From Pseudomonas frederiksbergensis (lineage in GTDB: Bacteria; Pseudomonadota; Gammaproteobacteria; Pseudomonadales; Pseudomonadaceae), in NCBI RefSeq assembly GCF_003732275.1, contig NZ_MOBM01000038.1:772679-836678 (forward strand): a stretch of 64,000 bases of DNA, given 5' to 3'. The translations under genes and the position numbers were made by a program. How positions within the stretch are numbered: the first letter of the stretch is position 1; every line of letters begins with the position of its first letter. Shown here piece after piece: positions 1-64,000 of this stretch. Below the pieces are notes generated by a model. It saw nothing but the letters and a program-made list of their open reading frames with translations. It was not told the origin of the DNA and made no database searches.

Positions 1-1
1 G

Positions 2-61
2 GCCGAGTTCGAAAACTCCATCTCCGATCTTGAGTACAACTGGTACTTGCATACGGTTTGA
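2..61 (+). CDS. C-terminal end of a glutamine synthetase-family protein (probable gamma-glutamylputrescine synthetase)
   Basis: Only the last 19 codons are in the window, ending with TGA at 59-61. The residues AEFENSISDLEYNWYLHTV resemble the C-terminus of PuuA-like glutamine synthetases, where an acidic helix precedes an aromatic tail. The assignment leans on context: the next genes are PuuC-, PuuB- and PuuR-like, the usual company of puuA in Pseudomonas. PuuA would ligate glutamate to putrescine, the first step of the gamma-glutamylation route. The fragment is too short to exclude another family. Confidence 0.55.
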   Translation, partial: AEFENSISDLEYNWYLHTV

Positions 62-100
62 TGGACTGCATGCGCAGGCTTTGCGAACAACGCCGATCAA

Positions 101-192
101 CTGTGGGAGCGAGCCTGCTCGCGATGAGGGCGGCACAGTCAACATTGATGTTGCCTGACACTCTGCCATCGCGAGCAGGCTCGCTCCCACAG
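101..192. repeat. Inverted REP pair (REPIN), TGTGGGAGCGAGCC type
   Basis: Two REP units face each other: CTGTGGGAGCGAGCCTGCTC begins at 101 and its reverse complement ends at 192, with about 45 bp between. The same pair recurs at 3215, 3349, 26156, 33481 and 53293. It fills the gap between the first two genes and can fold into a long hairpin. Confidence 0.93.
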
Positions 193-268
193 TGATCGTG
201 GTTTTCTGATCGTTAATTGGTCGGCTTTAGTCCGACGACTACTTATTCCTCTGCGTAGAGTCACAACA

Positions 269-1759
269 ATGACAAACACTCGCAGCGACTGGGAGCAACG
301 CTTCCAGTCCTTGACGCTAGAAGGCCGCGCATTCATCGACGGCCAATATCGCCCGGCACTCAGCGGCGATACCTTCGAATGCATCAGCCCGGTCGACGGC
401 CGCTTTCTGGCGAATATCGCCAGCACCGACGAAGCCGACGCCAATGCCGCCGTGCAGGTTGCACGCCGCACCTTTGAATCCGGCATCTGGGCCAAACTGC
501 CCCCGGCCGAGCGCAAGCGCATCCTGATTCGTTTCGCTGATCTGATTCTGCAAAACCAGGAAGAACTGGCACTGCTCGAAACCCTCGACATGGGTAAACC
601 GATCAGCGATTCCATGAGCATCGACATCCCTGCGACCGCCAACGCGATCCGCTGGAGCGCCGAGGCCATCGACAAAATCTACGACGAAGTCGCCGCCACA
701 CCGCACGATCAACTCGGCCTCATCACCCGCGAACCAGCGGGCGTCGTCGCTGCCATCGTGCCGTGGAATTTCCCGCTGATCATGGCCAGCTGGAAGTTCG
801 CCCCGGCCCTGGCGGCAGGCAACTCGTTCATCCTCAAGCCTTCGGAAAAGTCACCGCTGACGGCCATTCGCATCGCGCAATTGGCGCTCGACGCCGGCAT
901 CCCCAAAGGCGTGTTCAACGTCCTGCCAGGCTTCGGTCACACCGTCGGTAAAGCGCTGGCGTTGCACATGGACGTCGACGTGCTGGCCTTCACCGGCTCC
1001 ACGGCGATTGCCAAGCAACTGCTGATCTACGCCGGGCAAAGCAACATGAAACGCGTCTGGCTCGAAGCAGGGGGGAAGAGCCCGAACGTGGTGTTCGCCG
1101 ATGCGCCGGATTTGCGCGCAGCAGCACAAGCAGCGGCTGGTGCGATTGCCTTCAACCAAGGCGAAGTCTGCACCGCCGGTTCGCGCTTGCTGGTGGAGCG
1201 CTCGATTCGCGAGCAGTTCATTGCGCTGCTGGTGGAAGCACTGCAAGCGTGGAAACCGGGGCATGCCCTCGATCCTGACACCACCGTCGGCGCGGTCGTC
1301 GATCAGCGCCAACTGGAGAACGTGCTGCGCTACATCCAGATCGGTAAAGACCAGGGTGCGCAACTGATCGCTGGCGGCAATCGTACCCTCGAACGCACCG
1401 GCGGCCTGTACGTGGAACCGGCGATTTTCGACGGCGTGACCAACGCCATGACCATCGCCCGGGAAGAGATTTTCGGCCCGGTGCTGTCGCTGATCACCTT
1501 CGACACCGCTGAAGAAGCACTGGCGATTGCCAACGACAGCATCTTCGGCCTCGCCGCTGGCGTGTGGACCAGCAACCTCAGCAAGGCTCATACCTTCGCT
1601 CGCGGTTTGCGCGCCGGCAGCGTCTGGGTCAACCAGTACGACGGCGGCGACATGACCGCGCCGTTCGGTGGGTTCAAACAGTCGGGTAACGGTCGGGACA
1701 AATCGCTGCACGCGTTCGACAAATACACCGAACTCAAAGCGACCTGGATCAAGCTCTAA
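269..1759 (+). CDS. puuC: Gamma-glutamyl-gamma-aminobutyraldehyde dehydrogenase, PuuC/KauB-like
   Basis: A 496-residue NAD(P)-dependent aldehyde dehydrogenase of normal family length. Visible features are PWNFP at 165-169 (Asn167), the LEAGGK general-base segment with Glu266, and the FNQGEVC catalytic loop with Cys301. The overall sequence closely resembles Pseudomonas KauB/PuuC enzymes, which oxidise gamma-glutamyl-aminobutyraldehyde (or aminobutyraldehyde) in putrescine degradation. It lies between a PuuA-like C-terminus and a PuuB-like oxidase on the same strand, which fits the pathway. ATG 269 was chosen because the conserved N-terminal SDWEQR segment follows it. Broader aldehyde specificity is possible. 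Confidence 0.92.
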   Translation: MTNTRSDWEQRFQSLTLEGRAFIDGQYRPALSGDTFECISPVDGRFLANIASTDEADANAAVQVARRTFESGIWAKLPPAERKRILIRFADLILQNQEELALLETLDMGKPISDSMSIDIPATANAIRWSAEAIDKIYDEVAATPHDQLGLITREPAGVVAAIVPWNFPLIMASWKFAPALAAGNSFILKPSEKSPLTAIRIAQLALDAGIPKGVFNVLPGFGHTVGKALALHMDVDVLAFTGSTAIAKQLLIYAGQSNMKRVWLEAGGKSPNVVFADAPDLRAAAQAAAGAIAFNQGEVCTAGSRLLVERSIREQFIALLVEALQAWKPGHALDPDTTVGAVVDQRQLENVLRYIQIGKDQGAQLIAGGNRTLERTGGLYVEPAIFDGVTNAMTIAREEIFGPVLSLITFDTAEEALAIANDSIFGLAAGVWTSNLSKAHTFARGLRAGSVWVNQYDGGDMTAPFGGFKQSGNGRDKSLHAFDKYTELKATWIKL

Positions 1760-1811
1760 CACTTTTACAGCGGCGGTCGCAGGCGAGCGTTTGCGGCCAT
1801 CGGAGAAACCT

Positions 1812-3095
1812 ATGAAACAAACCCATGTAAACAGCTACTACGCCGCGACCCGCAATCACACAGCCGACTTCCCGATGCTTGAAGAGCTGGTGGAATGCGA
1901 CGTCTGCGTGATCGGCGCCGGCTACACCGGTCTGTCCTCGGCGCTGTTCCTCAGCGAAGCGGGTTACAGCGTCACCGTACTGGAAGCCGCCAAAGTCGGC
2001 TTCGGCGCCAGTGGTCGCAACGGCGGCCAACTGGTCAACTCCTATAGCCGCGACGTCGATGTCATTGAAGAACGCTACGGCGATAAAACCGCCGAAGTGC
2101 TCGGCAGCATGATCTTCGAAGGCGCCGACATCATCCGTTCGCGCATCAAGGAATACGACATCAAATGCGATTACCGCCCCGGCGGCATCTTCGCAGCGCT
2201 GAACAAAAAACAACTCAACGGCCTGGCCGAACAGAAGAGCAGCTGGGAACGCTACGGCAACAAAAACCTGAGAATGCTCGACGCGGCTGACATCAAGCGC
2301 GAAGTGGGTTGCGACAACTACGTCGGCGGCCTGCTCGACATGCAGGGCGGCCACGTTCACCCGCTGAACCTGGCCCTCGGTGAAGCCGCCGCGATTATCA
2401 GCCTGGGCGGCAAAATCTACGAACAATCCGCCGCCGTGGAAATCACCTACGGTGAACCCATCACCGTGCGCACCGCCAAAGGTGTGGTACGGGCCAAGTA
2501 CCTGCTGATCGCCGGCAACGCCTACCTGCCTCAAGACCTCGACAACCGCGTCACGCGCAAAAGCATGCCCTGCGGTTCGCAAATCGTCGTCACCGAACCG
2601 CTGTCCGAACGAGTCGCTCGCAGCCTCATCACCAACAACTACTGCGTCGAAGACTGCAACTACCTGCTCGACTACTACCGCCTCACCGCCGACAACCGCC
2701 TGCTGTACGGTGGCGGCGTGGTCTACGGCGCCCGCGAGCCGGACGACATCGAACAACTGATCAAACCAAAAATCCTCAAGACCTTCCCGCAACTCAAGGA
2801 CGTGAAAATCGACTACCGCTGGACCGGCAATTTCCTGCTGACCATGTCCCGCATGCCGCAATTCGGCCGCATCGAGAAAAACGCCTACTACATGCAAGGC
2901 TACAGCGGCCACGGCGTCACCTGTTCGCACCTGGCCGGCAAACTCATCTCGGAAATGATCCGCGGCGACGCCGAACGCTTCGACGCCTTCGCCTCCCTGC
3001 CGCACATGCCCATGCTCGGCGGCCGCACCTTCCAGGCCCCGCTCACCGCCATGGGCGCCGCGTATTACGCGCTACGCGACCGCTTCGGCATCTAA
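1812..3095 (+). CDS. puuB: Gamma-glutamylputrescine oxidase-like FAD-dependent oxidoreductase, PuuB-like
   Basis: A 427-residue DAO-superfamily flavoprotein. The N-terminal dinucleotide fold shows VIGAGYTGLSSA (GxGxxG at 35-40), followed by the GASGRNGGQ segment typical of PuuB/OrdL-like oxidases. It would oxidise gamma-glutamylputrescine to the aldehyde used by the preceding dehydrogenase, releasing ammonia and peroxide. ATG 1812 is preceded by GGAG eight bases upstream (CGGAGAAACCTATG) and begins the conserved MKQTHVNSYYAAT start. The gene follows puuC by 52 bp on the same strand, consistent with one operon. Confidence 0.92.
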   Translation: MKQTHVNSYYAATRNHTADFPMLEELVECDVCVIGAGYTGLSSALFLSEAGYSVTVLEAAKVGFGASGRNGGQLVNSYSRDVDVIEERYGDKTAEVLGSMIFEGADIIRSRIKEYDIKCDYRPGGIFAALNKKQLNGLAEQKSSWERYGNKNLRMLDAADIKREVGCDNYVGGLLDMQGGHVHPLNLALGEAAAIISLGGKIYEQSAAVEITYGEPITVRTAKGVVRAKYLLIAGNAYLPQDLDNRVTRKSMPCGSQIVVTEPLSERVARSLITNNYCVEDCNYLLDYYRLTADNRLLYGGGVVYGAREPDDIEQLIKPKILKTFPQLKDVKIDYRWTGNFLLTMSRMPQFGRIEKNAYYMQGYSGHGVTCSHLAGKLISEMIRGDAERFDAFASLPHMPMLGGRTFQAPLTAMGAAYYALRDRFGI

Positions 3096-3214
3096 GTAGA
3101 ACCTTACCGGCGGCCATCCCAAAAATGTGCCGCCGGCCAATGCCAGCCATAGCAGGGCACCGCTCCCACAGAAATCCAGGCCGAACACCAAATTGGTGGT
3201 CGACCGGGACCAAA

Positions 3215-3305
3215 CTGTGGGAGCGAGCCTGCTCGCGATGAGGCCATATCAGCCGCCATCGATGTCGCCTGAAACACCGCTATCGCGAGCAGGCTCGCTC
3301 CCACA
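3215..3305. repeat. Inverted REP pair (REPIN)
   Basis: A TGTGGGAGCGAGCCTGCTCG unit and its reverse complement about 45 bp apart, the same family as at 101. It is the first of two tandem pairs filling the 3096-3639 gap between puuB and puuR. Confidence 0.93.
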
Positions 3306-3348
3306 AGGGAATTGGCGACATACACAAATTTTGCGAACAGCACCGACC

Positions 3349-3442
3349 CCTGTGGGAGCGGGCTTGCTCGCGAAGAGGTCAGCACAGTCAACATTGATGT
3401 CACCTGACCCACCGCTATCGCGAGCAGGCTCGCTCCCACAGG
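3349..3442. repeat. Inverted REP pair (REPIN), second tandem copy
   Basis: The left unit has the variant TGTGGGAGCGGGCTTGCTCG, the right unit the common form. Together with the pair at 3215 it makes a tandem REPIN block. The remaining 200 bp up to puuR show no gene. Confidence 0.92.
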
Positions 3443-3639
3443 TTTCGGACATGGACGGACGACTATCATTCACCTATTCGATTTATCTGCCGTTTATCGA
3501 ACCTGCTGAGCAACACCAACAAACGTGATTTAATACCCGCCTTCCACGGTTCCGGGACGGGAAACGGCGAAATCCGCGGCCACCAGTCGCCCGCCACCCA
3601 CCCCCATTACCCCTTAAGTATTCTTCGCATAAGGCTGTC

Positions 3640-4188
3640 ATGGACACGGGCTCACGACTCAAATTAGTACGCGAAAGCTACAAACTGTCCCAGCGCGAGC
3701 TGGCCCGGCGTAGCGGCGTCACCAATGCCACCATTTCCCTGATCGAACAGAATCGGGTCAGCCCCTCCGTCAGCTCCCTGAAAAAACTGCTCGAAGGCAT
3801 TCCCATGTCCTTGGCGGACTTCTTCACCTTCGACCAACCGCCGCGTGAGCATCAATACGTGTTCCGCGCCAATGAGCAGCCGGATCTCGGGCGTCATGGG
3901 CTGCGGTTATTGCTGATCGGCGCTTCGGTGCCGAGTCGGCAGATGCGGCTTTTGCGCGAGCAGTACGCGCCTGGGGCGAGTTCTGGCGAAGAGCCCATCG
4001 TGCATGCTGAAGGGGAGGAGTGTGGGCTCGTAACCCGTGGCACGGTTGAGCTGACGGTGGATGGGCAGATTAGTGTGCTGAATGCCGGGGATGGGTATTA
4101 CTTTCCGACGACGCTGCCACATCGGTTTCGGAATATTGGGGCGGATGAGGCGGAAATCATCAGCGCCAACACCCCGGCTAACTTCTGA
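3640..4188 (+). CDS. puuR: PuuR-like XRE-cupin transcriptional regulator
   Basis: A 182-residue protein with an N-terminal helix-turn-helix (LSQRELARRSGVTNATISLI, about residues 16-35) and a C-terminal cupin (about 105-175, with the HAEGEE and PTTLPHRF segments). This is the layout of PuuR, which represses putrescine genes and senses putrescine or a derivative through the cupin. ATG 3640 has AAGG six bases upstream. The 3' end of this gene is duplicated in two pieces further on (4967-5044 and 7318-7400). Confidence 0.88.
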   Translation: MDTGSRLKLVRESYKLSQRELARRSGVTNATISLIEQNRVSPSVSSLKKLLEGIPMSLADFFTFDQPPREHQYVFRANEQPDLGRHGLRLLLIGASVPSRQMRLLREQYAPGASSGEEPIVHAEGEECGLVTRGTVELTVDGQISVLNAGDGYYFPTTLPHRFRNIGADEAEIISANTPANF

Positions 4189-4209
4189 TCTCGATAGCGA
4201 ATATCAAAC

Positions 4210-4256
4210 CTGTAGCAGCTGCCGAAGACTGCGTTCGGCTGCGAAGCAGTCGTAAA
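4210..4256. repeat. Solo REP-like hairpin, TGTAGCAGCTGCCGAAG type
   Basis: The sequence forms a GACTGC/GCAGTC hairpin around GTTCGGCTGCGAA. It resembles a different REP class common in Pseudomonas intergenic DNA. It is a single unit lying directly after puuR. Confidence 0.7.
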
Positions 4257-4290
4257 TCCGGGTACTGTTCCTAATCATTCCGCTGCACGA

Positions 4291-4319
4291 TTGACAACCC
4301 GGATCATCCAAAACACTAT
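4291..4319 (+). promoter_or_regulatory. Sigma-70 promoter of the attenuator leader
   Basis: TTGACA at 4291-4296, a 17-bp spacer, then CACTAT at 4314-4319. Transcription would start near 4326, which is the A of the leader-peptide ATG, so the leader would be translated from a (near-)leaderless RNA. Confidence 0.6.
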
Positions 4320-4325
4320 CTGCCC

Positions 4326-4388
4326 ATGACCTACACACGCCACATGAACATGATGTGCTCCTCCATGACCGCCTCTGGCGGGCCATGA
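4326..4388 (+). CDS. Attenuator leader peptide, Met/Cys/Ser-rich
   Basis: A 20-codon reading frame, MTYTRHMNMMCSSMTASGGP, followed by TGA. It has no Shine-Dalgarno sequence but starts at the predicted transcription start. Its stop lies in the 3' arm of a CCGCC-TCT-GGCGG hairpin (4369-4381). The GGCGGG of that arm (4377-4382) can alternatively pair with CCCGCC (4428-4433) in the 5' arm of the following terminator. This is the standard layout of ribosome-mediated attenuation. The run Met-Asn-Met-Met-Cys-Ser-Ser-Met suggests that methionyl/cysteinyl-tRNA supply is sensed; that part is inference. Confidence 0.6.
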   Translation: MTYTRHMNMMCSSMTASGGP

Positions 4389-4422
4389 GGTCATGCGTTC
4401 ATAGAATTTGACGTAAAAACCC

Positions 4423-4453
4423 AAGGCCCCGCCAGAAATGGACGGGGCTTTTT
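4423..4453 (+). terminator. Attenuator terminator before the GNAT gene
   Basis: An AAGGCCCCGCC / GGACGGGGCTTTTT hairpin with a six-base loop and a T run. It lies between the leader peptide and the acetyltransferase start at 4489, so it must be read through for the gene to be expressed. Confidence 0.75.
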
Positions 4454-4488
4454 AGTTCTCCGTCTACCGATGGCTAATGGAGAATGAA

Positions 4489-4956
4489 ATGTTCGAGATT
4501 CGACGAGCCACGCATAGCGATGCCCAAATGGCGTTCGACATTCGCCTTCAAGCGATACGGCATCAATGCATCGGTGCCTATACCACGGAGCAAATGCTGG
4601 CCTGGACGGCAGGAGCAGCCAAGGACGGGTATAGCGACCTGATGGATAAACACTTTTATCTGGGTTGTATTCAGGGTGAACCGGTGGCGACAGGAATGCT
4701 TGACCTAGAGAGGAGCGAAATCGGTGCGATCTTTGTGCTCCCGAGCTTTATGCAACGTGGTATTGGCTTGAGAGTCTTGGACTACCTTGAATCCCTGGCA
4801 CGGGATTTGGGGCTGAGGGAAGTCAATCTGGACGCCACGTTGAACGCAGCTGACTTTTACCGGCGCTGCGGTTTCGTTGGTGACAAACCTGCTATTTACC
4901 ATTCGCCCTCCGGGCTTCAGCTGGCTTGTGTTCCGATGGTGAAAGGGCTTTTGTAG
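4489..4956 (+). CDS. GNAT-family N-acetyltransferase
   Basis: A 155-residue single-domain GNAT protein. The acetyl-CoA-binding core is visible as IGAIFVLPSFMQRGIG followed by LRVLDYLESLARDLG, and the C-terminal LNAADFYRRCGF segment matches the beta6-beta7 region of the fold. ATG 4489 is preferred over ATG 4477 because GGAG (4479-4482) is correctly spaced for it. The substrate cannot be read from the sequence. The gene sits alone behind an attenuator leader, and base composition is more AT-rich than the puu genes, suggesting an accessory origin. Confidence 0.85.
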   Translation: MFEIRRATHSDAQMAFDIRLQAIRHQCIGAYTTEQMLAWTAGAAKDGYSDLMDKHFYLGCIQGEPVATGMLDLERSEIGAIFVLPSFMQRGIGLRVLDYLESLARDLGLREVNLDATLNAADFYRRCGFVGDKPAIYHSPSGLQLACVPMVKGLL

Positions 4957-4966
4957 GCTTGGCGTT

Positions 4967-5044
4967 GATGGGCAGATTAGTGTGTTGAATGCCGGGGATG
5001 GGTATTACTTTCCGACGACGTTGCCGCATCGGTTTCGCAATTGA
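4967..5044 (+). pseudogene. Fragment 1 of a duplicated puuR 3' end
   Basis: This stretch matches puuR 4062-4131 almost base for base (GGGCAGATTAGTGT, then GCCGGGGATGGGTATTACTT) and then breaks off at CGGTTTCGCAA. The few differences, such as CTG/TTG and CCAC/CCGC, fall at third codon positions. That suggests a diverged allele rather than a fresh tandem copy. The missing remainder is found at 7318. Confidence 0.85.
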
Positions 5045-5150
5045 ATGAATTTTAGAGGCCTGACGTTTGACCTGAGAGACTTGGCCAGGCTTGCCAGAAC
5101 AGCCTTTCGATGGAAGGGTTAGACCTCAGGGGCACACAGCGCTCTCAGCC

Positions 5151-5681
5151 TTAGGGGCAGGTAGCCAGAGGCCAACCGACGCGCGCTGCACGGAGGAGGC
5201 TGGCCTTAACCACCAAGCGGTGAAATGGGGCAATAACGAAGATGTAGGCCCGGCCTAGACGGTTGTGGCACTGGACCACGGTTGAAAAAACGAGTTGGCG
5301 ACTGCCTTCTGGCTCTGCCTCTCCAGAACACAGGATCGATATCCGGAAGTCGAGATGCTTGTCGTCCTCTCCCAACACGATTTCAGTCTGGTTCGTGCTG
5401 TAGACCTTGAAGATTCCAACCCGATTAGCAAGTGATGCCAAATGTTTGGCTGTCTTGAGACCAAAACAGGCAACGATAGTGTCTCGGACTTTCATCAGCC
5501 ATCCAATCCAGGATGGCTGGTGGGAAAGGATGAATCGAGCTAGCAAATCTGGATTGCTAGATGTGCCCGCAGGGAGCCGAATCGCAAAAGCGTCCGCTAG
5601 GTTCATCGACTTGTAAAGGTGGGTGATGCCGGACCTCGAGGGGACTGGCACGGACATAATGAGCTCAAATTCTCGGGGCAT
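5151..5681 (-). CDS. DUF2867 family protein
   Basis: A 176-residue protein whose middle (DAFAIRLPAG, then a long helix and CFGLKTAKHL, then the EDDKHLDFRISI strand pair) looks like the DUF2867 family. That domain occurs alone or fused to NAD(P)-binding epimerases and has no firmly known activity. No signal peptide or membrane helix is obvious. ATG 5681 is preceded by CAGGAGAG. The gene is inside the insertion between the two puuR 3'-end fragments. Family assignment is from recognition only. Confidence 0.7.
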   Translation of the reverse strand: MPREFELIMSVPVPSRSGITHLYKSMNLADAFAIRLPAGTSSNPDLLARFILSHQPSWIGWLMKVRDTIVACFGLKTAKHLASLANRVGIFKVYSTNQTEIVLGEDDKHLDFRISILCSGEAEPEGSRQLVFSTVVQCHNRLGRAYIFVIAPFHRLVVKASLLRAARVGWPLATCP

Positions 5682-5953
5682 AGGGGATCTCTCCTGAGTT
5701 CTAACTACTAATTAGACGACATGCCATGTCGCGTTTCTTGTTGCGATGGTTTGACGTATAACGCTCCTTGTCGCCCTGTAAGTGCTTGTCTAGCTTAGAA
5801 GTGACGGTTACCGACTTTCAAGCCGGACAGGGACAACCGCGCTCACTGCTCATTCCCAAGCACACGAGGTATCTGCATAGTGGAGGAATCTCGCTGTACA
5901 AGCGGCTCTTTTTCCATATTGCGGCGTGCCTACTTAGGCTATCAGGTACGTAT

Positions 5954-6586
5954 TCAAGTGTGGGGTGTTGAGGCGCCAACTTCTCCTTGTCGGATACTGA
6001 GCCCGATCAAGGCATCATAGAGCTCTTGCTGCCCAGTTGGCAGAACAGGGAGCAACGTCGCACGGCGCTTGTCGACATCGAACCAGGATTCAACCAACCA
6101 TCCCACCAGATAGAGCGCCGAAAGGCATCCGCCAGCGGTTGCAACGTTCCCCTGGCATACAAGAGGCTGGTCCACGGGCTCAAGTCCCAGAGCTCGCAAG
6201 CTCGATCGTGCATCCGGGTGTGTAGTTGCTTGGCCGCTGAGCAGCCCAAGCCGTTCGAGAATGAAAGCTCCGGCGCATATGGAGCCGATTCGCTGGCGTC
6301 TGGAGTCAAGTTCAAACGACTTCAGGAAATCTGGGGCGGCAAGTGCAGCGGGTATCCCTTCCTTGCCGCTGACGAACAATACCGCGTCGGCGCTATTGGC
6401 CTCGGAAAGCGGACCGTGCACCGAAACAGGCAGGCCGTGCGCCGATCGCACGATAGAGCTAGAACCCAATATTCGGACGTGCCAGTCCTCAGTGTTGCGG
6501 CCTAAAATGTCCCACATCAGGAATAGGTCGATATCAGTGAATTGGTCGAAAGCAACCAGAACGATTTTCTTCAAGGCGAGCTCCAT
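5954..6586 (-). CDS. DJ-1/PfpI family protein
   Basis: About 210 residues with the class I glutamine amidotransferase-like fold of DJ-1/PfpI proteins: KKIVLVAFDQFTDIDLF at the start and the nucleophile elbow GSICAGAFILERLGLL with the candidate catalytic Cys. These resemble isonitrile hydratase/ThiJ-type enzymes and the N-terminal half of GlxA regulators, but there is no DNA-binding domain here. ATG 6586 (MELALKK) begins the first strand. A GTG further upstream at 6664 would lie inside the palindrome at 6657 and is less likely. It is divergent from a TetR gene that probably controls it. Confidence 0.8.
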   Translation of the reverse strand: MELALKKIVLVAFDQFTDIDLFLMWDILGRNTEDWHVRILGSSSIVRSAHGLPVSVHGPLSEANSADAVLFVSGKEGIPAALAAPDFLKSFELDSRRQRIGSICAGAFILERLGLLSGQATTHPDARSSLRALGLEPVDQPLVCQGNVATAGGCLSALYLVGWLVESWFDVDKRRATLLPVLPTGQQELYDALIGLSIRQGEVGASTPHT

Positions 6587-6656
6587 GAAAAGTGCTGGCG
6601 TGCAAAACGCAACGGCCATCTTTGCTGGTGTTCGCAGCGTATCAATCGGTTGCGCA

Positions 6657-6675
6657 CCATACACAGTCTGTATGG
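6657..6675. promoter_or_regulatory. Palindromic operator between the DJ-1 gene and tetR
   Basis: A perfect seven-base inverted repeat, CCATACA-CAGTC-TGTATGG, in the short divergent gap. It is 26 bp before the TetR start and about 70 bp before the DJ-1 start, the usual place for a TetR autoregulatory operator. Confidence 0.65.
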
Positions 6676-6700
6676 CGCTAAATATGGAGCGAAATAACTG

Positions 6701-7255
6701 GTGAGAAAACTAACTCGTAACCATTGGATCGCGGCTGGTTTTGAGGCCCTCGACCAAATAGGGCATATTGGCGTTTCGGCCGAGAGTCTCTCGCGCCGAT
6801 TAAATGTGACCCGCGGATCGTTCTATCACCATTTCCGCAATCGCGAAGACTTTGTCCGCACCTTGCTGGCCGCTTGGGAAGAAGACTACACGGAGCGCAT
6901 GCTCGCTTATGCGGCGCAGGGTCGTAGCGCGGGCGAAACCTTGAAACGCTACTTGAGTATTGCCGCTGAGAAACAACCTGGGCGGGAAGTTTCCATCCGA
7001 GCCTGGTCGCTGCACGATCCGTTGGTAGGCGAGTTTCAGCAGCGTGTTGACACAAGACGACTGAACTTCGCGATACGGACGTGCCGCCGCTTGGTCCATA
7101 TGCCAGGCGAAGCAGAAGTGATTGGTCAGGTGGCCCATCTATGCCTGATTGGTGGTCAACAGGCAGGGCTGCGGCGTGATGCCGCTCGCTTCAACAGTTT
7201 CCTGCATCGAGCCTTTTCACTTTTCGAAGGGGCTCTTCCACCGTGGCGGGCCTAA
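6701..7255 (+). CDS. TetR/AcrR-family transcriptional regulator
   Basis: A 184-residue protein with an N-terminal TetR helix-turn-helix: VSAESLSRRLNVTRGSFYHHFRNRE, about residues 25-50, including the near-invariant YHHF. The C-terminal half is the variable ligand domain. The likely start is GTG 6701, 11 bp after GGAG. It is divergent from the DJ-1/PfpI gene across a perfect palindrome, so local repression of both genes is the simplest reading. The ligand is unknown. Confidence 0.88.
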   Translation: MRKLTRNHWIAAGFEALDQIGHIGVSAESLSRRLNVTRGSFYHHFRNREDFVRTLLAAWEEDYTERMLAYAAQGRSAGETLKRYLSIAAEKQPGREVSIRAWSLHDPLVGEFQQRVDTRRLNFAIRTCRRLVHMPGEAEVIGQVAHLCLIGGQQAGLRRDAARFNSFLHRAFSLFEGALPPWRA

Positions 7256-7317
7256 GTCATGAGGCTGCTTGAACGCCATTCCCTTCAAGGCAAGCAGCCT
7301 AGCTAACGCGATCTACC

Positions 7318-7400
7318 ATATTGGGTCGGATGAGGCTGAAATCATCAGCGCCAACACCCCGGCTAACTTCTGATAGCTAAAGCAAACATTAAACCTGTAA
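7318..7400 (+). pseudogene. Fragment 2 of a duplicated puuR 3' end
   Basis: ATATTGGGTCGGATGAGG through AACTTCTGA matches the last 18 codons of puuR (from about 4132). Weaker similarity continues past the stop codon to AAACCTGTA. Joined to fragment 1 (4967-5044) it restores one continuous puuR 3' end, so the 2.27 kb in between was inserted into, or recombined with, a second puuR copy. Confidence 0.85.
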
Positions 7401-7410
7401 CGGCCTCGGC

Positions 7411-7437
7411 GGGGCGACCACTACTTTTGGTCGCCCC
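7411..7437. terminator. Hairpin downstream of the RoxA-like gene
   Basis: GGGGCGACC and GGTCGCCCC are separated by eight bases. There is no long T run on either side, so it may be a weak or bidirectional terminator for the converging DNA. Confidence 0.4.
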
Positions 7438-7487
7438 TCCTAGCGATTACCACGCCATGCCTCAGGTGAGGGCGTCTGCGACGCAGC

Positions 7488-9314
7488 TCAAAGTGACTTC
7501 AAGTAGTCGAGAAGCTGTGACCTTTGGATATCACTAAGACTGCCCACGCCATAGTCATGGCCGGCGTTGCTGTTGCCCTCAAGCTTGGTGTCGAAAAGAA
7601 ACCAATTCTTGTCCGATTTCTCGGTCTTGAATCCCACCTTTTGATTATCGAATTCATGGGTCCCTGTATAAAAACTCGAGGGACGCTGACGGGGTGGCAG
7701 GAGAAGGTCGTTCAGGGTCGGAACAGAGCCGTTATGCAAGTAAGGCGCTGTGGCCCAAATGCCGGTGAGGGGTCTTGCTTTATAGGCGAGAAGAGCGACC
7801 TTTGGGCTGGCACGGTAACAGTTGTATAGCCGTAACGCTTTCTCATCAACACTACTGAACAAGGCACGGTCTTTGAATCCCGGGACTTTTACAGGTTGAG
7901 GCTCTATGCCAAGCAATCCATCGAAAACCAGCTCGGCGACATCGCGTCCTTTGCCAAGTAATGTCTCCAGGACGGTCACACCCAGCATGTTGTAGAGAAG
8001 CTCATTTGACTGAATGGGCTCTTTTGTTTTATCGGCTTTAAGATAACCCGCTAACACTCCAGCATCCGCTTTAAATTGATAGGCATTGCACGCCATCCAG
8101 GGGTCCGTGCTAATGGTCCTGTCATTTGGGCCCCGAGGATTTAAATGTTCATTCGCAGCAATTGGAACCATGACCGCTTTGATTGGCGTGGTGAGATCGT
8201 TTCTCTCAAGGGGTGCATGGCAGCCTGCACAATTGTCCGTAAATAATTTGGCACCTGATGTGAGGTCTTTTGGCAGCGCCCCGGGCCACCGCGGAGGCTT
8301 CAGGCTATAAAGAGAATGTTCTAAAACCACCAGATTTTTCACGTTCACACTGGAGACAAATCCTGGCTTGGCCGGATTTTCTTTAACCGGTCGAATATCG
8401 GCGTACACGCCGATAGCCTCTCCAGCATTACGCCCCAGACCTCCAACATCGAGGCCGTCGCCGCCTGGTATTAACGGGTTGATTTCTGATTTACTGACCA
8501 TTCCGTTCCATTGGAGGACGTTGTGTTGATGTGTATTCCAAAGAAATGGATAACTCACCGGAGCATCAGAGGGGTTAGGGGTAGGCGGGTTCGCTTGGGT
8601 GACTTGACTGATCTTGTTGAGAATGTGGCCCACTGCATCAAGGCGACCTGGGCCATATTGCAGATCGGTGGCGTTCAGTGTCTCGTTTTGTGCATAAAAC
8701 GCATTCAAGCTTTCCAGGGATTTTTTCAGCCGTTGGCGATTCCCGTCCGACAGGTCATCCTCCAGGACATTCTTTGCAAAGCGTTCAAATTTTTCAGGGT
8801 CGGAAGCCGTTGTGGTTAAAGCCGCTCTCAACGCTTTAAAGAAATTTTGAAAGTCGGCGTTGGTTGGCCCGCCATTGATGACAAGATTCTGTCCTTCAAA
8901 ATTGATTTGAGCCGTGTGACAAGCAGAGCAGTTCATCCCCACCCACGGCTCTTGCGTCCCTTGTCCAAAAAACCAACGGAGTTTGGTGAAAGACAGCTTG
9001 CTGTCGTGGCTATCATCCAAAACGAAACCCATCGGCAACGTAAGACGCTTACCTTTATAAGACGGATTATAAGGCGTGTAACCGTAGGCTGAGATCGTGT
9101 TGTCACTCATGAATTTCTCCTCTGAAGTGGGCTCTTCCAATGCAAGCGCCCAGGAGAGAGGGAGAATTCTCGATCCTTGTGAAAGGTCATGCCAATTGGA
9201 GAGGGTGGTGTCATTCCATCCCTGATCCAGAATGTCGGCAGCCTGAGTCATTGAATTGCAGCCGAAAAACAACAATGCAGCGCAGGCAAACGGGGGGGCT
9301 TTTAATTTGTTCAT
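7488..9314 (-). CDS. RoxA-like diheme c-type cytochrome lipoprotein
   Basis: A 608-residue exported protein. The N-terminus is a signal sequence ending in LLFFGC, a plausible lipobox (Cys19). Two heme c sites are visible, CSACH at 129-133 and CAGCH at 362-366. Family-like segments include YGPGRLDAVGHILNKI, LGRNAGEAIGVY and the C-terminal APYLHNGSVPTL. This pattern resembles the rubber oxygenase RoxA/RoxB family and its many uncharacterised homologues near bacterial cytochrome c peroxidases. Polyisoprene cleavage cannot be claimed. ATG 9314 has GAAGGGA upstream. Base composition is lower in GC than the flanks. It is divergent from the isonitrile operon. Confidence 0.75.
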   Translation of the reverse strand: MNKLKAPPFACAALLFFGCNSMTQAADILDQGWNDTTLSNWHDLSQGSRILPLSWALALEEPTSEEKFMSDNTISAYGYTPYNPSYKGKRLTLPMGFVLDDSHDSKLSFTKLRWFFGQGTQEPWVGMNCSACHTAQINFEGQNLVINGGPTNADFQNFFKALRAALTTTASDPEKFERFAKNVLEDDLSDGNRQRLKKSLESLNAFYAQNETLNATDLQYGPGRLDAVGHILNKISQVTQANPPTPNPSDAPVSYPFLWNTHQHNVLQWNGMVSKSEINPLIPGGDGLDVGGLGRNAGEAIGVYADIRPVKENPAKPGFVSSVNVKNLVVLEHSLYSLKPPRWPGALPKDLTSGAKLFTDNCAGCHAPLERNDLTTPIKAVMVPIAANEHLNPRGPNDRTISTDPWMACNAYQFKADAGVLAGYLKADKTKEPIQSNELLYNMLGVTVLETLLGKGRDVAELVFDGLLGIEPQPVKVPGFKDRALFSSVDEKALRLYNCYRASPKVALLAYKARPLTGIWATAPYLHNGSVPTLNDLLLPPRQRPSSFYTGTHEFDNQKVGFKTEKSDKNWFLFDTKLEGNSNAGHDYGVGSLSDIQRSQLLDYLKSL

Positions 9315-9587
9315 CAGATTCCCTTCTATTTGTAATTTCCTATTGGGACCCATCACGTTGGTAGCCAAAAGCTACCAGTGATGAGTGTAGCCACGAAAAA
9401 ACACAGTTCTTTAATTTTTGTTCTATGGCATTCGCATCGAGCCCCTCGACCACAAACCAGACCGCAATATTCCTGATTGCCACGATTGACAGCCCTAACG
9501 ACTTGTAGGAATTTAGCCGCCCGCAGGTAAGGAATATCTGCTGGCGGCCAAAAAAATGGCCGTTATTCACCACACAAGGGATTGTCT

Positions 9588-10583
9588 ATGCAGGGTTCAA
9601 ACACCGTTGCTCAACAGGTGTGCGGTCAGCTGGTGCACGAGCATCAGAACATCGCGCACATGAACATTGCCCAGCAAATCCTCGAATGCCTGTTTCGACG
9701 TCGTAGCCTTGCCCCGGGGCAGGATCACGAACTTTCGTTGCAGGTGCTGCAACCCCATCTGGCGAAGGTAATGCAAGCGGTCGAGAGCGGTCGCCAGATC
9801 GAAATGGTCTTGCCAGCCTTTCCCGGCAAGTCGCCCAGCCGCAAGAAAACCCTCAGCCATCTACCCGATCTTGCTGAACATCATGCAATCGACGAGTTAC
9901 ATCGCCTGTGCAATGAGATCCACGAGATCTACGCACCGGGGGCGCTGATTCATATCTGCTCCGACGGCTATGTATTCTCTGACCTGGTGCATGTTCCCGA
10001 TGCGGACGTTAAGGCCTACACCGACGCTATCCAGGACTACGCTGAACAGCACTATCCCGGCACGTTCGCCCATTTCGACCTCAGGGATGCCTATCCTCCG
10101 CTTGATTGTCTGGACGCCATGCGTGAGGAAATGATGATCGAGCACGGCCAGTCATTGGTCTTGTTGCAGCAGCGTTTCAAGGATGATCCGCACATGATGT
10201 TGATGTACTGCGGCATCCATCGCTTCCTTTCCGAGGATTACTCGGGGCTCAAGGTATTCGCCGGCATGAGTCTCAATGCGGTGAAGAAAATCGCCAAGCC
10301 TGCCTCGCAGCGGGTGATCCAGCGCAGTGAAGCCTGGAGTGCTCTGTTACAGGCGCGCTACCCGCATTGCCTGCGCCTGTCGATTCACCCGCAACTGGCG
10401 GTGTCGACGAAGATCGGTATTCGACTGGTGCCAACCAGTGACCTGTGGCGTACGCCCTGGCATTCGGTGGCGATCAAGCGACGGGGTGTGGTCACCCTCG
10501 AAAAACGCAGCAATGTCGATGAGCGCTACCACCGACTGGTGTTTCGCAAGGGGCGTCCTTGTCACTACGCCAGTGCTCAATGA
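9588..10583 (+). CDS. PvcA/DIT1-family isonitrile (isocyanide) synthase homologue
   Basis: A 331-residue stand-alone member of the DIT1/PvcA family. Family motifs are visible: LPAFPGKSPS (75-84) and CSDGYVFSDLVHV (124-136). PvcA/IsnA enzymes convert the amino group of tyrosine or tryptophan to an isonitrile using ribulose-5-phosphate as carbon donor. ATG 9588 has AAGGGA six bases upstream. Its stop overlaps the next gene's start (ATGA), implying translational coupling. Whether the substrate is Tyr, Trp or another amine is not visible. A DIT1-like role other than isonitrile formation remains possible. Confidence 0.82.
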   Translation: MQGSNTVAQQVCGQLVHEHQNIAHMNIAQQILECLFRRRSLAPGQDHELSLQVLQPHLAKVMQAVESGRQIEMVLPAFPGKSPSRKKTLSHLPDLAEHHAIDELHRLCNEIHEIYAPGALIHICSDGYVFSDLVHVPDADVKAYTDAIQDYAEQHYPGTFAHFDLRDAYPPLDCLDAMREEMMIEHGQSLVLLQQRFKDDPHMMLMYCGIHRFLSEDYSGLKVFAGMSLNAVKKIAKPASQRVIQRSEAWSALLQARYPHCLRLSIHPQLAVSTKIGIRLVPTSDLWRTPWHSVAIKRRGVVTLEKRSNVDERYHRLVFRKGRPCHYASAQ

Positions 10584-11299
10584 TGGCGTCTCGGTTGCGG
10601 GTCGAAGCCGTACTCTTCGATTTAGACGGGACCTTGGTCGACACCCTGCCTGACATCACTTGGTGCCTGAACCAGGTGTTGCTCGAACACGGTTGCCCGG
10701 CGCAGACAGCGCAAACGGTGCGGGGTTATATCGGCGGCGGGGTCACGGCGATGATCGAGCAGGTTGCCGAGCGGTTTGGCATTGCCGATGCGGTCGCTAT
10801 GCACCAGCGCTATGTGACGCTGTATCAAAACAACCTTGTGCAATTTTCCCGGCCATTCAGCGGTGTGCTTGCCTTGCTTGAAGGTTGTCGCCAGTTACAA
10901 GTGCCGCTGGCAATCGTGACCAACAAGACCGAGGAAATGGCCCTGCAAGTAGCCGATGCGCTGCTTCCACAAAATACCTTCGGGACGATTCTGGGGCATC
11001 GCGCGGGCAGGGCGCTCAAACCTCAGCCGGATGTGGCATGGGAAGCCGCCCGGCGATTGTCGGTTGATCCGCAACGCTGTTTGTTCGTCGGTGACACCGA
11101 GATCGATTTGAAGACCGCGCGTGCTGCAGGCATGTACTCGGCGGCGGTCACTTGGGGGTATGGCCTGCCCCCAATATTGCGGGCCCAGGCCCCGAACTTC
11201 TGCTGCGAACAGCCGGCCGGGTTGCTGCGCATTCTGCAGCAAGTCTGCGGTACCGCGCCTGCATTCACCGAGCATGGCGACACGGTTAAATCCTATTGA
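10580..11299 (+). CDS. HAD-superfamily phosphatase, phosphoglycolate phosphatase-like
   Basis: A 239-residue HAD hydrolase with all four motifs: LFDLDGTLVD (nucleophile Asp14, acid Asp16), VTNK, the Lys in ALKPQPD, and FVGDTEIDLKTARAAG. It overlaps the preceding synthase by four bases and precedes the fusion gene by 27 bp, so it belongs to the same transcript. Housekeeping Gph clears 2-phosphoglycolate. Here the position between two isonitrile synthase domains suggests action on a phosphorylated intermediate or by-product of the ribulose-5-phosphate-dependent reaction; this is inference. Confidence 0.85.
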   Translation: MMASRLRVEAVLFDLDGTLVDTLPDITWCLNQVLLEHGCPAQTAQTVRGYIGGGVTAMIEQVAERFGIADAVAMHQRYVTLYQNNLVQFSRPFSGVLALLEGCRQLQVPLAIVTNKTEEMALQVADALLPQNTFGTILGHRAGRALKPQPDVAWEAARRLSVDPQRCLFVGDTEIDLKTARAAGMYSAAVTWGYGLPPILRAQAPNFCCEQPAGLLRILQQVCGTAPAFTEHGDTVKSY

Positions 11300-11326
11300 T
11301 ACACACACTCTCAAGGAACTTGTTCT

Positions 11327-13087
11327 ATGGAACATAGAGACGCATGGATCGCTGCCGTCAGCGATTTGCTCGCGGGTTATCTGCTCAAAGGCACGGATGA
11401 TTGTTTCGACACACAAGGCAGAGCGCATCTCGCGTTACGTCTGGGGCATTGCTTCGATCAGAGCCTGCCGGTGCGTCTGGTACTGCCAGGCTTTCCCTGC
11501 AAGTCGCCAAACGCCACTGACCAGACATTCGGCGTGCTGCCGGATTATGGCGAAGTCATCGCTATCGAGCGCCTCGACCAGCTCGGCCAGGCCATCGCCG
11601 CGCTGCACGCACCGGGTTGTGTGGTGTCGATCCTCAGTGACGGAACAACGTTCAATGACATCGTCGGGGTGGCCGACGACGTTCGTGAGACCTACAACCG
11701 GGCTTTGCGTGAACTGTGTACCACCCATACGATTCAGTGGGTCAGCATGGAAGACCTGTTCCCTCAGGCCCAAAGTGCCGAGTCGGTTCGCGCCTGCCTG
11801 ATCAAGCAGGCTCGTCTGCCCTGGAAAAACCTTGGGGATCTGATCGAGCAGAGCCGGCACGATGAATCCCTCAGCCAGGCGCATGATCACCTCTGCAGTC
11901 ATCTCTACAACGACCTGCGTCTGTGTCGTGAGGACGGGCAGAGCGAGGATGAGTACCTGCAGCAAATCAATTTCAAAGCCTACCAAATGATGTTTCGCGG
12001 GCAGGCATTGAATGCGGCAGTGGATCGTTTCTTCGGTGACGACATTCGATTGTCGGTCCATCAATACAGCAATGCCGGGCCCAAATTCACCTTCGGCTTG
12101 GCCGAAGGGCTGACCCGTGTCGTCAGCCCCTGGCATGCCGTGCCGGTGTGCAACATCGATGGCAGCCAGAGCCTTCGCGCACGCGCCCAAGTCGACCTCG
12201 ACCACCATGTGCTGGTCACCTGGCAAGGGCGGCCGTGGCTCTACCACCAAACAGAAAACCCGCAGGCCAAAGGCTTCGAATACGAACTGCAAAAGCTTCC
12301 GCTCTTTGGCCTGGTGGTGCGAGACCCGTTGGGGCTGGGTTTCGAACGACTGTCCACGGGCCTGTTGGAGGCACTGGTGGAAACCTTTGGTTTCGTCTGC
12401 CTCAAGGGCTGTCGCTTCGACGACCAGGACAGTTTTGCTCGCAGCTGCGAACGCTTCGGCACGCTGTACGAATGGGCCTTCGGCGCCGTGCATGTGGTCA
12501 AACCTGCGGACAAACCCCAAGGCGTGGTGCATTCGCTGGAGAAAACACCTTTGCACTGGGACCTGAACATGCTGCCCGACAGCGACGCACAGGTTCAGCG
12601 CAATCCAAAATTCTGCGCCAGCAAATTCATGCTGTATTGCAAGACAGCGCCGCAGCCGGGCGAGGGCCAGACCACCATCGTCGACAGCCGAAACGTACTG
12701 CGCAAAGTCGGGCAGCAAGTCGCCCGACAATGGCAGAACGTGAACATCACCTACTACACCAAAATGACCTACTTCGGTGGCTCCCCGCGCATGTACAGCC
12801 TGGTGGATCATCACCCCCGCAGCGGCGAACTCATCCTGCGCTACCAAGAGGGCACCGACTCGACACTGCAGACCCTGAGCCAGGCTGTGCAGGACCATGA
12901 TGAGGAGGCTCAGCAGGCGTTGTTGGAACAGGTCAACGCGCTGGTTTATGACCCGGAGTGCATGATTGCCCATCAATGGAGTGAAGGGGATTTGGTGCTG
13001 ATTGATAACTATCGGACACTGCATGGAAGGCTGCCGATGTCGGCGGCTTCGTCTTCGCGGGAGTTGTGGCGGGTGCAGGTTTACTGA
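11327..13087 (+). CDS. Fusion: PvcA-like isonitrile synthase domain plus PvcB-like Fe(II)/2-oxoglutarate dioxygenase domain
   Basis: A 586-residue two-domain protein. Residues about 1-325 are PvcA/DIT1-like (LPGFPCKSPN at 53-62, LSDGTTFNDIVGV at 103-115). Residues about 330-586 are TauD/PvcB-like, with the iron triad His410-x-Asp412 (LHWDLNM) and His566 (TLHGRLP), and Arg578 or Arg582 as candidate 2-oxoglutarate ligand. In paerucumarin and rhabduscin pathways these are separate proteins: the synthase makes the isonitrile and the oxygenase desaturates and/or decarboxylates it. The fusion implies direct handover. The same operon carries a second lone synthase, so the two may use different substrates or form a complex. 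Confidence 0.85.
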   Translation: MEHRDAWIAAVSDLLAGYLLKGTDDCFDTQGRAHLALRLGHCFDQSLPVRLVLPGFPCKSPNATDQTFGVLPDYGEVIAIERLDQLGQAIAALHAPGCVVSILSDGTTFNDIVGVADDVRETYNRALRELCTTHTIQWVSMEDLFPQAQSAESVRACLIKQARLPWKNLGDLIEQSRHDESLSQAHDHLCSHLYNDLRLCREDGQSEDEYLQQINFKAYQMMFRGQALNAAVDRFFGDDIRLSVHQYSNAGPKFTFGLAEGLTRVVSPWHAVPVCNIDGSQSLRARAQVDLDHHVLVTWQGRPWLYHQTENPQAKGFEYELQKLPLFGLVVRDPLGLGFERLSTGLLEALVETFGFVCLKGCRFDDQDSFARSCERFGTLYEWAFGAVHVVKPADKPQGVVHSLEKTPLHWDLNMLPDSDAQVQRNPKFCASKFMLYCKTAPQPGEGQTTIVDSRNVLRKVGQQVARQWQNVNITYYTKMTYFGGSPRMYSLVDHHPRSGELILRYQEGTDSTLQTLSQAVQDHDEEAQQALLEQVNALVYDPECMIAHQWSEGDLVLIDNYRTLHGRLPMSAASSSRELWRVQVY

Positions 13088-13156
13088 TCGCTGTTGTCTT
13101 GCAGGCCTTGGAGACATCGGCGGTGAAAAATCCGTTGGCAGCAATGAAGCGATTAG

Positions 13157-13182
13157 AAAACCCGCAGCAACGCGGGTTTTTT
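13157..13182 (+). terminator. Rho-independent terminator of the isonitrile operon
   Basis: AAAACCCGC-AGCAAC-GCGGGTTTTTT, 70 bp after the fusion gene stop. It is a strong stem with a T run on the + strand, and may also serve the converging small gene. Confidence 0.85.
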
Positions 13183-13197
13183 GCAGCTCAAATCTGG

Positions 13198-13491
13198 TTA
13201 CTGGCCCATAGGTGCATCAAACCCACGCTGCTCAATCACCCGAAACACATCGCTCACATCCTGGACCATGATCCGGGCGATGTTGGTGACGGTGTTGATG
13301 TCGTGCTCGGCGTAGTCCGGCAGGCTGGTGCAGGCCATGAGGTTGAGGTATTTGAGGACGGCGCTGAGGCGTTCGCTGAGGCAGTTGTGGAGTTCGCGCA
13401 GTGGGGCGTCGGCGTCGATGAGGAGGACGGGATGGTCGGTGGCGAAGTGGGACATTGGGGCGTAATGGCGGAGCGGGGTATTCGTGCTCAT
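13198..13491 (-). CDS. Small protein of unknown function (DUF3077/DUF6124-like)
   Basis: A 97-residue acidic, soluble-looking protein with no signal peptide. The sequence is mostly helical (LRELHNCLSERLSAVLKYLN, then INTVTNIARIMVQDVSDVF). It recalls the small paralogous proteins annotated DUF3077/DUF6124 in Pseudomonas, but the family call is tentative. The start ATG 13491 has GAGGAAGA well spaced. That ribosome binding site is the 3' partner of an 11-base complementary element in the upstream leader (see 13501-13750), so translation may be controlled by RNA folding. Confidence 0.7.
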   Translation of the reverse strand: MSTNTPLRHYAPMSHFATDHPVLLIDADAPLRELHNCLSERLSAVLKYLNLMACTSLPDYAEHDINTVTNIARIMVQDVSDVFRVIEQRGFDAPMGQ

Positions 13492-13500
13492 AAGTAAATC

Positions 13501-13750
13501 TTCCTCGTATCTGTAAGAAGAGCTACTGCCGTTCGCTGCGAAACGAATGGGTGGTAGCTATGTGCGGGTTCGCAGACCGAGGATACGAGGAACCCGGCAG
13601 ACCAGAAGGTCTCCCACACACAGCCACCATAAAACGGAGTACGGGCGCGTTTGTGCGACCGTTGCTGGTTATGGGGTGCAAGGTTACTACACGTATCGTC
13701 AGGGCTGCGAAACCCTATCGCTAAATGCGGTCAGCGACAGACCCACTCTA
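13501..13750 (-). promoter_or_regulatory. Structured 5' leader with candidate SD-sequestering helix
   Basis: On the minus strand the leader contains TTCCTCGTATC (complement of 13582-13592), exactly complementary to GATACGAGGAA (complement of 13501-13511), which includes the Shine-Dalgarno site of the gene at 13491. A long hairpin (AGCTAC/GTAGCT arms, 13521-13558) lies between them. A competing stem pairs CGGGTTC (13565-13571) with GAACCCG (13590-13596) and overlaps the anti-SD. A further AGACC-AGAA-GGTCT hairpin lies at 13599-13612. Two mutually exclusive folds, one hiding the SD, are a riboswitch- or thermosensor-like layout. I recall similar leaders before related small genes in other Pseudomonas; this needs checking. 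Confidence 0.6.
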
Positions 13751-13798
13751 GTCAGCGACTTTGATAGCCGCAACCGGGCTGTAGGACCACGCGCGGTC

Positions 13799-13934
13799 AC
13801 TGTGGCGAGGGGGCTTGCCCCCGTTCGGTGGCGCAGCCGCCGCAAAACCGGGCGTTGCGGTGTGTCTGAGGAAACGGGCTAGCAGGATTGGGGGCTGCTT
13901 CGCATCCCAGCGGGAGCAAGCTCCCTCGCCACAA
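13799..13934. repeat. Inverted REP pair, CTGTGGCGAGGGGGCTTGC type
   Basis: The left unit is TGTGGCGAGGGGGCTTGCCC. The right unit, GGGAGCAAGCTCCCTCGCCA, is its imperfect reverse complement. It is a second REP class in this window, repeated at 50759. It occupies part of the 13492-14305 gap; the rest from 13935 shows no convincing gene. Confidence 0.88.
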
Positions 13935-14305
13935 ACGGTTATTTCCTACGAGATTCTCAGACTTCAAAATCCTGGCCGCACGCTCATTGAACGATCAGGC
14001 TCGGGATTTTCGGCGGTGAGGACGCTTGCTTCCGTTCAGCGCCGCCACCGTCGTAGACTGAAAGCCGACGGGAATTCAAGGATGGAACGCGCCCATGATC
14101 GAAATCGGCAACCGCAACAACGCCCCAACGCCACAGCACAAAACCCAGGACATTTACCTCTTCCACATCGACCTTTCCCGGCCGGATACGCCTTTTTGTT
14201 TCGAGCAGTCCATCGGTGGCGCTCATTACGAAGAGGGTTGCAGTTTGGTTCAAACGCAACATTCATTTCAGCGGCCGTTACGGCGTTTAACCCGAGGAGA
14301 ATCCC

Positions 14306-14728
14306 ATGACCCAGACACTGGAACGCGCCATTGCCATCGCCGCGGCGGCGCACGAGGGGCAGTTGGACAAGGGCGGTGCGCCTTACATCCTGCATCCGCT
14401 GAAAGTCATGCTACGGGTGAACACGCTGGAAGAGCGCATCGTCGCGGTGCTGCATGACGTGGTCGAGGATTGCGGCATCAGCTTCGACGATCTGCGTAAC
14501 GAAGGCTTCAGCGAAACGGTGCTGATGGCAATTGCGTCGGTGACCAAGGTACCGGACGAGTCCTACGAGGCGTTCGTCGAGCGCGCGGCGCAGAACCCGA
14601 TCGGGCGGGTGGTAAAGCTGGCGGATCTGGAAGAGAACAGCGACTTGTCGCGGATTGCCCAGCCGTCCTGGGAGGATCTGGAGCGCGTTGAGAAGTATCG
14701 GCGGGCGATGGGGGTGTTGCGTTCGTAG
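14306..14728 (+). CDS. HD-domain protein, RelA/SpoT-type (p)ppGpp hydrolase-like
   Basis: A 140-residue single HD domain resembling the hydrolase part of RelA/SpoT and small alarmone hydrolases. It has AHEGQ near the start, GGAPYILHPLKV, the metal-binding HDVVED and the later VKLADLEENSDL segment. No synthetase or TGS domain follows. Small stand-alone members may hydrolyse (p)ppGpp or other nucleotides; the substrate here is unproven. ATG 14306 has GAGGAG at good spacing. It appears monocistronic. Confidence 0.82.
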   Translation: MTQTLERAIAIAAAAHEGQLDKGGAPYILHPLKVMLRVNTLEERIVAVLHDVVEDCGISFDDLRNEGFSETVLMAIASVTKVPDESYEAFVERAAQNPIGRVVKLADLEENSDLSRIAQPSWEDLERVEKYRRAMGVLRS

Positions 14729-14905
14729 AGTGGAATTCCGGATTTACTGCGTGCTCATGCTTACAGTGGCCCCATGTCTAGCGCCCGCACGGCGATGATA
14801 CCGGGCACGATATCAGCAATCATGACCTGCGCGAGCAGTGTGAATCCATGACGCGCTGATTAAATGGCTCTGCGGGCGAACCCATAGCCTTGATCGCAAT
14901 AAATT

Positions 14906-14939
14906 AAAATCCGATGCCTGAACGGACATCGGATTTTTT
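14906..14939 (+). terminator. Rho-independent terminator
   Basis: AAAATCCGATG and CATCGGATTTTTT flank a ten-base loop. It is strong and T-rich on the + strand, 180 bp after the HD gene and ahead of the hydroxyproline operon promoter. The 14729-15264 gap otherwise shows only that promoter and no gene. Confidence 0.85.
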
Positions 14940-15143
14940 ATGCGCATCAATCGGGCGAAACCTTCACCTACGCGCTGCTAACAAGCTTCCCACTCGATAA
15001 CCGGCGCTCGTAGGCGCTGTCCCGGCTGGACGCCTGAGCCTCACCCCTTTCTGAAACCGTACAGCAAACCGCGTGACGGTTTCGACCCTTGAGCGGTCAT
15101 CCGACCGCTCAGTCACTTTCCTGAAAAAATCTCCGGAAGCCTG

Positions 15144-15192
15144 TTGACAGCTCAATTCGTTCAAAACTAATCTGCATACAGCGCTGCATACA
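15144..15192 (+). promoter_or_regulatory. Promoter with direct-repeat operator for the hydroxyproline operon
   Basis: TTGACA (15144-15149), an 18-bp spacer, TAATCT (15168-15173). TGCATACA occurs twice 12 bp apart (15173-15180 and 15185-15192), starting at the -10 end and flanking a CAGCGCTG palindrome. That arrangement suits a repressor such as the GntR protein encoded at the other end of the cluster; this link is inference. Confidence 0.5.
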
Positions 15193-15264
15193 TGACAGCG
15201 CACATCGTTACACGCTTGTACCTTTCTGCCCAAGAACAACTACATATCGGTGAGGTTCAAAAAA

Positions 15265-16110
15265 ATGGCTCGGTTATTCTCTCGCTCCGTCCGCAACATG
15301 CTCGTCTGTGCAGCCGCTATCGGTGCGCTACTGAGCCAGGCTCCAGCGCACGCCGCTGATCCGTCACTTTGGCAAGGCGTGCAAAAAGCCGGCGTGCTGC
15401 GTTGCGGCGCTGCCGTCGCGGCGCCCTATGTGATGCGTGATGCCCGTTCGGGTCAGTACAGCGGTTACTTCGTGGATTTGTGCCGGGACTTCGGCGAGAA
15501 GGTGCTCAAGGTCAAGGTGGAGTTCGTTGACACCAATTGGGACAATCTGGTCGCGGGCCTGCAAGGCGGGAAATGGGATCTGGCGATGGCGTTGAATCAG
15601 ACCCCGGAACGCGCCATGGCCGTCAGTTTCTCGGTCCCGGCGACTGACTACCAGATCTCGTTGCTCACCCATAAAGACAATCCCAAACTCGCCACGGCGG
15701 GCAATGCAATCGCGGACTATGACAAGCCGGGCGTGTCGTTCGCGGTGATGTCTGGCACTGCCGCCGACAAGGCGATCAGCGCGGTGGTGAAGAATGGCAC
15801 GGTCATGCGTTTGCCCGGGATGGACGAGACGCGACTGGCAGTGATGTCCCGTCGGGCCGACGTCCTGGTCGACGCCAGTGACACCAACCATTTGTTCGCC
15901 GTCGCCAACCCGGACTGGACCAAGGAAATACTGCCGGCCCCGGCATTGGCGAAGCAGGGCGTAGCGTTCGGGCTGAGCCGTGACGCGTCACCATCAGACC
16001 TGCAAGTGCTGAACATTTACCTCACCCAGCGTCGCGAGACAGGCGAGATTGCCGCCCTGGTCGACAAGGCTTCCGTCCTCGCGAACGCCGACGAAAAAAC
16101 ATCCAAGTAA
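15265..16110 (+). CDS. Periplasmic amino-acid-binding protein of an ABC importer
   Basis: A 281-residue family 3 extracellular solute-binding protein. It has an N-terminal signal peptide (SRSVRNMLVCAAAIGALL, cleavage after AHA), then GVLRCGAAVAAPYVM, YSGYFVDLCRDFGEKVL and WDLAMALNQTPERA, all typical of polar amino-acid binders. ATG 15265 has GTGAGG nine bases upstream; the GTG at 15250 is less likely. It heads a run of nine same-strand genes with transporter and hydroxyproline enzymes, so hydroxyproline (3- or 4-) is the likely ligand. Confidence 0.88.
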   Translation: MARLFSRSVRNMLVCAAAIGALLSQAPAHAADPSLWQGVQKAGVLRCGAAVAAPYVMRDARSGQYSGYFVDLCRDFGEKVLKVKVEFVDTNWDNLVAGLQGGKWDLAMALNQTPERAMAVSFSVPATDYQISLLTHKDNPKLATAGNAIADYDKPGVSFAVMSGTAADKAISAVVKNGTVMRLPGMDETRLAVMSRRADVLVDASDTNHLFAVANPDWTKEILPAPALAKQGVAFGLSRDASPSDLQVLNIYLTQRRETGEIAALVDKASVLANADEKTSK

Positions 16111-16163
16111 TTTCGATGATTCCCGAGAGCGGCCCGTAACCGCCGCTCTCCTGGAGACCCCCT

Positions 16164-16985
16164 ATGACAGCTCCTTTACTGGTGGCCGCCCAGCCACAGG
16201 CTTCGTTCGTCCCTGATTCGGCCGGCGGTGACTTCATCCAGCTTCGCGATGTTTACAAATCCTATGGCGAAGGGTTGGTGGTCATGGACCATTTGAACCT
16301 GGATATGCGCGCTGACGATCGGTTGGTCATCATCGGTCCCAGCGGTAGCGGAAAGAGTTCGTTGCTGCGGGTCATGATGGGGCTTGAAAGCATTCAGGGC
16401 GGGACGATCAGCTTCCAGGGCAAGCCTTACATCGATGGCAATGCGAGAAATCACGGCAAGCCACTGGATGTGCGCTTGCAAACCCAGGTCGGGATGGTGT
16501 TTCAACATTACACGCTGTTCCCGCATCTTTCGGTCTTGAGCAACCTGATTCTGGCGCCCATGAAGGTTCACGGACTCTCCAAGGTCCAGGCGACCGAGAA
16601 GGCTCGGCTGTTTCTGGCTCGCCTGGGTCTGGAAAGCAAGCTCAATGCGTATCCGAGCCAGCTCTCCGGCGGGCAGAAGCAGCGTGTCGCGATTGCCCGA
16701 GCCTTGATGCTCGAACCGAAGCTGATGCTGTTCGACGAGGTGACCTCGGCGCTCGACCCGGAAATGGTGACCGAAGTGCAGAACGTGATGATGCAACTGG
16801 CAGAAGAAAAAATGGCCATGATCATCGTCACCCACGACATGCACTTCGCCAGGAACATCGCCTCGCGGGTGGTGTTCTGCGCCAATGGAAAGGTCGTCGA
16901 GCAGGGGCCTCCCGCGCAGATCTTCACTCAGCCGAAGGAGCCGCGCACCCGCGAATTCCTCGAAAAAGTCCTGCACCTGGACTGA
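16164..16985 (+). CDS. Polar amino-acid ABC transporter ATPase, GlnQ-like
   Basis: A 273-residue ABC ATPase: Walker A GPSGSGKS, Q-loop VFQHYTLFPH, signature LSGGQKQRVAIARAL, Walker B LMLFDEVTSALDPEM and the switch histidine in IIVTHD. The domain order matches GlnQ/HisP energisers. It lies 53 bp after the binding protein and 11 bp before the first permease, completing a one-ATPase, two-permease importer. Confidence 0.95.
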   Translation: MTAPLLVAAQPQASFVPDSAGGDFIQLRDVYKSYGEGLVVMDHLNLDMRADDRLVIIGPSGSGKSSLLRVMMGLESIQGGTISFQGKPYIDGNARNHGKPLDVRLQTQVGMVFQHYTLFPHLSVLSNLILAPMKVHGLSKVQATEKARLFLARLGLESKLNAYPSQLSGGQKQRVAIARALMLEPKLMLFDEVTSALDPEMVTEVQNVMMQLAEEKMAMIIVTHDMHFARNIASRVVFCANGKVVEQGPPAQIFTQPKEPRTREFLEKVLHLD

Positions 16986-16996
16986 GGATAACGGCC

Positions 16997-17668
16997 ATGA
17001 ATTATCAATTTGATTTCCATTTTTTGACCGGCAACTTTGGTGCCCTGTGGGAAGGCCTCAAGGTCACCCTGCAACTGGCGTTGGTGTCGAACGTGGTGGG
17101 GCTGATACTCGGTTTTGGCCTGTGCCTGCTGACCTTGAACCGCTGGTTTTTCATCCGCTGGCCCGCTCAGCTGTTCATCGAGTTCTTCCGCTGCACGCCG
17201 GCCTTGTTGCAGATCGTCTGGTTTTTCTACTGCTTGCCGATGCTGTTCAATGTGTTCATCGATCCGATCACCATGGGCGTACTGGCCCTGGGGCTGAACC
17301 TTACCGCGTTCAACGCAGAAGCCTATCGGGCAGGGGTGCAAGCGGTTCCGCGCGAACATCTGGATGCCTGCGTTGCGCTGGGTCTGCGTCCGTGGCAGCG
17401 AACGCTTTACGTGATTCTCCCGCAAGCCGTGCGCACCGCGCTGCCGGTGCTGATGACCAACGGCATTTCAATTCTCCAGCAAAGTGCGCTGGTTGCCATT
17501 GTGGCAGTCGCTGACCTGATGTACGTCGGCAAAAGCATTGCCACTGAAGCCTATCGCCCACTCGAAACTTACTCGCTGATTGCCCTGATCTACTTCGCCC
17601 TCTCGTTGCCCATCGCGCAGTTGGTGCAGTGGCTAGAGCGACGCCAGGACACTGCGCTCGCGCGCTGA
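16997..17668 (+). CDS. Amino-acid ABC transporter permease (subunit 1)
   Basis: A 223-residue inner-membrane protein of the HisM/GlnP type with about five membrane segments. The EAYRAGVQAVPREHLDACVALGL loop is the conserved EAA motif that docks the ATPase. It is followed eight bases later by a second, similar permease; the two probably form a heterodimeric channel. Confidence 0.94.
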   Translation: MNYQFDFHFLTGNFGALWEGLKVTLQLALVSNVVGLILGFGLCLLTLNRWFFIRWPAQLFIEFFRCTPALLQIVWFFYCLPMLFNVFIDPITMGVLALGLNLTAFNAEAYRAGVQAVPREHLDACVALGLRPWQRTLYVILPQAVRTALPVLMTNGISILQQSALVAIVAVADLMYVGKSIATEAYRPLETYSLIALIYFALSLPIAQLVQWLERRQDTALAR

Positions 17669-17675
17669 GGAGACA

Positions 17676-18344
17676 ATGATGCAACTGGATTTCATGGTGG
17701 TCCTTTCCTATTGGCAGGTGTTGGCCAAAGGCCTGGCGCTGACGCTGGCGTTCACCGTCAGCTGCGCCGTACTGGGTAGCGTTTGCGGGTTTCTCTTGAG
17801 CCTTTTGCGGCTCTCGAAAAGCCCCTTGATCCGAATCCCTACCGGGCTTTACGTCGAGCTTTTTCGCGGCACGCCGTTGCTGATTCAACTGTTCTGGATC
17901 TTTTTCTGCCTGCCTGTCGTATTCGGTATCTCGGTTCCCCCTTACGTATCGGTGGTGTTGGCGTTGACGCTGTACATGACCGCCATCACCAGCGAGACCT
18001 TTCGCGGCGCGCTCAAGTCCATTCCGAGCGAACAACACGATGCCTGCACTGCCCTTGGCGTGGCGTCGTGGAACAAGGTGTTTTACGTGATTTTCCCGCA
18101 AGCACTCTTGCGCGCAGTCCCGCCACTGCTTTCCAACGTGGTCAGCCTGTTCAAGGAAAGCGCGCTCATCTCGTCGGTGGGGATCGCGGACCTCATGTTC
18201 GTCGGCCAGAACATTTCCAACAGCACCGCACGCCCGGTCGAGTTCCTGTCGGCGGTGGCGGTGATTTATTTCCTGGTGGCGTTCCCCCTGACCCGACTGG
18301 TCGGCGTGATCGAAACCCGGATGCTCAGACGCTACGCGTACTAA
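17676..18344 (+). CDS. Amino-acid ABC transporter permease (subunit 2)
   Basis: A 222-residue HisM/GlnP-type permease, paralogous to its neighbour. The EAA loop reads SETFRGALKSIPSEQHDACTALGV. ATG 17676 follows GAGGAGACA. It is tightly spaced with the genes on both sides, and the next gene, the DHDPS-family enzyme, begins 24 bp after its stop. Confidence 0.94.
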   Translation: MMQLDFMVVLSYWQVLAKGLALTLAFTVSCAVLGSVCGFLLSLLRLSKSPLIRIPTGLYVELFRGTPLLIQLFWIFFCLPVVFGISVPPYVSVVLALTLYMTAITSETFRGALKSIPSEQHDACTALGVASWNKVFYVIFPQALLRAVPPLLSNVVSLFKESALISSVGIADLMFVGQNISNSTARPVEFLSAVAVIYFLVAFPLTRLVGVIETRMLRRYAY

Positions 18345-18367
18345 CTCAACACACTGGAGACACTCCC

Positions 18368-19249
18368 ATGCAGCAACTCAAAGGCATCCTGCCAGCCCTG
18401 GTGACCCCGTTCGATCAATCCGGTGCCATCGATTACGACGTCCTTGCATCGATCATCGAATATCAACTCGAGCAGGGTGTGAGCGGTTTCGTGCCACTGG
18501 GCTCTACGGGCGAATACTACGCGCTGACCAATGATGAGCGTCGTCAGGTCATGGCCACTGTCCGTGAGGTGGTCGGTGATCGCGGCATGCTGATCGCGGG
18601 TGCCAACGGCTCATGCACCCGTGAAGTGATCGAGCAGGTCAAACAGGCTCGCGACATCGGTTACAGCAACCTGCTCATCGCGCCGCCGTACTACGCCATT
18701 CCGACCCAGGAAGAGCTGATCGGTCACTACGAAGCGATTCTCGATGCCGTCCCGGATGTGAATGTGGTTCTTTATAACTACCCGATCCGGACTAACGTTG
18801 AAGTGGGCTATAGCGTGCTCGATGCGCTCAAGGATCATGAGCGGGTGATTGGCATCAAGGAAAGCGCAGGCAGCCTGCTGCGCGCCATTGAGATCGGTGA
18901 AAACTATAAAGGCAAAATTCAGCTGTCCTGCGGTTCCGATGACCAGGCGCTGGACTTTTTCCTGTGGGGCGCTACCAGCTGGATCTGCGCACCGGCGAAC
19001 TTCCTGTCGCCGCAAATCGTTTCGTTCTACGACAAGTACACCTCGGGTGACATGGCCGGTGCGCAGCAAATCGTCCGCTCGCTGTTCCCGTTGATGGCCA
19101 ATCTGGAAAGCGGCAAGTTCATTCAGAAGGTCAAATACGGATGCGAACTGGCTGGCTTTGAAGTGGGTATCGCGCGCATGCCACTGTTGCCGCTGACGCC
19201 TGAGGAAAAAACCGAATTCCGCAAAGAGTTCGAGAAGCTGCAAGGCTGA
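18368..19249 (+). CDS. Dihydrodipicolinate synthase-family enzyme, probable pyrroline-4-hydroxy-2-carboxylate deaminase
   Basis: A 293-residue DapA-superfamily aldolase fold. Visible landmarks are GSTGEY (45-50), Tyr136 in VLYNYPIRT and the Schiff-base Lys164 in GIKESAG. Found beside a D-amino-acid oxidase-like enzyme, an aldehyde dehydrogenase and a proline-racemase-family gene, it matches LhpC/HypD, which deaminates delta1-pyrroline-4-hydroxy-2-carboxylate to alpha-ketoglutarate semialdehyde. Lysine biosynthesis is unlikely given the location. The specific activity is inferred from neighbours. Confidence 0.85.
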   Translation: MQQLKGILPALVTPFDQSGAIDYDVLASIIEYQLEQGVSGFVPLGSTGEYYALTNDERRQVMATVREVVGDRGMLIAGANGSCTREVIEQVKQARDIGYSNLLIAPPYYAIPTQEELIGHYEAILDAVPDVNVVLYNYPIRTNVEVGYSVLDALKDHERVIGIKESAGSLLRAIEIGENYKGKIQLSCGSDDQALDFFLWGATSWICAPANFLSPQIVSFYDKYTSGDMAGAQQIVRSLFPLMANLESGKFIQKVKYGCELAGFEVGIARMPLLPLTPEEKTEFRKEFEKLQG

Positions 19250-19256
19250 TACTTTT

Positions 19257-19288
19257 CCCGCATCGGCCTCCACGCGGGCCGATGCGGG
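19257..19288. promoter_or_regulatory. Intra-operon hairpin
   Basis: CCCGCATCGGCC and GGCCGATGCGGG pair perfectly over 12 bp with an eight-base loop, just after the DHDPS-family gene stop and 70 bp before the next start. It lacks a following T run, so it probably affects mRNA stability or processing rather than full termination. Confidence 0.6.
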
Positions 19289-19358
19289 TAATGGCGTGTC
19301 CGTGTCAGGATGGGTTCCACCTGTACGGGCTCGGCTTCATGAAAGAGAGACGGTGTTT

Positions 19359-20645
19359 ATGACCCCTATGCAATCACCCATCCAGCAGCAAGCCGATCGC
19401 CAAACCGCCGTTGTCATTGGCGCAGGCATCGTTGGCGTCTGCTGCGCCTTGTATCTGCAGCGCGAGGGTTATCGAGTCACGTTGATCGATCCCGAGGCGC
19501 CGGGCGACAGCACGGCCAAGTGGAGTTGCGGGCAAATGGCGGTGAGTGAAGTCATCCCGTTGTCCAAACCGGGAATACTGAAAAAGATTCCGGGCTGGTT
19601 GCTGGATCAGAAAGGACCATTGGCGTTGCGACCCAGTGCCTTGCCGGGAATCCTGCCGTGGTTTATGCGGTTTTTGGCCTGCGCGCGGCATTCCAGGATT
19701 GTCGAGATTTCCAATGAGATGGCGACGCTGACGCATCATGTCTATGAAGACTATGCGCCCCTGCTGGATGCCTGTGCAGACAAGACGTTGATGGGCGAAC
19801 GCCCGATCATCGAAGTCTTTGACACGGCTGCAGGGCTTGAACAGGAAGGACCGCATATGGAGCTGCGCAGGTCCCTCGGCTTCAAGTCGCAGGTTTTGGA
19901 TCGCGCAGCAATCGCCGACCTTGAACCTGCATTGGCCGGTAAATTCAGCCACGGGCTGCTGTTTCCCGATTGGCGCGCGGTCAGCGATACCAAAGGATTT
20001 ATTGCCGCGTTGACGCAAAGTTTCGTCGATCAGGGCGGCGTCAGGGTACGTGCTCAGGTGAAGCACATCGATGAGGTCGCAGACCGTGCCAGCGGCGTGA
20101 CCGTGACCACCGGTGAGCGTTATGCCGCTGATCATGTGGTGATCGCGGCCGGCACCGGCTCACGACAATTCTTCGAACAGACAGGCGCCAGCGTGCCTCT
20201 GGCGGGCATTGCCGGCTATCAAGTGCTGCTCCCGCATTCCGGTGTCGAGGTTCGTCACTCGGTGATTTACGCCGACGGCGGTTTTTGTTTCGCACCGATG
20301 ACCCGAGGCCTGCAAATAGGCGGAACGATCGAGTTCGCGGGCCCTAATGCCGCGCCTAATTACAAGCGTGCGGAAATCATCCTGGAGAAGGCGCGCAAGA
20401 TCCTTCCTCAGTTGAAGATCGACGACCTTGAATACGGCGTGGGTTATCGGCCGTTTCTGCCGGACACCAAACCGGTGATCGATCGTAGTGATCGGCTCAA
20501 AAACGTATTTCTCGCGTTCGGCCACGGTCAACTGGGGCTGACCCTCGGTGCTACAACCGGGCGACTCATTACAGACCTGGTCGCCGGGCGCAAACCTGCC
20601 CAGGACCTGACCCCATTCAGTGCCAAACGCTTTGCTTTCAATTGA
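19359..20645 (+). CDS. D-amino-acid dehydrogenase/oxidase-like FAD enzyme, probable D-hydroxyproline dehydrogenase
   Basis: A 428-residue DadA-type DAO-family flavoprotein. The Rossmann start is VVIGAGIVGVCCALYLQREG, and the C-terminal VGYRPFLPDTKPVI plus GHGQLGLTLG segments are DadA-like. In hydroxyproline catabolism such an enzyme oxidises cis-4-hydroxy-D-proline to the pyrroline used by the upstream deaminase. ATG 19359 follows GAAAGAGAGA. The TTGA at its end overlaps the region just before the next gene, consistent with coupling. Confidence 0.87.
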   Translation: MTPMQSPIQQQADRQTAVVIGAGIVGVCCALYLQREGYRVTLIDPEAPGDSTAKWSCGQMAVSEVIPLSKPGILKKIPGWLLDQKGPLALRPSALPGILPWFMRFLACARHSRIVEISNEMATLTHHVYEDYAPLLDACADKTLMGERPIIEVFDTAAGLEQEGPHMELRRSLGFKSQVLDRAAIADLEPALAGKFSHGLLFPDWRAVSDTKGFIAALTQSFVDQGGVRVRAQVKHIDEVADRASGVTVTTGERYAADHVVIAAGTGSRQFFEQTGASVPLAGIAGYQVLLPHSGVEVRHSVIYADGGFCFAPMTRGLQIGGTIEFAGPNAAPNYKRAEIILEKARKILPQLKIDDLEYGVGYRPFLPDTKPVIDRSDRLKNVFLAFGHGQLGLTLGATTGRLITDLVAGRKPAQDLTPFSAKRFAFN

Positions 20646-20653
20646 GGCCATTC

Positions 20654-22135
20654 ATGAAATCCTACGACCTGCTTTACATCGACGGCCAATGGGTGAGCCC
20701 CGCCAAGGGCGGCAGCTTCGAGACCATCGACCCGAGCAATGAGTGTGTGATCACCCGCGTGGCCGCCGCGACCGCGCAAGACATCGACCTGGCGGTGAAA
20801 GCCGCGCGCCGCGCGTTTGATGACGGTCCCTGGCCGCAGATGACCGGGGCTGAACGTGCCATCGTGCTGCGCCGAATCGCCGCCGGGATTCGCGAGCGTC
20901 TGCAGCCCCTGGCCGAACTTGAGGTACGAGACAACGGCAAGCCTTTGCCGGAAGCCCTGTGGGACATCGGCGATACGGCGGGCTGTTTCGACTTCTATGC
21001 CGATCTGGCCGAAGACCTCGATGGACATCGGGAGCAACCGATCGCCCTCGCGGATGAACGCTTCAGCTCGATCGCCCGTAAAGAGCCCATGGGTGTCGCG
21101 GGCGCGATCATTCCCTGGAACTTTCCGATGCTGATGGCGGCATGGAAAGTCGCCCCCGCGCTCGCGGCGGGCTGCTGCATGGTGTTGAAACCGTCTGAGC
21201 TCACGCCGCTGACGGCATTGGAGCTGGCCGACATCGCCCATCAGGCCGGCTTGCCCGCCGGTGTGTTGAACGTCGTGACCGGTCTGGGCAGCGAGGCCGG
21301 CGCGCCGTTGAGTGAGCATCCGGGCATCGACAAACTGGCCTTCACCGGCAGCGTGCCGACCGGAACGAAGATCATGCAGTCGGCGGCTCGCGACATCAAA
21401 AACATCAGCCTGGAACTGGGCGGCAAGTCGCCGTTCATCATTTTCAATGACAGCGATATCGACGCTGCCGTCGAATGGATCATGTTCGGGATTTTCTGGA
21501 ATCAGGGCGAAGTGTGTTCAGCGACCTCCCGTGTGCTGGTCCAGCGTGATCTGTACGAGCCTTTGCTCAAGCGTCTGGTCGAACAGACCCGAAGCCTGAG
21601 CATCGGCAATGGCCTGAAAGAAGGCGTTTTGCTTGGTCCGCTGGTGAGCCGTGGCCAATACGACAAAGTGCTGGAAGCCATCGCCAAAGGGCAGGAGGAG
21701 GGCGCAACCTTGTTGTACGGCGGCAAGCGCCCGGCTGACTGTGAAAAAGGCTACTTCCTGACGCCGGCGATTTTTGCCGATGTGCCCGAAGAGAGCTGGG
21801 TCTGGAAAGAGGAAATCTTCGGCCCGGTGGTGTGCGTACGTCCTTTCGACGATGAGGCCGAGGCATTGCGTAGCGCCAACGATTCACGCTTCGGTCTCGC
21901 GGCGGCGGTGATGTCTGCGGATCTGCAGCGGGCGGAGCGAGTCGCGCGCCGACTGCGGGCCGGTATCGTCTGGGTCAATTGTTCGCAGCCAACCTTCACC
22001 GAAGCGCCTTGGGGCGGCTACAAGCAAAGCGGGATCGGCCGTGAGCTGGGTGAGTGGGGCTTGAACAATTACCTGGAAACCAAGCAGATCACCCGTTATG
22101 ACAGCCAGCAGCCTTGGGGCTGGTACATCAAGTAG
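20654..22135 (+). CDS. Aldehyde dehydrogenase, probable alpha-ketoglutarate semialdehyde dehydrogenase
   Basis: A 493-residue NAD(P)-dependent aldehyde dehydrogenase with IIPWNFPM, general base Glu254 (LELGGK) and nucleophile Cys288 (WNQGEVCSATS). In this operon its natural job would be oxidation of alpha-ketoglutarate semialdehyde to alpha-ketoglutarate, the last step of hydroxyproline breakdown. Its sequence also resembles betaine-aldehyde dehydrogenases, so the substrate comes from context. ATG 20654 has GAGG at six bases; the start lies nine bases after the previous stop. Confidence 0.87.
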   Translation: MKSYDLLYIDGQWVSPAKGGSFETIDPSNECVITRVAAATAQDIDLAVKAARRAFDDGPWPQMTGAERAIVLRRIAAGIRERLQPLAELEVRDNGKPLPEALWDIGDTAGCFDFYADLAEDLDGHREQPIALADERFSSIARKEPMGVAGAIIPWNFPMLMAAWKVAPALAAGCCMVLKPSELTPLTALELADIAHQAGLPAGVLNVVTGLGSEAGAPLSEHPGIDKLAFTGSVPTGTKIMQSAARDIKNISLELGGKSPFIIFNDSDIDAAVEWIMFGIFWNQGEVCSATSRVLVQRDLYEPLLKRLVEQTRSLSIGNGLKEGVLLGPLVSRGQYDKVLEAIAKGQEEGATLLYGGKRPADCEKGYFLTPAIFADVPEESWVWKEEIFGPVVCVRPFDDEAEALRSANDSRFGLAAAVMSADLQRAERVARRLRAGIVWVNCSQPTFTEAPWGGYKQSGIGRELGEWGLNNYLETKQITRYDSQQPWGWYIK

Positions 22136-22146
22136 AGGAGGCCGAG

Positions 22147-23169
22147 ATGCGCTGGAAGAAAACCCTGCAAATGGCCGACGTGCATTGCGAAGGCGAGATC
22201 GGCAAAGTCATTACCGGTGGCGTGCTCGACATCCCCGGCAAAACCATGCTCGACAAGATGAACTATATCAACGAGGTGGACGATAGCCTGCGTCGGCTCG
22301 TGGTGCTGGAACCCCGTGGCTGCCTGCAAATGTCCGTCAACCTGCTGTTGCCGCCCACCCGGCCAGAGGCTCAGGCTGGCTTTATTGTGTTGCAAGCGGA
22401 CAAGGCTCACCCGATGTCCGGCAGCAACTGCATCTGTGTGGTCACCGCGTTGCTGGAGCTGGGCATTTTGCCGATGCAGGAGCCGTCCACCACCGTGGTG
22501 CTCGACACGCCGGCCGGCCTGGTCACGGCGCGTGCCCAGTGTGCGGATGGGCGCTGTCTCAGCGTCTCGCTGGATATGGTGCCCTCGTTCGTCGAGCATT
22601 TGGACGTGGTCATCGAAACCGCCGAATATGGACCGATCAAGGCTGACATCGCTTTTGGCGGTGTCTATTACGCGTTGGTGGATGTCGATCAGATCGGCCT
22701 GAGTATCGCCCCGGAAAACGCCCGTACGCTGGCAAGCGAGGGGGTACGTTTGCGGCGCGTGATCAACGAGCAGGTAGTGGTCCGCCACCCGTTGATCAAA
22801 GAGCTGAATGAAGTCGCGTATGTGATGTTCCGCAATCGCCTCGACGATAAAACCTGGCAAACCTGCACCACATTGCCGCCCGGCCGAGTGGACCGTTCGC
22901 CGTGCGGTACGGGCAGCTCTGCGAACCTGGCGACCCTGAGCGCGCGCGGTCTGGTGCGCCCGGGCGACCAGCTCACCTCGCGTTCCACCATCGGTGGTGA
23001 ATTCAAGGTCGAGTTGCTGGGCTTGACCGAGGTGGGGGATCGGCCCGCGGTATTGCCGAGAATCACCGGGCGTGCCTGGGTATATGGTTTGCATCAGATC
23101 GGCGTGGACCCGGACGACCCGCTCCGTGAAGGGTTCATGCTGAGCGATACCTGGGGCGAAGGTTTCTAA
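22147..23169 (+). CDS. Proline-racemase-family enzyme (hydroxyproline epimerase or 3-hydroxyproline dehydratase-like)
   Basis: A 340-residue proline racemase superfamily member. The usual first catalytic cysteine is replaced by serine (Ser91 in HPMSGSN) while the second is kept (Cys253 in SPCGTGSS). True proline racemase and 4-hydroxyproline 2-epimerase are normally Cys/Cys, and trans-3-hydroxyproline dehydratase is Cys/Thr. This Ser/Cys pair is therefore a variant whose exact reaction I cannot assign. In the operon it would supply the D-isomer for the FAD enzyme, or handle 3-hydroxyproline. ATG 22147 has GAGGAG just before it. Confidence 0.87.
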   Translation: MRWKKTLQMADVHCEGEIGKVITGGVLDIPGKTMLDKMNYINEVDDSLRRLVVLEPRGCLQMSVNLLLPPTRPEAQAGFIVLQADKAHPMSGSNCICVVTALLELGILPMQEPSTTVVLDTPAGLVTARAQCADGRCLSVSLDMVPSFVEHLDVVIETAEYGPIKADIAFGGVYYALVDVDQIGLSIAPENARTLASEGVRLRRVINEQVVVRHPLIKELNEVAYVMFRNRLDDKTWQTCTTLPPGRVDRSPCGTGSSANLATLSARGLVRPGDQLTSRSTIGGEFKVELLGLTEVGDRPAVLPRITGRAWVYGLHQIGVDPDDPLREGFMLSDTWGEGF

Positions 23170-23194
23170 CCGAGCCTTGGCTGATGCTAAAGTT

Positions 23195-23220
23195 GCGGGC
23201 CGGACAAACGTCCGGCCCGC
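23195..23220. terminator. Hairpin between the racemase-family gene and gntR
   Basis: GCGGGCCGGAC-AAAC-GTCCGGCCCGC is an 11-bp perfect stem with a tetraloop, 25 bp after the stop codon and 18 bp before the regulator gene. There is no T run, so partial termination or RNA stabilisation is more likely than full arrest. Confidence 0.55.
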
Positions 23221-23238
23221 ACCGCTGAGAGCTGCCTG

Positions 23239-23949
23239 ATGAGCAAAGACACCGCTGAACCCAACGCAAGCGTCAAACGCCATGGTGGGCGTTACATTTA
23301 CGAAGAGCTGCGTAAACAGATCCTGACGCTCAAGCTCAAGCCGGGCACGCCATTGGATGAAGTGTCATTGGCGGCGCAATTCGGGCTGTCACGCTCGCCT
23401 GTGCGCGACGCTCTGGCGCGACTGATCAGCGAAGGGCTGGTCACGATTCTGCCCAATCGCACCACGTTGGTGACACCGTTCGAGATCGAAGAATTCCCTA
23501 ATTACATCTCCGCCCTGGACCTGATTCAGCGTGCCGTCACAAGGCTGGCGGCGTTACAGCGCACCGAAGACGACTTGTTGCGTATTCGCGCCGCCGATGC
23601 CGCCTATCTGGAAGCCGTCAGCACCGGGGATTTTCAGGCGATGTCGGAAATGAACAAAGCCTTCCACATGACCATTGCCGAAGCCGGCAAGAATCCCTAC
23701 TTCATCAACTATTACGAGAAGCTCCTGGGGGAAGGCCAGCGACTGCTGCATCTGCATTTCGACTACATCATCAGTGCTGCCAGCACGAGCACGCGGTTGG
23801 GGCGTGACCATGATGAAATGATCGACGCCATCGCGGCGCGCAATCCAGATGAGGCCGAACAGGCCGCGCATGAACACACCATGCTGTTTCAGCGTCGCTT
23901 CCTGGCTTACATGCAGCAGAACCTTACTGGCAGCATGTCCGTGAATTAG
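23239..23949 (+). CDS. GntR-family (FCD) transcriptional regulator of the hydroxyproline cluster
   Basis: A 236-residue protein. The N-terminal winged helix-turn-helix includes LDEVSLAAQFGLSRSPVRDALARL (about 41-64). The C-terminal FCD-type all-helical effector domain has the metal-ligand histidine pattern (FHMTIAEAGKNPY and the later HDEM and HEHTMLF). It sits at the end of the operon on the same strand. The direct repeat at 15173-15192 is a candidate target. Confidence 0.9.
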   Translation: MSKDTAEPNASVKRHGGRYIYEELRKQILTLKLKPGTPLDEVSLAAQFGLSRSPVRDALARLISEGLVTILPNRTTLVTPFEIEEFPNYISALDLIQRAVTRLAALQRTEDDLLRIRAADAAYLEAVSTGDFQAMSEMNKAFHMTIAEAGKNPYFINYYEKLLGEGQRLLHLHFDYIISAASTSTRLGRDHDEMIDAIAARNPDEAEQAAHEHTMLFQRRFLAYMQQNLTGSMSVN

Positions 23950-24056
23950 ATCGTCACGGTCGCGTTAGTATTTTTCCATTTGCCGGTGATTCCCCTAGAA
24001 AAGAATCGGTCTAAAAAGCCCGACCCAGGCTTCGATCAATTTGCTATTCTGAAGCT

Positions 24057-24291
24057 GTAGGTGAAGACGCAGACTGATGCGCAAAGGGATAGCGAGGAAG
24101 CGTGGGGCGCGCTCCCAAGGGTACACGGTTAGAAAGATCTCCGCGCTGAGATCCAGCCCTTATGCCGTGTGAGGCAGAACAGCCTAAAGTTAAAAATCCT
24201 GTTCTGTGAGAGGCCCGATAAACCTTGTAAGCCAGAGACCAGCGCTGGCCACCTACATCGATTTCCAAAGCCCGCCTTGTGCGGGCTTTTT
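24057..24291 (+). ncRNA. Candidate structured non-coding RNA
   Basis: No convincing protein lies in 23950-24316. The stretch has a CTATTCT -10-like box at 24044-24050. Three nested or adjacent stems follow: ACACGG/CCGTGT (24123/24165), enclosing GATCTC/GAGATC (24137/24148), then CAGAACAG/CTGTTCTG (24175/24199). It ends in an AAAGCCCGC/GCGGGCTTTTT terminator (24267-24291). GGA-containing single strands occur near 24087-24096. I do not recognise a known RNA family. The CTATTCT box has a stationary-phase (RpoS) look, which is only a suggestion. Confidence 0.5.
24267..24291 (+). terminator. Rho-independent terminator of the candidate ncRNA
   Basis: AAAGCCCGC-CTTGT-GCGGGCTTTTT, a nine-base stem with T run on the + strand. 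The opposite-strand gene ends at 24317, so the hairpin probably serves both directions. Confidence 0.85.
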
Positions 24292-24316
24292 CGTGTTTGC
24301 GGGTAGCCAGTTTGTT

Positions 24317-25153
24317 CTACACGGCGGCGCGCGCTTTTGCGAATGGCGCACGCACGCCTGGTCCATCGCGTTCCGCCTGTCTGACGTGAGCCGCAAAGCC
24401 AGTCTGATCCGAAGCAATCTCCGCACGCAATGTAAGCTGCGGGATGTCATACGCCCCGGCATTCTGCGGCCGGAAAGGAATCGGTGCGGCTTTCCAGAGA
24501 TCATCGAGCCGTTGGCCGAGCGCGTCGCAGGTCGTTGAAAATTTCTCCTCATCCATTCGGCTCGTGCGATAGATCACGAACGGTGGCAGCACGTCGAAGC
24601 CGGGGTAAAACAGTACGCCATGCTGAATGGGGAATAACAGGTCATCGATGGGCCCATTGATGCCCCGAGGGCTGTAATGAGACTCCCATCCACCTGCAGT
24701 GACGATCAGCATCGCCCGTTTGCCCGCGAGCGTACCTTCTCCATAGCGGTTGCCCCAGCGCGCATCGGAATGCTCCCCTACGCCATAGGCAAAACCATAG
24801 GCATAAACGCGTTCCACCCAGCCTTTGAGGATCGCCGGCATCGAGAACCACCACAGCGGAAACTGCAGAATGACGGCATCGGCCCAGAGCAGTTTTTCCT
24901 GTTCGAGGGCGATGTCCTGGCTTTGCCGGCCTTCTTCGAAGGCAAGTTTGGAGTCCAGCGAAGGATTGAACCGCGATTCGGCTGGCCGGCCGGGACTGTC
25001 ATCGGCGTCCAGCGAGGCTTTCCAGTCCATCGCGTATAGATCGGAGACCTGCACCTGATGGCCAGCGGCCTCCAGGCGTTTGACGGCAAAGTCTTTGAGC
25101 GAGCCGTTCAATGATTTGGGTTCGGGGTGGGCATAAACAAGCAGAACTTTCAT
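24317..25153 (-). CDS. NAD(P)H dehydrogenase (quinone)-like flavodoxin-fold oxidoreductase
   Basis: A 278-residue protein of the NQO1/KefF-MdaB type. It opens with KVLLVYAHPEPKSLNGSLKD, the FMN/FAD-binding start, followed by ILQFPLWWFSMPAILKGWVERV, the signature aromatic loop, and VTAGGWESHYSPRGINGPID. Such enzymes do two-electron reduction of quinones and nitroaromatics. It is divergent from a LysR gene across a near-perfect palindrome, the common arrangement for a redox-induced reductase. Confidence 0.88.
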   Translation of the reverse strand: MKVLLVYAHPEPKSLNGSLKDFAVKRLEAAGHQVQVSDLYAMDWKASLDADDSPGRPAESRFNPSLDSKLAFEEGRQSQDIALEQEKLLWADAVILQFPLWWFSMPAILKGWVERVYAYGFAYGVGEHSDARWGNRYGEGTLAGKRAMLIVTAGGWESHYSPRGINGPIDDLLFPIQHGVLFYPGFDVLPPFVIYRTSRMDEEKFSTTCDALGQRLDDLWKAAPIPFRPQNAGAYDIPQLTLRAEIASDQTGFAAHVRQAERDGPGVRAPFAKARAAV

Positions 25154-25198
25154 GGCTGAGTCTCCAGTGTCAGGAGCCAGCAGAATCAGACTTTAGCC

Positions 25199-25228
25199 GG
25201 TATATTGGAAATGAATAACCAATATGCC
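25199..25228. promoter_or_regulatory. Palindromic operator between the quinone reductase and lysR
   Basis: GGTATATTGG and CCAATATGCC are inverted repeats (9 of 10 bases) separated by ten bases, in the 85-bp divergent gap. It is a likely binding site for the adjacent LysR protein. Confidence 0.6.
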
Positions 25229-25238
25229 AGGTATTACC

Positions 25239-26132
25239 ATGAATAATCTGCGACGCCTGGACATCAACTTGCTGCTGACCCTTGATGTCTTGCTCTCGGA
25301 ACACAACGTGACCCGTGCGGCGCAACGCCTGAATTTGTCTCAACCTTCGGTGAGTGTTCATCTTGCCAAATTGAGGGACATTTTCGGTGATCCGCTGTTA
25401 TTACCAGGACCGCGGGGCATGCGGCCCACGGCCAGGGCCGATGAGTTGCGCGAGCCGTTGCGCCTGGCACTTGAAGCCCTGGAGCGCGCCGTGTCGCCCG
25501 CCAGTCCTTTCAACCCGGCCGAGGCACGCCAGACGTGGAATGTCATGGCGTCCGACTACGGTGAGACGACTATCGTTTTGCCTGCGTTAGCCGGGCTGCG
25601 TTCGGCAGCGCCGGGCACGCGTTTGGCGGTGTTTGACCTGGTTCCGTCACAGATCGCCAAGCAAGCGGAGCAGGGGGTAATCGATCTGGCTTTTCACACC
25701 AGCGAGGACGCTCCCCTCGGCTTGCGACGTCGCGCGTTGTTTACCGAGCAGTATGTTTTGGTGGGCCGTGCCGGCCATCCGCAGTTGAAAAAACGGCCGA
25801 CACTTGCGCAATTCTGCGAGCTCGACCACGTGATCGTGTCGCGGGATGGCGGAAGTTTTCAGGGTGTCACCGACCAGGCGCTTTCGGCGGTGGGCATGAC
25901 ACGCCGGGTGGTGCTTTCAGTCCCGCATTTCCTGTTTGTGCGGTCGGTAGTGGAGAGCACTGACATGGTGGCGATGCTGCCATCGCGGCTGGTTCGCGAT
26001 GCGGATGCGTTGGGAGTGGTCGAGCCACCGCTTGATGTCCCGGGTTACGAGATGTCGATGCTCTGGCCCGAGCGTGTTCATCGCGACCCTGCGCATCAAT
26101 GGTTGCGGGAGTTCATTGTGGGCGCGTTGTGA
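25239..26132 (+). CDS. LysR-family transcriptional regulator
   Basis: A 297-residue protein with the LysR winged helix at the start (LLTLDVLLSEHNVTRAAQRL, then SQPSVSVHLAKLRDIFGDPLLL) and a periplasmic-binding-like effector domain (about 90-297). It belongs to the NodD/PA2476-like branch with the DINLL opening. ATG 25239 (MNNLRRLDINLL) was chosen over ATG 25224 because the latter overlaps the palindrome. It probably controls the divergent quinone reductase. Confidence 0.9.
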   Translation: MNNLRRLDINLLLTLDVLLSEHNVTRAAQRLNLSQPSVSVHLAKLRDIFGDPLLLPGPRGMRPTARADELREPLRLALEALERAVSPASPFNPAEARQTWNVMASDYGETTIVLPALAGLRSAAPGTRLAVFDLVPSQIAKQAEQGVIDLAFHTSEDAPLGLRRRALFTEQYVLVGRAGHPQLKKRPTLAQFCELDHVIVSRDGGSFQGVTDQALSAVGMTRRVVLSVPHFLFVRSVVESTDMVAMLPSRLVRDADALGVVEPPLDVPGYEMSMLWPERVHRDPAHQWLREFIVGAL

Positions 26133-26155
26133 TTTATTTCAGTTAACGCATCCCA

Positions 26156-26244
26156 TGTGGGAGCGAGCCTGCTCGCGATTGCGGTGTGTCAGGCAACATC
26201 AATGCTGGGTTGCCGCCGCCTTCGCGAGCAGGCTCGCTCCCACA
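26156..26244. repeat. Inverted REP pair (REPIN)
   Basis: TGTGGGAGCGAGCCTGCTCG and its reverse complement, the same class as at 101, lying between the LysR and DeoR genes. Confidence 0.93.
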
Positions 26245-26343
26245 AGTTCTGCGCCTGACATGAGCCTGCATTCTTCTGCTGCCAGTTGTGTTCATCCCGC
26301 CGTTTGGCTAATCTCGCACAAACACGCAAAAACAGGCATAACC

Positions 26344-27132
26344 ATGCAGGCTGAGCATTCCAGCGCCGAACTCCCGCAGTTGCGCCGTCAAAAAATCCTG
26401 CTGATCCTGGAGCGCGACGGTAAGGTCATGGCCTCCGAACTGAGCCAGCATTTCGCAGTGTCCGAAGACACCATTCGCCGGGATCTGTCGGAGCTGGCCA
26501 GCGCCGGGCTGGTGCAGCGAGTGCATGGCGGGGCGCTGCCGCGGCCCAAGGACACGGGCAAGGATTACTTCACCCGGGTCGGCGAAACCGATGAGGTGAA
26601 AACCCGGCTGGCCCAACTCGCCGCACGCCGGGTCAAAGATGGCCAGATCGTGATTTTCGATTCCGGCAGCACCACACTGCAGATCGCACGCTCGCTGCCC
26701 GTTGATATCTCCATCACAGCCATCACCGCCTCGCCAATGATCGCGATCACCCTCGCCGAATACAAAGGCATCACGGTGATCGTCGCCGGCGGTCAGCTCA
26801 ATCCCGCGACGATGTCTTCCGGCGGCCATGAAGCGCTGCGGCTGATCGAGAGCATCAAGGCCGACCTGGTGTTTACCGGGGTTTGCGCCATTCATCCGGA
26901 AGTCGGCCTCAGCTCACTGCATTTCGATGAGGTGCCGGTGAAGCAGGCGATGCTCGCCAGCGCTTCCCATGTGATTGCCGTCACCACCGCGGACAAACTG
27001 GGGGCGGTGGAACCCTTCGTTGTTGCGCCTTGCAACCGCGTGCATACCCTGATCACCGAACGTCACGTGGCCTCGGGCAATATCGAGGATTATCAGAAAC
27101 TGGGGATCGAGGTGGTGCAGGTGGACGCTTGA
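26344..27132 (+). CDS. DeoR-family transcriptional regulator
   Basis: A 262-residue protein with the DeoR winged helix (RRQKILLILERDGKVMASEL, then VSEDTIRRDLSELASAGLVQRVHGGAL, the family signature) and a C-terminal sugar-phosphate-isomerase-like sensor domain (IVIFDSGSTTLQIA). These usually repress sugar or nucleoside genes and sense phosphosugars. No obvious target operon adjoins it, so it may act at a distance. ATG 26344 starts about 15 residues before the helix-turn-helix. Confidence 0.92.
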   Translation: MQAEHSSAELPQLRRQKILLILERDGKVMASELSQHFAVSEDTIRRDLSELASAGLVQRVHGGALPRPKDTGKDYFTRVGETDEVKTRLAQLAARRVKDGQIVIFDSGSTTLQIARSLPVDISITAITASPMIAITLAEYKGITVIVAGGQLNPATMSSGGHEALRLIESIKADLVFTGVCAIHPEVGLSSLHFDEVPVKQAMLASASHVIAVTTADKLGAVEPFVVAPCNRVHTLITERHVASGNIEDYQKLGIEVVQVDA

Positions 27133-27193
27133 GCGTCATCGCGGTCAGCGCTGCATGGGTTACGCTGATAGCTACGACGGGAGGAATGCAGTC

Positions 27194-27430
27194 ATGACTG
27201 AGCGCCATATGATCCACTCGGAAACGCTATCGAACGGATGCACGATCAAGGTTAAGGCCGAGATATTGAGAGACGGTTCGCTGGGGATGTTCATCGGTGT
27301 TTACTGGCCGGACGGCTCGGCCATCGTTGAGGACAACCATCCGTCGCCGCATCTGCTGGACATGGAGGCCGCACTGGACTGGGCCATCGAAAAAGCCAAA
27401 ACCATCGGTAACAGTCAAAGAACGCTGTAA
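27194..27430 (+). CDS. Small hypothetical protein
   Basis: A 78-residue protein beginning MTERHMIHSETLSNG, with a beta-rich centre (FIGVYWPDGSAIVED) and a C-terminal helix (LDMEAALDWAIEKAKTI). It is preceded by GGGAGG nine bases before ATG 27194. No signal peptide or known domain is recognised. It lies 61 bp after the DeoR gene on the same strand, but a shared transcript is uncertain. Confidence 0.65.
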   Translation: MTERHMIHSETLSNGCTIKVKAEILRDGSLGMFIGVYWPDGSAIVEDNHPSPHLLDMEAALDWAIEKAKTIGNSQRTL

Positions 27431-27554
27431 GACCCGGCGATAACTGAATCATTGATCGGCTGGAAGGTCGTAGCTATGGGTTTGAACGCACTGCGATTGA
27501 ATTCGCGGGCAGCGTCACCTCATCCCCGTAGCTCTGACCTTTTAGGACGTTTAA

Positions 27555-27791
27555 ATGAAGCGCACCGCGATAATGACCCTGGCCATTGCAAGTACCCTCC
27601 TGCTGGGAGGCTGCTTTCCTCACTGGGAAGATGACGACAGGTATGATCGGGATCACCGCCGTGAATACCGTCGCGACCATGACCGAGGGTATGACCAACG
27701 TGATGATCGAGGGTATGACCGGGATTACGACCGTCGTGATGATCGCCGTCGTTACCGCGATCGGGACCATGACGACCGCGACGACGATTGA
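27555..27791 (+). CDS. Small lipoprotein with Arg/Asp-rich low-complexity tail
   Basis: A 78-residue protein with a signal sequence and clear lipobox (TLLLGGC, Cys about 20). About 50 residues of repeated RD, YDR and RRD units follow. Codons of the tail are degenerate near-repeats of GAC/CGT/TAT, suggesting growth by slippage. Related Arg/Asp/Tyr-rich small lipoproteins occur in Pseudomonas with no known function. It is probably anchored in the outer or inner membrane, facing the periplasm. Confidence 0.75.
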   Translation: MKRTAIMTLAIASTLLLGGCFPHWEDDDRYDRDHRREYRRDHDRGYDQRDDRGYDRDYDRRDDRRRYRDRDHDDRDDD

Positions 27792-27862
27792 GACTTGCCG
27801 TCAGCCTTCAGAGCGGAGGGCACCGCCGCTCTGATCTGCCATTGCTCATGCGAGGCCCAACC

Positions 27863-28261
27863 ATGGGAATTCTGACTGGACGTATCGCCAGGCCCCTCAG
27901 CCTATGGCTGATTGCGGCAGGGATTGGCCTGACCGCCATGGTGCTCGATGCACAGGCGCAAACCCCACCTCAAGCCACTCAGGAAATAAACAGCTTGCTG
28001 GACTTTGTCGAGCACAGTGAGTGCCGGTTTGTGCGTAATGGAAGCGAATACCCGGGCGTTCAAGCCCGGGCGCATCTGCAGAAGAAGCTGACGTACCTCG
28101 AAGACAGAAACAAGATAAACAGCGCCGAAGACTTCATCGAGCTGGCGGCCAGCCAAAGCAGTATGAGTGGCCGCGCCTATGAAGTGCGCTGTCCGGCAGG
28201 CGTACAACCCGCCAACCTCTGGCTGAAGACTGAGCTACAGAGGCAACGGCAAGGTCAATGA
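27863..28261 (+). CDS. DUF5329-like periplasmic protein
   Basis: A 132-residue exported protein: signal peptide LWLIAAGIGLTAMVLDAQAQ, then a compact domain (INSLLDFVEHSECRFVRNGS, ARAHLQKKLTYLEDRNKI, SAEDFIELAASQSSMSGRAY) matching my memory of DUF5329. Two cysteines may form a disulfide. ATG 27863 has GAGG eight bases upstream, and ATG 27848 is an alternative. Function unknown. Confidence 0.75.
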   Translation: MGILTGRIARPLSLWLIAAGIGLTAMVLDAQAQTPPQATQEINSLLDFVEHSECRFVRNGSEYPGVQARAHLQKKLTYLEDRNKINSAEDFIELAASQSSMSGRAYEVRCPAGVQPANLWLKTELQRQRQGQ

Positions 28262-28276
28262 TTGCGTCTTGATGGG

Positions 28277-29635
28277 CTAGCGCAGCAGATGCACCGCCAG
28301 CCCGATCAACGCGCAGGCCATCAACACCTCGATTACCCCCCGTTTGAAACGGAACAAGGCAATGGCCGCTGCAATGGCGATCAGCGCCGAAGGCCAGTCG
28401 AGTTGACCGCCGAAGCCGTTGGGCCAGAGCACGTGATAGCCGAAGAAACACGCCAGATTAAGAATCACGCCGACCACCGCCGCCGTAATCGCGGTCAGCG
28501 GTGCGGTGAGCCTGAGTTCGTTGTGCGTCGATTCCACCAACGGGCCGCCGGCGAGAATGAACAGGAACGAAGGCAGGAAGGTGAACCAGGTCACCAGCGT
28601 GGCGGCGAGGGCGCCTGCCAGGAACATGTGTTCGGGGCCGAACACTTGCTGAACATAGGCGCCGACAAAGCCGACGAAAGCAACCACCATGATCAGCGGC
28701 CCGGGGGTGGTTTCGCCGAGCGCCAGGCCATCGATCATCTGCGTGGGTGTCAGCCAGCCATAGTGACCGACAGCGCCCTGATACACATAGGGCAGCACGG
28801 CATACGCGCCGCCGAACGTCAGCAACGCCGCTTTGGTAAAGAACCAGGCCATCTGGGTGAGGGTGCCTTCCCAGCCAAACAGCGCGGTGAGAATGCCCAT
28901 CGGCAATACCCACAAAACAGCACCTACCAGCAACAGGCGCAGCAATTTGAAACTGCTGAAACGGGCATGTTCGGGAGGCGGGGTATCGTCGTCGATAAAA
29001 GCCGGGCCGAAGGTTTTTTTCGTCGCGCTGTGGCCCCCGGCGCGGAATTTTTCAGGTGCCAGTCGTCCGCCGACATAACCGATGATCGCGGCGCCCAGCA
29101 CAATCAACGGGAAGGGCACATTGAACACGAAGATCGCCGTGAATGACGCCGCGGCGATCCCCCATAGCCAGTTGTTCTTCAGGGCCCGCGAGCCGATTCG
29201 GTGGGCCGCCTGCACCACAATGGCGGTCACGGCCGGTTTGATCCCATAAAAAAGCCCGGCCACCACCGGCACTTCGCCAAAGGCGATGTACACCCAGGAC
29301 AATGCGATCAGGATGAACAGCGACGGCAGCACAAACAGCGCGCCGGCAATCAGGCCGCCCCACGTCCGGTGCATCAGCCAGCCGATGTAGGTCGCCAGCT
29401 GCTGAGCCTCAGGCCCGGGCAGCAACATGCAGTAGTTGAGGGCATGCAGAAAGCGCCGTTCCGAGATCCAGCGTCGGCGTTCCACCAACTCCTGGTGCAT
29501 GATCGAGATCTGTCCGGCCGGCCCGCCGAAACTGATGAAGCCGAGCTTCAGCCAGAACAGAAACGCTTCCCGCAGGCTGATGGCCTCAGGCTTCGACAGG
29601 TCCTGTTCGACGGTCGAAGAGGGGGCTTTATTCAA
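28277..29635 (-). CDS. chrA: Chromate efflux transporter, ChrA family
   Basis: A 452-residue membrane protein of the long CHR type, with two homologous halves and about ten membrane segments. The signature FISFGGPAGQISIMH is near the N-terminus and LLTFGGAYAVLPYVYQGAV begins the second half. GLALGETTPGPLIMV is also characteristic. ChrA expels chromate through the inner membrane. The start is TTG 29635 with AGGA eight bases upstream; no in-frame ATG precedes the first conserved helix. It is monocistronic, with no ChrB regulator nearby. Confidence 0.92.
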   Translation of the reverse strand: MNKAPSSTVEQDLSKPEAISLREAFLFWLKLGFISFGGPAGQISIMHQELVERRRWISERRFLHALNYCMLLPGPEAQQLATYIGWLMHRTWGGLIAGALFVLPSLFILIALSWVYIAFGEVPVVAGLFYGIKPAVTAIVVQAAHRIGSRALKNNWLWGIAAASFTAIFVFNVPFPLIVLGAAIIGYVGGRLAPEKFRAGGHSATKKTFGPAFIDDDTPPPEHARFSSFKLLRLLLVGAVLWVLPMGILTALFGWEGTLTQMAWFFTKAALLTFGGAYAVLPYVYQGAVGHYGWLTPTQMIDGLALGETTPGPLIMVVAFVGFVGAYVQQVFGPEHMFLAGALAATLVTWFTFLPSFLFILAGGPLVESTHNELRLTAPLTAITAAVVGVILNLACFFGYHVLWPNGFGGQLDWPSALIAIAAAIALFRFKRGVIEVLMACALIGLAVHLLR

Positions 29636-29670
29636 ATGACGATTCCTTTTTCAACTGTCGATTCAAGCCT

Positions 29671-30522
29671 TCACGGCGTACCAAACATCGCCGTCCAGTA
29701 AATCCCCGCGTCACTCTTCGGGTCCACCGCATAGGCCGCACCCAGCTCGCGAAATTGCGGGTTCATCAGGTTGGCGCAATGGCCCGGGCTGGCCAGCCAG
29801 CCATCGACCACTTTGCGCACGGTGTCTTGCCCGGCGGCGATGTTCTCGCCGACCTGTTGACCGGCGTAACCCGCCAATTCAGCGCGATCACCCGGCGTGC
29901 GGCCGTCGCGGTCCTTGTGATCGAAATAGTTATTGTTGGCCATGGCCCGGCTGTGGGTCTCGGCCGCGGAACCCAGCGTGGCGTTCCAGGCCAGCGGCGT
30001 CGTGGCGGTAAAGGCTTGGGTGCCGCACTGGCGCGTCTGAGCGCGAGCGCTGTTCATCGCTTCAAGCAGTTTCTGTCCCTCCGCCTGCCAGTCGCCCAGA
30101 CGCCCGGTCAACAGCGGACGCGCGAGCACGATGCGCCACTCACGGCCATCGCGGCTGACGCCGACGTCGACGAATTGCGGGTCCAGCACCACCTGGCAGA
30201 AGCTCTCCTGAATCGCCTTCATGGCGGACGGCGCATCACGCGGGCCAGACAGGCTGATCGCCTGCACATTGACCATCGGATAAGCCGCGCGGGCCAGTGC
30301 CTGCTGCAAGTCGCCGATGCTGTTGGCGGACAGGACCAGGCGCGGATCGCTCGCCAGCGGCGGCAACTCCGAAGACGCCTGGCCGCCGCAGCGCTGCACC
30401 TGGCTACGGTAAACGTTGATCGACTCGACCAGCTGCGTTTCATCGGCCGCCGAGGCGGCGACGCTGAACACCAGCCCGAATGACAACACGGCAAGATGCA
30501 AAACGGATGACAGGCTGCGCAT
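29671..30522 (-). CDS. CAP/SCP-domain secreted protein
   Basis: A 283-residue exported protein: signal peptide (MRSLSSVLHLAVLSFGLVFS, cleavage after ASA). The C-terminal CAP (PR-1/SCP) domain has HSRAMANNNYFDHKDRDGRT, GENIAAGQ and SPGHCANLMNPQFRELGAAY. The N-terminal 130 residues form a separate, possibly degenerate, second module. ATG 30522 has AAGGGAGA six bases upstream. The bacterial CAP role (envelope, lipid or protein binding) is undefined. Confidence 0.85.
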   Translation of the reverse strand: MRSLSSVLHLAVLSFGLVFSVAASAADETQLVESINVYRSQVQRCGGQASSELPPLASDPRLVLSANSIGDLQQALARAAYPMVNVQAISLSGPRDAPSAMKAIQESFCQVVLDPQFVDVGVSRDGREWRIVLARPLLTGRLGDWQAEGQKLLEAMNSARAQTRQCGTQAFTATTPLAWNATLGSAAETHSRAMANNNYFDHKDRDGRTPGDRAELAGYAGQQVGENIAAGQDTVRKVVDGWLASPGHCANLMNPQFRELGAAYAVDPKSDAGIYWTAMFGTP

Positions 30523-30711
30523 GAAAATCTCCCTTGAACGGACTGCGTCCATGATGCGCGATTTCACCCCTTTGGATGCAATGCCTTTTCGCCTCGACAT
30601 GCAGATTTTTGTCAGGCTGCTGGAATGCCTTGCGACGACTACAATCACAGCAGGTCAACGCTACAACATCGCCGTTTCATTGCTCAAGCCAGGTTCATCG
30701 GAAGGATCGAC

Positions 30712-31332
30712 ATGCGATTAAAATGGGTAGTCACCTGCTTCGCAATCATCCTTCTGTGTGGCCAGGTGTTGGCGACTGAGCAGGAGCAAAAACAGGAAGT
30801 GGCCGAAGACAAGGCGCAGGTCCTGGAACAGAAAGCCGCCGAGAAGGACAGTGAACTTCCGGTGCCCAAGTCCGCCGTCATCACCCCCTCCGAAGCGCAG
30901 GCGGTCGATCCGGCAGGCGCAGCCCCTCTGGACGATGCCATCACCTGCCTTGCACGCAGCATCTATTGGGAATCCAAAGGTGTGGCCGGTGCGGACATGG
31001 AAGCCGTTGCCAGCGTGGTCATGAACCGGCTGGGCCATGAGGGTTTTCCCGATACGGTGTGTGCGGTGGTCAAGCAAGGTTCTGAAACGCATGCCTGCCA
31101 GTTTTCGTGGTGGTGCGACGGACGTGCGGATCAGGTAAAGGAAGACGACGAATATGTCCTCGCCAAGGAAATCGCGCGCAAGGCACTCAACAAGCAACTC
31201 ACGGACCGCACCCATGGTGCTTTGTATTTCCACGACAGAACGGTGAAACCCGCCTGGGCGAAGAAATACACCAGGACGGCCGAGACCCGGAGGTTCCTGT
31301 TCTATAAACCTCATGGCGGGACGGCGAAGTAG
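30712..31332 (+). CDS. Cell wall hydrolase, SleB family
   Basis: A 206-residue exported protein. Signal peptide LKWVVTCFAIILLCGQVLA, then a Glu/Lys-rich linker, then a SleB-type hydrolase domain: CLARSIYWESKGVAGADMEAVASVVMNR with the presumed catalytic Glu, and CQFSWWCDG. The family cleaves the glycan strand of peptidoglycan (spore cortex in Bacillus); in Pseudomonas it probably acts in wall remodelling. ATG 30712 has GAAGGA upstream. Confidence 0.87.
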   Translation: MRLKWVVTCFAIILLCGQVLATEQEQKQEVAEDKAQVLEQKAAEKDSELPVPKSAVITPSEAQAVDPAGAAPLDDAITCLARSIYWESKGVAGADMEAVASVVMNRLGHEGFPDTVCAVVKQGSETHACQFSWWCDGRADQVKEDDEYVLAKEIARKALNKQLTDRTHGALYFHDRTVKPAWAKKYTRTAETRRFLFYKPHGGTAK

Positions 31333-31548
31333 GTGGGAGTCGCTGGCGGAGCGTGCTGTCCGTAGAATTTTACGGATTCTTTACGGTGGGTATTCTTCCT
31401 CGCAACGATACTTGCCGCGTTTTTTTGGTCATCGATATGCCTGTAATTTTTCGTCCTTATCAAGCCGTTGGGTCTCATGGCGGCCGAGTCGAAACGTCTA
31501 CCCAGTGACCCCGCAAACCCTCTTTTCCTCAATTTCGAGAAGCGACCC

Positions 31549-33450
31549 ATGAGCGAAACAGCGATCCCTGCCCATGAAGAAACCCATTCCAAAACCTCGG
31601 GAGTGGGTTTGCTCGTCGCCGCGGTGGGCGTGGTTTATGGGGATATTGGCACCAGCCCTCTTTACACCCTCAAAGAAGTGTTCGCCGGTCACTACGGAGT
31701 CCAGGCCAATCACGACGGTGTACTGGGTATTCTGTCGTTGATCTTCTGGTCATTGATCTGGGTCGTCTCGATCAAGTACGTGCTGTTTATCCTTCGCGCC
31801 AGCAACCAGGGCGAGGGGGGCATCATGGCCTTGACGGCACTGGCACGCAGGGCTGCGGCGCCATATCCCAAGATGAGCAGGGTCCTGGTGCTGCTTGGCC
31901 TGTTTGGCGCGGCACTTTTTTACGGCGACAGCATGATCACCCCGGCCATCTCGGTGCTCTCTGCGGTTGAAGGGCTACAGCTTGCGTTCGATGGCATTGA
32001 GCATTGGGTGGTTCCGTTGTCCGTGGTCGTCCTGGTAGCACTGTTCCTGATACAGAAACATGGCACGGCTCGTATCGGCATCCTGTTCGGCCCGGTCATG
32101 GTGCTGTGGTTTGTGGTGTTGGGTACACTCGGCATTTACGGAATCTTGCAACGGCCGGAAGTTCTGCAAGCGCTGAATCCCGCGTGGGCGGTGCAATTTT
32201 TCGTGGTTCATCCGGGCATTGGCGTCGCCATCCTGGGTGCCGTCGTTTTGGCATTGACCGGTGCTGAAGCACTGTATGCCGATATGGGCCATTTTGGTCG
32301 CAAACCCATTGCTCGTGCCTGGTTCATCCTGGTGCTCCCCGGCCTGGTACTCAACTACTTTGGCCAAGGCGCGCTGATCCTCGGGAACCCTGAAGCGGTA
32401 CGTAATCCGTTCTATCTATTGGCACCTGACTGGGCGTTGCTGCCGATGGTCGCGCTCTCGACACTGGCCACCATCATCGCCTCCCAAGCGGTGATTTCCG
32501 GCGCATTCTCACTGACTCGCCAGGCTATTCAGCTGGGTTACGTGCCTCGTATGTTTATCCAGCACACCTCCAGTCAGGAGCAGGGGCAGATTTACATCGG
32601 CATGGTGAACTGGGCGCTGATGGTCGGCGTCGTGTTGCTGGTCATCGGTTTTGAATCGTCCAGTGCACTGGCGGCGGCATATGGCGTGGCGGTGACGGGG
32701 ACCATGCTGATTACAACCATTCTGTCCTCGGCCGTCGTATTGCTGCTATGGAAAACACCCCGTTGGCTGGCTATTCCGATGCTGTTGGGGTTTCTCATGG
32801 TGGACAGCCTGTACTTCGCCGCCAACGCTTCGAAGATCTTCCAGGGCGGTGCGTTCCCGGTGATTGCCGGTATTGCCCTGTTCATATTGATGACCACCTG
32901 GAAACGCGGCCGAAAGATCATTGTCGAGCGACTGGACGAAACCTCGCTGCCGCTGCCGTTGTTCATCAGCAGCATCGGCTCGCAACCACCCCATAGGGTG
33001 CAGGGTACCGCGGTATTTCTGACGGCCAGGGCTGATGCGGTCCCTCATGCCCTCTTGCACAACCTGTTGCATAACCAGGTGCTGCACGAGCAGGTGGTGT
33101 TGCTTACCGTGGTGTCTGAAGACAGCCCGCGTGTGGCTGCGGATCGGCGATTCGAGGTCGAAGCTTTTGGTGAAGGATTCTTTCGAGTGAGTCTGCACTT
33201 TGGTTTTATCGAGGAGCCTGACGTACCTCTGGCGTTGAGCCTTTGCCATTTGAAAGAGTTGGATTTCAGTCCAATGCGTACCACTTACTTCCTCAGCCGA
33301 GAGACGGTCATTCCGACCAAGCGTATCGGCATGGCCCGTTGGCGCGAAAACCTGTTCGCGTTCTTGCTGAAGAACGCCAACAGCAACCTCAAATACTTCA
33401 AGTTGCCGCTCAATCGTGTGATCGAGCTGGGCACGCAGGTTGAGATGTAG
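31549..33450 (+). CDS. kup: Low-affinity potassium transport protein Kup
   Basis: A 633-residue KUP/HAK/KT transporter of normal length. It opens with [20 protein letters not shown], the family signature, followed by about 12 membrane segments ([51 protein letters not shown]). A cytosolic C-terminal domain follows and ends in [12 protein letters not shown]. It imports K+ with protons. ATG 31549 has GAGAAG upstream. No partner genes. Confidence 0.95.
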
Positions 33451-33480
33451 ACGGCAACAGTCAGTTAAACGCACCTAAGC

Positions 33481-33572
33481 CCTGTGGGAGCGAGCCTGCT
33501 CGCGATTGCCGTCAGTCATTCCAGTTGATGTCGACTGATCCACCGCTATCGCGAGCAGGCTCGCTCCCACAG
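33481..33572. repeat. Inverted REP pair (REPIN)
   Basis: CCTGTGGGAGCGAGCCTGCT and its reverse complement, between the converging kup and OYE-family genes. Confidence 0.93.
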
Positions 33573-33683
33573 GTTTTGTGCTTAATGGCCTGAAAGCTTT
33601 TAGCCTTGAAGCGCTTCCATCAGCACTTGCACCAACTGTCCACCTTGCGGCGTAGCCCAGCTTCCGGCGTTTCCTCAGGCGCT

Positions 33684-34745
33684 TTAAGCCGGGCTCATGG
33701 CCGGGTAATCGATATACCCCTGAGCGCCCGGTGCGTAGAACGTGTCTTTGTCCGGCACATTAAGTTCGGCGCCTGTGCGAAAACGCTCGGGCAGGTCGGG
33801 GTTGGCGAGGAATGCGTTGCCAAACACCACCGCGTCGGCCTGGCCCTTAGCGAGCAGGGATTGGGCGGCGTTTTGGTCGAGCCCGCCACCGATCAGGTAG
33901 CTGCCATCAAACAGTGGGCGCAACAAGGCGTGGTAGTCGACGCTGGCGCCGAACAGGGCAACGTGCAGATAGGCGAGATTCAGCCCGCGCAATTGCTCGA
34001 CCAGCCAGGTGTAGGTTTCTTGCGGGTTGGCATCGACGATGTCGTTGAAGTTCATTTCAGGGGAGAGCTTGATGCCGACGCGATCACTGCCAATTTCCGT
34101 CGCTATGGCGTTCAACACTTCCAGTACAAAGCGAACACGGTTTTCAACCGATCCACCGTACTCATCCGTGCGCTGATTGCTGCTCGTCGAGAGAAACTGT
34201 TCCGGCAGATACCCCGAAGCGGCATGCAGCTCGACACCGTCGAAGCCGGCCTCGATGGCCAGGCGTGCGGCCTGACGGTAGCCCTCGATGACCGCGGCAA
34301 TCTCGACCACGCTCAGCGCATGGGGTGTGACGAAGTCCTGAAGGCCTGAGGCTGTCCAGGTCTGGCCGGCGGGTTTGATCGCGGAGGGGGCCTGTGGCAG
34401 GGCGCCGTCAGGCAACAGCGAAGGGTGCGAGATGCGACCGCAGTGCATCAGCTGCATGAAGATTCGTCCGCCACGAGCATGCACGGCCTCAGTGACGTGC
34501 TTCCACGCGGCGACCTGCTCAACGGTTTCGATGCCTGGGGTACGGACATAGCCCTTGCCCATTGCAACGGGGAACACCCCTTCACTGATGATCAGCCCGG
34601 CGCTGGCACGTTGTGCGTAGTAAGTCGCAACCAGTTCGCTTGGCACACCAGCGTCGTCGGAACGCGAACGGGTCATCGGGGCCATGACCATGCGGTTGGA
34701 CAGTGTAAGGCGACCGATCTGGACTTGAGAAAAAAGCGAATGCAT
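33684..34745 (-). CDS. Old Yellow Enzyme-family alkene reductase
   Basis: A 353-residue FMN-dependent ene-reductase resembling NemA/XenB. Features are RMVMAPMTRSRS near the N-terminus, the FMQLMHCGRISH strand, the AGFDGVELHAASGYLPEQFLS active-site segment and ENRVRFVLEVLNAI. It reduces activated alkenes, nitrate esters or nitroaromatics with NAD(P)H. ATG 34745 has GAGGAG. It is divergent from a LysR regulator across a 96-bp gap. Confidence 0.93.
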   Translation of the reverse strand: MHSLFSQVQIGRLTLSNRMVMAPMTRSRSDDAGVPSELVATYYAQRASAGLIISEGVFPVAMGKGYVRTPGIETVEQVAAWKHVTEAVHARGGRIFMQLMHCGRISHPSLLPDGALPQAPSAIKPAGQTWTASGLQDFVTPHALSVVEIAAVIEGYRQAARLAIEAGFDGVELHAASGYLPEQFLSTSSNQRTDEYGGSVENRVRFVLEVLNAIATEIGSDRVGIKLSPEMNFNDIVDANPQETYTWLVEQLRGLNLAYLHVALFGASVDYHALLRPLFDGSYLIGGGLDQNAAQSLLAKGQADAVVFGNAFLANPDLPERFRTGAELNVPDKDTFYAPGAQGYIDYPAMSPA

Positions 34746-34841
34746 TGCGGTACTCCTCGGTAAACGATGTGGCTATCATTGATCAATCCGAATCCGGGAT
34801 AAACCGGGTAAAACTGAATTGACTGATCCACTGATGGAGCA

Positions 34842-35729
34842 ATGACATTGGAGTTTCTCAACGACATGGCATTGTTCGTCGAAGTCGTGAAGGCGCGCAG
34901 TTTCCGCCGGGCGGCGGAGGCGATGGGGATGCCGAACTCGACGCTGTCGCGCCGGATAAGTGGCCTCGAGAAGGAAATCGGGCTAAGGCTTTTGCATCGC
35001 ACCACGCGCAAAATCGAGCTGACCGAGGCGGGGCAGTTGTACTTCGATCGCTGCAAACGCATCGTCGATGAAGCCAGGCTCGCGCACGAGCAGCTCGGCG
35101 AAATGCTTGCCCGGCCCAGCGGTGTACTGCGGGCCTCGCTGCCGGTGGATTTCGCCAATATCTACCTGGCACCGCTGATCGCGGAGTTTGCCCGGTTGTA
35201 TCCCGGCATCAATTTCGAGATTGATTTGACCCCGCGTCAGGTCGATCTGGTGAGTGAGCCGGTTGATGTGGTCATTCGCATGGGCGAACCCGCGAGTTCG
35301 AACCTGATCGCCCGTAAGCTCGCCAGTTTGCGCCGCGGCCTGTATGCCTCACCCCGTTATCTCGAACTGTACGGTGATCCGATTCATCCCTCGGACCTGA
35401 CCGGGCACGAATGCTTGCGTATGCGCGGCACGCGCGCCAACCGCTGGATACTCACCGACAGTGAAGGGGAGGTGGAGGTTGAGGTGGGCGGTCGATTCGA
35501 ACTCAACAGCGTGGGAATGATTCGACGTCTGGCGACGCTGGATCTGGGTATCGCGTTATTGGGGGAGGGTATCGTTGCGCAAGACCTCGCCGATGGCACA
35601 CTGCGCAGAGTCTTGCCGCAGTGGCAGGCTTCACCTGTCTCGGTTTACGCCCTCACCGAGACACGGCTGTTGCCAGCGAAAACCCAGCGATTTATCGAGT
35701 TTCTGCGTGAGCGGCTTCAGGACGCATAG
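34842..35729 (+). CDS. LysR-family transcriptional regulator
   Basis: A 295-residue CrgA-type LysR protein: FVEVVKARSFRRAAEAMGM, NSTLSRRISGLEKEIGLRLL and HRTTRKIELTEAG define the DNA-binding part, followed by the effector domain. ATG 34842 has GGAG upstream. It is divergent from the OYE-family reductase, which it probably regulates. The gap has AT-rich imperfect repeats (TGATCAAT, GAATTGACTGATC) but no operator I can define cleanly. Confidence 0.92.
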   Translation: MTLEFLNDMALFVEVVKARSFRRAAEAMGMPNSTLSRRISGLEKEIGLRLLHRTTRKIELTEAGQLYFDRCKRIVDEARLAHEQLGEMLARPSGVLRASLPVDFANIYLAPLIAEFARLYPGINFEIDLTPRQVDLVSEPVDVVIRMGEPASSNLIARKLASLRRGLYASPRYLELYGDPIHPSDLTGHECLRMRGTRANRWILTDSEGEVEVEVGGRFELNSVGMIRRLATLDLGIALLGEGIVAQDLADGTLRRVLPQWQASPVSVYALTETRLLPAKTQRFIEFLRERLQDA

Positions 35730-35927
35730 CGCTCCAGGGCCGTTCATGGAGTGGGCTCTTTCTCTAATCTCATGCAAAATCACGGGTACGACGTACTCAC
35801 CGCGTATTGATCGCAGATCCTGCAGCAAGCGCCCTGAAATAAAGATGTTAAGCACGTATTGTGGATGATCGAGCGCGCTAATGCAGTGCAACGAGAACCA
35901 GTACAAAAACCCATTTTGAGATAAGTG

Positions 35928-37691
35928 ATGTCTTTGAGCCCAAGATCCAGTCACCCATCAGCAGCCGGCGGTAATAGCATGATTGAGGTCACCGAGGTTT
36001 CCATTGCCCAACTGCGTGCTGCGCTCGAATCGGGCCAGACGACGGCGGTTGAGCTGGTCCAGGCCTATCTCGCCCGGATCGATGCCTACGACGGTGCCGA
36101 CACGCCCACCGCCCTCAACGCGGTGGTGGTTCGCAATCCCGATGCACTCAAGGAAGCGCAGGCGTCCGATGCCCGTCGGGCCAAGGGCGAAACGCTGGGT
36201 CCGCTCGATGGTATTCCCTATACCGCCAAGGACAGTTATCTGGTGAAGGGGCTCACTGCAGCCTCTGGAAGTCCCGCCTTCGCGAACCTGATTGCTTATC
36301 GCGATGCGTTCACCATCGAACGGCTTCGTGCCGCCGGCGCGATTTGCCTGGGCAAAACCAATATGCCGCCCATGGCCAACGGCGGCATGCAGCGCGGGGT
36401 CTACGGTCGTGCGGAGAGCCCGTACAACGCTGGCTATCTCACCGCACCCTTCGCGTCGGGCTCATCGAACGGCGCCGGTACTGCAACCGCCGCCAGCTTC
36501 GCTGCATTCGGCCTCGCCGAAGAAACCTGGTCGAGCGGCCGGGGGCCTGCATCGAACAATGGCTTGTGCGCCTATACGCCTTCGCGCGGAGTGATCTCGG
36601 TGCGCGGGAACTGGCCGTTGACGCCGACCATGGACGTTGTCGTGCCGTTTGCCAGAACCATGGCCGACCTGCTCGAAGTGCTCGACGTGGTGGTGGCGGA
36701 CGATCCCGACACACGAGGCGACCTGTGGCGGATGCAACCTTGGGTGCCCATCCCGAGTGTCGCTTCGGTGCGTCCCGCTTCCTATCAGTCGCTTGCCGCG
36801 AATACCGATGCCCTCGCCGGAAAGCGCTTCGGCGTTCCTCGTATGTACATCAACGCCGATCCCGATGCAGGCACCAGCGATGCGCCTGGCATCGGCGGTC
36901 CGACGGGCCAGCGAATCAACACCCGTCCCTCGGTTATCGGGCTCTGGGAAGAGGCTCGCAAAGCACTCGAAGCCTTTGGTGCCGAAGTGATCGAAGTCGA
37001 TTTCCCGCTGGTCTCCAATTGCGAGGGTGATCGTCCAGGTGCGCCGACGGTGTTTAACCGGGGCCTGGTTTCCAAAGAGTTCCTTCACCATGAGTTGTGG
37101 GACCTGACGGCCTGGGCATTTGACGATTTTCTGCAGGCCAATGGTGATCCAAAACTGAATCGCCTGGCCGATGTGAACGGCCCGCTGATTTTCCCGCACG
37201 ATCCGGGGACGCTGCCCAACCGTGAGGGCGACCTTGCCGCTGGTATGGACGAATATGTGCGGATGGCCGAGCGCGGCATCACCCCTTGGGATCAGATCAC
37301 CACAGTACCTGACGGACTACGCGGCCTTGAGCAGACGCGCCGAATCGATCTTGAGGACTGGATGGATCGGTTGGGGCTCGACGCAGTGATCTTCCCGACG
37401 GTGGCCGACGTTGGGCCGGCGAATGCCGATGTCGATTCGAAGTCTGCGGACATCGCATGGAGTAACGGTGTCTGGGTCGCCAACGGCAACCTCGCCATCC
37501 GCCACTTGGGTGTTCCCACGGTCACGGTGCCGATGGGTGTCATGCCGGACATTGGCATGCCCGTCGGGCTGACCTTCGCCGGTCGTGCCTATGACGATTC
37601 GACGCTGCTTCGCTTGGCTTCGGCGTTTGAGTCGACGGGGACGAAACGATTGATTCCGCCTCGAACCCCACCATTGTCGGGTGGTCAATAA
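35928..37691 (+). CDS. Amidase-signature-family amidase
   Basis: About 587 residues of the amidase signature family. The triad is visible as Lys in YTAKDSY, the cis-Ser in FASGSSNGAG, and the nucleophile Ser in the GLAEETWSSGRGPASNN stretch. Family members hydrolyse diverse amides; the substrate cannot be read. The start is uncertain: ATG 35928 (used here) or ATG 35979 (MIEVTEVSIAQL), neither with a good ribosome binding site. The preceding 198 bp hold no obvious gene. Confidence 0.87.
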   Translation: MSLSPRSSHPSAAGGNSMIEVTEVSIAQLRAALESGQTTAVELVQAYLARIDAYDGADTPTALNAVVVRNPDALKEAQASDARRAKGETLGPLDGIPYTAKDSYLVKGLTAASGSPAFANLIAYRDAFTIERLRAAGAICLGKTNMPPMANGGMQRGVYGRAESPYNAGYLTAPFASGSSNGAGTATAASFAAFGLAEETWSSGRGPASNNGLCAYTPSRGVISVRGNWPLTPTMDVVVPFARTMADLLEVLDVVVADDPDTRGDLWRMQPWVPIPSVASVRPASYQSLAANTDALAGKRFGVPRMYINADPDAGTSDAPGIGGPTGQRINTRPSVIGLWEEARKALEAFGAEVIEVDFPLVSNCEGDRPGAPTVFNRGLVSKEFLHHELWDLTAWAFDDFLQANGDPKLNRLADVNGPLIFPHDPGTLPNREGDLAAGMDEYVRMAERGITPWDQITTVPDGLRGLEQTRRIDLEDWMDRLGLDAVIFPTVADVGPANADVDSKSADIAWSNGVWVANGNLAIRHLGVPTVTVPMGVMPDIGMPVGLTFAGRAYDDSTLLRLASAFESTGTKRLIPPRTPPLSGGQ

Positions 37692-37800
37692 TAGGAAGGG
37701 CGGGATTGGGGCGTTACACGTTCCAAATCCCGCCCGGTAACGGTAAGCCAGAGCAGTCTGGCTCGTGTCGCAGTCCAATCCAGGTGGAGAGGCGGACTTC

Positions 37801-37875
37801 ATGAACAACATCATCTACATCGTCGGGGTCGTTGTAATCGTCGTGGTTATCCTGTCGTTCCTCGGGTTTGCATAG
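37801..37875 (+). CDS. 24-residue single-span membrane miniprotein
   Basis: The frame reads MNNIIYIVGVVVIVVVILSF then LGFA and stops at TAG. It is almost entirely one hydrophobic helix. GGAGAGG lies eight bases before the ATG, a very strong ribosome binding site for so small a frame. Similar 'MNTIVYIVGLVVIV...' miniproteins occur in Pseudomonas, as I remember. Function unknown; it is probably an inner-membrane peptide. Confidence 0.7.
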   Translation: MNNIIYIVGVVVIVVVILSFLGFA

Positions 37876-38044
37876 CTTCGATGGCCGTCTTTATTCATCG
37901 ATTGTGATCGATTTTCATGACGTCGACGTCCGCCTCATCATCAGTGCTTCGATGATGGCACGGACGTCCACTCGTCACATGACGATGCCGATATCGCGCT
38001 CAAAAACGTTTTTACACAGCTTCGGTCAAAAGCTGCTTGCTCCG

Positions 38045-38914
38045 CTATTGCAGCGGAACATACACATCAGTTTGCCATTGATCCTGCGGTGTCTCGGGAT
38101 AGACGCTCAGGTAATGAAAGAACAGTGGCTGGTCACGAAGTTCCTCTCCACTGGCGGGAAGCCAATCGCGGTAAATCGGATAGATCGTTTCGCCGATGTG
38201 ATCCGGTGACCCCGCGTGTCGCACCACGACGCAGCGACCGCCAGGAATGACGATCTCATGAACGCCGAACCCATTCGGCGCCACGGCCTCGTGAATCTCG
38301 CCGCAAATGGCGAAGCGAAATGCTTGTGGAGGTGTCGTATCGGGGTTGCCATAGGGAATGCCAAAGGTGCGACTCGAGGCCACCGGCGACTGTCCGCTCT
38401 GCATACGCCACTCGATGAACTTGCACACGCTCTCATTGACGAGCCCGGCTGGTCCGCAGTGCTCAAGCGTTGCTACCCTGACTTCAGGGAATTCCACGAT
38501 TCGTACTTGCATGATAATAGTCCTGGAAAAGTGAGGGATTGCGAATACCGCATTCCAGACCTGCCAGTTCGGTTCCTTCCTGAACGCACTCGGCGTCATA
38601 CCGAACGCCCGCCTGAATGCCCTGCAAAATGCCTCGGGACTTTCAAAGCCGGCACCAAGTGCGGCGTCCAGTACCGAGTGATCAGCGAGGGCGGCCAGGC
38701 GATGTGCCGCGCGTCGTAGCCGCATCAGCTGCACATAACGTGAGACAGGCACTCCTACGAACGCGGTGAATTGTCGATGGAAGTGAAACACCGAAAAGTT
38801 CGCCACATGGCTCAACGTCTTCACCGACAGGTCACCTTCGAGATGGGCATCAATGTAGGCGAGTACGGCGTTGAAGCGTTTTGTGTAAGCGAAGTTGGTC
38901 GGCATGTCGGACAC
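38045..38914 (-). CDS. AraC-family regulator with GyrI-like effector domain
   Basis: A 289-residue protein. The N-terminal AraC DNA-binding domain (about 10-110) shows LSVKTLSHVANFSVFHFHRQF and AALGAGFESPEAFCRAFRRAFGMTPSAFR. The C-terminal GyrI/SbmC-like domain (about 135-289) starts at VRIVEFPEVRVATLEHCGP. This matches Rob/SoxS-like multidrug-sensing regulators. No obvious adjacent target gene. The start is ATG 38914, with an alternative ATG at 38905. Confidence 0.9.
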   Translation of the reverse strand: MSDMPTNFAYTKRFNAVLAYIDAHLEGDLSVKTLSHVANFSVFHFHRQFTAFVGVPVSRYVQLMRLRRAAHRLAALADHSVLDAALGAGFESPEAFCRAFRRAFGMTPSAFRKEPNWQVWNAVFAIPHFSRTIIMQVRIVEFPEVRVATLEHCGPAGLVNESVCKFIEWRMQSGQSPVASSRTFGIPYGNPDTTPPQAFRFAICGEIHEAVAPNGFGVHEIVIPGGRCVVVRHAGSPDHIGETIYPIYRDWLPASGEELRDQPLFFHYLSVYPETPQDQWQTDVYVPLQ

Positions 38915-39209
38915 TGGGAAAAGGCTCCTGGAAGTACGGTCGGCAATAGAGTCGACTATAGCGGCGTGAACGTGCCTAGCCGCGTTTGCTCAAGGCACGT
39001 TTTGGGTTGGCCAATGCGATATCTTCCAAAGCGATGTAAAGGTCGAGGGCATTCCAGATGTCACTTCTGGCCGATTGCTGCCTGTGACGAAAAGCTGCTT
39101 CGACCATGGACCGAAATAGCGGTATCACTTGTTCGCTAGATAGGCGCTTGAGCAGCGCGCGAAGTCCGGTCACGCGAGACCATCAATTCAAATTCGTCAT
39201 TCAAAACAA

Positions 39210-39653
39210 TTAGTGTTGGTAGTAAAGTTCTCGAGCCTCCTCTTTCAGACGCATCGATTTTTCGTGGTTGGTTTCGCTACCCTTATTTTTGATCACCGTC
39301 ACGCCAGGGATTTTCGGTTTCAGACTGTCGAGATACTCCTCCTGAGCCCTTAAACGTCGCTTGATACGACCATCCCTTGTATCTTCATCGGCGGAATCTT
39401 GGACTACGGTCGGCGAGTTATGAGGCGAATCCGAATCCACGCTTTGGGTTTTCCGTTGCCCAGAAGATGGTTGGATGGGCCCCCCCATGTTGTTGATTTT
39501 CAGCTCTTGTAATTCTGCGCTCCCGTTTGCGGTTCCGCATCCGGAGTTCGAGAAAACCACACGACCATCCGGGGTCGTGCATTTGTACACATCCGCAGCT
39601 TGGACGATGGTGGTACAAAGAGCCGCGAGTGCCAAGTGCGAAGTCCATTTCAT
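39210..39653 (-). CDS. DUF4124 domain-containing exported protein
   Basis: A 147-residue protein: signal peptide MKWTSHLALAALCTTIVQA, then the DUF4124 start VYKCTTPDGRVVFSNSGCG, a Ser/Gln-rich linker and a charged helical tail (RLRAQEEYLDSLKPK). Many Pseudomonas carry several such periplasmic proteins of unknown role. ATG 39653 follows a GGGGGG stretch. Monocistronic; 280 bp upstream hold nothing I recognise. Confidence 0.85.
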   Translation of the reverse strand: MKWTSHLALAALCTTIVQAADVYKCTTPDGRVVFSNSGCGTANGSAELQELKINNMGGPIQPSSGQRKTQSVDSDSPHNSPTVVQDSADEDTRDGRIKRRLRAQEEYLDSLKPKIPGVTVIKNKGSETNHEKSMRLKEEARELYYQH

Positions 39654-39934
39654 GATGCACCCCCCCAGAAGGCTGGACGACACTGCAAACTGCTGTGGCG
39701 CTTCCCATTTCTGAGCTTAATCGTAAAAAGTACAGTGACATTGATGATAGCCGCAATGGTCAAGATTGCTGCCGGGCGCGCGCTCCATTATCGGAACGGG
39801 AGAGACGGGCTTTCGAAGACTGACCGCCCCTCGCCTGGTAACTGCCCGTCAGGGAGGGGTGCAATATGGCCCATGGTTGCCTGTTGCAAAGGTCTGCAAT
39901 CGATCCCGCTTTAGTAATGCAGTTAAATCACCTT

Positions 39935-40410
39935 TTAGATCCCCGCCGCATCGTTGATAGCCGCCTCATATGCATGCTTCTCAAATGTGAAGGGGCCAAC
40001 GCCTTCTATGATTAAAGGCTCTTCATAACCGTTCTCGTAAGCAAAGGAATCCCACGTAAAGCAGTCATCGTTTTGGCGAACATGCACCGAGTAGGAACCA
40101 CACCCATGTCGCCGCACTCGGGGCAAATGTAGAGGAGGATACGACCACTTTCTGTTTCAGCGTGTTCGCATAAAAGCAGGCGAGAGTTAGACAGGTTGTT
40201 TGGCTCCGGAAAGCCTTTGACGAAACAGCCCATATAGTCTGAATGATCACCAGCAGCTGTGATGAGAGCATTGAGCAATGAACGTTCGTCAATTAGAAAA
40301 TCGATGGAGCATCGTTCGGCCACGGTGCAGCCATTTGAGTAGCTCCCCGGACGAAACAACTGTTGAAATGTGAGGGAGCGGGTGTCCATTCTCGCGACCA
40401 TTTTATGCAC
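39935..40410 (-). pseudogene. Frameshifted gene, zinc-finger-like protein of unknown function
   Basis: Two minus-strand frames join into one protein. The first, from 40410, ends its sense part at ILLYICPECGDMG. The second continues CGSYSVHVRQNDDCFTWDSF to the stop at 39935. They meet near 40103, where one missing base (GGTGTGG region) would restore the frame. The CPECGDMG-CG pattern suggests a small metal site. The whole would be about 155 residues. A sequencing error is possible, but the integrase remnant next door favours real decay. Confidence 0.7.
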
Positions 40411-40415
40411 CGAAT

Positions 40416-40637
40416 GTGCGTGAGATTACCGTAGAGAGGTTGCCGATGCAGGACACACCAACCATGTACGGTACCCACACGCTACGGAGAACCAAGGTAT
40501 CGCTAATCTATCGCAGGACGAAGAACCTGAGAGCAATGCGACTCCTGCTTGGCCGTACGAAGCTTGGATGTACCGTCAGATACCTGGGGATCGAGGTCGA
40601 TGACGCCCTGGAAATTGCGGAACAGACGGACGTCTGA
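40416..40637 (+). pseudogene. C-terminal remnant of a tyrosine recombinase (phage-type integrase)
   Basis: About 65 codons resemble the catalytic end of a tyrosine recombinase: YGTHTLRRTKVSLIYRRTKN, then LRAMRLLLGRTKLGC, then TVRYLGIEVDDALEIAEQTD. The Arg of HTLRR and the Tyr of VRYLG are present. The usual His of LLGHT is Arg here, and the N-terminal two thirds are missing. It marks an old integration event. Confidence 0.8.
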
Positions 40638-40849
40638 CCACCCACTGCAACGGTCGAGGCTAGACCGTCGCAGTCTCTTGCCCGGCTCGAGGTCGGCCAA
40701 TGCCATATGACTAGAAGGAAGGATTTGTTCAAGTATTGCTTGGCGAGGCACCAATCGCTGCAGATCTTCCATCGTGACGTTCCAGCTTTCCAGGCGTCTA
40801 TAACTTTGTAGCCAAGGTTGGCTCTCATCCTGGAAGAGGGAGAACTTTT

Positions 40850-42046
40850 ATGATCATTAAACCGCGCGTTCGCGGCTTTGTCTGTGTGACTACCCATCCC
40901 ACTGGCTGCGAAGCCAACGTAAAGAATCAGATCGATTACGTTACTACGAAAGGATTGATCACCGGAGGGCCAAAGAGCGTACTCGTGATCGGTGCATCGA
41001 CCGGATACGGACTTGCTGCGCGGATAACGGCAGCTTTTGGTTGTGGCGCCAGCACTCTCGGTGTGTTTTTCGAACGTGAAGGCGATGAGGGCAAGCTCGG
41101 CACCGCCGGCTGGTACAACACAGCGGCCTTTCACACGTTTGCCGAGTCCGACGGCCTCTACGCCAAGAGCATCAACGGCGATGCTTTTTCCGATGAGATC
41201 AAACAGAAGACTATCGACGTTATCAAGCGCGACTTCGGGAAGGTCGACCTGGTTGTTTACAGTCTTGCCGCACCGCGCCGGACACACCCCAAGACGGGTG
41301 AAGTATTCAGTTCTACCCTCAAGCCGCTCGACAAGGCCGTGACCTTGCGGGGTCTGGATACTGATAAGGAAGTGGTCAAGGACACCACGCTACAACCCGC
41401 GACCCAAAGCGAAATCGATGGCACGGTGGCCGTGATGGGCGGCGAAGACTGGCAGATGTGGATCGATGCCCTGCACGAAGCGGGTGTTTTGGCTGATGGG
41501 GCGAAAACGACCGCGTTCACTTACCTGGGCGAAAAACTGACTCATGACATCTATTGGAATGGCTCCATTGGTGCGGCCAAGAAGGACCTGGATCAGAAAG
41601 TCCTTGGTATCCGTGAACGGTTGGCTGTGCTGGGGGGCGATGCGCGGGTCTCGGTATTGAAAGCGGTGGTTACCCAGGCAAGTTCAGCTATTCCGATCAT
41701 GCCGCTGTATCTGTCATTGTTGTTTAAAGTCATGAAAGCGCAGGGCACACACGAGGGGTGTATCGAGCAGGTCTACGCGCTCTACAAAGACAGCTTGTAC
41801 GGCCATTCTCCAGTTATGGATCAAGAGGGTCGCCTGCGCGCGGACTACAAGGAGCTGGCTCCCGAAATCCAGAATCGCGTCAAGCAACTCTGGGATCAGG
41901 TCAGCAATGACAACCTTTATGAACTTACTGACTTTGTCGGTTACAAGACGGAGTTCCTGCGTCTCTTCGGTTTCGGGATCGAAGGGGTGGACTACGAGGC
42001 TGAGGTCGATCCGGACGTCAAGATCTCCAACCTGGTTCAGGCTTAG
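40850..42046 (+). CDS. fabV: Trans-2-enoyl-ACP reductase FabV
   Basis: A 398-residue member of the FabV class, longer than FabI. It shows [16 protein letters not shown] for cofactor binding and the Tyr235-x8-Lys244 active-site pair ([10 protein letters not shown]), which distinguishes FabV from the six-residue spacing of FabI. It reduces enoyl-ACP in fatty acid elongation and is naturally insensitive to triclosan. GGAAGAGGGAGA precedes ATG 40850. Monocistronic, just downstream of the integrase remnant. Confidence 0.95.
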
Positions 42047-42111
42047 GTCGCAAGTGTGAAAAGCTGCCTCGACGCCTCTGAGGCAGCTGCTGTCGTGGAG
42101 TGCTGTAAATG

Positions 42112-42178
42112 GATGTCTGCTTCTGGCCGATTACTGCCTGCAGTGAAGGGCAGCAGTCGACCCAAAGCTGACGGTCAG
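42112..42178. repeat. Imperfect palindromic intergenic repeat (GCTTCTGGCCGATTACTGCC type)
   Basis: The left arm GTCTGCTTCTGGCCGATTAC and the right arm CAGTCGACCCAAAGCTGAC are near reverse complements around CTGCAGTGAAGGGCAG. Related degenerate copies are at 39057-39110, 42756-42823 and about 43690. It is a dispersed element found in Pseudomonas spacers, as I recall. Confidence 0.65.
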
Positions 42179-42234
42179 CATTGGCTGAAATTGGTCTGCT
42201 ATGAAGCAGTTATCTGGCCAAGATCAAAACGTTG

Positions 42235-42660
42235 TCAGCACAACAGCTTCTGGTAATAGAGTCGGGTATGTCCCGGTGGATAGTCTGCCAGGCGTCCGAA
42301 TTCGGAGTAGCCCAGTTTTTGATAAAAGCCTGGTGCCTGAAAGCTGAAGGTCTCCAGCCAAATACCAGTGCAGTTCTTTTTCTGAGCGATATCTTCGGCC
42401 ATGCGCATTAGCCGCTCTCCGATACCTCGGCCACGCATCGACTCGGGAACGCTGACAAGATCAATGAGCAGCCATTGATATGAGACCTTGCCGTATAGCC
42501 CGCCTATAACTTCATTACTGTCAGGGTCTCGTAGCAACAGGGCAAATGTTTCATGGGCGTCATCCCCACCGTTGGCCAGATTATGGGCCAGTAAAGAAGT
42601 CAAAATTCCTAACCGCTCTGCTTCGGTCGCGTTTTCCGAAAGCTGGATCTCTACAGACAT
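42235..42660 (-). CDS. GNAT-family N-acetyltransferase
   Basis: A 141-residue GNAT protein. The acetyl-CoA loop is VPESMRGRGIGERLMRMAED, following the LLIDLVSV strand; the C-terminal GIWLETFSFQAPGFYQKLGY completes the fold. It resembles small protein/antibiotic-type acetyltransferases of unknown substrate. ATG 42660, with GGGAGA in the preceding bases. Alone on its strand. Confidence 0.88.
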   Translation of the reverse strand: MSVEIQLSENATEAERLGILTSLLAHNLANGGDDAHETFALLLRDPDSNEVIGGLYGKVSYQWLLIDLVSVPESMRGRGIGERLMRMAEDIAQKKNCTGIWLETFSFQAPGFYQKLGYSEFGRLADYPPGHTRLYYQKLLC

Positions 42661-42755
42661 GACGCTCTCCCTGAGCTATGAGTAAATGGGTCAACAAGGT
42701 AGCCCATTTCTGTCACCCCATGGTGAAGCAGTAAATCGTCCGTTTTTTTGATGGG

Positions 42756-42823
42756 CTGGACGGCTGCTCTTGGCCGATAGCGGTCTGTCAGGAAGAGCTG
42801 CAACCGACCCAAAGCTAACTGTC
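42756..42823. repeat. Degenerate copy of the palindromic intergenic repeat
   Basis: GGCTGCTCTTGGCCGATAGC pairs loosely with CGACCCAAAGCTAACTGTC. It is the same family as 42112-42178 and fills part of the 42661-42964 gap, which otherwise shows an AT-rich leader and no gene. Confidence 0.5.
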
Positions 42824-42964
42824 GCCACAAGGCTGAATCAGCTTAAGCAGACGAGAAAAATGTTTGGGCTATATATTCCTTACGGGAATGCAATACATAA
42901 AATTAATGAATTTTTATTATTGCTGGGTATAACGTAGCTTGATTCAAGGACATGGAGAACCGCC

Positions 42965-43681
42965 TTGAAATCATACCCTCTCAACGCTGCTGGAAAATTT
43001 GATATCTCACGAGCCAATGAGTACGGACGACAGAGCCGTATTGCACTAGCCGGATATGACGCTTGCCAAGACTTGGCGGCGTGCATGCTGGCGGCAAGCC
43101 TTGGTAATACAAGCATGGCAAAAATACTGGTAGTGGGCGCTGGGGGCACGGCGCAGGAGATTATTGCTATGGCCAAGCTTGAGCCGGGTTGGCGCTTCAC
43201 TGCCGTTGATCCATCCGAGCCGATGCTGGAGGCAGCAAAGCAGCAGTTAGAGGCGAACAACTTGCTTGAAAGAACGACCATGCATCTTGGGCATGTTGAA
43301 GACCTGGCAGCAGACGAATCATACGACGCAGCCACCTTGATCGGTGTACTCCATCATCTCGATGGAGATGATACCAAGCGACAAATTTTACGATCCATTC
43401 GGACTCATCTAAAGCCGGATGCACCGCTGATTGTCGCGGGGAATCAATATGCTTATGCCAGCCAGCCGTTACTGCTTGCTGCCTGGGGGCAACGGTGGCG
43501 GCAGCATGGAGCCAGCCCGGATGAAGTGAAGGTCAAGCTTGGGAAGATCCTTCAAGGTGCGGACCCTCCACACTCCGAGGCGGCGGTTCAAAAGCTGTTG
43601 CATGACGCCGGATTTGGGGATGCCACCCGTTTCTTCAGCAGTCTTTTCTGGGGGGCGTGGTTGACGTGCAAAGCGGCCTGA
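42965..43681 (+). CDS. Class I SAM-dependent methyltransferase
   Basis: A 238-residue Rossmann methyltransferase. Motif I is ILVVGAGGTAQE, motif II FTAVDPSEPMLEAA, motif III VEDLAADESYDAATLIGVLHHL. The substrate is not evident. The start is TTG 42965 with GGAG seven bases upstream; no ATG fits. The gene is relatively AT-rich at its 5' flank. Monocistronic. Confidence 0.88.
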   Translation: MKSYPLNAAGKFDISRANEYGRQSRIALAGYDACQDLAACMLAASLGNTSMAKILVVGAGGTAQEIIAMAKLEPGWRFTAVDPSEPMLEAAKQQLEANNLLERTTMHLGHVEDLAADESYDAATLIGVLHHLDGDDTKRQILRSIRTHLKPDAPLIVAGNQYAYASQPLLLAAWGQRWRQHGASPDEVKVKLGKILQGADPPHSEAAVQKLLHDAGFGDATRFFSSLFWGAWLTCKAA

Positions 43682-43789
43682 ACATGGAGGCTTTTTGGCC
43701 GATATCTGCCGGTTACAGTTTTTCAGTACCCGGCTTCAGCACCGGCCACATCCGACACGTCCAAGCGCGCCAACCCCAGGCACCGCTGG

Positions 43790-44269
43790 TTAACCCTTCA
43801 GAGCCGCTTCAATCGCAGCGATGTCGATCTTTATCATCCCCATCATGGCGTCGAACGCGCGCTTGGCCGCCGCTCGATCAGGATCGGTTATCGCCGCTGT
43901 CAGAACGCGTGGGGTGATTTGCCATGACAGTCCCCACTTGTCCTTGCACCAGCCGCATGCACTTTCCTGGCCGCCGTTTTTGACAATCGCGTTCCACAAG
44001 CGGTCTGTTTCGGCTTGGTCGTCGGTCGCCACCTGGAACGAGAAAGCCTCGTTGTGCTTGAACGCCGAGCCCCCGTTCAGCCCAAGGCAAGGAATGCCCA
44101 TCACCGTGAACTCGACCGTCAAGACATCGCCCTGTTTGCCCGCCGGATAATCGCCCGGTGCGTGAAAGACAGCTCCCACAGCGCTGTCCGGGAACGTCTC
44201 GGCATAGAACGTCGCAGCATCCAGCGCGGTGCCGTCGTACCAGAGACAAATCGTGTTTTTGCTGATCAT
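43790..44269 (-). CDS. VOC-family protein, PhnB-like
   Basis: A 159-residue protein with the PhnB/3-demethylubiquinone-methyltransferase-like VOC fold: TICLWYDGTALDAATFYAET, FTVMGIPCLGLNGGSAFKHN, WCKDKWGLSWQITP. Despite the historical name this group has no established activity. ATG 44269 with GGAGAACCGAG before it. Monocistronic. Confidence 0.88.
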   Translation of the reverse strand: MISKNTICLWYDGTALDAATFYAETFPDSAVGAVFHAPGDYPAGKQGDVLTVEFTVMGIPCLGLNGGSAFKHNEAFSFQVATDDQAETDRLWNAIVKNGGQESACGWCKDKWGLSWQITPRVLTAAITDPDRAAAKRAFDAMMGMIKIDIAAIEAALKG

Positions 44270-44466
44270 CTCGGTTCTCCAAAATAGGGACTGATGCATA
44301 CATTTTAGTAGCGTAGGCAACCGGGCTATTTTGGCAACTTCCGGAGAGTGGCAGGCCCGCGCAAATCAGTCCGCTGAACGGAGCCAAGGGCAGGCACAAC
44401 ACCGTCTAATCTGAATAGTACACGAGCACAAACGTGGCTCATGCCTCTTGCTACAGGGGAAACGGG

Positions 44467-44766
44467 ATGACCGGAACAACAGCGTGCCAATGCTCGTCAT
44501 GGGTTCTACTCTCCCTGTTAGTCATCAACCTGGCGCTGACGGCGGGATGTTCAAGCAACGTTTCCACGGCTCGCTATTCGGCCTCAAACATAGGCTCAAG
44601 CTGTTATGCAAAAGCGCTACCCACCGCTGGTGAAGGTGGCCTGGCTTGGGGCTCAACCTTGAGCATGGCGCGCGAAAAATCCCTGACTAATTGCATACGC
44701 TATGCCGGCCGATCCGGTGGCACGCCGGGTACCTGCCACGTGGTTTTGTCGGAGTGCAAAAATTAG
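44467..44766 (+). CDS. Small putative lipoprotein
   Basis: A 99-residue protein with a signal sequence and lipobox (SLLVINLALTAGC, Cys about 27) followed by a Ser/Gly-rich, four-cysteine domain (SCYAKALPTAGEGGLAWGST, TCHVVLSECKN). The spaced cysteines suggest disulfides in the periplasm. ATG 44467 is closely preceded by GGGGAAACGGG. Family not recognised. Confidence 0.7.
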   Translation: MTGTTACQCSSWVLLSLLVINLALTAGCSSNVSTARYSASNIGSSCYAKALPTAGEGGLAWGSTLSMAREKSLTNCIRYAGRSGGTPGTCHVVLSECKN

Positions 44767-44892
44767 AAAATGGCTCGTTAGATGGAACGAGCGAGTAGTG
44801 TCAGGCCCGATATCTGACACGCTCGGGCTCAAGCGGAAACGACGCCGACGAAGGATAGATCGACCCAGCCTGAGCCGATCTATCAACGTTGG

Positions 44893-45411
44893 TCAGAAGT
44901 GCCAGTTCTCAGCGCGAACGACACGACAGAATGGGCCCGCCAGGGTTGCATTGTGATGAGCGACGATATTTTCGGCCGTCAACGCAGGGGTGTCGGCGCA
45001 GGTATGACCATCGGCGATCAGCACTGCATCGAACCCAAGATCTCGTGCGGCGCGGCAGGTGCTGTCGACACAATACTGGGTCTTCATTCCGGCAATAACC
45101 ACACCTTGAGATTCACACGCTTTTAACCGATCGGCCAGATCAGTCATGGCGAAAGCGTTGGGTCGGCTTTTTTCGAAGATCACTTCGTCGCCTTGTAGCA
45201 GCAGTTCCTGCACCAGTTGTGTCAACGGGCTCGCAGGCTCGATAGGCGAGCCAGGCGGACCCACATGGCGAGCCAGGAAAACTGGTGCGCCTGCCTTCCG
45301 GGCTTTGCTCAGCAGGCTATTCAAGGTATTTAACAGCGCTTCGCCAGCCCAGGGTTTATCCGGGCCATGAAACAATCCAACCTGCATATCGAGAATCAAC
45401 AGTGCATGCAT
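44893..45411 (-). CDS. Isochorismatase-family cysteine hydrolase under threonine-codon attenuation
   Basis: A 172-residue isochorismatase-like hydrolase. Asp in LLILDMQVGLF, Lys in EVIFEKSRPNAF and Cys in KTQYCVDSTCRAA form the usual triad. Relatives include nicotinamidases and ureido/amide hydrolases; the substrate is unknown. ATG 45411 lies 40 bp after an attenuator terminator on the same strand, itself preceded by a leader peptide with six consecutive Thr codons. Expression should therefore rise when Thr-tRNA is uncharged. Confidence 0.87.
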   Translation of the reverse strand: MHALLILDMQVGLFHGPDKPWAGEALLNTLNSLLSKARKAGAPVFLARHVGPPGSPIEPASPLTQLVQELLLQGDEVIFEKSRPNAFAMTDLADRLKACESQGVVIAGMKTQYCVDSTCRAARDLGFDAVLIADGHTCADTPALTAENIVAHHNATLAGPFCRVVRAENWHF

Positions 45412-45450
45412 AGTGCTTTTTCTTGCGTTTGGACCAGTGACACAAGGGCA

Positions 45451-45485
45451 AAAGAAAAGGCCCTCTCCATCACTGGCGGGCCTTT
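45451..45485 (-). terminator. Attenuator terminator before the isochorismatase-family gene
   Basis: On the minus strand AAAGGCCC...GGGCCTTTTCTTTT forms an eight-base stem with a T-rich tail. The 5' arm contains CCCGCC, which can instead pair with GGGCGGG of the leader hairpin (45524-45530), giving an antiterminator. Confidence 0.78.
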
Positions 45486-45517
45486 GAAGTTCGTGCGTTA
45501 TTGGCTCACGACACCTC

Positions 45518-45577
45518 TCACGACCCGCCCTGGGCGGTCGTGGTTGTGGTGGTCGAGGCAATGCGTGGTTGATTCAT
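45518..45577 (-). CDS. Attenuator leader peptide with six consecutive Thr codons
   Basis: A 19-residue frame, MNQPRIASTTTTTTAQGGS, then TGA. The Thr codons (ACC ACC ACA ACC ACG ACC) run into the 5' arm of a CGACCGCCC/GGGCGGGTCG hairpin (45521-45540). The 3' arm of that hairpin can alternatively pair with the terminator's CCCGCC. A ribosome stalled on Thr codons would free the antiterminator. There is no SD; the promoter at 45585-45613 predicts a transcript starting at or next to the ATG. The layout parallels thrL of enterobacteria but precedes an unrelated gene. Confidence 0.75.
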   Translation of the reverse strand: MNQPRIASTTTTTTAQGGS

Positions 45578-45584
45578 GAAGCTG

Positions 45585-45613
45585 ACAGTATCTGCACGGT
45601 GCCTGGTTGGCAA
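45585..45613 (-). promoter_or_regulatory. Promoter of the threonine leader
   Basis: On the minus strand TTGCCA, a 17-bp spacer and TACTGT, with the leader ATG seven bases after the -10 box. This implies a leaderless or nearly leaderless leader peptide, as at 4291-4326. Confidence 0.55.
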
Positions 45614-45685
45614 GGGCGCGCATCCGTGCGCCAAACATCGTGATGCCACGGGTCGCTTTGAGGAGTAGGCCGCAACCGTTTGACG

Positions 45686-46612
45686 CTATTTATAATGCTG
45701 CTCAAACACCGCTACCTGCTCCGGCGTGATCAGCTGAAAGGGCACCCAGACATCCGTCTCGACCGGCTCCCCTTTGATCATTTTGATGGCCGCTTGCAGC
45801 GCGCTGGTCGCTTGGGCTTTGGGGTCTTGAAACACGGAGGCTACGAGCATTCCTCGCTTGATGGCCGCCAGGCCGTCAGGCAGGCCGTCGATGCCGACAA
45901 TTGCAATCTCGCCCTTGGCTTTACCGGCTTGCTGCAGTGCCATGGCGGCGCCGATGGCCATCTCGTCGTTGTTGGCAACGATGGCATCGAAGCCGGTGCC
46001 GGCCAGCAGCCAGTTGCTGGTCAGGTCCATCCCTTTGTTGCGCTGCCACTCGGCACTTTGTTGTTCGACGATCTTGATCCCGGGATAGTCCTTGAGCACC
46101 TGTTTGACGCCTTCGGTGCGGTCGTGCGTGGAGTTCTGCGCCAGGTCGCCCATGATGATCGCGATGTTGCCTTTGCCCGCCATCTTGTCAGCCAGGTAGC
46201 GCATTTGCAGCTGCCCGGCCTCAACGTCGTTGGACGCGACCGTGACCACGCCTTTGGGCAGGACGCGTTCGTCCGGATGGCGGTTAACGTAGACCAGCGG
46301 TATTTTCGCTTCGACGGCGGCGCGAGTCATGTTGGCGGTGGCGGCGGTGTCCACGGGCAGGACGATGACGGCATCCACCTTCTGGCCGAGAAAGCCCTGA
46401 ATCTGATTGAGCTGGCGAACCACATCGCCCTGGGCATCCTCGAACTGGATCTCGACGTTTTCCTTCCTGGCGGCATCTTCCAGGCCGCTGCGCACATAGG
46501 TCATGAAGTTGTCGTCAACCCTGGCAATGCTGACGCCGATGCGATAGCTGGCGGCGGCCCATTGGCTGAAGAGGAATAACAGCGTGGCAAAAAGAAGTGT
46601 GCAGCGACGCAT
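45686..46612 (-). CDS. Periplasmic sugar-binding protein, ribose/inositol type
   Basis: A 308-residue exported protein of the RbsB/Peripla_BP_4 family: signal peptide (LLFATLLFLFSQWAAA), then GVSIARVDDNFMTYVRSGLE and VNRHPDERVLPKGVVTVASNDVEA-type segments, and the hinge region ANNDEMAIGAAMALQQAG. It should bind a pentose, hexose or cyclitol. No ATPase or permease genes are adjacent, which is unusual. It is the last gene of the sigma-54 operon read from 48520, or has its own promoter in the 100-bp gap. Confidence 0.88.
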   Translation of the reverse strand: MRRCTLLFATLLFLFSQWAAASYRIGVSIARVDDNFMTYVRSGLEDAARKENVEIQFEDAQGDVVRQLNQIQGFLGQKVDAVIVLPVDTAATANMTRAAVEAKIPLVYVNRHPDERVLPKGVVTVASNDVEAGQLQMRYLADKMAGKGNIAIIMGDLAQNSTHDRTEGVKQVLKDYPGIKIVEQQSAEWQRNKGMDLTSNWLLAGTGFDAIVANNDEMAIGAAMALQQAGKAKGEIAIVGIDGLPDGLAAIKRGMLVASVFQDPKAQATSALQAAIKMIKGEPVETDVWVPFQLITPEQVAVFEQHYK

Positions 46613-46712
46613 GATGGTTTTTCCTTTTTTGTTATGAGTTGAAATTCATCAAGATCAAACGTGAGGGTTTCTGGCGCTCTCTGAATCAAACCCGCCGAGA
46701 GCGCCAGCGTCC

Positions 46713-47501
46713 TCAATCCAGCGTGAAGGCTTGCCGAAAGCGTTCAAGTGCCGCTTCGCTGTCGCCGCTGGCCCAGCCCTCAAGCCCGACGACACCGGTG
46801 TATCCCATGCGGAACAAGGCTTTGGCAATGGCCGGATAATGGATTTCGCCGGTGCCGGGTTCCATGCGGCCGGGGACATCGGCGACCTGGATTTCGCCGA
46901 TGGCGCTGCCGGCGCGCTGGATCAGTTCGATCAGGTTTCCTTCGCCGATCTGGGCATGGTAAAGGTCCAGGTTCATCTTCAAATGAGGGCTGCCCACGGC
47001 CTCGATCAGCGCCAGGGTATCGTCGGCGCGAGCGAAGGGCGTGCCGGGGTGGTCCACCTCGGTATTGAGGTTTTCCAGCAAGAATACCCGGCCTGCGTCT
47101 TCGCCCAGGCGAGCGATTTTCTCCAGGGTCTTGCAGGCGCTCAGCCACATGCGTCCGGTGGTGTGGGCCACGGGTTTGACCGGCAAGCCTTGGTCGCCCA
47201 AACCGGTGCCATGCAGGTTGAGGCTCGGGCAATTCAGTTGTGCGGCGACGGCCAGGGATTCTCGTGCGCTGTCGAGCAGGTGCTGGATGTCTTCGGGGTC
47301 GGTCAGGTTGCCCGAGATGTAGCCGGTCATCGAGGTGAAGTCAGCGCCCGTGGCGACAAGGGCCGCAATGTCTTTCTTCGTCCAGTCCCAGAGTTCGGCG
47401 CTGAAACCCAGCGCGTGAATGCGTTTGACGCGCTCTGTGAATGGCAGATCGAGGAAGACCATCTCGGCACTGATCGCCAGTTTGAACGGTGTGAAACTCA
47501 T
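46713..47501 (-). CDS. TIM-barrel sugar isomerase/epimerase, hydroxypyruvate isomerase-like
   Basis: A 262-residue AP-endonuclease-2-type TIM barrel. Metal-ligand strands are visible in SLNLHGTGLG, VFLLENLNTEVDHPG and MNLDLYHAQIGEGN, with the closing GYTGVVGLEGWASGD. This pattern is shared by Hyi and OtnI-type isomerases. Its start overlaps the upstream dehydrogenase stop by four bases (ATGA at 47498-47501), so the two are coupled. The exact sugar-acid or cyclitol substrate is unknown. Confidence 0.87.
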   Translation of the reverse strand: MSFTPFKLAISAEMVFLDLPFTERVKRIHALGFSAELWDWTKKDIAALVATGADFTSMTGYISGNLTDPEDIQHLLDSARESLAVAAQLNCPSLNLHGTGLGDQGLPVKPVAHTTGRMWLSACKTLEKIARLGEDAGRVFLLENLNTEVDHPGTPFARADDTLALIEAVGSPHLKMNLDLYHAQIGEGNLIELIQRAGSAIGEIQVADVPGRMEPGTGEIHYPAIAKALFRMGYTGVVGLEGWASGDSEAALERFRQAFTLD

Positions 47502-48520
47502 GACTGGGCTCCTTGCACGCGCACAGGTTTGCCCTGCTGGAAGGACTCGATACACGCGCGGGCAATGGCCAGTGCCGCCCGGGCATCTTCGCCGCTGGCG
47601 AGTGGTTTCTCGCCGGTGCGCAGGCAATCGACAAAGTGGTTGAGCTCAGCCACATAGGCATCACGCAGCAGGTCGGTGTCCATGCGCTGAGTGTCGGCCT
47701 GGATGCCATTGGCCAGATAGCGCACCAGGTCAGAGTCATTGAGGCTGCCCATGATCAGCATGCCAGCGCTGCCGAACACTTCCCCTCGAACATCGTAGCC
47801 ATACACAGCCTGGAAATTGGCCTCGGCCGTCGCGATGGCGCCGTTGTCGAAACGGATCGTGACCACGGCGGTGTCGAGGAAGCCCTTGGCCTTGTAGTCC
47901 GGTGCAATCAGGGCATCGGCCATGACAAAAACTTCGACCGCTTCGGCACCGAGATTGAGGTAGCGCAGGGTATCGAAGTCATGGATCAGGGTTTCGAGGA
48001 AAATCACCCACTGCGGCGAGGCAGCCGGGTTGTTCAGCGCCGGGTCGCGGGTCAGCGAGCGCAGCAGTTGCGGCGTACCGATACGGCCGGCGACCACGTC
48101 CAGGTGGGCGGCCCTGAAGCTCTTGGCAAAGCGGCGGTTAAAGCCGACCTGTAGCGGCACACGCGCATCGGCGGCTGCGGCGATGGCGCGGTCCGCCTCG
48201 TCGAGGGTGATGGCCATGGGTTTTTCACAAAACACGCCTTTGCCGGCGCGGGCCGCACTGATCACCAACTCGGCATGGCTGCGGGCGGGGGCGGCGATCA
48301 AGACAGCATCAATTTCCGGGTCATCGAGCAGTTGCTGTGGATCGGTATAGACCCGTTGCACACCCAACTCTGCGGCCAGGCGGGCGGCTTGACCGGGTGT
48401 TGGGTCGGCGATGGCGGCCAGGCAGGCGCCGGGAATGTGTCTGGCGGCAGTCAAGCCGTGAAAGCTGCCCATGCGGCCAGCACCGATGAGACCCAGGCGG
48501 ATGATCTTGGACGTACTCAT
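47498..48520 (-). CDS. Gfo/Idh/MocA-family dehydrogenase, inositol 2-dehydrogenase-like
   Basis: A 340-residue NAD(P)-dependent oxidoreductase. It has LGLIGAGRMGSFHG at the N-terminus, the conserved CEKPMA (Lys) and IHDFDTLRYL (Asp/His of the active site). It resembles IolG and related cyclitol or sugar dehydrogenases. It is the first gene behind a -24/-12 promoter, with an activator gene divergent to it. AGGGAG precedes ATG 48520. Confidence 0.9.
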   Translation of the reverse strand: MSTSKIIRLGLIGAGRMGSFHGLTAARHIPGACLAAIADPTPGQAARLAAELGVQRVYTDPQQLLDDPEIDAVLIAAPARSHAELVISAARAGKGVFCEKPMAITLDEADRAIAAAADARVPLQVGFNRRFAKSFRAAHLDVVAGRIGTPQLLRSLTRDPALNNPAASPQWVIFLETLIHDFDTLRYLNLGAEAVEVFVMADALIAPDYKAKGFLDTAVVTIRFDNGAIATAEANFQAVYGYDVRGEVFGSAGMLIMGSLNDSDLVRYLANGIQADTQRMDTDLLRDAYVAELNHFVDCLRTGEKPLASGEDARAALAIARACIESFQQGKPVRVQGAQS

Positions 48521-48590
48521 GAAATGACTCCCTTTTATTGTTGTTCAATGACTCGCAGCAGGAATGTCCTTGCTGGCGTCAATCAAGGGA

Positions 48591-48605
48591 GCAAGGGCTG
48601 TGCCA
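48591..48605 (-). promoter_or_regulatory. Sigma-54 (-24/-12) promoter
   Basis: On the minus strand TGGCAC-AGCCC-TTGC, an essentially perfect match to the RpoN consensus, about 70 bp upstream of the dehydrogenase ATG at 48520. It would drive the dehydrogenase-isomerase-binding protein operon. Confidence 0.85.
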
Positions 48606-48669
48606 ATATTTAACTCATTGATATTCAAGGGTTTAATTAATATTTTTTGAAAGATGTGTTCATTCCCAT

Positions 48670-48691
48670 GACATGTCTACACTGACATGTC
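48670..48691. promoter_or_regulatory. Tandem GACATGTC upstream activator sites
   Basis: Two identical palindromes GACATGTC at 48670-48677 and 48684-48691, each in the longer repeat TGACATGTCTA, 14 bp apart. They lie 65-100 bp upstream of the sigma-54 promoter and just before the activator gene, as expected for enhancer sites that may also autoregulate the activator. Confidence 0.75.
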
Positions 48692-48703
48692 TAAAACGTG
48701 AAC

Positions 48704-50743
48704 ATGGAAGTGGATCTGACGATGGTGAACCCACAGCTGACAGCCTTCAGCGCGCAAGACCTCGATTACATCACCGCACTCGGTCCTGCGTCGTTGAACG
48801 AAGGACCGATCGCCGAGCTGGACCAGGCTTGGCTGGCTTGCCTGAAAGGGCGCATCGATCGACCTGCCGGGGTCAGGCAGGTCATTTGGGATTCCTGGCT
48901 GCGCAGCGTCAGTGCCGGTCTCGATTCTGAGGATGGCGAATACCGGTTTGTCGCCCCGACCGTTCTGGCTGCAACGCTGGCGGCCAATCGTGCCTTGATC
49001 GCCGCGGCGGCGGAGGTCATGAAGGGATTGCTGGCTTACAATCCCAGGGGCCATATCAATCTGACCGATGCCGCAGGCACGACCCTGTATTTCTGCGGCC
49101 TGGACCTTACGCCTGTGGGCAGTCGACTGCTGGAGTCGGTGCAGGGCACCAACTGCACCGGGCTGGCGATTGCCGAAGATCGCTTGGTGTATGTGCTGGC
49201 CGAGGAAAACTTCGGGATCGGTCTGCGTCGCCGGCGCATGCATTGTGCCGCCGCGCCGATCCGGGATGCGCAGGGCAGGACGCTGGCCATGCTGACCCTG
49301 ACCGCCGAGCCGGGGTGGTTTCATTTCCATACGCTGGGCACCGTCCAGGCGGCGGCCGAAGCGGTCTCGCGGCAGATGGCGCTGCAAGCTCTGCTGGAAG
49401 AACAGCAAACCGTCCTCGAAGTGCTCAACGAGGGGCTCGTGGTGCTGGATGAGCGGGGCTGCATCAAGGCGCTCAACCGCTATGCCCGCCAATTGTTTCG
49501 TGTCGGCCGGGACCTGTTGGGCAGCCCGTTCCAGCGTCTGGGCCAGAGCGAACTGACCGATGAGATTCTGCTGCGCGGCGGGGAAGGGCAGCAGTATGAA
49601 GGGATAAGAGATCTGGATTGCACGTTTGAGCTGCATGATCGCAGCCTCTTGGCGTGTCTGGTGTCGGTGTGCCCACTGGAGCAGGGTGGGCGCATTGTTT
49701 CGTTGCGCGAGAACCGGCGCATCCGGGAAATTACCCGGCGAATAATCGGCACTCAAGCCAGCTACACCTTCGAGACCATTCAAGGCAGTTCGCGAGCCAT
49801 ACAGGACGCGTTGCACCTGGGGCGGATTGCCAGTCGCAGTGACTCGACCACGCTGATCCTCGGTGAGAGCGGTACCGGCAAGGAGCTGTTTGCCCAGGCG
49901 ATCCATAACGCCAGTGAGCGTTGCAGCGGTCCGTTTGTGGCGGTCAATTGCGGGGCCATTCCGCGAGATCTGGTGCAGAGTGAACTGTTTGGTCATGTCG
50001 AGGGTGCCTTTACCGGATCGGCCCGTGGAGGCTCTGCCGGGAAGTTCGAATTGGCCGATGGCGGAACGATTTTCCTCGACGAAATCGGTGACATGTCTTT
50101 CGATGCCCAGGTCAGCCTGCTGCGCGTTTTGCAAGAAGGTGAGGTGACTCGCGTGGGCGCGAAAAAATCCCGGCAAGTGGATGTACGCATCATCGCCGCC
50201 ACCCACCGCAACCTGAGCCAGGCGGTTGCCGATGGCGCGTTCCGTGAGGATCTTTACTACCGGCTCAATGTGCTGAACCTGACGGTTCCGCCGTTGCGGA
50301 TGCGCCGGGAAGATGTTCCATTGCTGGCGCGACATTTTCTCAATCGTTGCACCCGGTCGTTGCGCAAATCGGTGCAGGGCATCTCGCCAGAGGCGTTGGA
50401 TATTCTTTCGGCGTACAGCTGGCCGGGTAATGTTCGCGAGTTGGAAAACACCATCGAGCGCGCGACCAATCTGGCGGTGACCGAACTGATTCAGCCAGCT
50501 GATCTACCGCTTGAAATCAAGCAAAGGCTGCGTCAGTCGACGCCGGGAAGTGTGCCCGAGCCCCGGGCTGCCCTGGACCTTGGCACCCATGAAATGAATG
50601 CGATCATCGCGGCCCTCAGGGATACCCGCGGCAACATCCGCCTGGCCGCGAGGCAGCTGAATGTTTCTCGCGGCGGGTTGTACAACAAGATGAATCGGTT
50701 CGGGTTGAGCGCCGATGCTTTCCGTTCGGAACCCAACCTCTGA
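48704..50743 (+). CDS. Sigma-54-dependent transcriptional activator, AcoR-like (GAF-PAS-AAA-Fis)
   Basis: About 679 residues. N-terminal GAF-like sensor (about 70-220), PAS-like segment (about 235-340), AAA+ domain with Walker A GESGTGKE, the sigma-54-contacting GAFTGS and Walker B GTIFLDEIGDM, then a Fis-type helix-turn-helix (IRLAARQLNVSRGGLYNKM). It activates RpoN promoters, most likely the one at 48591. The start is uncertain: GTG 48698, ATG 48704 or ATG 48722. The lack of a receiver domain means it senses a ligand directly. Confidence 0.92.
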   Translation: MEVDLTMVNPQLTAFSAQDLDYITALGPASLNEGPIAELDQAWLACLKGRIDRPAGVRQVIWDSWLRSVSAGLDSEDGEYRFVAPTVLAATLAANRALIAAAAEVMKGLLAYNPRGHINLTDAAGTTLYFCGLDLTPVGSRLLESVQGTNCTGLAIAEDRLVYVLAEENFGIGLRRRRMHCAAAPIRDAQGRTLAMLTLTAEPGWFHFHTLGTVQAAAEAVSRQMALQALLEEQQTVLEVLNEGLVVLDERGCIKALNRYARQLFRVGRDLLGSPFQRLGQSELTDEILLRGGEGQQYEGIRDLDCTFELHDRSLLACLVSVCPLEQGGRIVSLRENRRIREITRRIIGTQASYTFETIQGSSRAIQDALHLGRIASRSDSTTLILGESGTGKELFAQAIHNASERCSGPFVAVNCGAIPRDLVQSELFGHVEGAFTGSARGGSAGKFELADGGTIFLDEIGDMSFDAQVSLLRVLQEGEVTRVGAKKSRQVDVRIIAATHRNLSQAVADGAFREDLYYRLNVLNLTVPPLRMRREDVPLLARHFLNRCTRSLRKSVQGISPEALDILSAYSWPGNVRELENTIERATNLAVTELIQPADLPLEIKQRLRQSTPGSVPEPRAALDLGTHEMNAIIAALRDTRGNIRLAARQLNVSRGGLYNKMNRFGLSADAFRSEPNL

Positions 50744-50758
50744 CAGGCTGAAAATGAC

Positions 50759-50894
50759 CTTGTGGCGAGGGAGCTTGCTCCCGCTGGGTTGCGCAGCGAC
50801 CCCAATAGGTCTTGTCTCAGTCTTTCAGAAGAAACTCAGTGATTGGTTTTGGGGCTGCTACGCAGCCCAGCGGGAGCAAGCTCCCTCGCCACAG
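50759..50894. repeat. Inverted REP pair, TGTGGCGAGGGAGCTTGCTC type
   Basis: The left unit TGTGGCGAGGGAGCTTGCTC and the right unit GAGCAAGCTCCCTCGCCACA are perfect reverse complements 90 bp apart. Same class as 13799. It separates the sigma-54 and LacI modules. Confidence 0.9.
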
Positions 50895-50932
50895 GTTTAG
50901 TGTGTCTGCGAAACTCGGTACCACTCACAGGT

Positions 50933-51982
50933 TCACTGTCGGGCGTTCTCTGAGGTGATGATCTGCAATGGAATATGGATTCGATGCCGGCTCGGATCGA
51001 AGTCTGGCGTGGTCTGCAGCTCGACCAGCAAGTCGACCAGCGCGGTTGCCAGTAATCGCGGCTGGGAGTCGATCACCAGGCTGATCAATCCCTGATCCAG
51101 GGCTTGTCGCGACAGCTCGGTCGACTCCTGCAGGATGCAGCACAGCGACGGCTGCTTCGGCAGTTGCGACAGGGCATTGATGACCCCGTCGCCGCCACCG
51201 CCGACCACGCACAAACCGCGCAAGTCGTCATGCCGCGCCAGCAGGTCCAGCGTCGCCTCTTCGGTGATGTCGCAATTGTCCAGATTGATCACCGCTTCCA
51301 GCAGCCGCAACCCCGGGGCGCGTTCCGCCAGGTAGCTGCGCAACCCCTCGACCCGCGCCTGATGGCCAAGAAAACGGTGACCGCCGAGCAACACCCCGAC
51401 ACTGCCTTTGCGGGCGCCACAGGTGTGAGCCATCAGCCAACCCATGGTACGTCCGACCTCGTGATTATCCTGGCCGACGTAAGGCTCATCCGCCGCCTCA
51501 TGAATGTCGGACAGCATTGCGATCACCGGCACGCCGGCTTCTCTGATCTGCGCAATGGCGGCATTGATCAGCGGATGCGCGAAGCTGACCACCGCCAGAC
51601 CATCGCACTGCACCGCCAGTTGTTCGATCTGGGCAATGATCGCGCTGGGCGTGCGATCGAAAACGTACTCGAATTGAATGCTCAGGTTGGCGCCAGCCTG
51701 ACGCTGCGCCGCCTCGGTGATGGCGGTGGCCACGTTGCCATAGAAGGCCTGGGCGGTGCCGAGCAGCAGGATGCCGAAACGATAGGTGGGACGCCGTTCG
51801 CGGATCCGCTGGCCGATCAGCCTGGCGGCGAAATAACCGACCGCTTCGGCGGCCTGGAATACCTGCTCGGCGGTGTCCGGGTTGACCGGAGCCCTGGCGT
51901 TGAGCACCCGGTCCACGGTGGCGACACTCAAGCCAGCGTGTTCGGCAACGGTGGCGATGGTTGGGCGTTTAGTGTTGTTCAT
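50933..51982 (-). CDS. LacI-family transcriptional regulator
   Basis: A 349-residue LacI/GalR protein. The N-terminal HTH with hinge helix is TIATVAEHAGLSVATVDRVL followed by NARAPV. The effector domain is periplasmic-binding-protein-like (GILLLGTAQAFYGNVATAIT, IAMLSDIHEAADEPYVGQDN). The ligand is probably a carbohydrate or cyclitol. It is divergent from the desaturase/Rieske operon, with a strong palindrome 20 bp upstream of its own start. Confidence 0.92.
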   Translation of the reverse strand: MNNTKRPTIATVAEHAGLSVATVDRVLNARAPVNPDTAEQVFQAAEAVGYFAARLIGQRIRERRPTYRFGILLLGTAQAFYGNVATAITEAAQRQAGANLSIQFEYVFDRTPSAIIAQIEQLAVQCDGLAVVSFAHPLINAAIAQIREAGVPVIAMLSDIHEAADEPYVGQDNHEVGRTMGWLMAHTCGARKGSVGVLLGGHRFLGHQARVEGLRSYLAERAPGLRLLEAVINLDNCDITEEATLDLLARHDDLRGLCVVGGGGDGVINALSQLPKQPSLCCILQESTELSRQALDQGLISLVIDSQPRLLATALVDLLVELQTTPDFDPSRHRIHIPLQIITSENARQ

Positions 51983-52001
51983 GGCGGGCCCCGCAAGCGC
52001 T

Positions 52002-52049
52002 TTGATAGAAAACTATCAAGCTTCAATGGGCCTGGATGATAGCTTGATA
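52002..52049. promoter_or_regulatory. LacI operator region
   Basis: TTGATAGAAAACTATCAA (52002-52019) is a perfect seven-base inverted repeat. TATCAAGCT (52014-52022) and AGCTTGATA (52041-52049) form a second, wider nine-base inverted repeat sharing a half-site. Overlapping operators between the LacI gene and the oxygenase operon suggest cooperative repression of both. Confidence 0.75.
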
Positions 52050-52162
52050 GGGAATGTATTCAAGGGCTTGAGGGTGATTTCTGCGCTCTCTATATTTTCC
52101 CCAGCGATGTGATCCCGCGTCGAAAAGTGCCTAAAACAATCAAGCTTGCGGAGAACAATAAA

Positions 52163-53275
52163 ATGCCTGAACAAAACGCAGCCTTTGAAAACCCCGGTAA
52201 GCCCGAGCCTCGGGATTATCGATTGACCGGCCCCGAAGCCGCCCGAGCGGCGCAAAAAGGCCTGGTATCGGCAAGCTGGTACCAATCCCCCATTTCTCGT
52301 AAACGCATGAAGGAATTGATGCAGCGCCGCGATGGCCCGGCCTTGCTTGATACCGCGATCTGGCTGTCGGCGATGGTCGTGACCGGCTTCGGCGGTTACT
52401 GGCTCTGGGGCTCCTGGGCCTGCGTTCCGTTCTTCTTCGTCTACGGGATGCTCTACGGCACGGCGTCCAATGCCCGTTGGCACGAAGCGGGTCACGGTAC
52501 GGCGTTCAAGACCCGCTGGATGAATGATGCGGTCTATCAGCTGTCGAGCTTCATGTTCATGTTCGAACCCCAAGTCTGGCGCTGGAGCCATGCACGGCAC
52601 CACACCGACACCGTCATCGTCGGCCGCGATCCGGAGATCGTCGAACCGCGTCCGCCAAGCCTGATCAATATGGTGCTGAGCCTGTTCAGAATGCCTTATG
52701 CGTTGAAGACGATGTGGTCAGTCTGCAAGCATGCGGTAGGGCGGATGGGTGAAGAAGAACAGACGTTCATCCCCGAGTCCGAGTGGCCCAAGGTGGTGAG
52801 GGACGCACGTGTCTGGCTAGCGATTTATGCGCTCACCGTGGGCGCTGCGCTGTACATGCAGAGCTGGTTGCCGCTGATGTTTATTGGTCTGCCGACCCTC
52901 TATGGCGGTTGGCTGTCCTACCTGTTCGGCCTGTCGCAGCATGTCGGCCTGGCTGAGGATGTACTCGATCACCGCAGCAACTGCCGCACGATTTATATGG
53001 GCCCGGTGCTGCGCTTCATGTACCTCAACATGAACTATCACCTTGAGCACCATATGTATCCGATGGTGCCTTTTCACGCGCTGGCGCAGCTTCACGAGGA
53101 GATTCGCAACGACTGCCCGCCGCCTTACACCAGTCTGTTCGAGGCCTTCAAGGAAATCATCCCGACCATCTGGAAGCAGCGCAAAGACCCGACTCATTTC
53201 GTCTCTCGTCCTTTGCCACAAAGCACCAAAGCCGCCGCAACCGTCCGGGCACAACCTGAAGCAATGCCGGGCTGA
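52163..53275 (+). CDS. Membrane fatty-acid-desaturase-type diiron hydroxylase
   Basis: A 370-residue integral membrane protein with the three histidine boxes of the desaturase/hydroxylase superfamily: HEAGH (107-111), HARHH (143-147) and HLEHH (293-297). It has four to five hydrophobic segments. Beside a Rieske ferredoxin and a ferredoxin reductase it probably forms a three-component monooxygenase rather than a lipid desaturase. The target is unknown: a methyl or methylene group on a small molecule fits a LacI-regulated catabolic operon. ATG 52163 follows GCGGAGAAC. Confidence 0.87.
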   Translation: MPEQNAAFENPGKPEPRDYRLTGPEAARAAQKGLVSASWYQSPISRKRMKELMQRRDGPALLDTAIWLSAMVVTGFGGYWLWGSWACVPFFFVYGMLYGTASNARWHEAGHGTAFKTRWMNDAVYQLSSFMFMFEPQVWRWSHARHHTDTVIVGRDPEIVEPRPPSLINMVLSLFRMPYALKTMWSVCKHAVGRMGEEEQTFIPESEWPKVVRDARVWLAIYALTVGAALYMQSWLPLMFIGLPTLYGGWLSYLFGLSQHVGLAEDVLDHRSNCRTIYMGPVLRFMYLNMNYHLEHHMYPMVPFHALAQLHEEIRNDCPPPYTSLFEAFKEIIPTIWKQRKDPTHFVSRPLPQSTKAAATVRAQPEAMPG

Positions 53276-53292
53276 CATCCAATAGGCACAAC

Positions 53293-53388
53293 CCCTGTGG
53301 GAGCGGGCTTGCTCGCGAAGACGGCGTCACAGTCAACATCGATGTCGCCTGATACACCGCTTTCGCGAGCAAGCCCGCTCCCACAGGA
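53293..53388. repeat. Inverted REP pair inside the oxygenase operon
   Basis: TGTGGGAGCGGGCTTGCTCG and its reverse complement lie between the hydroxylase and the Rieske gene on the same transcript. Such a hairpin can protect upstream mRNA or lower expression of downstream genes. Confidence 0.92.
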
Positions 53389-53424
53389 CACCTTCCTGTG
53401 TGTACCACTACAAGAGAAAACGCC

Positions 53425-53745
53425 ATGACCGATCAATGGATCGATGTATGTGCCGTGGGCGATATCGACGAAGAAGATGTCATTCGTTTCGACCATGGCC
53501 AGCACACCTATGCCGTCTACCGCTCCGCCGACAGCGAGTTTTTCGCCACCGCGGGCCTGTGTACCCATGAGTCCATCCACTTGGCCGATGGCCTGGTGAT
53601 GGAGCATGTCGTCGAGTGCCCCAAGCACAACGGGCGTTTCGATTACCGCTCCGGCAAAGCCCTCGGCGCACCGGTGTGCGTCAACCTCAAGACCTATGAA
53701 GTCCGGGTCGAGGCGGGGCGTGTGCTGCTCGCCATCACGGTTTAA
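53425..53745 (+). CDS. Rieske-type [2Fe-2S] ferredoxin
   Basis: A 106-residue stand-alone Rieske protein. Cluster ligands are Cys46-x-His48 (CTHESIHLADG) and Cys65-x2-His68 (CPKHNGRFDYRSG). No membrane anchor. It resembles ferredoxins of three-component dioxygenases and would pass electrons from the reductase encoded next to the diiron hydroxylase. ATG 53425 lies in a short gap after the REP pair. Confidence 0.95.
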   Translation: MTDQWIDVCAVGDIDEEDVIRFDHGQHTYAVYRSADSEFFATAGLCTHESIHLADGLVMEHVVECPKHNGRFDYRSGKALGAPVCVNLKTYEVRVEAGRVLLAITV

Positions 53746-53763
53746 CTGCACGGAGTCTGTGCC

Positions 53764-55005
53764 ATGAATCCTGCCAATGCTCCATTGATCATCGTCGGCG
53801 CCGGGCATGCGGGTGGCCGTGCGGCCCTGACCTTGCGCGGTGAAGGTTATAGCGGCCGCCTGATTCTGATAGGCGACGAGTCCCACCCGCCCTATGAACG
53901 TCCGCCGCTGTCCAAGGGGCTGTTGCAGGGCACGGTCGATCTGGCGGGTTACAGCCTGTGCGACACCGCTCAGCTCGCCGATCTGGACATCGAACACTTG
54001 TCCGGCAACCCGGTGAAATGCCTGGATCCGCAGCAGCATCGTCTGCAGTTGGCCGACGGCAACTGGCTGCATTACGCGCGGCTGTTATTGGCGACAGGAG
54101 GGCGGTCGCGCAGACTCGCCTCGGTGCCCGAGCATCTGGGCAATGTGCTTTATCTGCGTACCCATGACGAGGCCCTGGCACTGCGCGCTTCGTTGCAACC
54201 CGACGCGCGGGTGGTGATCATCGGCGGTGGTTTCATCGGACTCGAAGTCGCCGCCACCGCCCGAGCCTTGGGTTGCACGGTGACCTTGCTCGAGGCCGGA
54301 CCGCGTTTGGCGGGGCGAGTGTTGCCGGAGCAACTGTCTAGTGTCCTGCTGGAACTGCATCGCAGTCGGGGCGTGGATGTCCGGCTGAATGTGGCCATTG
54401 AGGCGGTGCAGGGCGCTACTCACGCTGAGTCCGTGCAACTGGTCGACGGCGAGTTGCTGCCCTGCGACCTGGTGGTGGTGGGCATCGGCATGCAACCCAA
54501 CACTGAACTGGCTGCGGCCGCAGGACTCGAGGTCGGCCAGGGCATCCGCGTCGATGCCCGACTGCGCACCAGTGCGCCGGACATCTTTGCGGCGGGCGAT
54601 GTCTGTGAGTTTCGTCTGAACCCGCAAGGCGTTTTCCAGCGTCAGGAAACCTGGCGCAACGCCGAAACCCAAGGTCGTCACGCCGCCCTGAATCTGTTGG
54701 GCGGCGAGTTGCCCTTCGAGGTCATTCCCGGTTTTTGGTCCGATCAATACGACTGGGGATTGCAGACCGTGGGCGTGATCGCAAACACACAACCCGCCGC
54801 GAGCCGGACAACCCCCGGTGGCGGTTTCCTGTCGTTCTACCTCGATGCCGAGCAACGTCTTCAAGGCGCTTGCGGCTGGGGGCAGGGGAATAGCATCGCC
54901 AAAGACATCAAGCTTTGCGAGCGGCTGATCGCTCACCATAACCCTCTCTCGGTAGACGCTCTGGCCGACGCCGATGTACCGCTCAAACAACTGCTGAGGA
55001 ACTGA
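53764..55005 (+). CDS. NAD(P)H-ferredoxin reductase (FAD), oxygenase-type
   Basis: A 413-residue two-dinucleotide-binding flavoprotein of the BphA4/rubredoxin-reductase group: IIVGAGHAGGRAALTLRGEG for FAD, VVIIGGGFIGLEVAATARAL for NAD(P)H, and IFAAGDVCEF. It is the natural electron source for the adjacent Rieske ferredoxin. It starts 18 bp after the ferredoxin and ends one base before the next gene. Confidence 0.94.
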   Translation: MNPANAPLIIVGAGHAGGRAALTLRGEGYSGRLILIGDESHPPYERPPLSKGLLQGTVDLAGYSLCDTAQLADLDIEHLSGNPVKCLDPQQHRLQLADGNWLHYARLLLATGGRSRRLASVPEHLGNVLYLRTHDEALALRASLQPDARVVIIGGGFIGLEVAATARALGCTVTLLEAGPRLAGRVLPEQLSSVLLELHRSRGVDVRLNVAIEAVQGATHAESVQLVDGELLPCDLVVVGIGMQPNTELAAAAGLEVGQGIRVDARLRTSAPDIFAAGDVCEFRLNPQGVFQRQETWRNAETQGRHAALNLLGGELPFEVIPGFWSDQYDWGLQTVGVIANTQPAASRTTPGGGFLSFYLDAEQRLQGACGWGQGNSIAKDIKLCERLIAHHNPLSVDALADADVPLKQLLRN

Positions 55006-55006
55006 C

Positions 55007-55855
55007 ATGCGTGAATTTCTGGTCTTTCAGTCCCAGTGGGCCATGCAAGATCACCGCGGCCAATGCGACCTTCCCCTGGAAGCGCAAGTGGAGAAAATCG
55101 CCGCCGCCGGTTTCGATGGCATCACCGACCATTTCTGGGTCGCGCCACATGCCGCACGCCTGCATGCCGCCGCCAAGGCGCAGGGCCTGCAAATCGAAGG
55201 GCAGGTGTTCCCCCGCACCGTGGATGATCTGGCGGCAGCGATCGATGTCGCATCCCGCTACGGCTGCCACCACCTCACGCTGCAAGCAGACGTGAGACCG
55301 CGCACGTTGAAGCAAGCTATTGAACTGATCGAAGGCTGGCAGCGTCTGGCCGAGCAGGTGGACTTTCCCGTTCTGCTGGAAACCCACCGTTATCGCCTCA
55401 CCAGTGACCTGTTGTTCACCCTCGACATTCTCGCTGAAATGCCCGACCTCAAACTGTTGGCCGACTTGTCCCACTATGTCGTAGGCCGCGAATTGCCAGA
55501 GCCGGCCACCGCCGAGGACGACGAACAGATACACACCATCCTGCGCCACAGTTGGGGTTTTCATGGTCGTGTCGCCAACGGCGAACAGGTCCAGGTGCCC
55601 CTGAGCTTCGCCCAGCATCGACCCTGGCTGGAGCGTTTCCTGGGTTGGTGGCGCTATGGGATCGAGGATTGGCTGGCCCGACCGAACACGCCCGACAGCC
55701 TGTCCTTCACCTGTGAACTCGGCCCGCCGCCTTATGCCATTACGGGTGCCGACGGACGCGACATCACCGATCGCTGGGCCGAGGCGCTGATGCTTAAGGA
55801 GGTGATACGTGAGGTTTGGAATGACTGTCGGGCACCGTCAAACGATGGGGGCTGA
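55007..55855 (+). CDS. TIM-barrel sugar isomerase/epimerase-like protein
   Basis: A 282-residue AP-endonuclease-2-type TIM barrel. Candidate metal ligands are Glu in PVLLETHRYR, Asp/His in LLADLSHYVV, His in WGFHGRVANG and Glu in FTCELGPPPY. It is translationally adjacent to the reductase (one-base gap). A sugar-isomerase-like enzyme co-transcribed with a monooxygenase argues that the hydroxylated product is carbohydrate-like. The substrate is unknown. Confidence 0.82.
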   Translation: MREFLVFQSQWAMQDHRGQCDLPLEAQVEKIAAAGFDGITDHFWVAPHAARLHAAAKAQGLQIEGQVFPRTVDDLAAAIDVASRYGCHHLTLQADVRPRTLKQAIELIEGWQRLAEQVDFPVLLETHRYRLTSDLLFTLDILAEMPDLKLLADLSHYVVGRELPEPATAEDDEQIHTILRHSWGFHGRVANGEQVQVPLSFAQHRPWLERFLGWWRYGIEDWLARPNTPDSLSFTCELGPPPYAITGADGRDITDRWAEALMLKEVIREVWNDCRAPSNDGG

Positions 55856-55920
55856 TTTAACGCGGGAATGGTTTTGGGGCTGGCAGCTTTCGGACGCGTT
55901 GTAGCGATTTTTTTGATCGC

Positions 55921-56835
55921 TTATTGTTCCAGCCAGTCAGAGTGGAGCTGCGGAAAACGCTCTTGCAACCATTCAATAAAAACTTGCACCTGCGGTGCCA
56001 GGTGCGTCCGGCTTGGGTACAGCACCGACACAGGACGAGGGGCTGGCCGATAGGGTTTTAGAATCTCCACCAAAGCGCGACTGTCCAAATGCTCGGCCAC
56101 GGTGATGCCTGGCGCCTGGATTATTCCGAAGCCCGACACGCCACACTGAACGTACGCATTCGACTCGGTGACTGTGATACCTGCGTTACTGACAAACGCT
56201 CGATCCTGACCCTTTACCGAGAAGTGCCAAGGCAGTGTCCTGTTGCTCTGACCGGACAAGAAGTTGACGCCTCGATGGGACACTAGATCATCGAGTGTCT
56301 CGGGTTCGCCGTGCTCATACAGATACTCGGGAGCTGCGCATGTCACCATGGTTGCCATCGCGATGGGGCGAGCGATCAAGGTCGAGTCCGGTAAATCACC
56401 TATACGTAACGCACAGTCGATGCCTTCACCTATCAGGTCAACGGCTCGATCGGTCACGCCCAGTACCATGTTGATGCCGGGGAAGGTTCTAGTGAATTCT
56501 TTCAGACTTCTTATGAACTCCATTTGCGCGAAAGCGGTCGGGATATCGACTCGAAGTCGGCCCATGAGCGTTGCTCCGGTGCGGTCAAACATCGAGGTCG
56601 CGGCAGAAATATCCGCGAGAATTTCCTGCACCCGCTCATAGAACCGTTCGCCCTCGGCGGTGAGCGCCACCTTTCTCGTGGTGCGTTGGAATAGGCGCAC
56701 GCCCAATGACGTCTCCAGCTCCTGGATGTAACGGGTGACCTGAGGCCGCCCGATGTCCAGCGACTCGGCGGCTTTAGTGAAGCTGCCGAGTTCAGCAAGC
56801 CTGGCGAACAGTCGCATTGATTGCAGCAATTCCAT
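55921..56835 (-). CDS. LysR-family transcriptional regulator
   Basis: A 304-residue CrgA-type LysR protein: FARLAELGSFTKAAESLDIG, RPQVTRYIQELETSLGVRLF and QRTTRKVALTAEG. It is divergent from a zinc-type oxidoreductase gene at 56987, with a 151-bp AT-rich gap containing CAATTG and no clear operator. It probably regulates that gene. Confidence 0.92.
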   Translation of the reverse strand: MELLQSMRLFARLAELGSFTKAAESLDIGRPQVTRYIQELETSLGVRLFQRTTRKVALTAEGERFYERVQEILADISAATSMFDRTGATLMGRLRVDIPTAFAQMEFIRSLKEFTRTFPGINMVLGVTDRAVDLIGEGIDCALRIGDLPDSTLIARPIAMATMVTCAAPEYLYEHGEPETLDDLVSHRGVNFLSGQSNRTLPWHFSVKGQDRAFVSNAGITVTESNAYVQCGVSGFGIIQAPGITVAEHLDSRALVEILKPYRPAPRPVSVLYPSRTHLAPQVQVFIEWLQERFPQLHSDWLEQ

Positions 56836-56986
56836 GATGTCTTACCTTGCCTAATACAATTGTTGCCTCAGGATAGAATAATCATGTCCTTTTTTACGTA
56901 TTTATTGCGCGCCCCCAAAAGCGAAAGATGTGCTCAAGGCGAAGCCGTTGCGGTTTGCAGCCATTGACTCGTTTTGGAGATTCGCA

Positions 56987-57997
56987 ATGAAAGCTTGGTT
57001 ATTGAAAGATTTCGGACTCGACAACCTGCAACTGGGAGAGACAGCGACCCCGCAACCCAAGACCGGCGAGTTGCTCGTAAAGGTCGGCGCTGTCTCACTC
57101 AACTTTCGCGACAAGGCGATTGTTGATGGCATCTATGAGCCGCATAGGGTGCCCAAACCCCTGATCCCGGTTAGCGATGCAGCCGGCACAGTGGTCGCGG
57201 TCGGTGACGGCGTCACGCGCTTCAAAGTCGGTGATCGGGTCAACTCGCATCTGTACTCCCGTTGGCTGGATGGCGAGCCTGGGCCGAATGAGCCGGATTA
57301 CTGTTTCGGTTCGCCGTTGCCTGGCGGTTTGGCCGAATACATGATCATCCACGAAGACAGCGCCGTTGGTGCGCCAGACAACATGAGCGATGAAGAGGCA
57401 GCGACGCTGCCGATTGCCGCGCTCACGGCGTGGTACTCGCTGGTAGACTTTGGACAAATTCAGCCCGGGCAAACCGTGTTGGTTCAAGGCACTGGCGGTG
57501 TGTCCATATTTGCCGTGCAGATCGCTACTGCGCTTGGCGCGAAGGTGATCGCAACGTCGAGTAGCGACGAGAATCTGCAAGCCGTGCAGGAGCTGGGAGC
57601 CGTAGCGGGCGTCAACTACAGAACTACTCCGAACTGGGCAGACGAGGTACTGAGGCTGACCGAAGGCAAAGGCGTGGACCTGCTGCTCGATGTGGCCGGT
57701 GGCAGCGGCATCAATCAATCGGTCGCCGCGACCAAGGCATCCGGGCGTATTGCGCAGATCGGCTTTTTGACCGGGCAGACCGTTGAACTCAATCTGATGC
57801 CACTCATTTTTCGCCAGACGACCATTCGCGGTATTGCTGTGGCGCCGCGCTCATCGTTCGACCGGATGAATGCATTCCTCAACGAACACAAGATTCGTCC
57901 TGTGATCGATCAGGTGTATCCGTTCGAGAAAGCACGAGAAGCTTACGAGCATCTTGCGAAGGGGGCGTTTGGGAAGGTTGTAATCAAAATCGCTTGA
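56987..57997 (+). CDS. NAD(P)-dependent alcohol dehydrogenase, zeta-crystallin/quinone reductase-like MDR
   Basis: A 336-residue medium-chain dehydrogenase/reductase: GroES-like start (LLVKVGAVSLNFRDKAIVDG), PVSDAAGTVVAVGDGVTRFKVGD-type core, and the nucleotide-binding VLVQGTGGVSIFAVQIATAL. The catalytic zinc ligands of classical alcohol dehydrogenases are not evident, which favours a quinone or enone reductase. ATG 56987 has TGGAGA upstream. Followed by a strong terminator. Confidence 0.88.
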   Translation: MKAWLLKDFGLDNLQLGETATPQPKTGELLVKVGAVSLNFRDKAIVDGIYEPHRVPKPLIPVSDAAGTVVAVGDGVTRFKVGDRVNSHLYSRWLDGEPGPNEPDYCFGSPLPGGLAEYMIIHEDSAVGAPDNMSDEEAATLPIAALTAWYSLVDFGQIQPGQTVLVQGTGGVSIFAVQIATALGAKVIATSSSDENLQAVQELGAVAGVNYRTTPNWADEVLRLTEGKGVDLLLDVAGGSGINQSVAATKASGRIAQIGFLTGQTVELNLMPLIFRQTTIRGIAVAPRSSFDRMNAFLNEHKIRPVIDQVYPFEKAREAYEHLAKGAFGKVVIKIA

Positions 57998-58004
57998 TAC
58001 CGCT

Positions 58005-58030
58005 AAAGGCGCCAATATGGCGCCTTTTTT
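58005..58030 (+). terminator. Rho-independent terminator
   Basis: AAAGGCGCC-AATAT-GGCGCCTTTTTT, nine-base stem and T run, eight bases after the MDR gene stop. Confidence 0.92.
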
Positions 58031-58178
58031 CAACGCCGAGTGCGGCTCTGGCTCGAACGTCCGCTATTGGCTGTAGATTCAACCGGTCGATGCAACAGAT
58101 TGGCTAAATCGTTCTGCGGGCGTTTCGTAGTTTAGTGTTTTCCAGCACCGGCCATTTCAGACGTCGCGACGTTAGTGC

Positions 58179-59198
58179 TCAACCGCGAATGAACGCCAGC
58201 AAATCGGCGTTGATCTGATCCGCGTTGGTAGTCGGCATACCGTGAGGAAAGCCCGGGTACGTCTTGAGGGTGGAATGCTTCAATAGTTTGGCCGAAAGCG
58301 GCGCAGAGTCGGCAAACGGCACAATCTGATCATCCTCTCCATGCATGGCCAGTGTGGGCACCTGAATCGCCTTCAGGTCTTCGGTGAAGTCGGTCTCGGA
58401 AAACGCTTTGATGCAGTCGTAATGAGCTTTTGCACCGCCCATCATCCCTTGACGCCACCAGTTGTCGATTGCGCCTTGTGAAACCTTGGCCCCGGGTCGA
58501 TTGAAACCGTAGAACGGCCCCGACGGCACGTCCAGGTAAAACTGTGCGCGGCTGGCGACCAGTGCCGAACGGAACCCGTCGAACACTTCCAGAGGTAAAC
58601 CGCCGGGGTTCTTCTCTGACTTAACCATGATGGGGGGAACCGCGCTGATCAGTACGGCCTTGGCAACGCGTCCCGGTTTGGCTCGAGCGGCGTAGCGCGC
58701 TACTTCACCACCACCGGTCGAATGGCCGACATGGATCGCACCTTTAAGGTCGAGCGCATCGGTCAGCTCGATGACATCGGCGGTATAGGTGTCCATTTCG
58801 TTGCCCACCCAGGTTTGGGTCGAGCGCCCGTGACCGCGGCGGTCGTGCGCGATCACCCGATAGCCTTTGAGCAAGAAAAACATCATCTGGTTGTCCCAGT
58901 CGTCCGCGCTCAATGGCCAGCCGTGGTGAAACACGATGGGCGTCGCGTCTTTCGGACCCCAATCCTTGAAGAAAATCTCGGTGCCGTCTTTGGTCGTAAT
59001 AGAGTTCATAGCGTGCATCTCCTTGTGATCTGGTTTGTTTTGGGTTGCAGAGTGCTTAATAGCGGCCTGCGTCAACTCGGAAAAGCTGGAAAGCGGTACC
59101 AACAAACTGGCGGCCACTACTGCTGAACTTGTCAATATGGCCCGACGCTGGAGATCTATCTCCCGATTGGAGTCTTTCATTGAAGGTCGCTCGATCAT
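58179..59198 (-). CDS. Alpha/beta hydrolase, haloperoxidase/arylesterase-like, with N-terminal Tat-like extension
   Basis: A 339-residue protein. The core from about residue 64 is a non-heme chloroperoxidase-like hydrolase: nucleophile Ser160 (GHSTGGG), Asp290 (GEDDQIV) and His319 (FPHGMPT). Before it is a 63-residue extension with [20 protein letters not shown], a twin-arginine-type signal. A good SD (AAGGAG at 59019-59024) precedes the internal MNSITTKDG at 59009, the usual start of this family, so a cytosolic form may also be made. ATG 59180 is an alternative upstream start. Third gene of a set with 59258 and 60290. Confidence 0.85.
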
Positions 59199-59257
59199 GT
59201 GATGTTGCTCAGGGAGATTCGTGCCTCCGTGAACGGAGGCGCAAACCCGACAAGCGA

Positions 59258-60247
59258 TCAGTAGTCCCAGAAACCCGCGACCCAGCGAAAGGCGTCACCG
59301 TCCACTGCCACCCGGCCAACGGAGGGGAACGGCAGGTGAGTCGCCACAAACAGCTCACCGCTAGCTGCCGCCTCTTGCAACAGGCGGACACGAACGCGAA
59401 CCGACTCCTCAGGGTCATGTTCAAAGCCGTTATGCCAGTCGGGGTGTTCGAAGGCGACCGGGAACAGGGCGTCGCCTGCGAAGGTCAACCGCTCACCGCC
59501 GGATGTCACGTAGACCACGCTGTGCCCTGGGGTGTGGCCGCCGGTGAGCTTGACGACCACGCCTGGTGCCACCTCATACTCATCCTCGAACGTGCGCACC
59601 TTGCTGCGGTATTCGTTAATGAACTGATTGGCCGTTGCCCGCAGGACGTCCGGCACCGGCGACGGCATGGAGGTGAGGGAGAAATCGGGCGACTCCCAAA
59701 ACGCGACCTCGGTGGCTGAAACGTGGATACGCAGATCTGGACGTAGTTGGCTCTTCACCTCATCGACAAGCAGCCCGCCGATATGGTCCATGTGCATGTG
59801 GGTTATCACCACGTCGGTCACGGACGCAAGATCGATACCGGCGGCCTTCAGTCGTTTGGGGAACTGCCCGGCCCGCGGAAATCCGGGGAACTGCCCTCCG
59901 AGTCCAGCGTCGACGAGGATGAGCTTGTCGCCGCTACGCACCACAAGTACGTTCAGCGCCCAATCGAACGCGTCCGGCCCCAGGAACATGTCCTTGAACC
60001 AGGTCGCGCGGGCGGCTGGGTCGGCATTGGTGGACATCGTCTCGGTCGGCAGAGGCAGCACCCCATCACTGACCACCAGCACGTCAATCTCGCCGATCCG
60101 CAGCGCATAGCGCGAAGGAACCAACTCCTCGGACCCCGACCCACCGGGGTGTGAGGTGTTGTGCAAGCTCAGGTTTGACTCCTGCTGAGCGTTCCTTTTT
60201 TGATGTGTTCCATCCTTTTGGGTGGGGTGGTTCAAATGCATAGTCAT
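59258..60247 (-). CDS. MBL-fold metallo-hydrolase
   Basis: A 329-residue metallo-beta-lactamase-fold protein: [10 protein letters not shown] (HxHxDH), the [12 protein letters not shown] and [10 protein letters not shown] segments, and a late THLPFP. The N-terminus (first 40 residues) is polar and Gln/Ser-rich, without a clear signal peptide. Family members include lactonases and quorum-quenching enzymes. AGGAGAAGGACC precedes ATG 60247. It lies between the FAD oxidoreductase and the hydrolase on the same strand. Confidence 0.9.
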
Positions 60248-60289
60248 GGTCCTTCTCCTATTGCTTGGGTCAAGAATCTCAGAGGGGCT

Positions 60290-61492
60290 TCAAGCCACCG
60301 GAATCATCGGGTCGGCTGCCGCCAGGGCGGCGGCCCGATCAGCTGCCGGTGGGTAGATCCACTGGGTGTTGATCTGCGTCTTGAGCTCCTTGGCCGTTTC
60401 CTTGACCAGCTTGAGCTGGCGATCCCAGCCTTCAGTAAACACCGCGCCCCAGGCGCCCAGATCGAGGCAGGTCACGTACTTGGGCTGACGGTAGGGGGTG
60501 GGCGCGACACCTAGCAGGTCCGCAGCGACGTTATTCCCGGCGTGACGGCCTAGAGAAATCGCATGCTGGCAAGACATTGCGGCGAAGTTGCCGAGGTCGT
60601 CGGTGGCGGCATAGGCGACATCTCCAGCGGCGTAGACATGTTCCTGGCCGAACACCTTCAGGTTCTCATCGACGTGCAAGCGACCCTGGACATCGCGCAC
60701 GCTGGAAATCTGTTCGGTCAGCGGGCTGGCGCGAAAGCCGACGGTCCAGATCACTGTTTGGCTCTCGATGCGGCGACCATCAGCGAGGGTAACGCCGTTG
60801 GCGTCCACCGCCGTCACACTGGCGTTGACCACCCATTCAATGCCCAGGTATTCGGAGGCCTCGATGATTGATGGACGAATTCCCTCACCCATGGTCGCGC
60901 CGATCTGAGGCGCACGGTCGATGATGATCACGCGGATGTCCTGATCGTTACCGAGCAAGGACCGCAGGCGTTCCGGCATCTCGGTGCCGGTCTCGATACC
61001 GGTGAAACCGCCACCGGCGACCACCACCGTGTTGCGGGCAACGCTGGAGGGACGGTTCTTGAGGGATTTGAGGTGGTTCTCCAGGCGCACCGCGGCTTCG
61101 ATCTGATCAACGTCGAAGGCATGGGCGTCAAGGCCTGGCACCGTCGGGCGGGCTAACTGGCTGCCAGCCGCAAGTACCAGGCGATCGTAGGTCAATGTGC
61201 TCCACCGGCCAGCCTCATCGCGATAGCCAACGGTCCTTCCAAGGTCATCAATGTGCTCGGCGGTGCCTTTGATGAAACGCACACCTACCGAGTCGAACAA
61301 CCCATCCAGGGGAGCGAACATTTTGTGCACGTCGCTTTCGTAGAAGCGGGGACGGATGCGCAATTGCGCCTGGGGCGCCAGCAACGTGATGTCCACGTCG
61401 CTACGACTGTGCTTATCCAGTAGACGGGCGGCGCTCAATGCACTCCACACACCACCGAACCCCGCACCAATAACCAGAATATGCTGTTTCAT
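60290..61492 (-). CDS. NAD(P)/FAD-dependent oxidoreductase, type II NADH dehydrogenase-like
   Basis: A 400-residue pyridine-nucleotide-disulfide-fold flavoprotein: ILVIGAGFGGVWSALSAARL for FAD, VVVAGGGFTGIETGTEMPER for NAD(P)H, and HVYAAGDVAYA. It resembles Ndh-type dehydrogenases but lacks an evident C-terminal membrane anchor. GAGGAA lies eight bases before ATG 61492. First gene of a likely three-gene unit with 59258 and 58179. Confidence 0.9.
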   Translation of the reverse strand: MKQHILVIGAGFGGVWSALSAARLLDKHSRSDVDITLLAPQAQLRIRPRFYESDVHKMFAPLDGLFDSVGVRFIKGTAEHIDDLGRTVGYRDEAGRWSTLTYDRLVLAAGSQLARPTVPGLDAHAFDVDQIEAAVRLENHLKSLKNRPSSVARNTVVVAGGGFTGIETGTEMPERLRSLLGNDQDIRVIIIDRAPQIGATMGEGIRPSIIEASEYLGIEWVVNASVTAVDANGVTLADGRRIESQTVIWTVGFRASPLTEQISSVRDVQGRLHVDENLKVFGQEHVYAAGDVAYAATDDLGNFAAMSCQHAISLGRHAGNNVAADLLGVAPTPYRQPKYVTCLDLGAWGAVFTEGWDRQLKLVKETAKELKTQINTQWIYPPAADRAAALAAADPMIPVA

Positions 61493-61735
61493 TAGTTGTT
61501 CCTCAAAAAGGTTTTCAATGTTCTTGAAGTTATTCTTCAAGTTTGGTGGAGCGATACAAGGGCGCCGAAAGTCAAGGTGTCTATGTTGAATGCAGCAGGT
61601 CGCCCGCTGTGGATTTATGTTATTGCTGGATTATTGTCGGCGCACTTCTACATCGGTTCAGAAAAGCTATACGTCAGTGGTATGGGGATATACGAAGGTT
61701 TGTATTGGATGCAAAAGAGAACTTTCAGAACGCTC

Positions 61736-62128
61736 TCAATTCTGCTGGAGGAGGGCTGTTTCGATGCAGTTCAGAAGCTTATTGGTTTCACAAGGTTTAG
61801 GCAGATAGGCAATCAGCGCAGGCGTATCGGTGCTAAGGGGAGGGAGGGCTTCAGGGTAAGCAGTGATGAATATAGTGGGAATGTGAAAGCCCATCGCGAC
61901 GAGCTGCTTATGAAGCTCAAAACCGCTCATTCCCGGCATCTGGATATCGGATATAAGGCAACGTGTTTGAGCGGGGCCATCCGTGTTGAGAAACTCCAGA
62001 GCGCTGCAATAAGTTTGAACTTTGTAACCGCAGGATCGCAGCAAGCTTTCAAGCGCTGTCCGGACCGAATCATCATCGTCGACGATGGCGATAATCATTG
62101 AATTGCGTATTTGCGTATCTTGTTTCAT
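61736..62128 (-). CDS. Stand-alone response-regulator receiver protein, FixJ-type
   Basis: A 130-residue CheY-like receiver with no output domain: IAIVDDDDSVRTALESLL (acidic pocket), LISDIQMPGMSGFEL (phosphoacceptor Asp), IFITAY (Thr) and YLPKP (Lys). Sequence resembles the receiver half of FixJ/LuxR-type regulators. ATG 62128 has GAGGGT upstream. A large kinase gene begins 1.4 kb away at 63533, a possible partner. The 243 bp towards 61493 show no gene. Confidence 0.9.
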   Translation of the reverse strand: MKQDTQIRNSMIIAIVDDDDSVRTALESLLRSCGYKVQTYCSALEFLNTDGPAQTRCLISDIQMPGMSGFELHKQLVAMGFHIPTIFITAYPEALPPLSTDTPALIAYLPKPCETNKLLNCIETALLQQN

Positions 62129-62427
62129 TTGGGACCCTCGTGACAGCTTTGGCCGTTACTACAACATACGCCAACTTATAAGGGGTAGAAGTATACCAAT
62201 GTATAGTCAGCTAAGACCAAGGTGTAGATGGTCTACCTGGAAGTTCGATGAAGTCACCCAGGTTGGTCTTGTGCTACTGGGTCGCAGTTCCGGGCATACC
62301 CACGTACAAGGCTGCCCAACCAAGGGATACATCGGTTGAACCTAGGTACAAGTGACGTCTTGCTGTTGGCCTGCATAAGCTTGAACTCCCCTTACCCATG
62401 CGGCCTTGCGCCTAGGCGGTGAACGTG

Positions 62428-63363
62428 ATGAACAGAAATGATCTGCGGCGTGCCGACATTAATCTGTTGATTGTCTTCGAAACAGTGATGTGCGAACGCA
62501 ACGTTACCCGGGCCGCAGAGAAACTTTTCCTGTGTCAGGCCACTATCAGCAGCGCCCTCGGGCGACTGCGTTCGATGTTCAATGATCCGCTGTTCATCCG
62601 CACTGGCAGGGTGATGGAGCCGACGGCGCGGGCAGAAGAAATTCATGCGCGGCTGACGCCAGCATTGGATGGCATTGCTGTCGCCTTGAGTTGTGCCCAG
62701 ACGTTCGACCCACTCACCAGTGACGAGACCTTTCATATCGGACTCTCTGACGATGTCGAGTACGCGCTGCTTCCTCGTTTGATCAAGCACCTGCGGGACG
62801 AGGCGCCAAACATCACACTGGTAGTGCGCAGAGTGGACCATCGGCAATTACCCCAATTGCTGACCTCGGGAGAGATTTCCGTGGGTATCAGCTTTGCGCA
62901 AGAACTGCCTGCAAGTGCCCATTGCAAAAGCTTGCGAGCGATGCAACCCATGCTATTGCGCGCCGATTCGGCCCCCGGTTCCCTCGAGCTGGATGACTTT
63001 TGCAGGCGGCCTCATGTGGTTGTCTCTTCGATGGGAAATGTCATCGACGATGCCGACCATGCCCTGAGTCTGATCGGTCGGCAGCGCAGGGTAGTACTGG
63101 CTGTTCCGCAGTTCAGTGCCTTGCCCGCTTTGCTCGCCGGCAGCGACATGATTGCGATCGTACCGGACTACGTCGCCCGGGCCATGGCGCGAATGGAAGG
63201 GATGCGTGCCGACTTTGCGCCATTGGCGTTACCGGCGCCGGACTTGTCCATGGCTTGGCGCGGCGCGGCCCACAACGACCCTCGGGAACGCTGGTTGCGT
63301 TCGTGCTTCTGTCGCTATCTCGGTCAACATCAAGAGCAGCCCGCGCCTCTGGCCGTAGCGTGA
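62428..63363 (+). CDS. LysR-family transcriptional regulator
   Basis: A 311-residue LysR protein of the NodD-like branch: RRADINLLIVFETVMCERNV, TRAAEKLFLCQATISSALGR and LRSMFNDPLFIRTGRVMEPT. The effector domain covers the rest. GTG 62419 is an alternative start; ATG 62428 follows the GGCGGTG stretch. It is divergent from the receiver gene and near the FAD oxidoreductase set, which it may regulate. Confidence 0.9.
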   Translation: MNRNDLRRADINLLIVFETVMCERNVTRAAEKLFLCQATISSALGRLRSMFNDPLFIRTGRVMEPTARAEEIHARLTPALDGIAVALSCAQTFDPLTSDETFHIGLSDDVEYALLPRLIKHLRDEAPNITLVVRRVDHRQLPQLLTSGEISVGISFAQELPASAHCKSLRAMQPMLLRADSAPGSLELDDFCRRPHVVVSSMGNVIDDADHALSLIGRQRRVVLAVPQFSALPALLAGSDMIAIVPDYVARAMARMEGMRADFAPLALPAPDLSMAWRGAAHNDPRERWLRSCFCRYLGQHQEQPAPLAVA

Positions 63364-63532
63364 CCTTTGTGCTGACGGTGGGCTGGGTCAAATCTGAGTT
63401 CTAATGGTACTGGAAGCTGTTGTAGGCTATTGCGGCGGCATTGGCATGTGCGGCGCGACTCTGGATACAGCGTGACGGCAATGTGCGGCAGTCAAGAACC
63501 TACTTATTGTTCCCGCTCCGACGGATAACAAC

Positions 63533-64000
63533 ATGCAGATACTATGGAACGATGGTGAGCGTACCTTCTGTCGAGAGTTACGCTCGGGGGTGGAAGGCGA
63601 CCGCAATGTTCTAGTTGCACGACCCGCTGCTGAACAACCGCTTCCGGCTTGTCTTGGCCGTTTCGCCCACGAGTTTGGCCTGAAGGACGAACTGGATGGC
63701 TCCTGGGCTGTGCGTCCGCTTGAGATGGTGCGAGAAAGTGGGCAGATGTATCTGCTGCTGGAAGATACGGGCGGCACGCCGCTTGTGCAGTTGCTGGTTG
63801 CCCCCATGGAAACGCTAACTTTTCTGCGTCTTGCTATTAGCATCGCGCAGGCATTGGGAAAGCTCCACCAGCGCGGACTCGTCCATAAAGATATCAAGCC
63901 CTCCCATATTTTGGTGAACTGCTCCGACGGTCAGGCCCGGCTTACAGGGTTCGGCCTCGCCTCGTGGCTACCGCGTGAGCGACAGGCGCCTGAGACCATC
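63533..64000 (+). CDS. N-terminal part of a Ser/Thr kinase-type (probably multi-domain sensor kinase) protein, truncated by the window end
   Basis: The 156 codons present read through to the window edge. They show the catalytic segment of a eukaryotic-like kinase, LHQRGLVHKDIKPSHILVN (HxDxKPxxxxxN, here with Lys after His), then LTGFGLASW in place of the usual DFG. The start MQILWNDGERTFCRE resembles very large Pseudomonas proteins that carry a kinase domain, an AAA/GAF region and a histidine kinase. The rest is outside the window, so this last point is inference. The DFG change may mean reduced or absent kinase activity. Confidence 0.8.
   Translation, partial: MQILWNDGERTFCRELRSGVEGDRNVLVARPAAEQPLPACLGRFAHEFGLKDELDGSWAVRPLEMVRESGQMYLLLEDTGGTPLVQLLVAPMETLTFLRLAISIAQALGKLHQRGLVHKDIKPSHILVNCSDGQARLTGFGLASWLPRERQAPETI

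Follow-up and report, generated by a model that had tools for sequence, protein, structure and literature searches.

In the window, i.e. the whole analysed DNA stretch of 64,000 nucleotides from Pseudomonas frederiksbergensis, the gene of an isochorismatase-family cysteine hydrolase is preceded on the minus strand by a promoter-like sequence, a short leader reading frame with six consecutive Thr codons, a hairpin (P1) and an intrinsic terminator (Table 1). P1 spans the last Thr codons and masks region 2, which can alternatively pair with region 3 in the 5′ arm of the terminator. The preliminary description had listed a 17-spaced promoter, a 19-residue frame with six Thr codons, a leader hairpin, a GGGCGGG/CCCGCC pairing and a terminator about 40 bp before the hydrolase gene. 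All of these were found in their places, the distance from the T run to the hydrolase ATG (45411) being 38 nt by sequence. From the end of the −10 box to the leader ATG there are 7 nt, and no Shine-Dalgarno site was found upstream of this ATG. Six ACN codons followed by GC occur once in the window and in none of 100 shuffled versions.

Table 1. Features of the two leaders and their target genes (positions of the window, the first letter being position 1)
Feature	Positions	Strand	Remarks
Promoter TTGCCA-17-TACTGT	45585..45613	-	By sequence; −35 TTGCCA 45613-45608, −10 TACTGT 45590-45585
Thr leader ORF MNQPRIASTTTTTTAQGGS*	45518..45577	-	19 codons, ATG 45577, stop TGA 45520-45518
Six Thr codons ACC ACC ACA ACC ACG ACC	45536..45553	-	By sequence
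Hairpin P1 (1:2) CACG-A-CCGCC / GGCGG-GT-CGTG	45519..45542	-	Sequence and covariation
Region 2 GGCGGG	45524..45529	-	Predicted partner of region 3 (antiterminator) once P1 is blocked
Region 3 CCCGCC	45480-45475	-	Within terminator 5′ arm
Intrinsic terminator AAAGGCCC...GGGCCTTTTCTTTT	45450..45485	-	By sequence; apical CCA-GNRA-TGG, T tail
Second hairpin CTTGTGT / ACGCAAG	45422..45446	-	3′ of terminator; over hydrolase ribosome-binding site
Isochorismatase-family cysteine hydrolase, 172 aa	44893..45411	-	PF00857, E 1.6e-32
Second attenuator, Met codons, same scaffold	4291-4453	+	Found with covariance model R1 (match 4318-4467)
Met-leader promoter TTGACA-17-CACTAT	4291..4319	+	6 nt to ATG
Met-leader ORF MTYTRHMNMMCSSMTASGGP*	4326..4388	+	ATG 4326, Met codons
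Met-leader P1 CATG-A-CCGCC / GGCGG-GC-CATG	4364..4387	+	Sequence, covariation
Met-leader terminator	4423..4453	+	By sequence
GNAT acetyltransferase	4489..4956	+	PF00583, E 6.6e-12

A generic promoter and terminator scan of the window flagged neither the promoter nor the terminator of the Thr leader; according to our reading, the hexamers lie under its cut-off, and it accepts terminator loops of up to 8 nt, whereas the one here has 14. Also, the bulk fold of the 161-nt leader stretch is ordinary (z −0.72). Since both the bulk fold and the generic scan are inconspicuous, the case rests on comparison and not on bulk energy. At 45660-45637 (minus strand), upstream of the promoter and at the start of our DNA query, there are 24 bases, perhaps a dispersed repeat, of which copies 92–100% identical are present in five or more further Pseudomonas genomes (G135, G046, G083, G123, G129).

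The hydrolase residues D8, K81 and C114, which we take as the catalytic triad typical of the family, are conserved without exception in an alignment of 19 relatives. Its AlphaFold model has a pLDDT of 88, with TMq values of 0.74–0.81 for the best 50 PDB matches, while the closest solved structure of the GNAT protein is 2fiw (TMq 0.88); fold searches assigned both proteins at the superfamily level only. Beside the hydrolase gene, at 45686-50743, genes for a sugar-binding protein, a TIM-barrel isomerase, an inositol-dehydrogenase-like protein and a sigma-54 activator are located.

The ribosome-binding site of the hydrolase (45425-45416, minus strand) reads CAAGAAAAAG, and CAAGGAAAAG in close relatives such as L002, L003 and L032. 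For the hairpin over this site, the mean longest helix was 7.4 in 88 hydrolase leaders vs 5.8 in shuffled sequences, and 6.2 vs 4.8 in 20 GNAT leaders, with hairpin sequences that differ from group to group. The apical CCAGNRA of the terminator (45476-45470) is complementary to a heptamer in this next hairpin (45440-45434, minus strand), in 7 of 7 positions in 48 of the 88 hydrolase leaders. The two covary, as none of 500 loop swaps matched the observed mean in a statistic that ignores kinship.

Conservation of the leader and its codons

Searching 149 Pseudomonas genomes at the DNA level revealed related leaders. By protein search (E ≤ 1e-30), the hydrolase was found at 59 places in 55 of 149 genomes, two mirror copies of the own genome included, and a covariance model (R1), for which 38 leaders had been used, detected the leader within 150 nt upstream at 57 of the 59. 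At the two remaining places the leader is decayed (L024, in G015) or the upstream DNA has been replaced (L235, in G079:C35). Among the close loci L031-L066 from Pseudomonas and Delftia tsuruhatensis, 35 of 36 carry the leader, the one without being L056. None of the 13 distant relatives (L067-L079) has a Thr run in the 230 nt inspected 5′ of the match, a stretch that is mostly coding in L078 and L079. An in-frame Thr-rich leader was present in 109 of 111 distinct upstream regions, a set which is biased because it was partly fetched by the leader itself; 100 of the 109 were called by script and nine, out of 11 flagged regions, by eye. Orthologous loci lacking the Thr run or the terminator, which the preliminary description had named as the finding that would speak against an attenuator, amount to few exceptions (L024; L125, which has no Thr run; L235; L056), an outcome that speaks for the attenuator.

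Matches to R1 exist in at least 137 of 298 Pseudomonas genomes for both target classes. Across 274 genomes of the class, the model matched the own genome and one other (G421); this match (E 0.0014), the only one outside the genus, follows a Gly/Met-rich reading frame, presumably the end of groEL, and was taken as a chance hit. Where no hydrolase was found downstream, the leader decays: in L285, L286 and L289 the ATG is out of frame and in L308 the Thr codons are changed, and all four have kept the terminator. The own genome has several leader copies, among the matches listed those on contig C1 and its mirror copy, on C14 and on C17. The window is part of C1 (1,421,354 nt), on which the coordinates of two leader pairs are mirror images of each other and add up to 1,421,355. 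These mirror pairs, the two places at which the symmetry was checked, are as expected for a full-length palindrome and probably an assembly artefact that would explain the contamination value of 9.64%.

For the analysis of the codons, 105 distinct Thr leaders before hydrolase genes were used, a set biased towards leaders, as it was partly gathered by leader searches. Counted backwards from the Ala codon, Thr occupies codons −1 to −6 in 104, 102, 100, 97, 80 and 87 of the 105, respectively. Codons −4 to −6 lie outside P1. At codon −4, the 97 Thr codons comprise 60 ACC, 18 ACT, 11 ACA and 8 ACG, and among 104 leaders base 1 is changed in 4 and base 2 in 6, whereas base 3 deviates from its modal state in 40. 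The contrast is weaker at codon −5 (bases 1 and 2 changed in 24 and 20, base 3 in 25; n=104) and at codon −6 (16 and 14 vs 30; n=104), where, as at −5, Arg is the commonest replacement of Thr. Furthermore, the Thr run lengthens in whole codons, up to nine Thr in L108. Judged by these alignments, the leader Thr codons are selected as codons, with synonymous drift outside P1. The sensing of threonine put forward earlier is supported by the retention of Thr in 97–104 of 105 leaders at codons −1 to −4.

Sister leaders, promoter spacing and base pairing

In total, 135 distinct leaders were kept: 105 with Thr codons before the hydrolase, 29 with Met codons before GNAT genes and one with Thr codons before an MFS pump gene. 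Codon and target gene are thereby associated. In the 29 Met leaders, Met is found at codons −2, −6 and −7 in 28, 27 and 26, respectively; this count includes L175/L282 (G192), a Met leader which has lost its stop codon and precedes a different reading frame, taken by us for another acetyltransferase. Protein search located the GNAT protein at 46 places in 42 of the 149 genomes, and as judged by eye 23 of the 46 have the Met leader and 23 have none. With 57 of 59 places for the hydrolase vs 23 of 46 for GNAT, the tie of the leader to the hydrolase is the firmer one. L287 and L288 are Met leaders without an intact GNAT gene, and L315 is a remnant of a Met leader. There are two crossovers between the classes: the GNAT leader L210 has Thr in place of Met at codon −2, and the hydrolase leader L269 (STTTPTMTATGGP) has Met at this codon and is a possible intermediate between the Thr and Met classes.

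The Thr leader before the MFS gene (MNIFFVTTTTTTTTTAIGGPRGGCAL) was found in two identical copies (L236, L237) on two contigs of G079. The encoded pump is of the efflux type and distantly related to MdtH/YdeE, its gene is present in one of the 149 genomes (E 1e-60), and no obvious biosynthetic cluster was seen in the ORF list of its surroundings. What the preliminary description had overlooked is the second leader of the window, with its Met codons, as well as the Thr-MFS case and the short distance between −10 box and ATG, which makes a missing 5′-UTR probable.

Other target classes were searched with R2 on 25 and 80 genomes, with stricter filters and thus a loss of weak matches for the 80, and with two sequence patterns on 296 and 199 genomes. 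Among the loci examined, the intact cases belong to the Thr-hydrolase and Met-GNAT classes, plus one Thr-MFS case. We rejected L309 (57.8 bits), as it has nothing but the terminator part in common with the scaffold and is followed by a gene that, judged by eye, resembles a transposase gene. The weak matches judged were L310-L314 and L290-L306. Below about 35 bits, L310 seems to be what is left of a hydrolase leader, while L311-L314 and 16 of the 17 matches L290-L306 are plain terminators with no preceding Thr or Met run (L298 was wrongly cut and left unjudged). Six pattern matches (G020, G119, G121, G133, G182, G184) are unlike the scaffold in appearance.

The best −10 hexamer ends 6, 7, 8 or 9 nt before the ATG in 52, 34, 7 and 12 of the 105 hydrolase leaders, respectively, and of the 29 Met leaders, 27 have a gap of 6 nt and two a gap of 3 nt. 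Taken together, 132 of 134 leaders have a −10 box ending 6–9 nt upstream of their ATG, a result favoured by the choice of the ATG, which was picked in frame with a −10-like word in mind. An alignment of 44 leaders displays the same layout of promoter and ATG. The −35/−10 score of the leaders is 10.1 vs 6.0 (sd 0.1) after shuffling, and a Shine-Dalgarno-like 4-mer at positions −20 to −4 occurs in 6 of 135. As the usual distance from a −10 box to the transcription start is some 7 nt, this spacing puts the predicted start at or next to the ATG, and the leader mRNA is probably leaderless, with little or no 5′-UTR.

For base pairing, a structure alignment of 50 leaders of all classes was used, in which P1 is paired in 91.3% of cells. 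In P1, the middle base of codon −2 forms a C-G pair in 33 leaders, a U-A pair in 12 and a U-G pair in two, and it is unpaired in three. The 12 U-A and two U-G cases are Met leaders (ATG), and 32 of the 33 C-G cases are Thr leaders (ACG), the remaining one being L210. Hence, the change between ACG and ATG is compensated on the other arm of P1, perhaps in a single event. Three statistics, all of which ignore kinship, gave different outcomes: the covariation score of the whole structure was matched by none of 500 shuffles, the number of pairs with both sides changed was reached by 12 of 500, and for further pair types 375 of 500 shuffles reached the observed value, so that the latter two do not clearly stand out from the shuffles. 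In the terminator, 38 of 50 leaders lack the pair of columns 130-152, since two terminator types exist which are one base apart in register. The putative antiterminator GGCGGG/CCCGCC is paired in 96% of cells, and no covariation was found for it in the leader alignment.

Proposed mechanism and role

Folding of the leader RNA with and without a block over the Thr codons had been suggested as a check in the preliminary description. It came out as expected for the leader of the window, and at equilibrium a minority of its relatives switch. In the window, the probability of the terminator is 1.00 for the naked Thr leader, 0.08, 0.01 and 0.01 with the A site at Thr11, Thr12 and Thr13, and 0.95–1.00 with the A site at every other codon. 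At equilibrium, A sites at codons −4, −3 and −2 bring the probability below 0.5 in 23–29% of 104 Thr leaders, those at −5 and −6 do so in 1%, and the other A sites tested between −8 and +5 in no leader. Two leaders never switch in this model, L169 and L083, the latter being of the P. fluorescens type (GCGGA) with a weaker antiterminator. Most Thr leaders consequently need a kinetic argument. Before the 3′ arm of the terminator is present, the mean sequestration of region 3 in the 104 leaders is 0.92–0.93 for A sites −6 to −2, 0.61 at −1 and 0.27–0.48 from the Ala codon on. Stalls well 5′ of the Thr run also sequester region 3 (0.82–0.85 at −8 and −7), and naked leaders reach 0.50 on average, so that a clean off state is not proved by the fold alone. 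The hydrolase leaders showed a swing of more than 0.5 in 54% of cases, compared with 28% for the GNAT leaders and 11% for 110 control terminators, and a strict test (maximum >0.8, naked <0.3) was passed by 12%, 17% and 2%, respectively. For the Met leader of the window, the terminator probability is low at most early A sites and 0.98 at Met14; a codon-specific switch was not reproduced for it in the fold model.

Very likely, the Thr leader is a ribosome-mediated transcription attenuator with an exchangeable codon. This attenuator logic, proposed earlier from the sequence, is backed by the conservation, the codon-level selection, the covariation of P1 and the blocked folding of the window leader. 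We infer the following course, from the leaderless start via the stall and its kinetics to the regulation in the cell. RNA polymerase would start at or 1–2 nt from the leader ATG, and a ribosome would load onto the leaderless mRNA. With charged Thr-tRNA, it would reach the stop codon and cover region 2, thereby letting the terminator form and keeping the hydrolase off; in an untranslated leader P1 would mask region 2, with the terminator forming as well. If Thr-tRNA is scarce, the ribosome would wait with the ACG codon (−2) in the A site and cover only the 5′ arm of P1. The downstream footprint of a ribosome is 12 nt and, with the A site at codon −2, stops exactly before region 2. Free region 2 (GGCGGG) could then pair with region 3 (CCCGCC) before the 3′ arm of the terminator exists, and polymerase would continue into the hydrolase gene. 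The scaffold appears to be modular, with Met codons taking the place of the Thr codons before the GNAT acetyltransferase.

That the element merely terminates an upstream gene and bears a Thr-rich frame by chance is extremely improbable. Similar apical sequences do occur elsewhere in the genus (e.g. L313) and the bulk folding energy is ordinary, but the leader goes with the hydrolase and not with the upstream gene, possesses its own promoter-like sequence and is selected at the codon level; a chance terminator combined with a chance ORF is contradicted by the co-occurrence with the hydrolase (57/59) and the codon statistics. A sensor of translation stress in general would respond to any slow elongation, as caused by ribosome-targeting drugs, and use the Thr or Met codons for tuning the pause only. 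Leader ORFs sensing such drugs control resistance or stress genes according to the accessible parts of two articles (PMC4335068, PMC12121999), and a simple fold model gives read-through for stalls at several upstream codons. Nevertheless, we consider such a sensor quite unlikely, because one amino acid per target is kept near-completely while synonymous codons drift, which argues for a tRNA species as the signal.

Sensing of a true threonine shortage is a further alternative, in which the enzyme, as an amidohydrolase, would act on N-acyl, N-carbamoyl or amide derivatives and so release threonine or one of its precursors. It would suit a fold near those of maleamate, biuret and carbamoylsarcosine hydrolases under the control of Thr codons, and classical attenuators restore their own amino acid. 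The Met version, however, precedes an acetyltransferase, which is not expected to free methionine, a Thr version precedes an MFS pump, and no metabolic neighbour with wide recurrence was found in 36 loci. Such salvage is therefore rather unlikely as the general role, and possible for the hydrolase alone. The preliminary description had correctly stated that the controlled gene, encoding a PF00857 hydrolase, is not one of threonine biosynthesis; its suggestion of amide or ureide hydrolysis as a metabolism found no support, as every gene family apart from the hydrolase occurs in at most 8 of the 36 loci and sister leaders stand before GNAT and MFS genes.

Two small-molecule-modifying enzymes and a pump under amino-acid-specific leaders suggest the removal of compounds that block tRNA charging. 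The attenuator may thus serve as an alarm when compounds such as amino-acid antimetabolites or synthetase inhibitors deprive a single tRNA species of its amino acid, and induce a stand-alone modifying enzyme or pump, a role which we hold to be plausible at slightly below an even chance. More tentatively, Pseudomonas might possess a modular tRNA-charging alarm consisting of a leaderless scaffold with exchangeable Thr and Met codons, by which a poison induces the enzyme removing it. Its targets would be stand-alone genes with a role in detoxification (those of the Cys hydrolase, the GNAT protein and the MFS pump), with obafluorin as a candidate for the Thr class. As described in the accessible part of one article, ThrRS is inhibited by obafluorin, a compound of P. 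fluorescens which also exists in a form whose β-lactone is hydrolysed (PMC10619133); that the hydrolase acts on obafluorin is a guess. If true, chemical defence would be linked to tRNA charging by a conserved attenuator that guards single-gene hydrolases and acetyltransferases as well as a pump, and both the agents that empty Thr-tRNA or Met-tRNA in soil pseudomonads and the targets of the enzymes would become testable. The codon change with its compensating hairpin change also represents a natural case of a specificity shift in an attenuator.

Relation to known systems

Leader-peptide attenuators are textbook control elements of amino-acid biosynthesis. No description of the present leader was found in the literature searched, which was largely that outside subscription journals. 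At gathering score no Rfam family, T-box included, matched the leader, with weak matches appearing only at a lax E-value. Compared with the Thr_leader family RF00506 it reached 15.2 bits (E 2), below the gathering score of 55, and it does not share the family's trait of a threonine biosynthesis target, its gene being a PF00857 hydrolase with no recurrent neighbour. The sole Rfam match of the window is a C4 antisense RNA (RF01695, 13547-13634, minus strand, 78.6 bits), which we take to be a phage-type element. The kind of control, leader-peptide attenuation, is thus already known, and the scaffold itself is absent from Rfam.

With the thr, his, leu and trp attenuators of enterobacteria the leader has in common a leader peptide rich in one amino acid, a codon hairpin, a terminator and, as predicted here, an antiterminator. 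These precede biosynthesis genes, whereas the Pseudomonas leader stands before a stand-alone hydrolase (or GNAT or MFS) gene and is probably leaderless. A leader ORF located 0–1 nt from the 5′ end is described for Sinorhizobium meliloti trpL and Corynebacterium glutamicum ilvBNC in the accessible parts of the respective articles (PMC7298713, PMC11857589). The position of the ORF at the 5′ end, predicted in Pseudomonas, is the likeness to these systems, which belong to other bacterial groups, use Trp or Val/Leu-type codons and have biosynthetic targets. Induction of genes, efflux included, by a stall in a leader ORF is also known from mef/mel (PMC4335068) and from E. coli toiL before topAI-yjhQ (PMC12121999), as far as the accessible parts of these articles cover it. 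According to the same parts, both sense drug-bound ribosomes, and toiL works on translation and Rho termination. Unlike them, the Pseudomonas leader would read an uncharged tRNA species through the identity of its codons and act through an intrinsic terminator.
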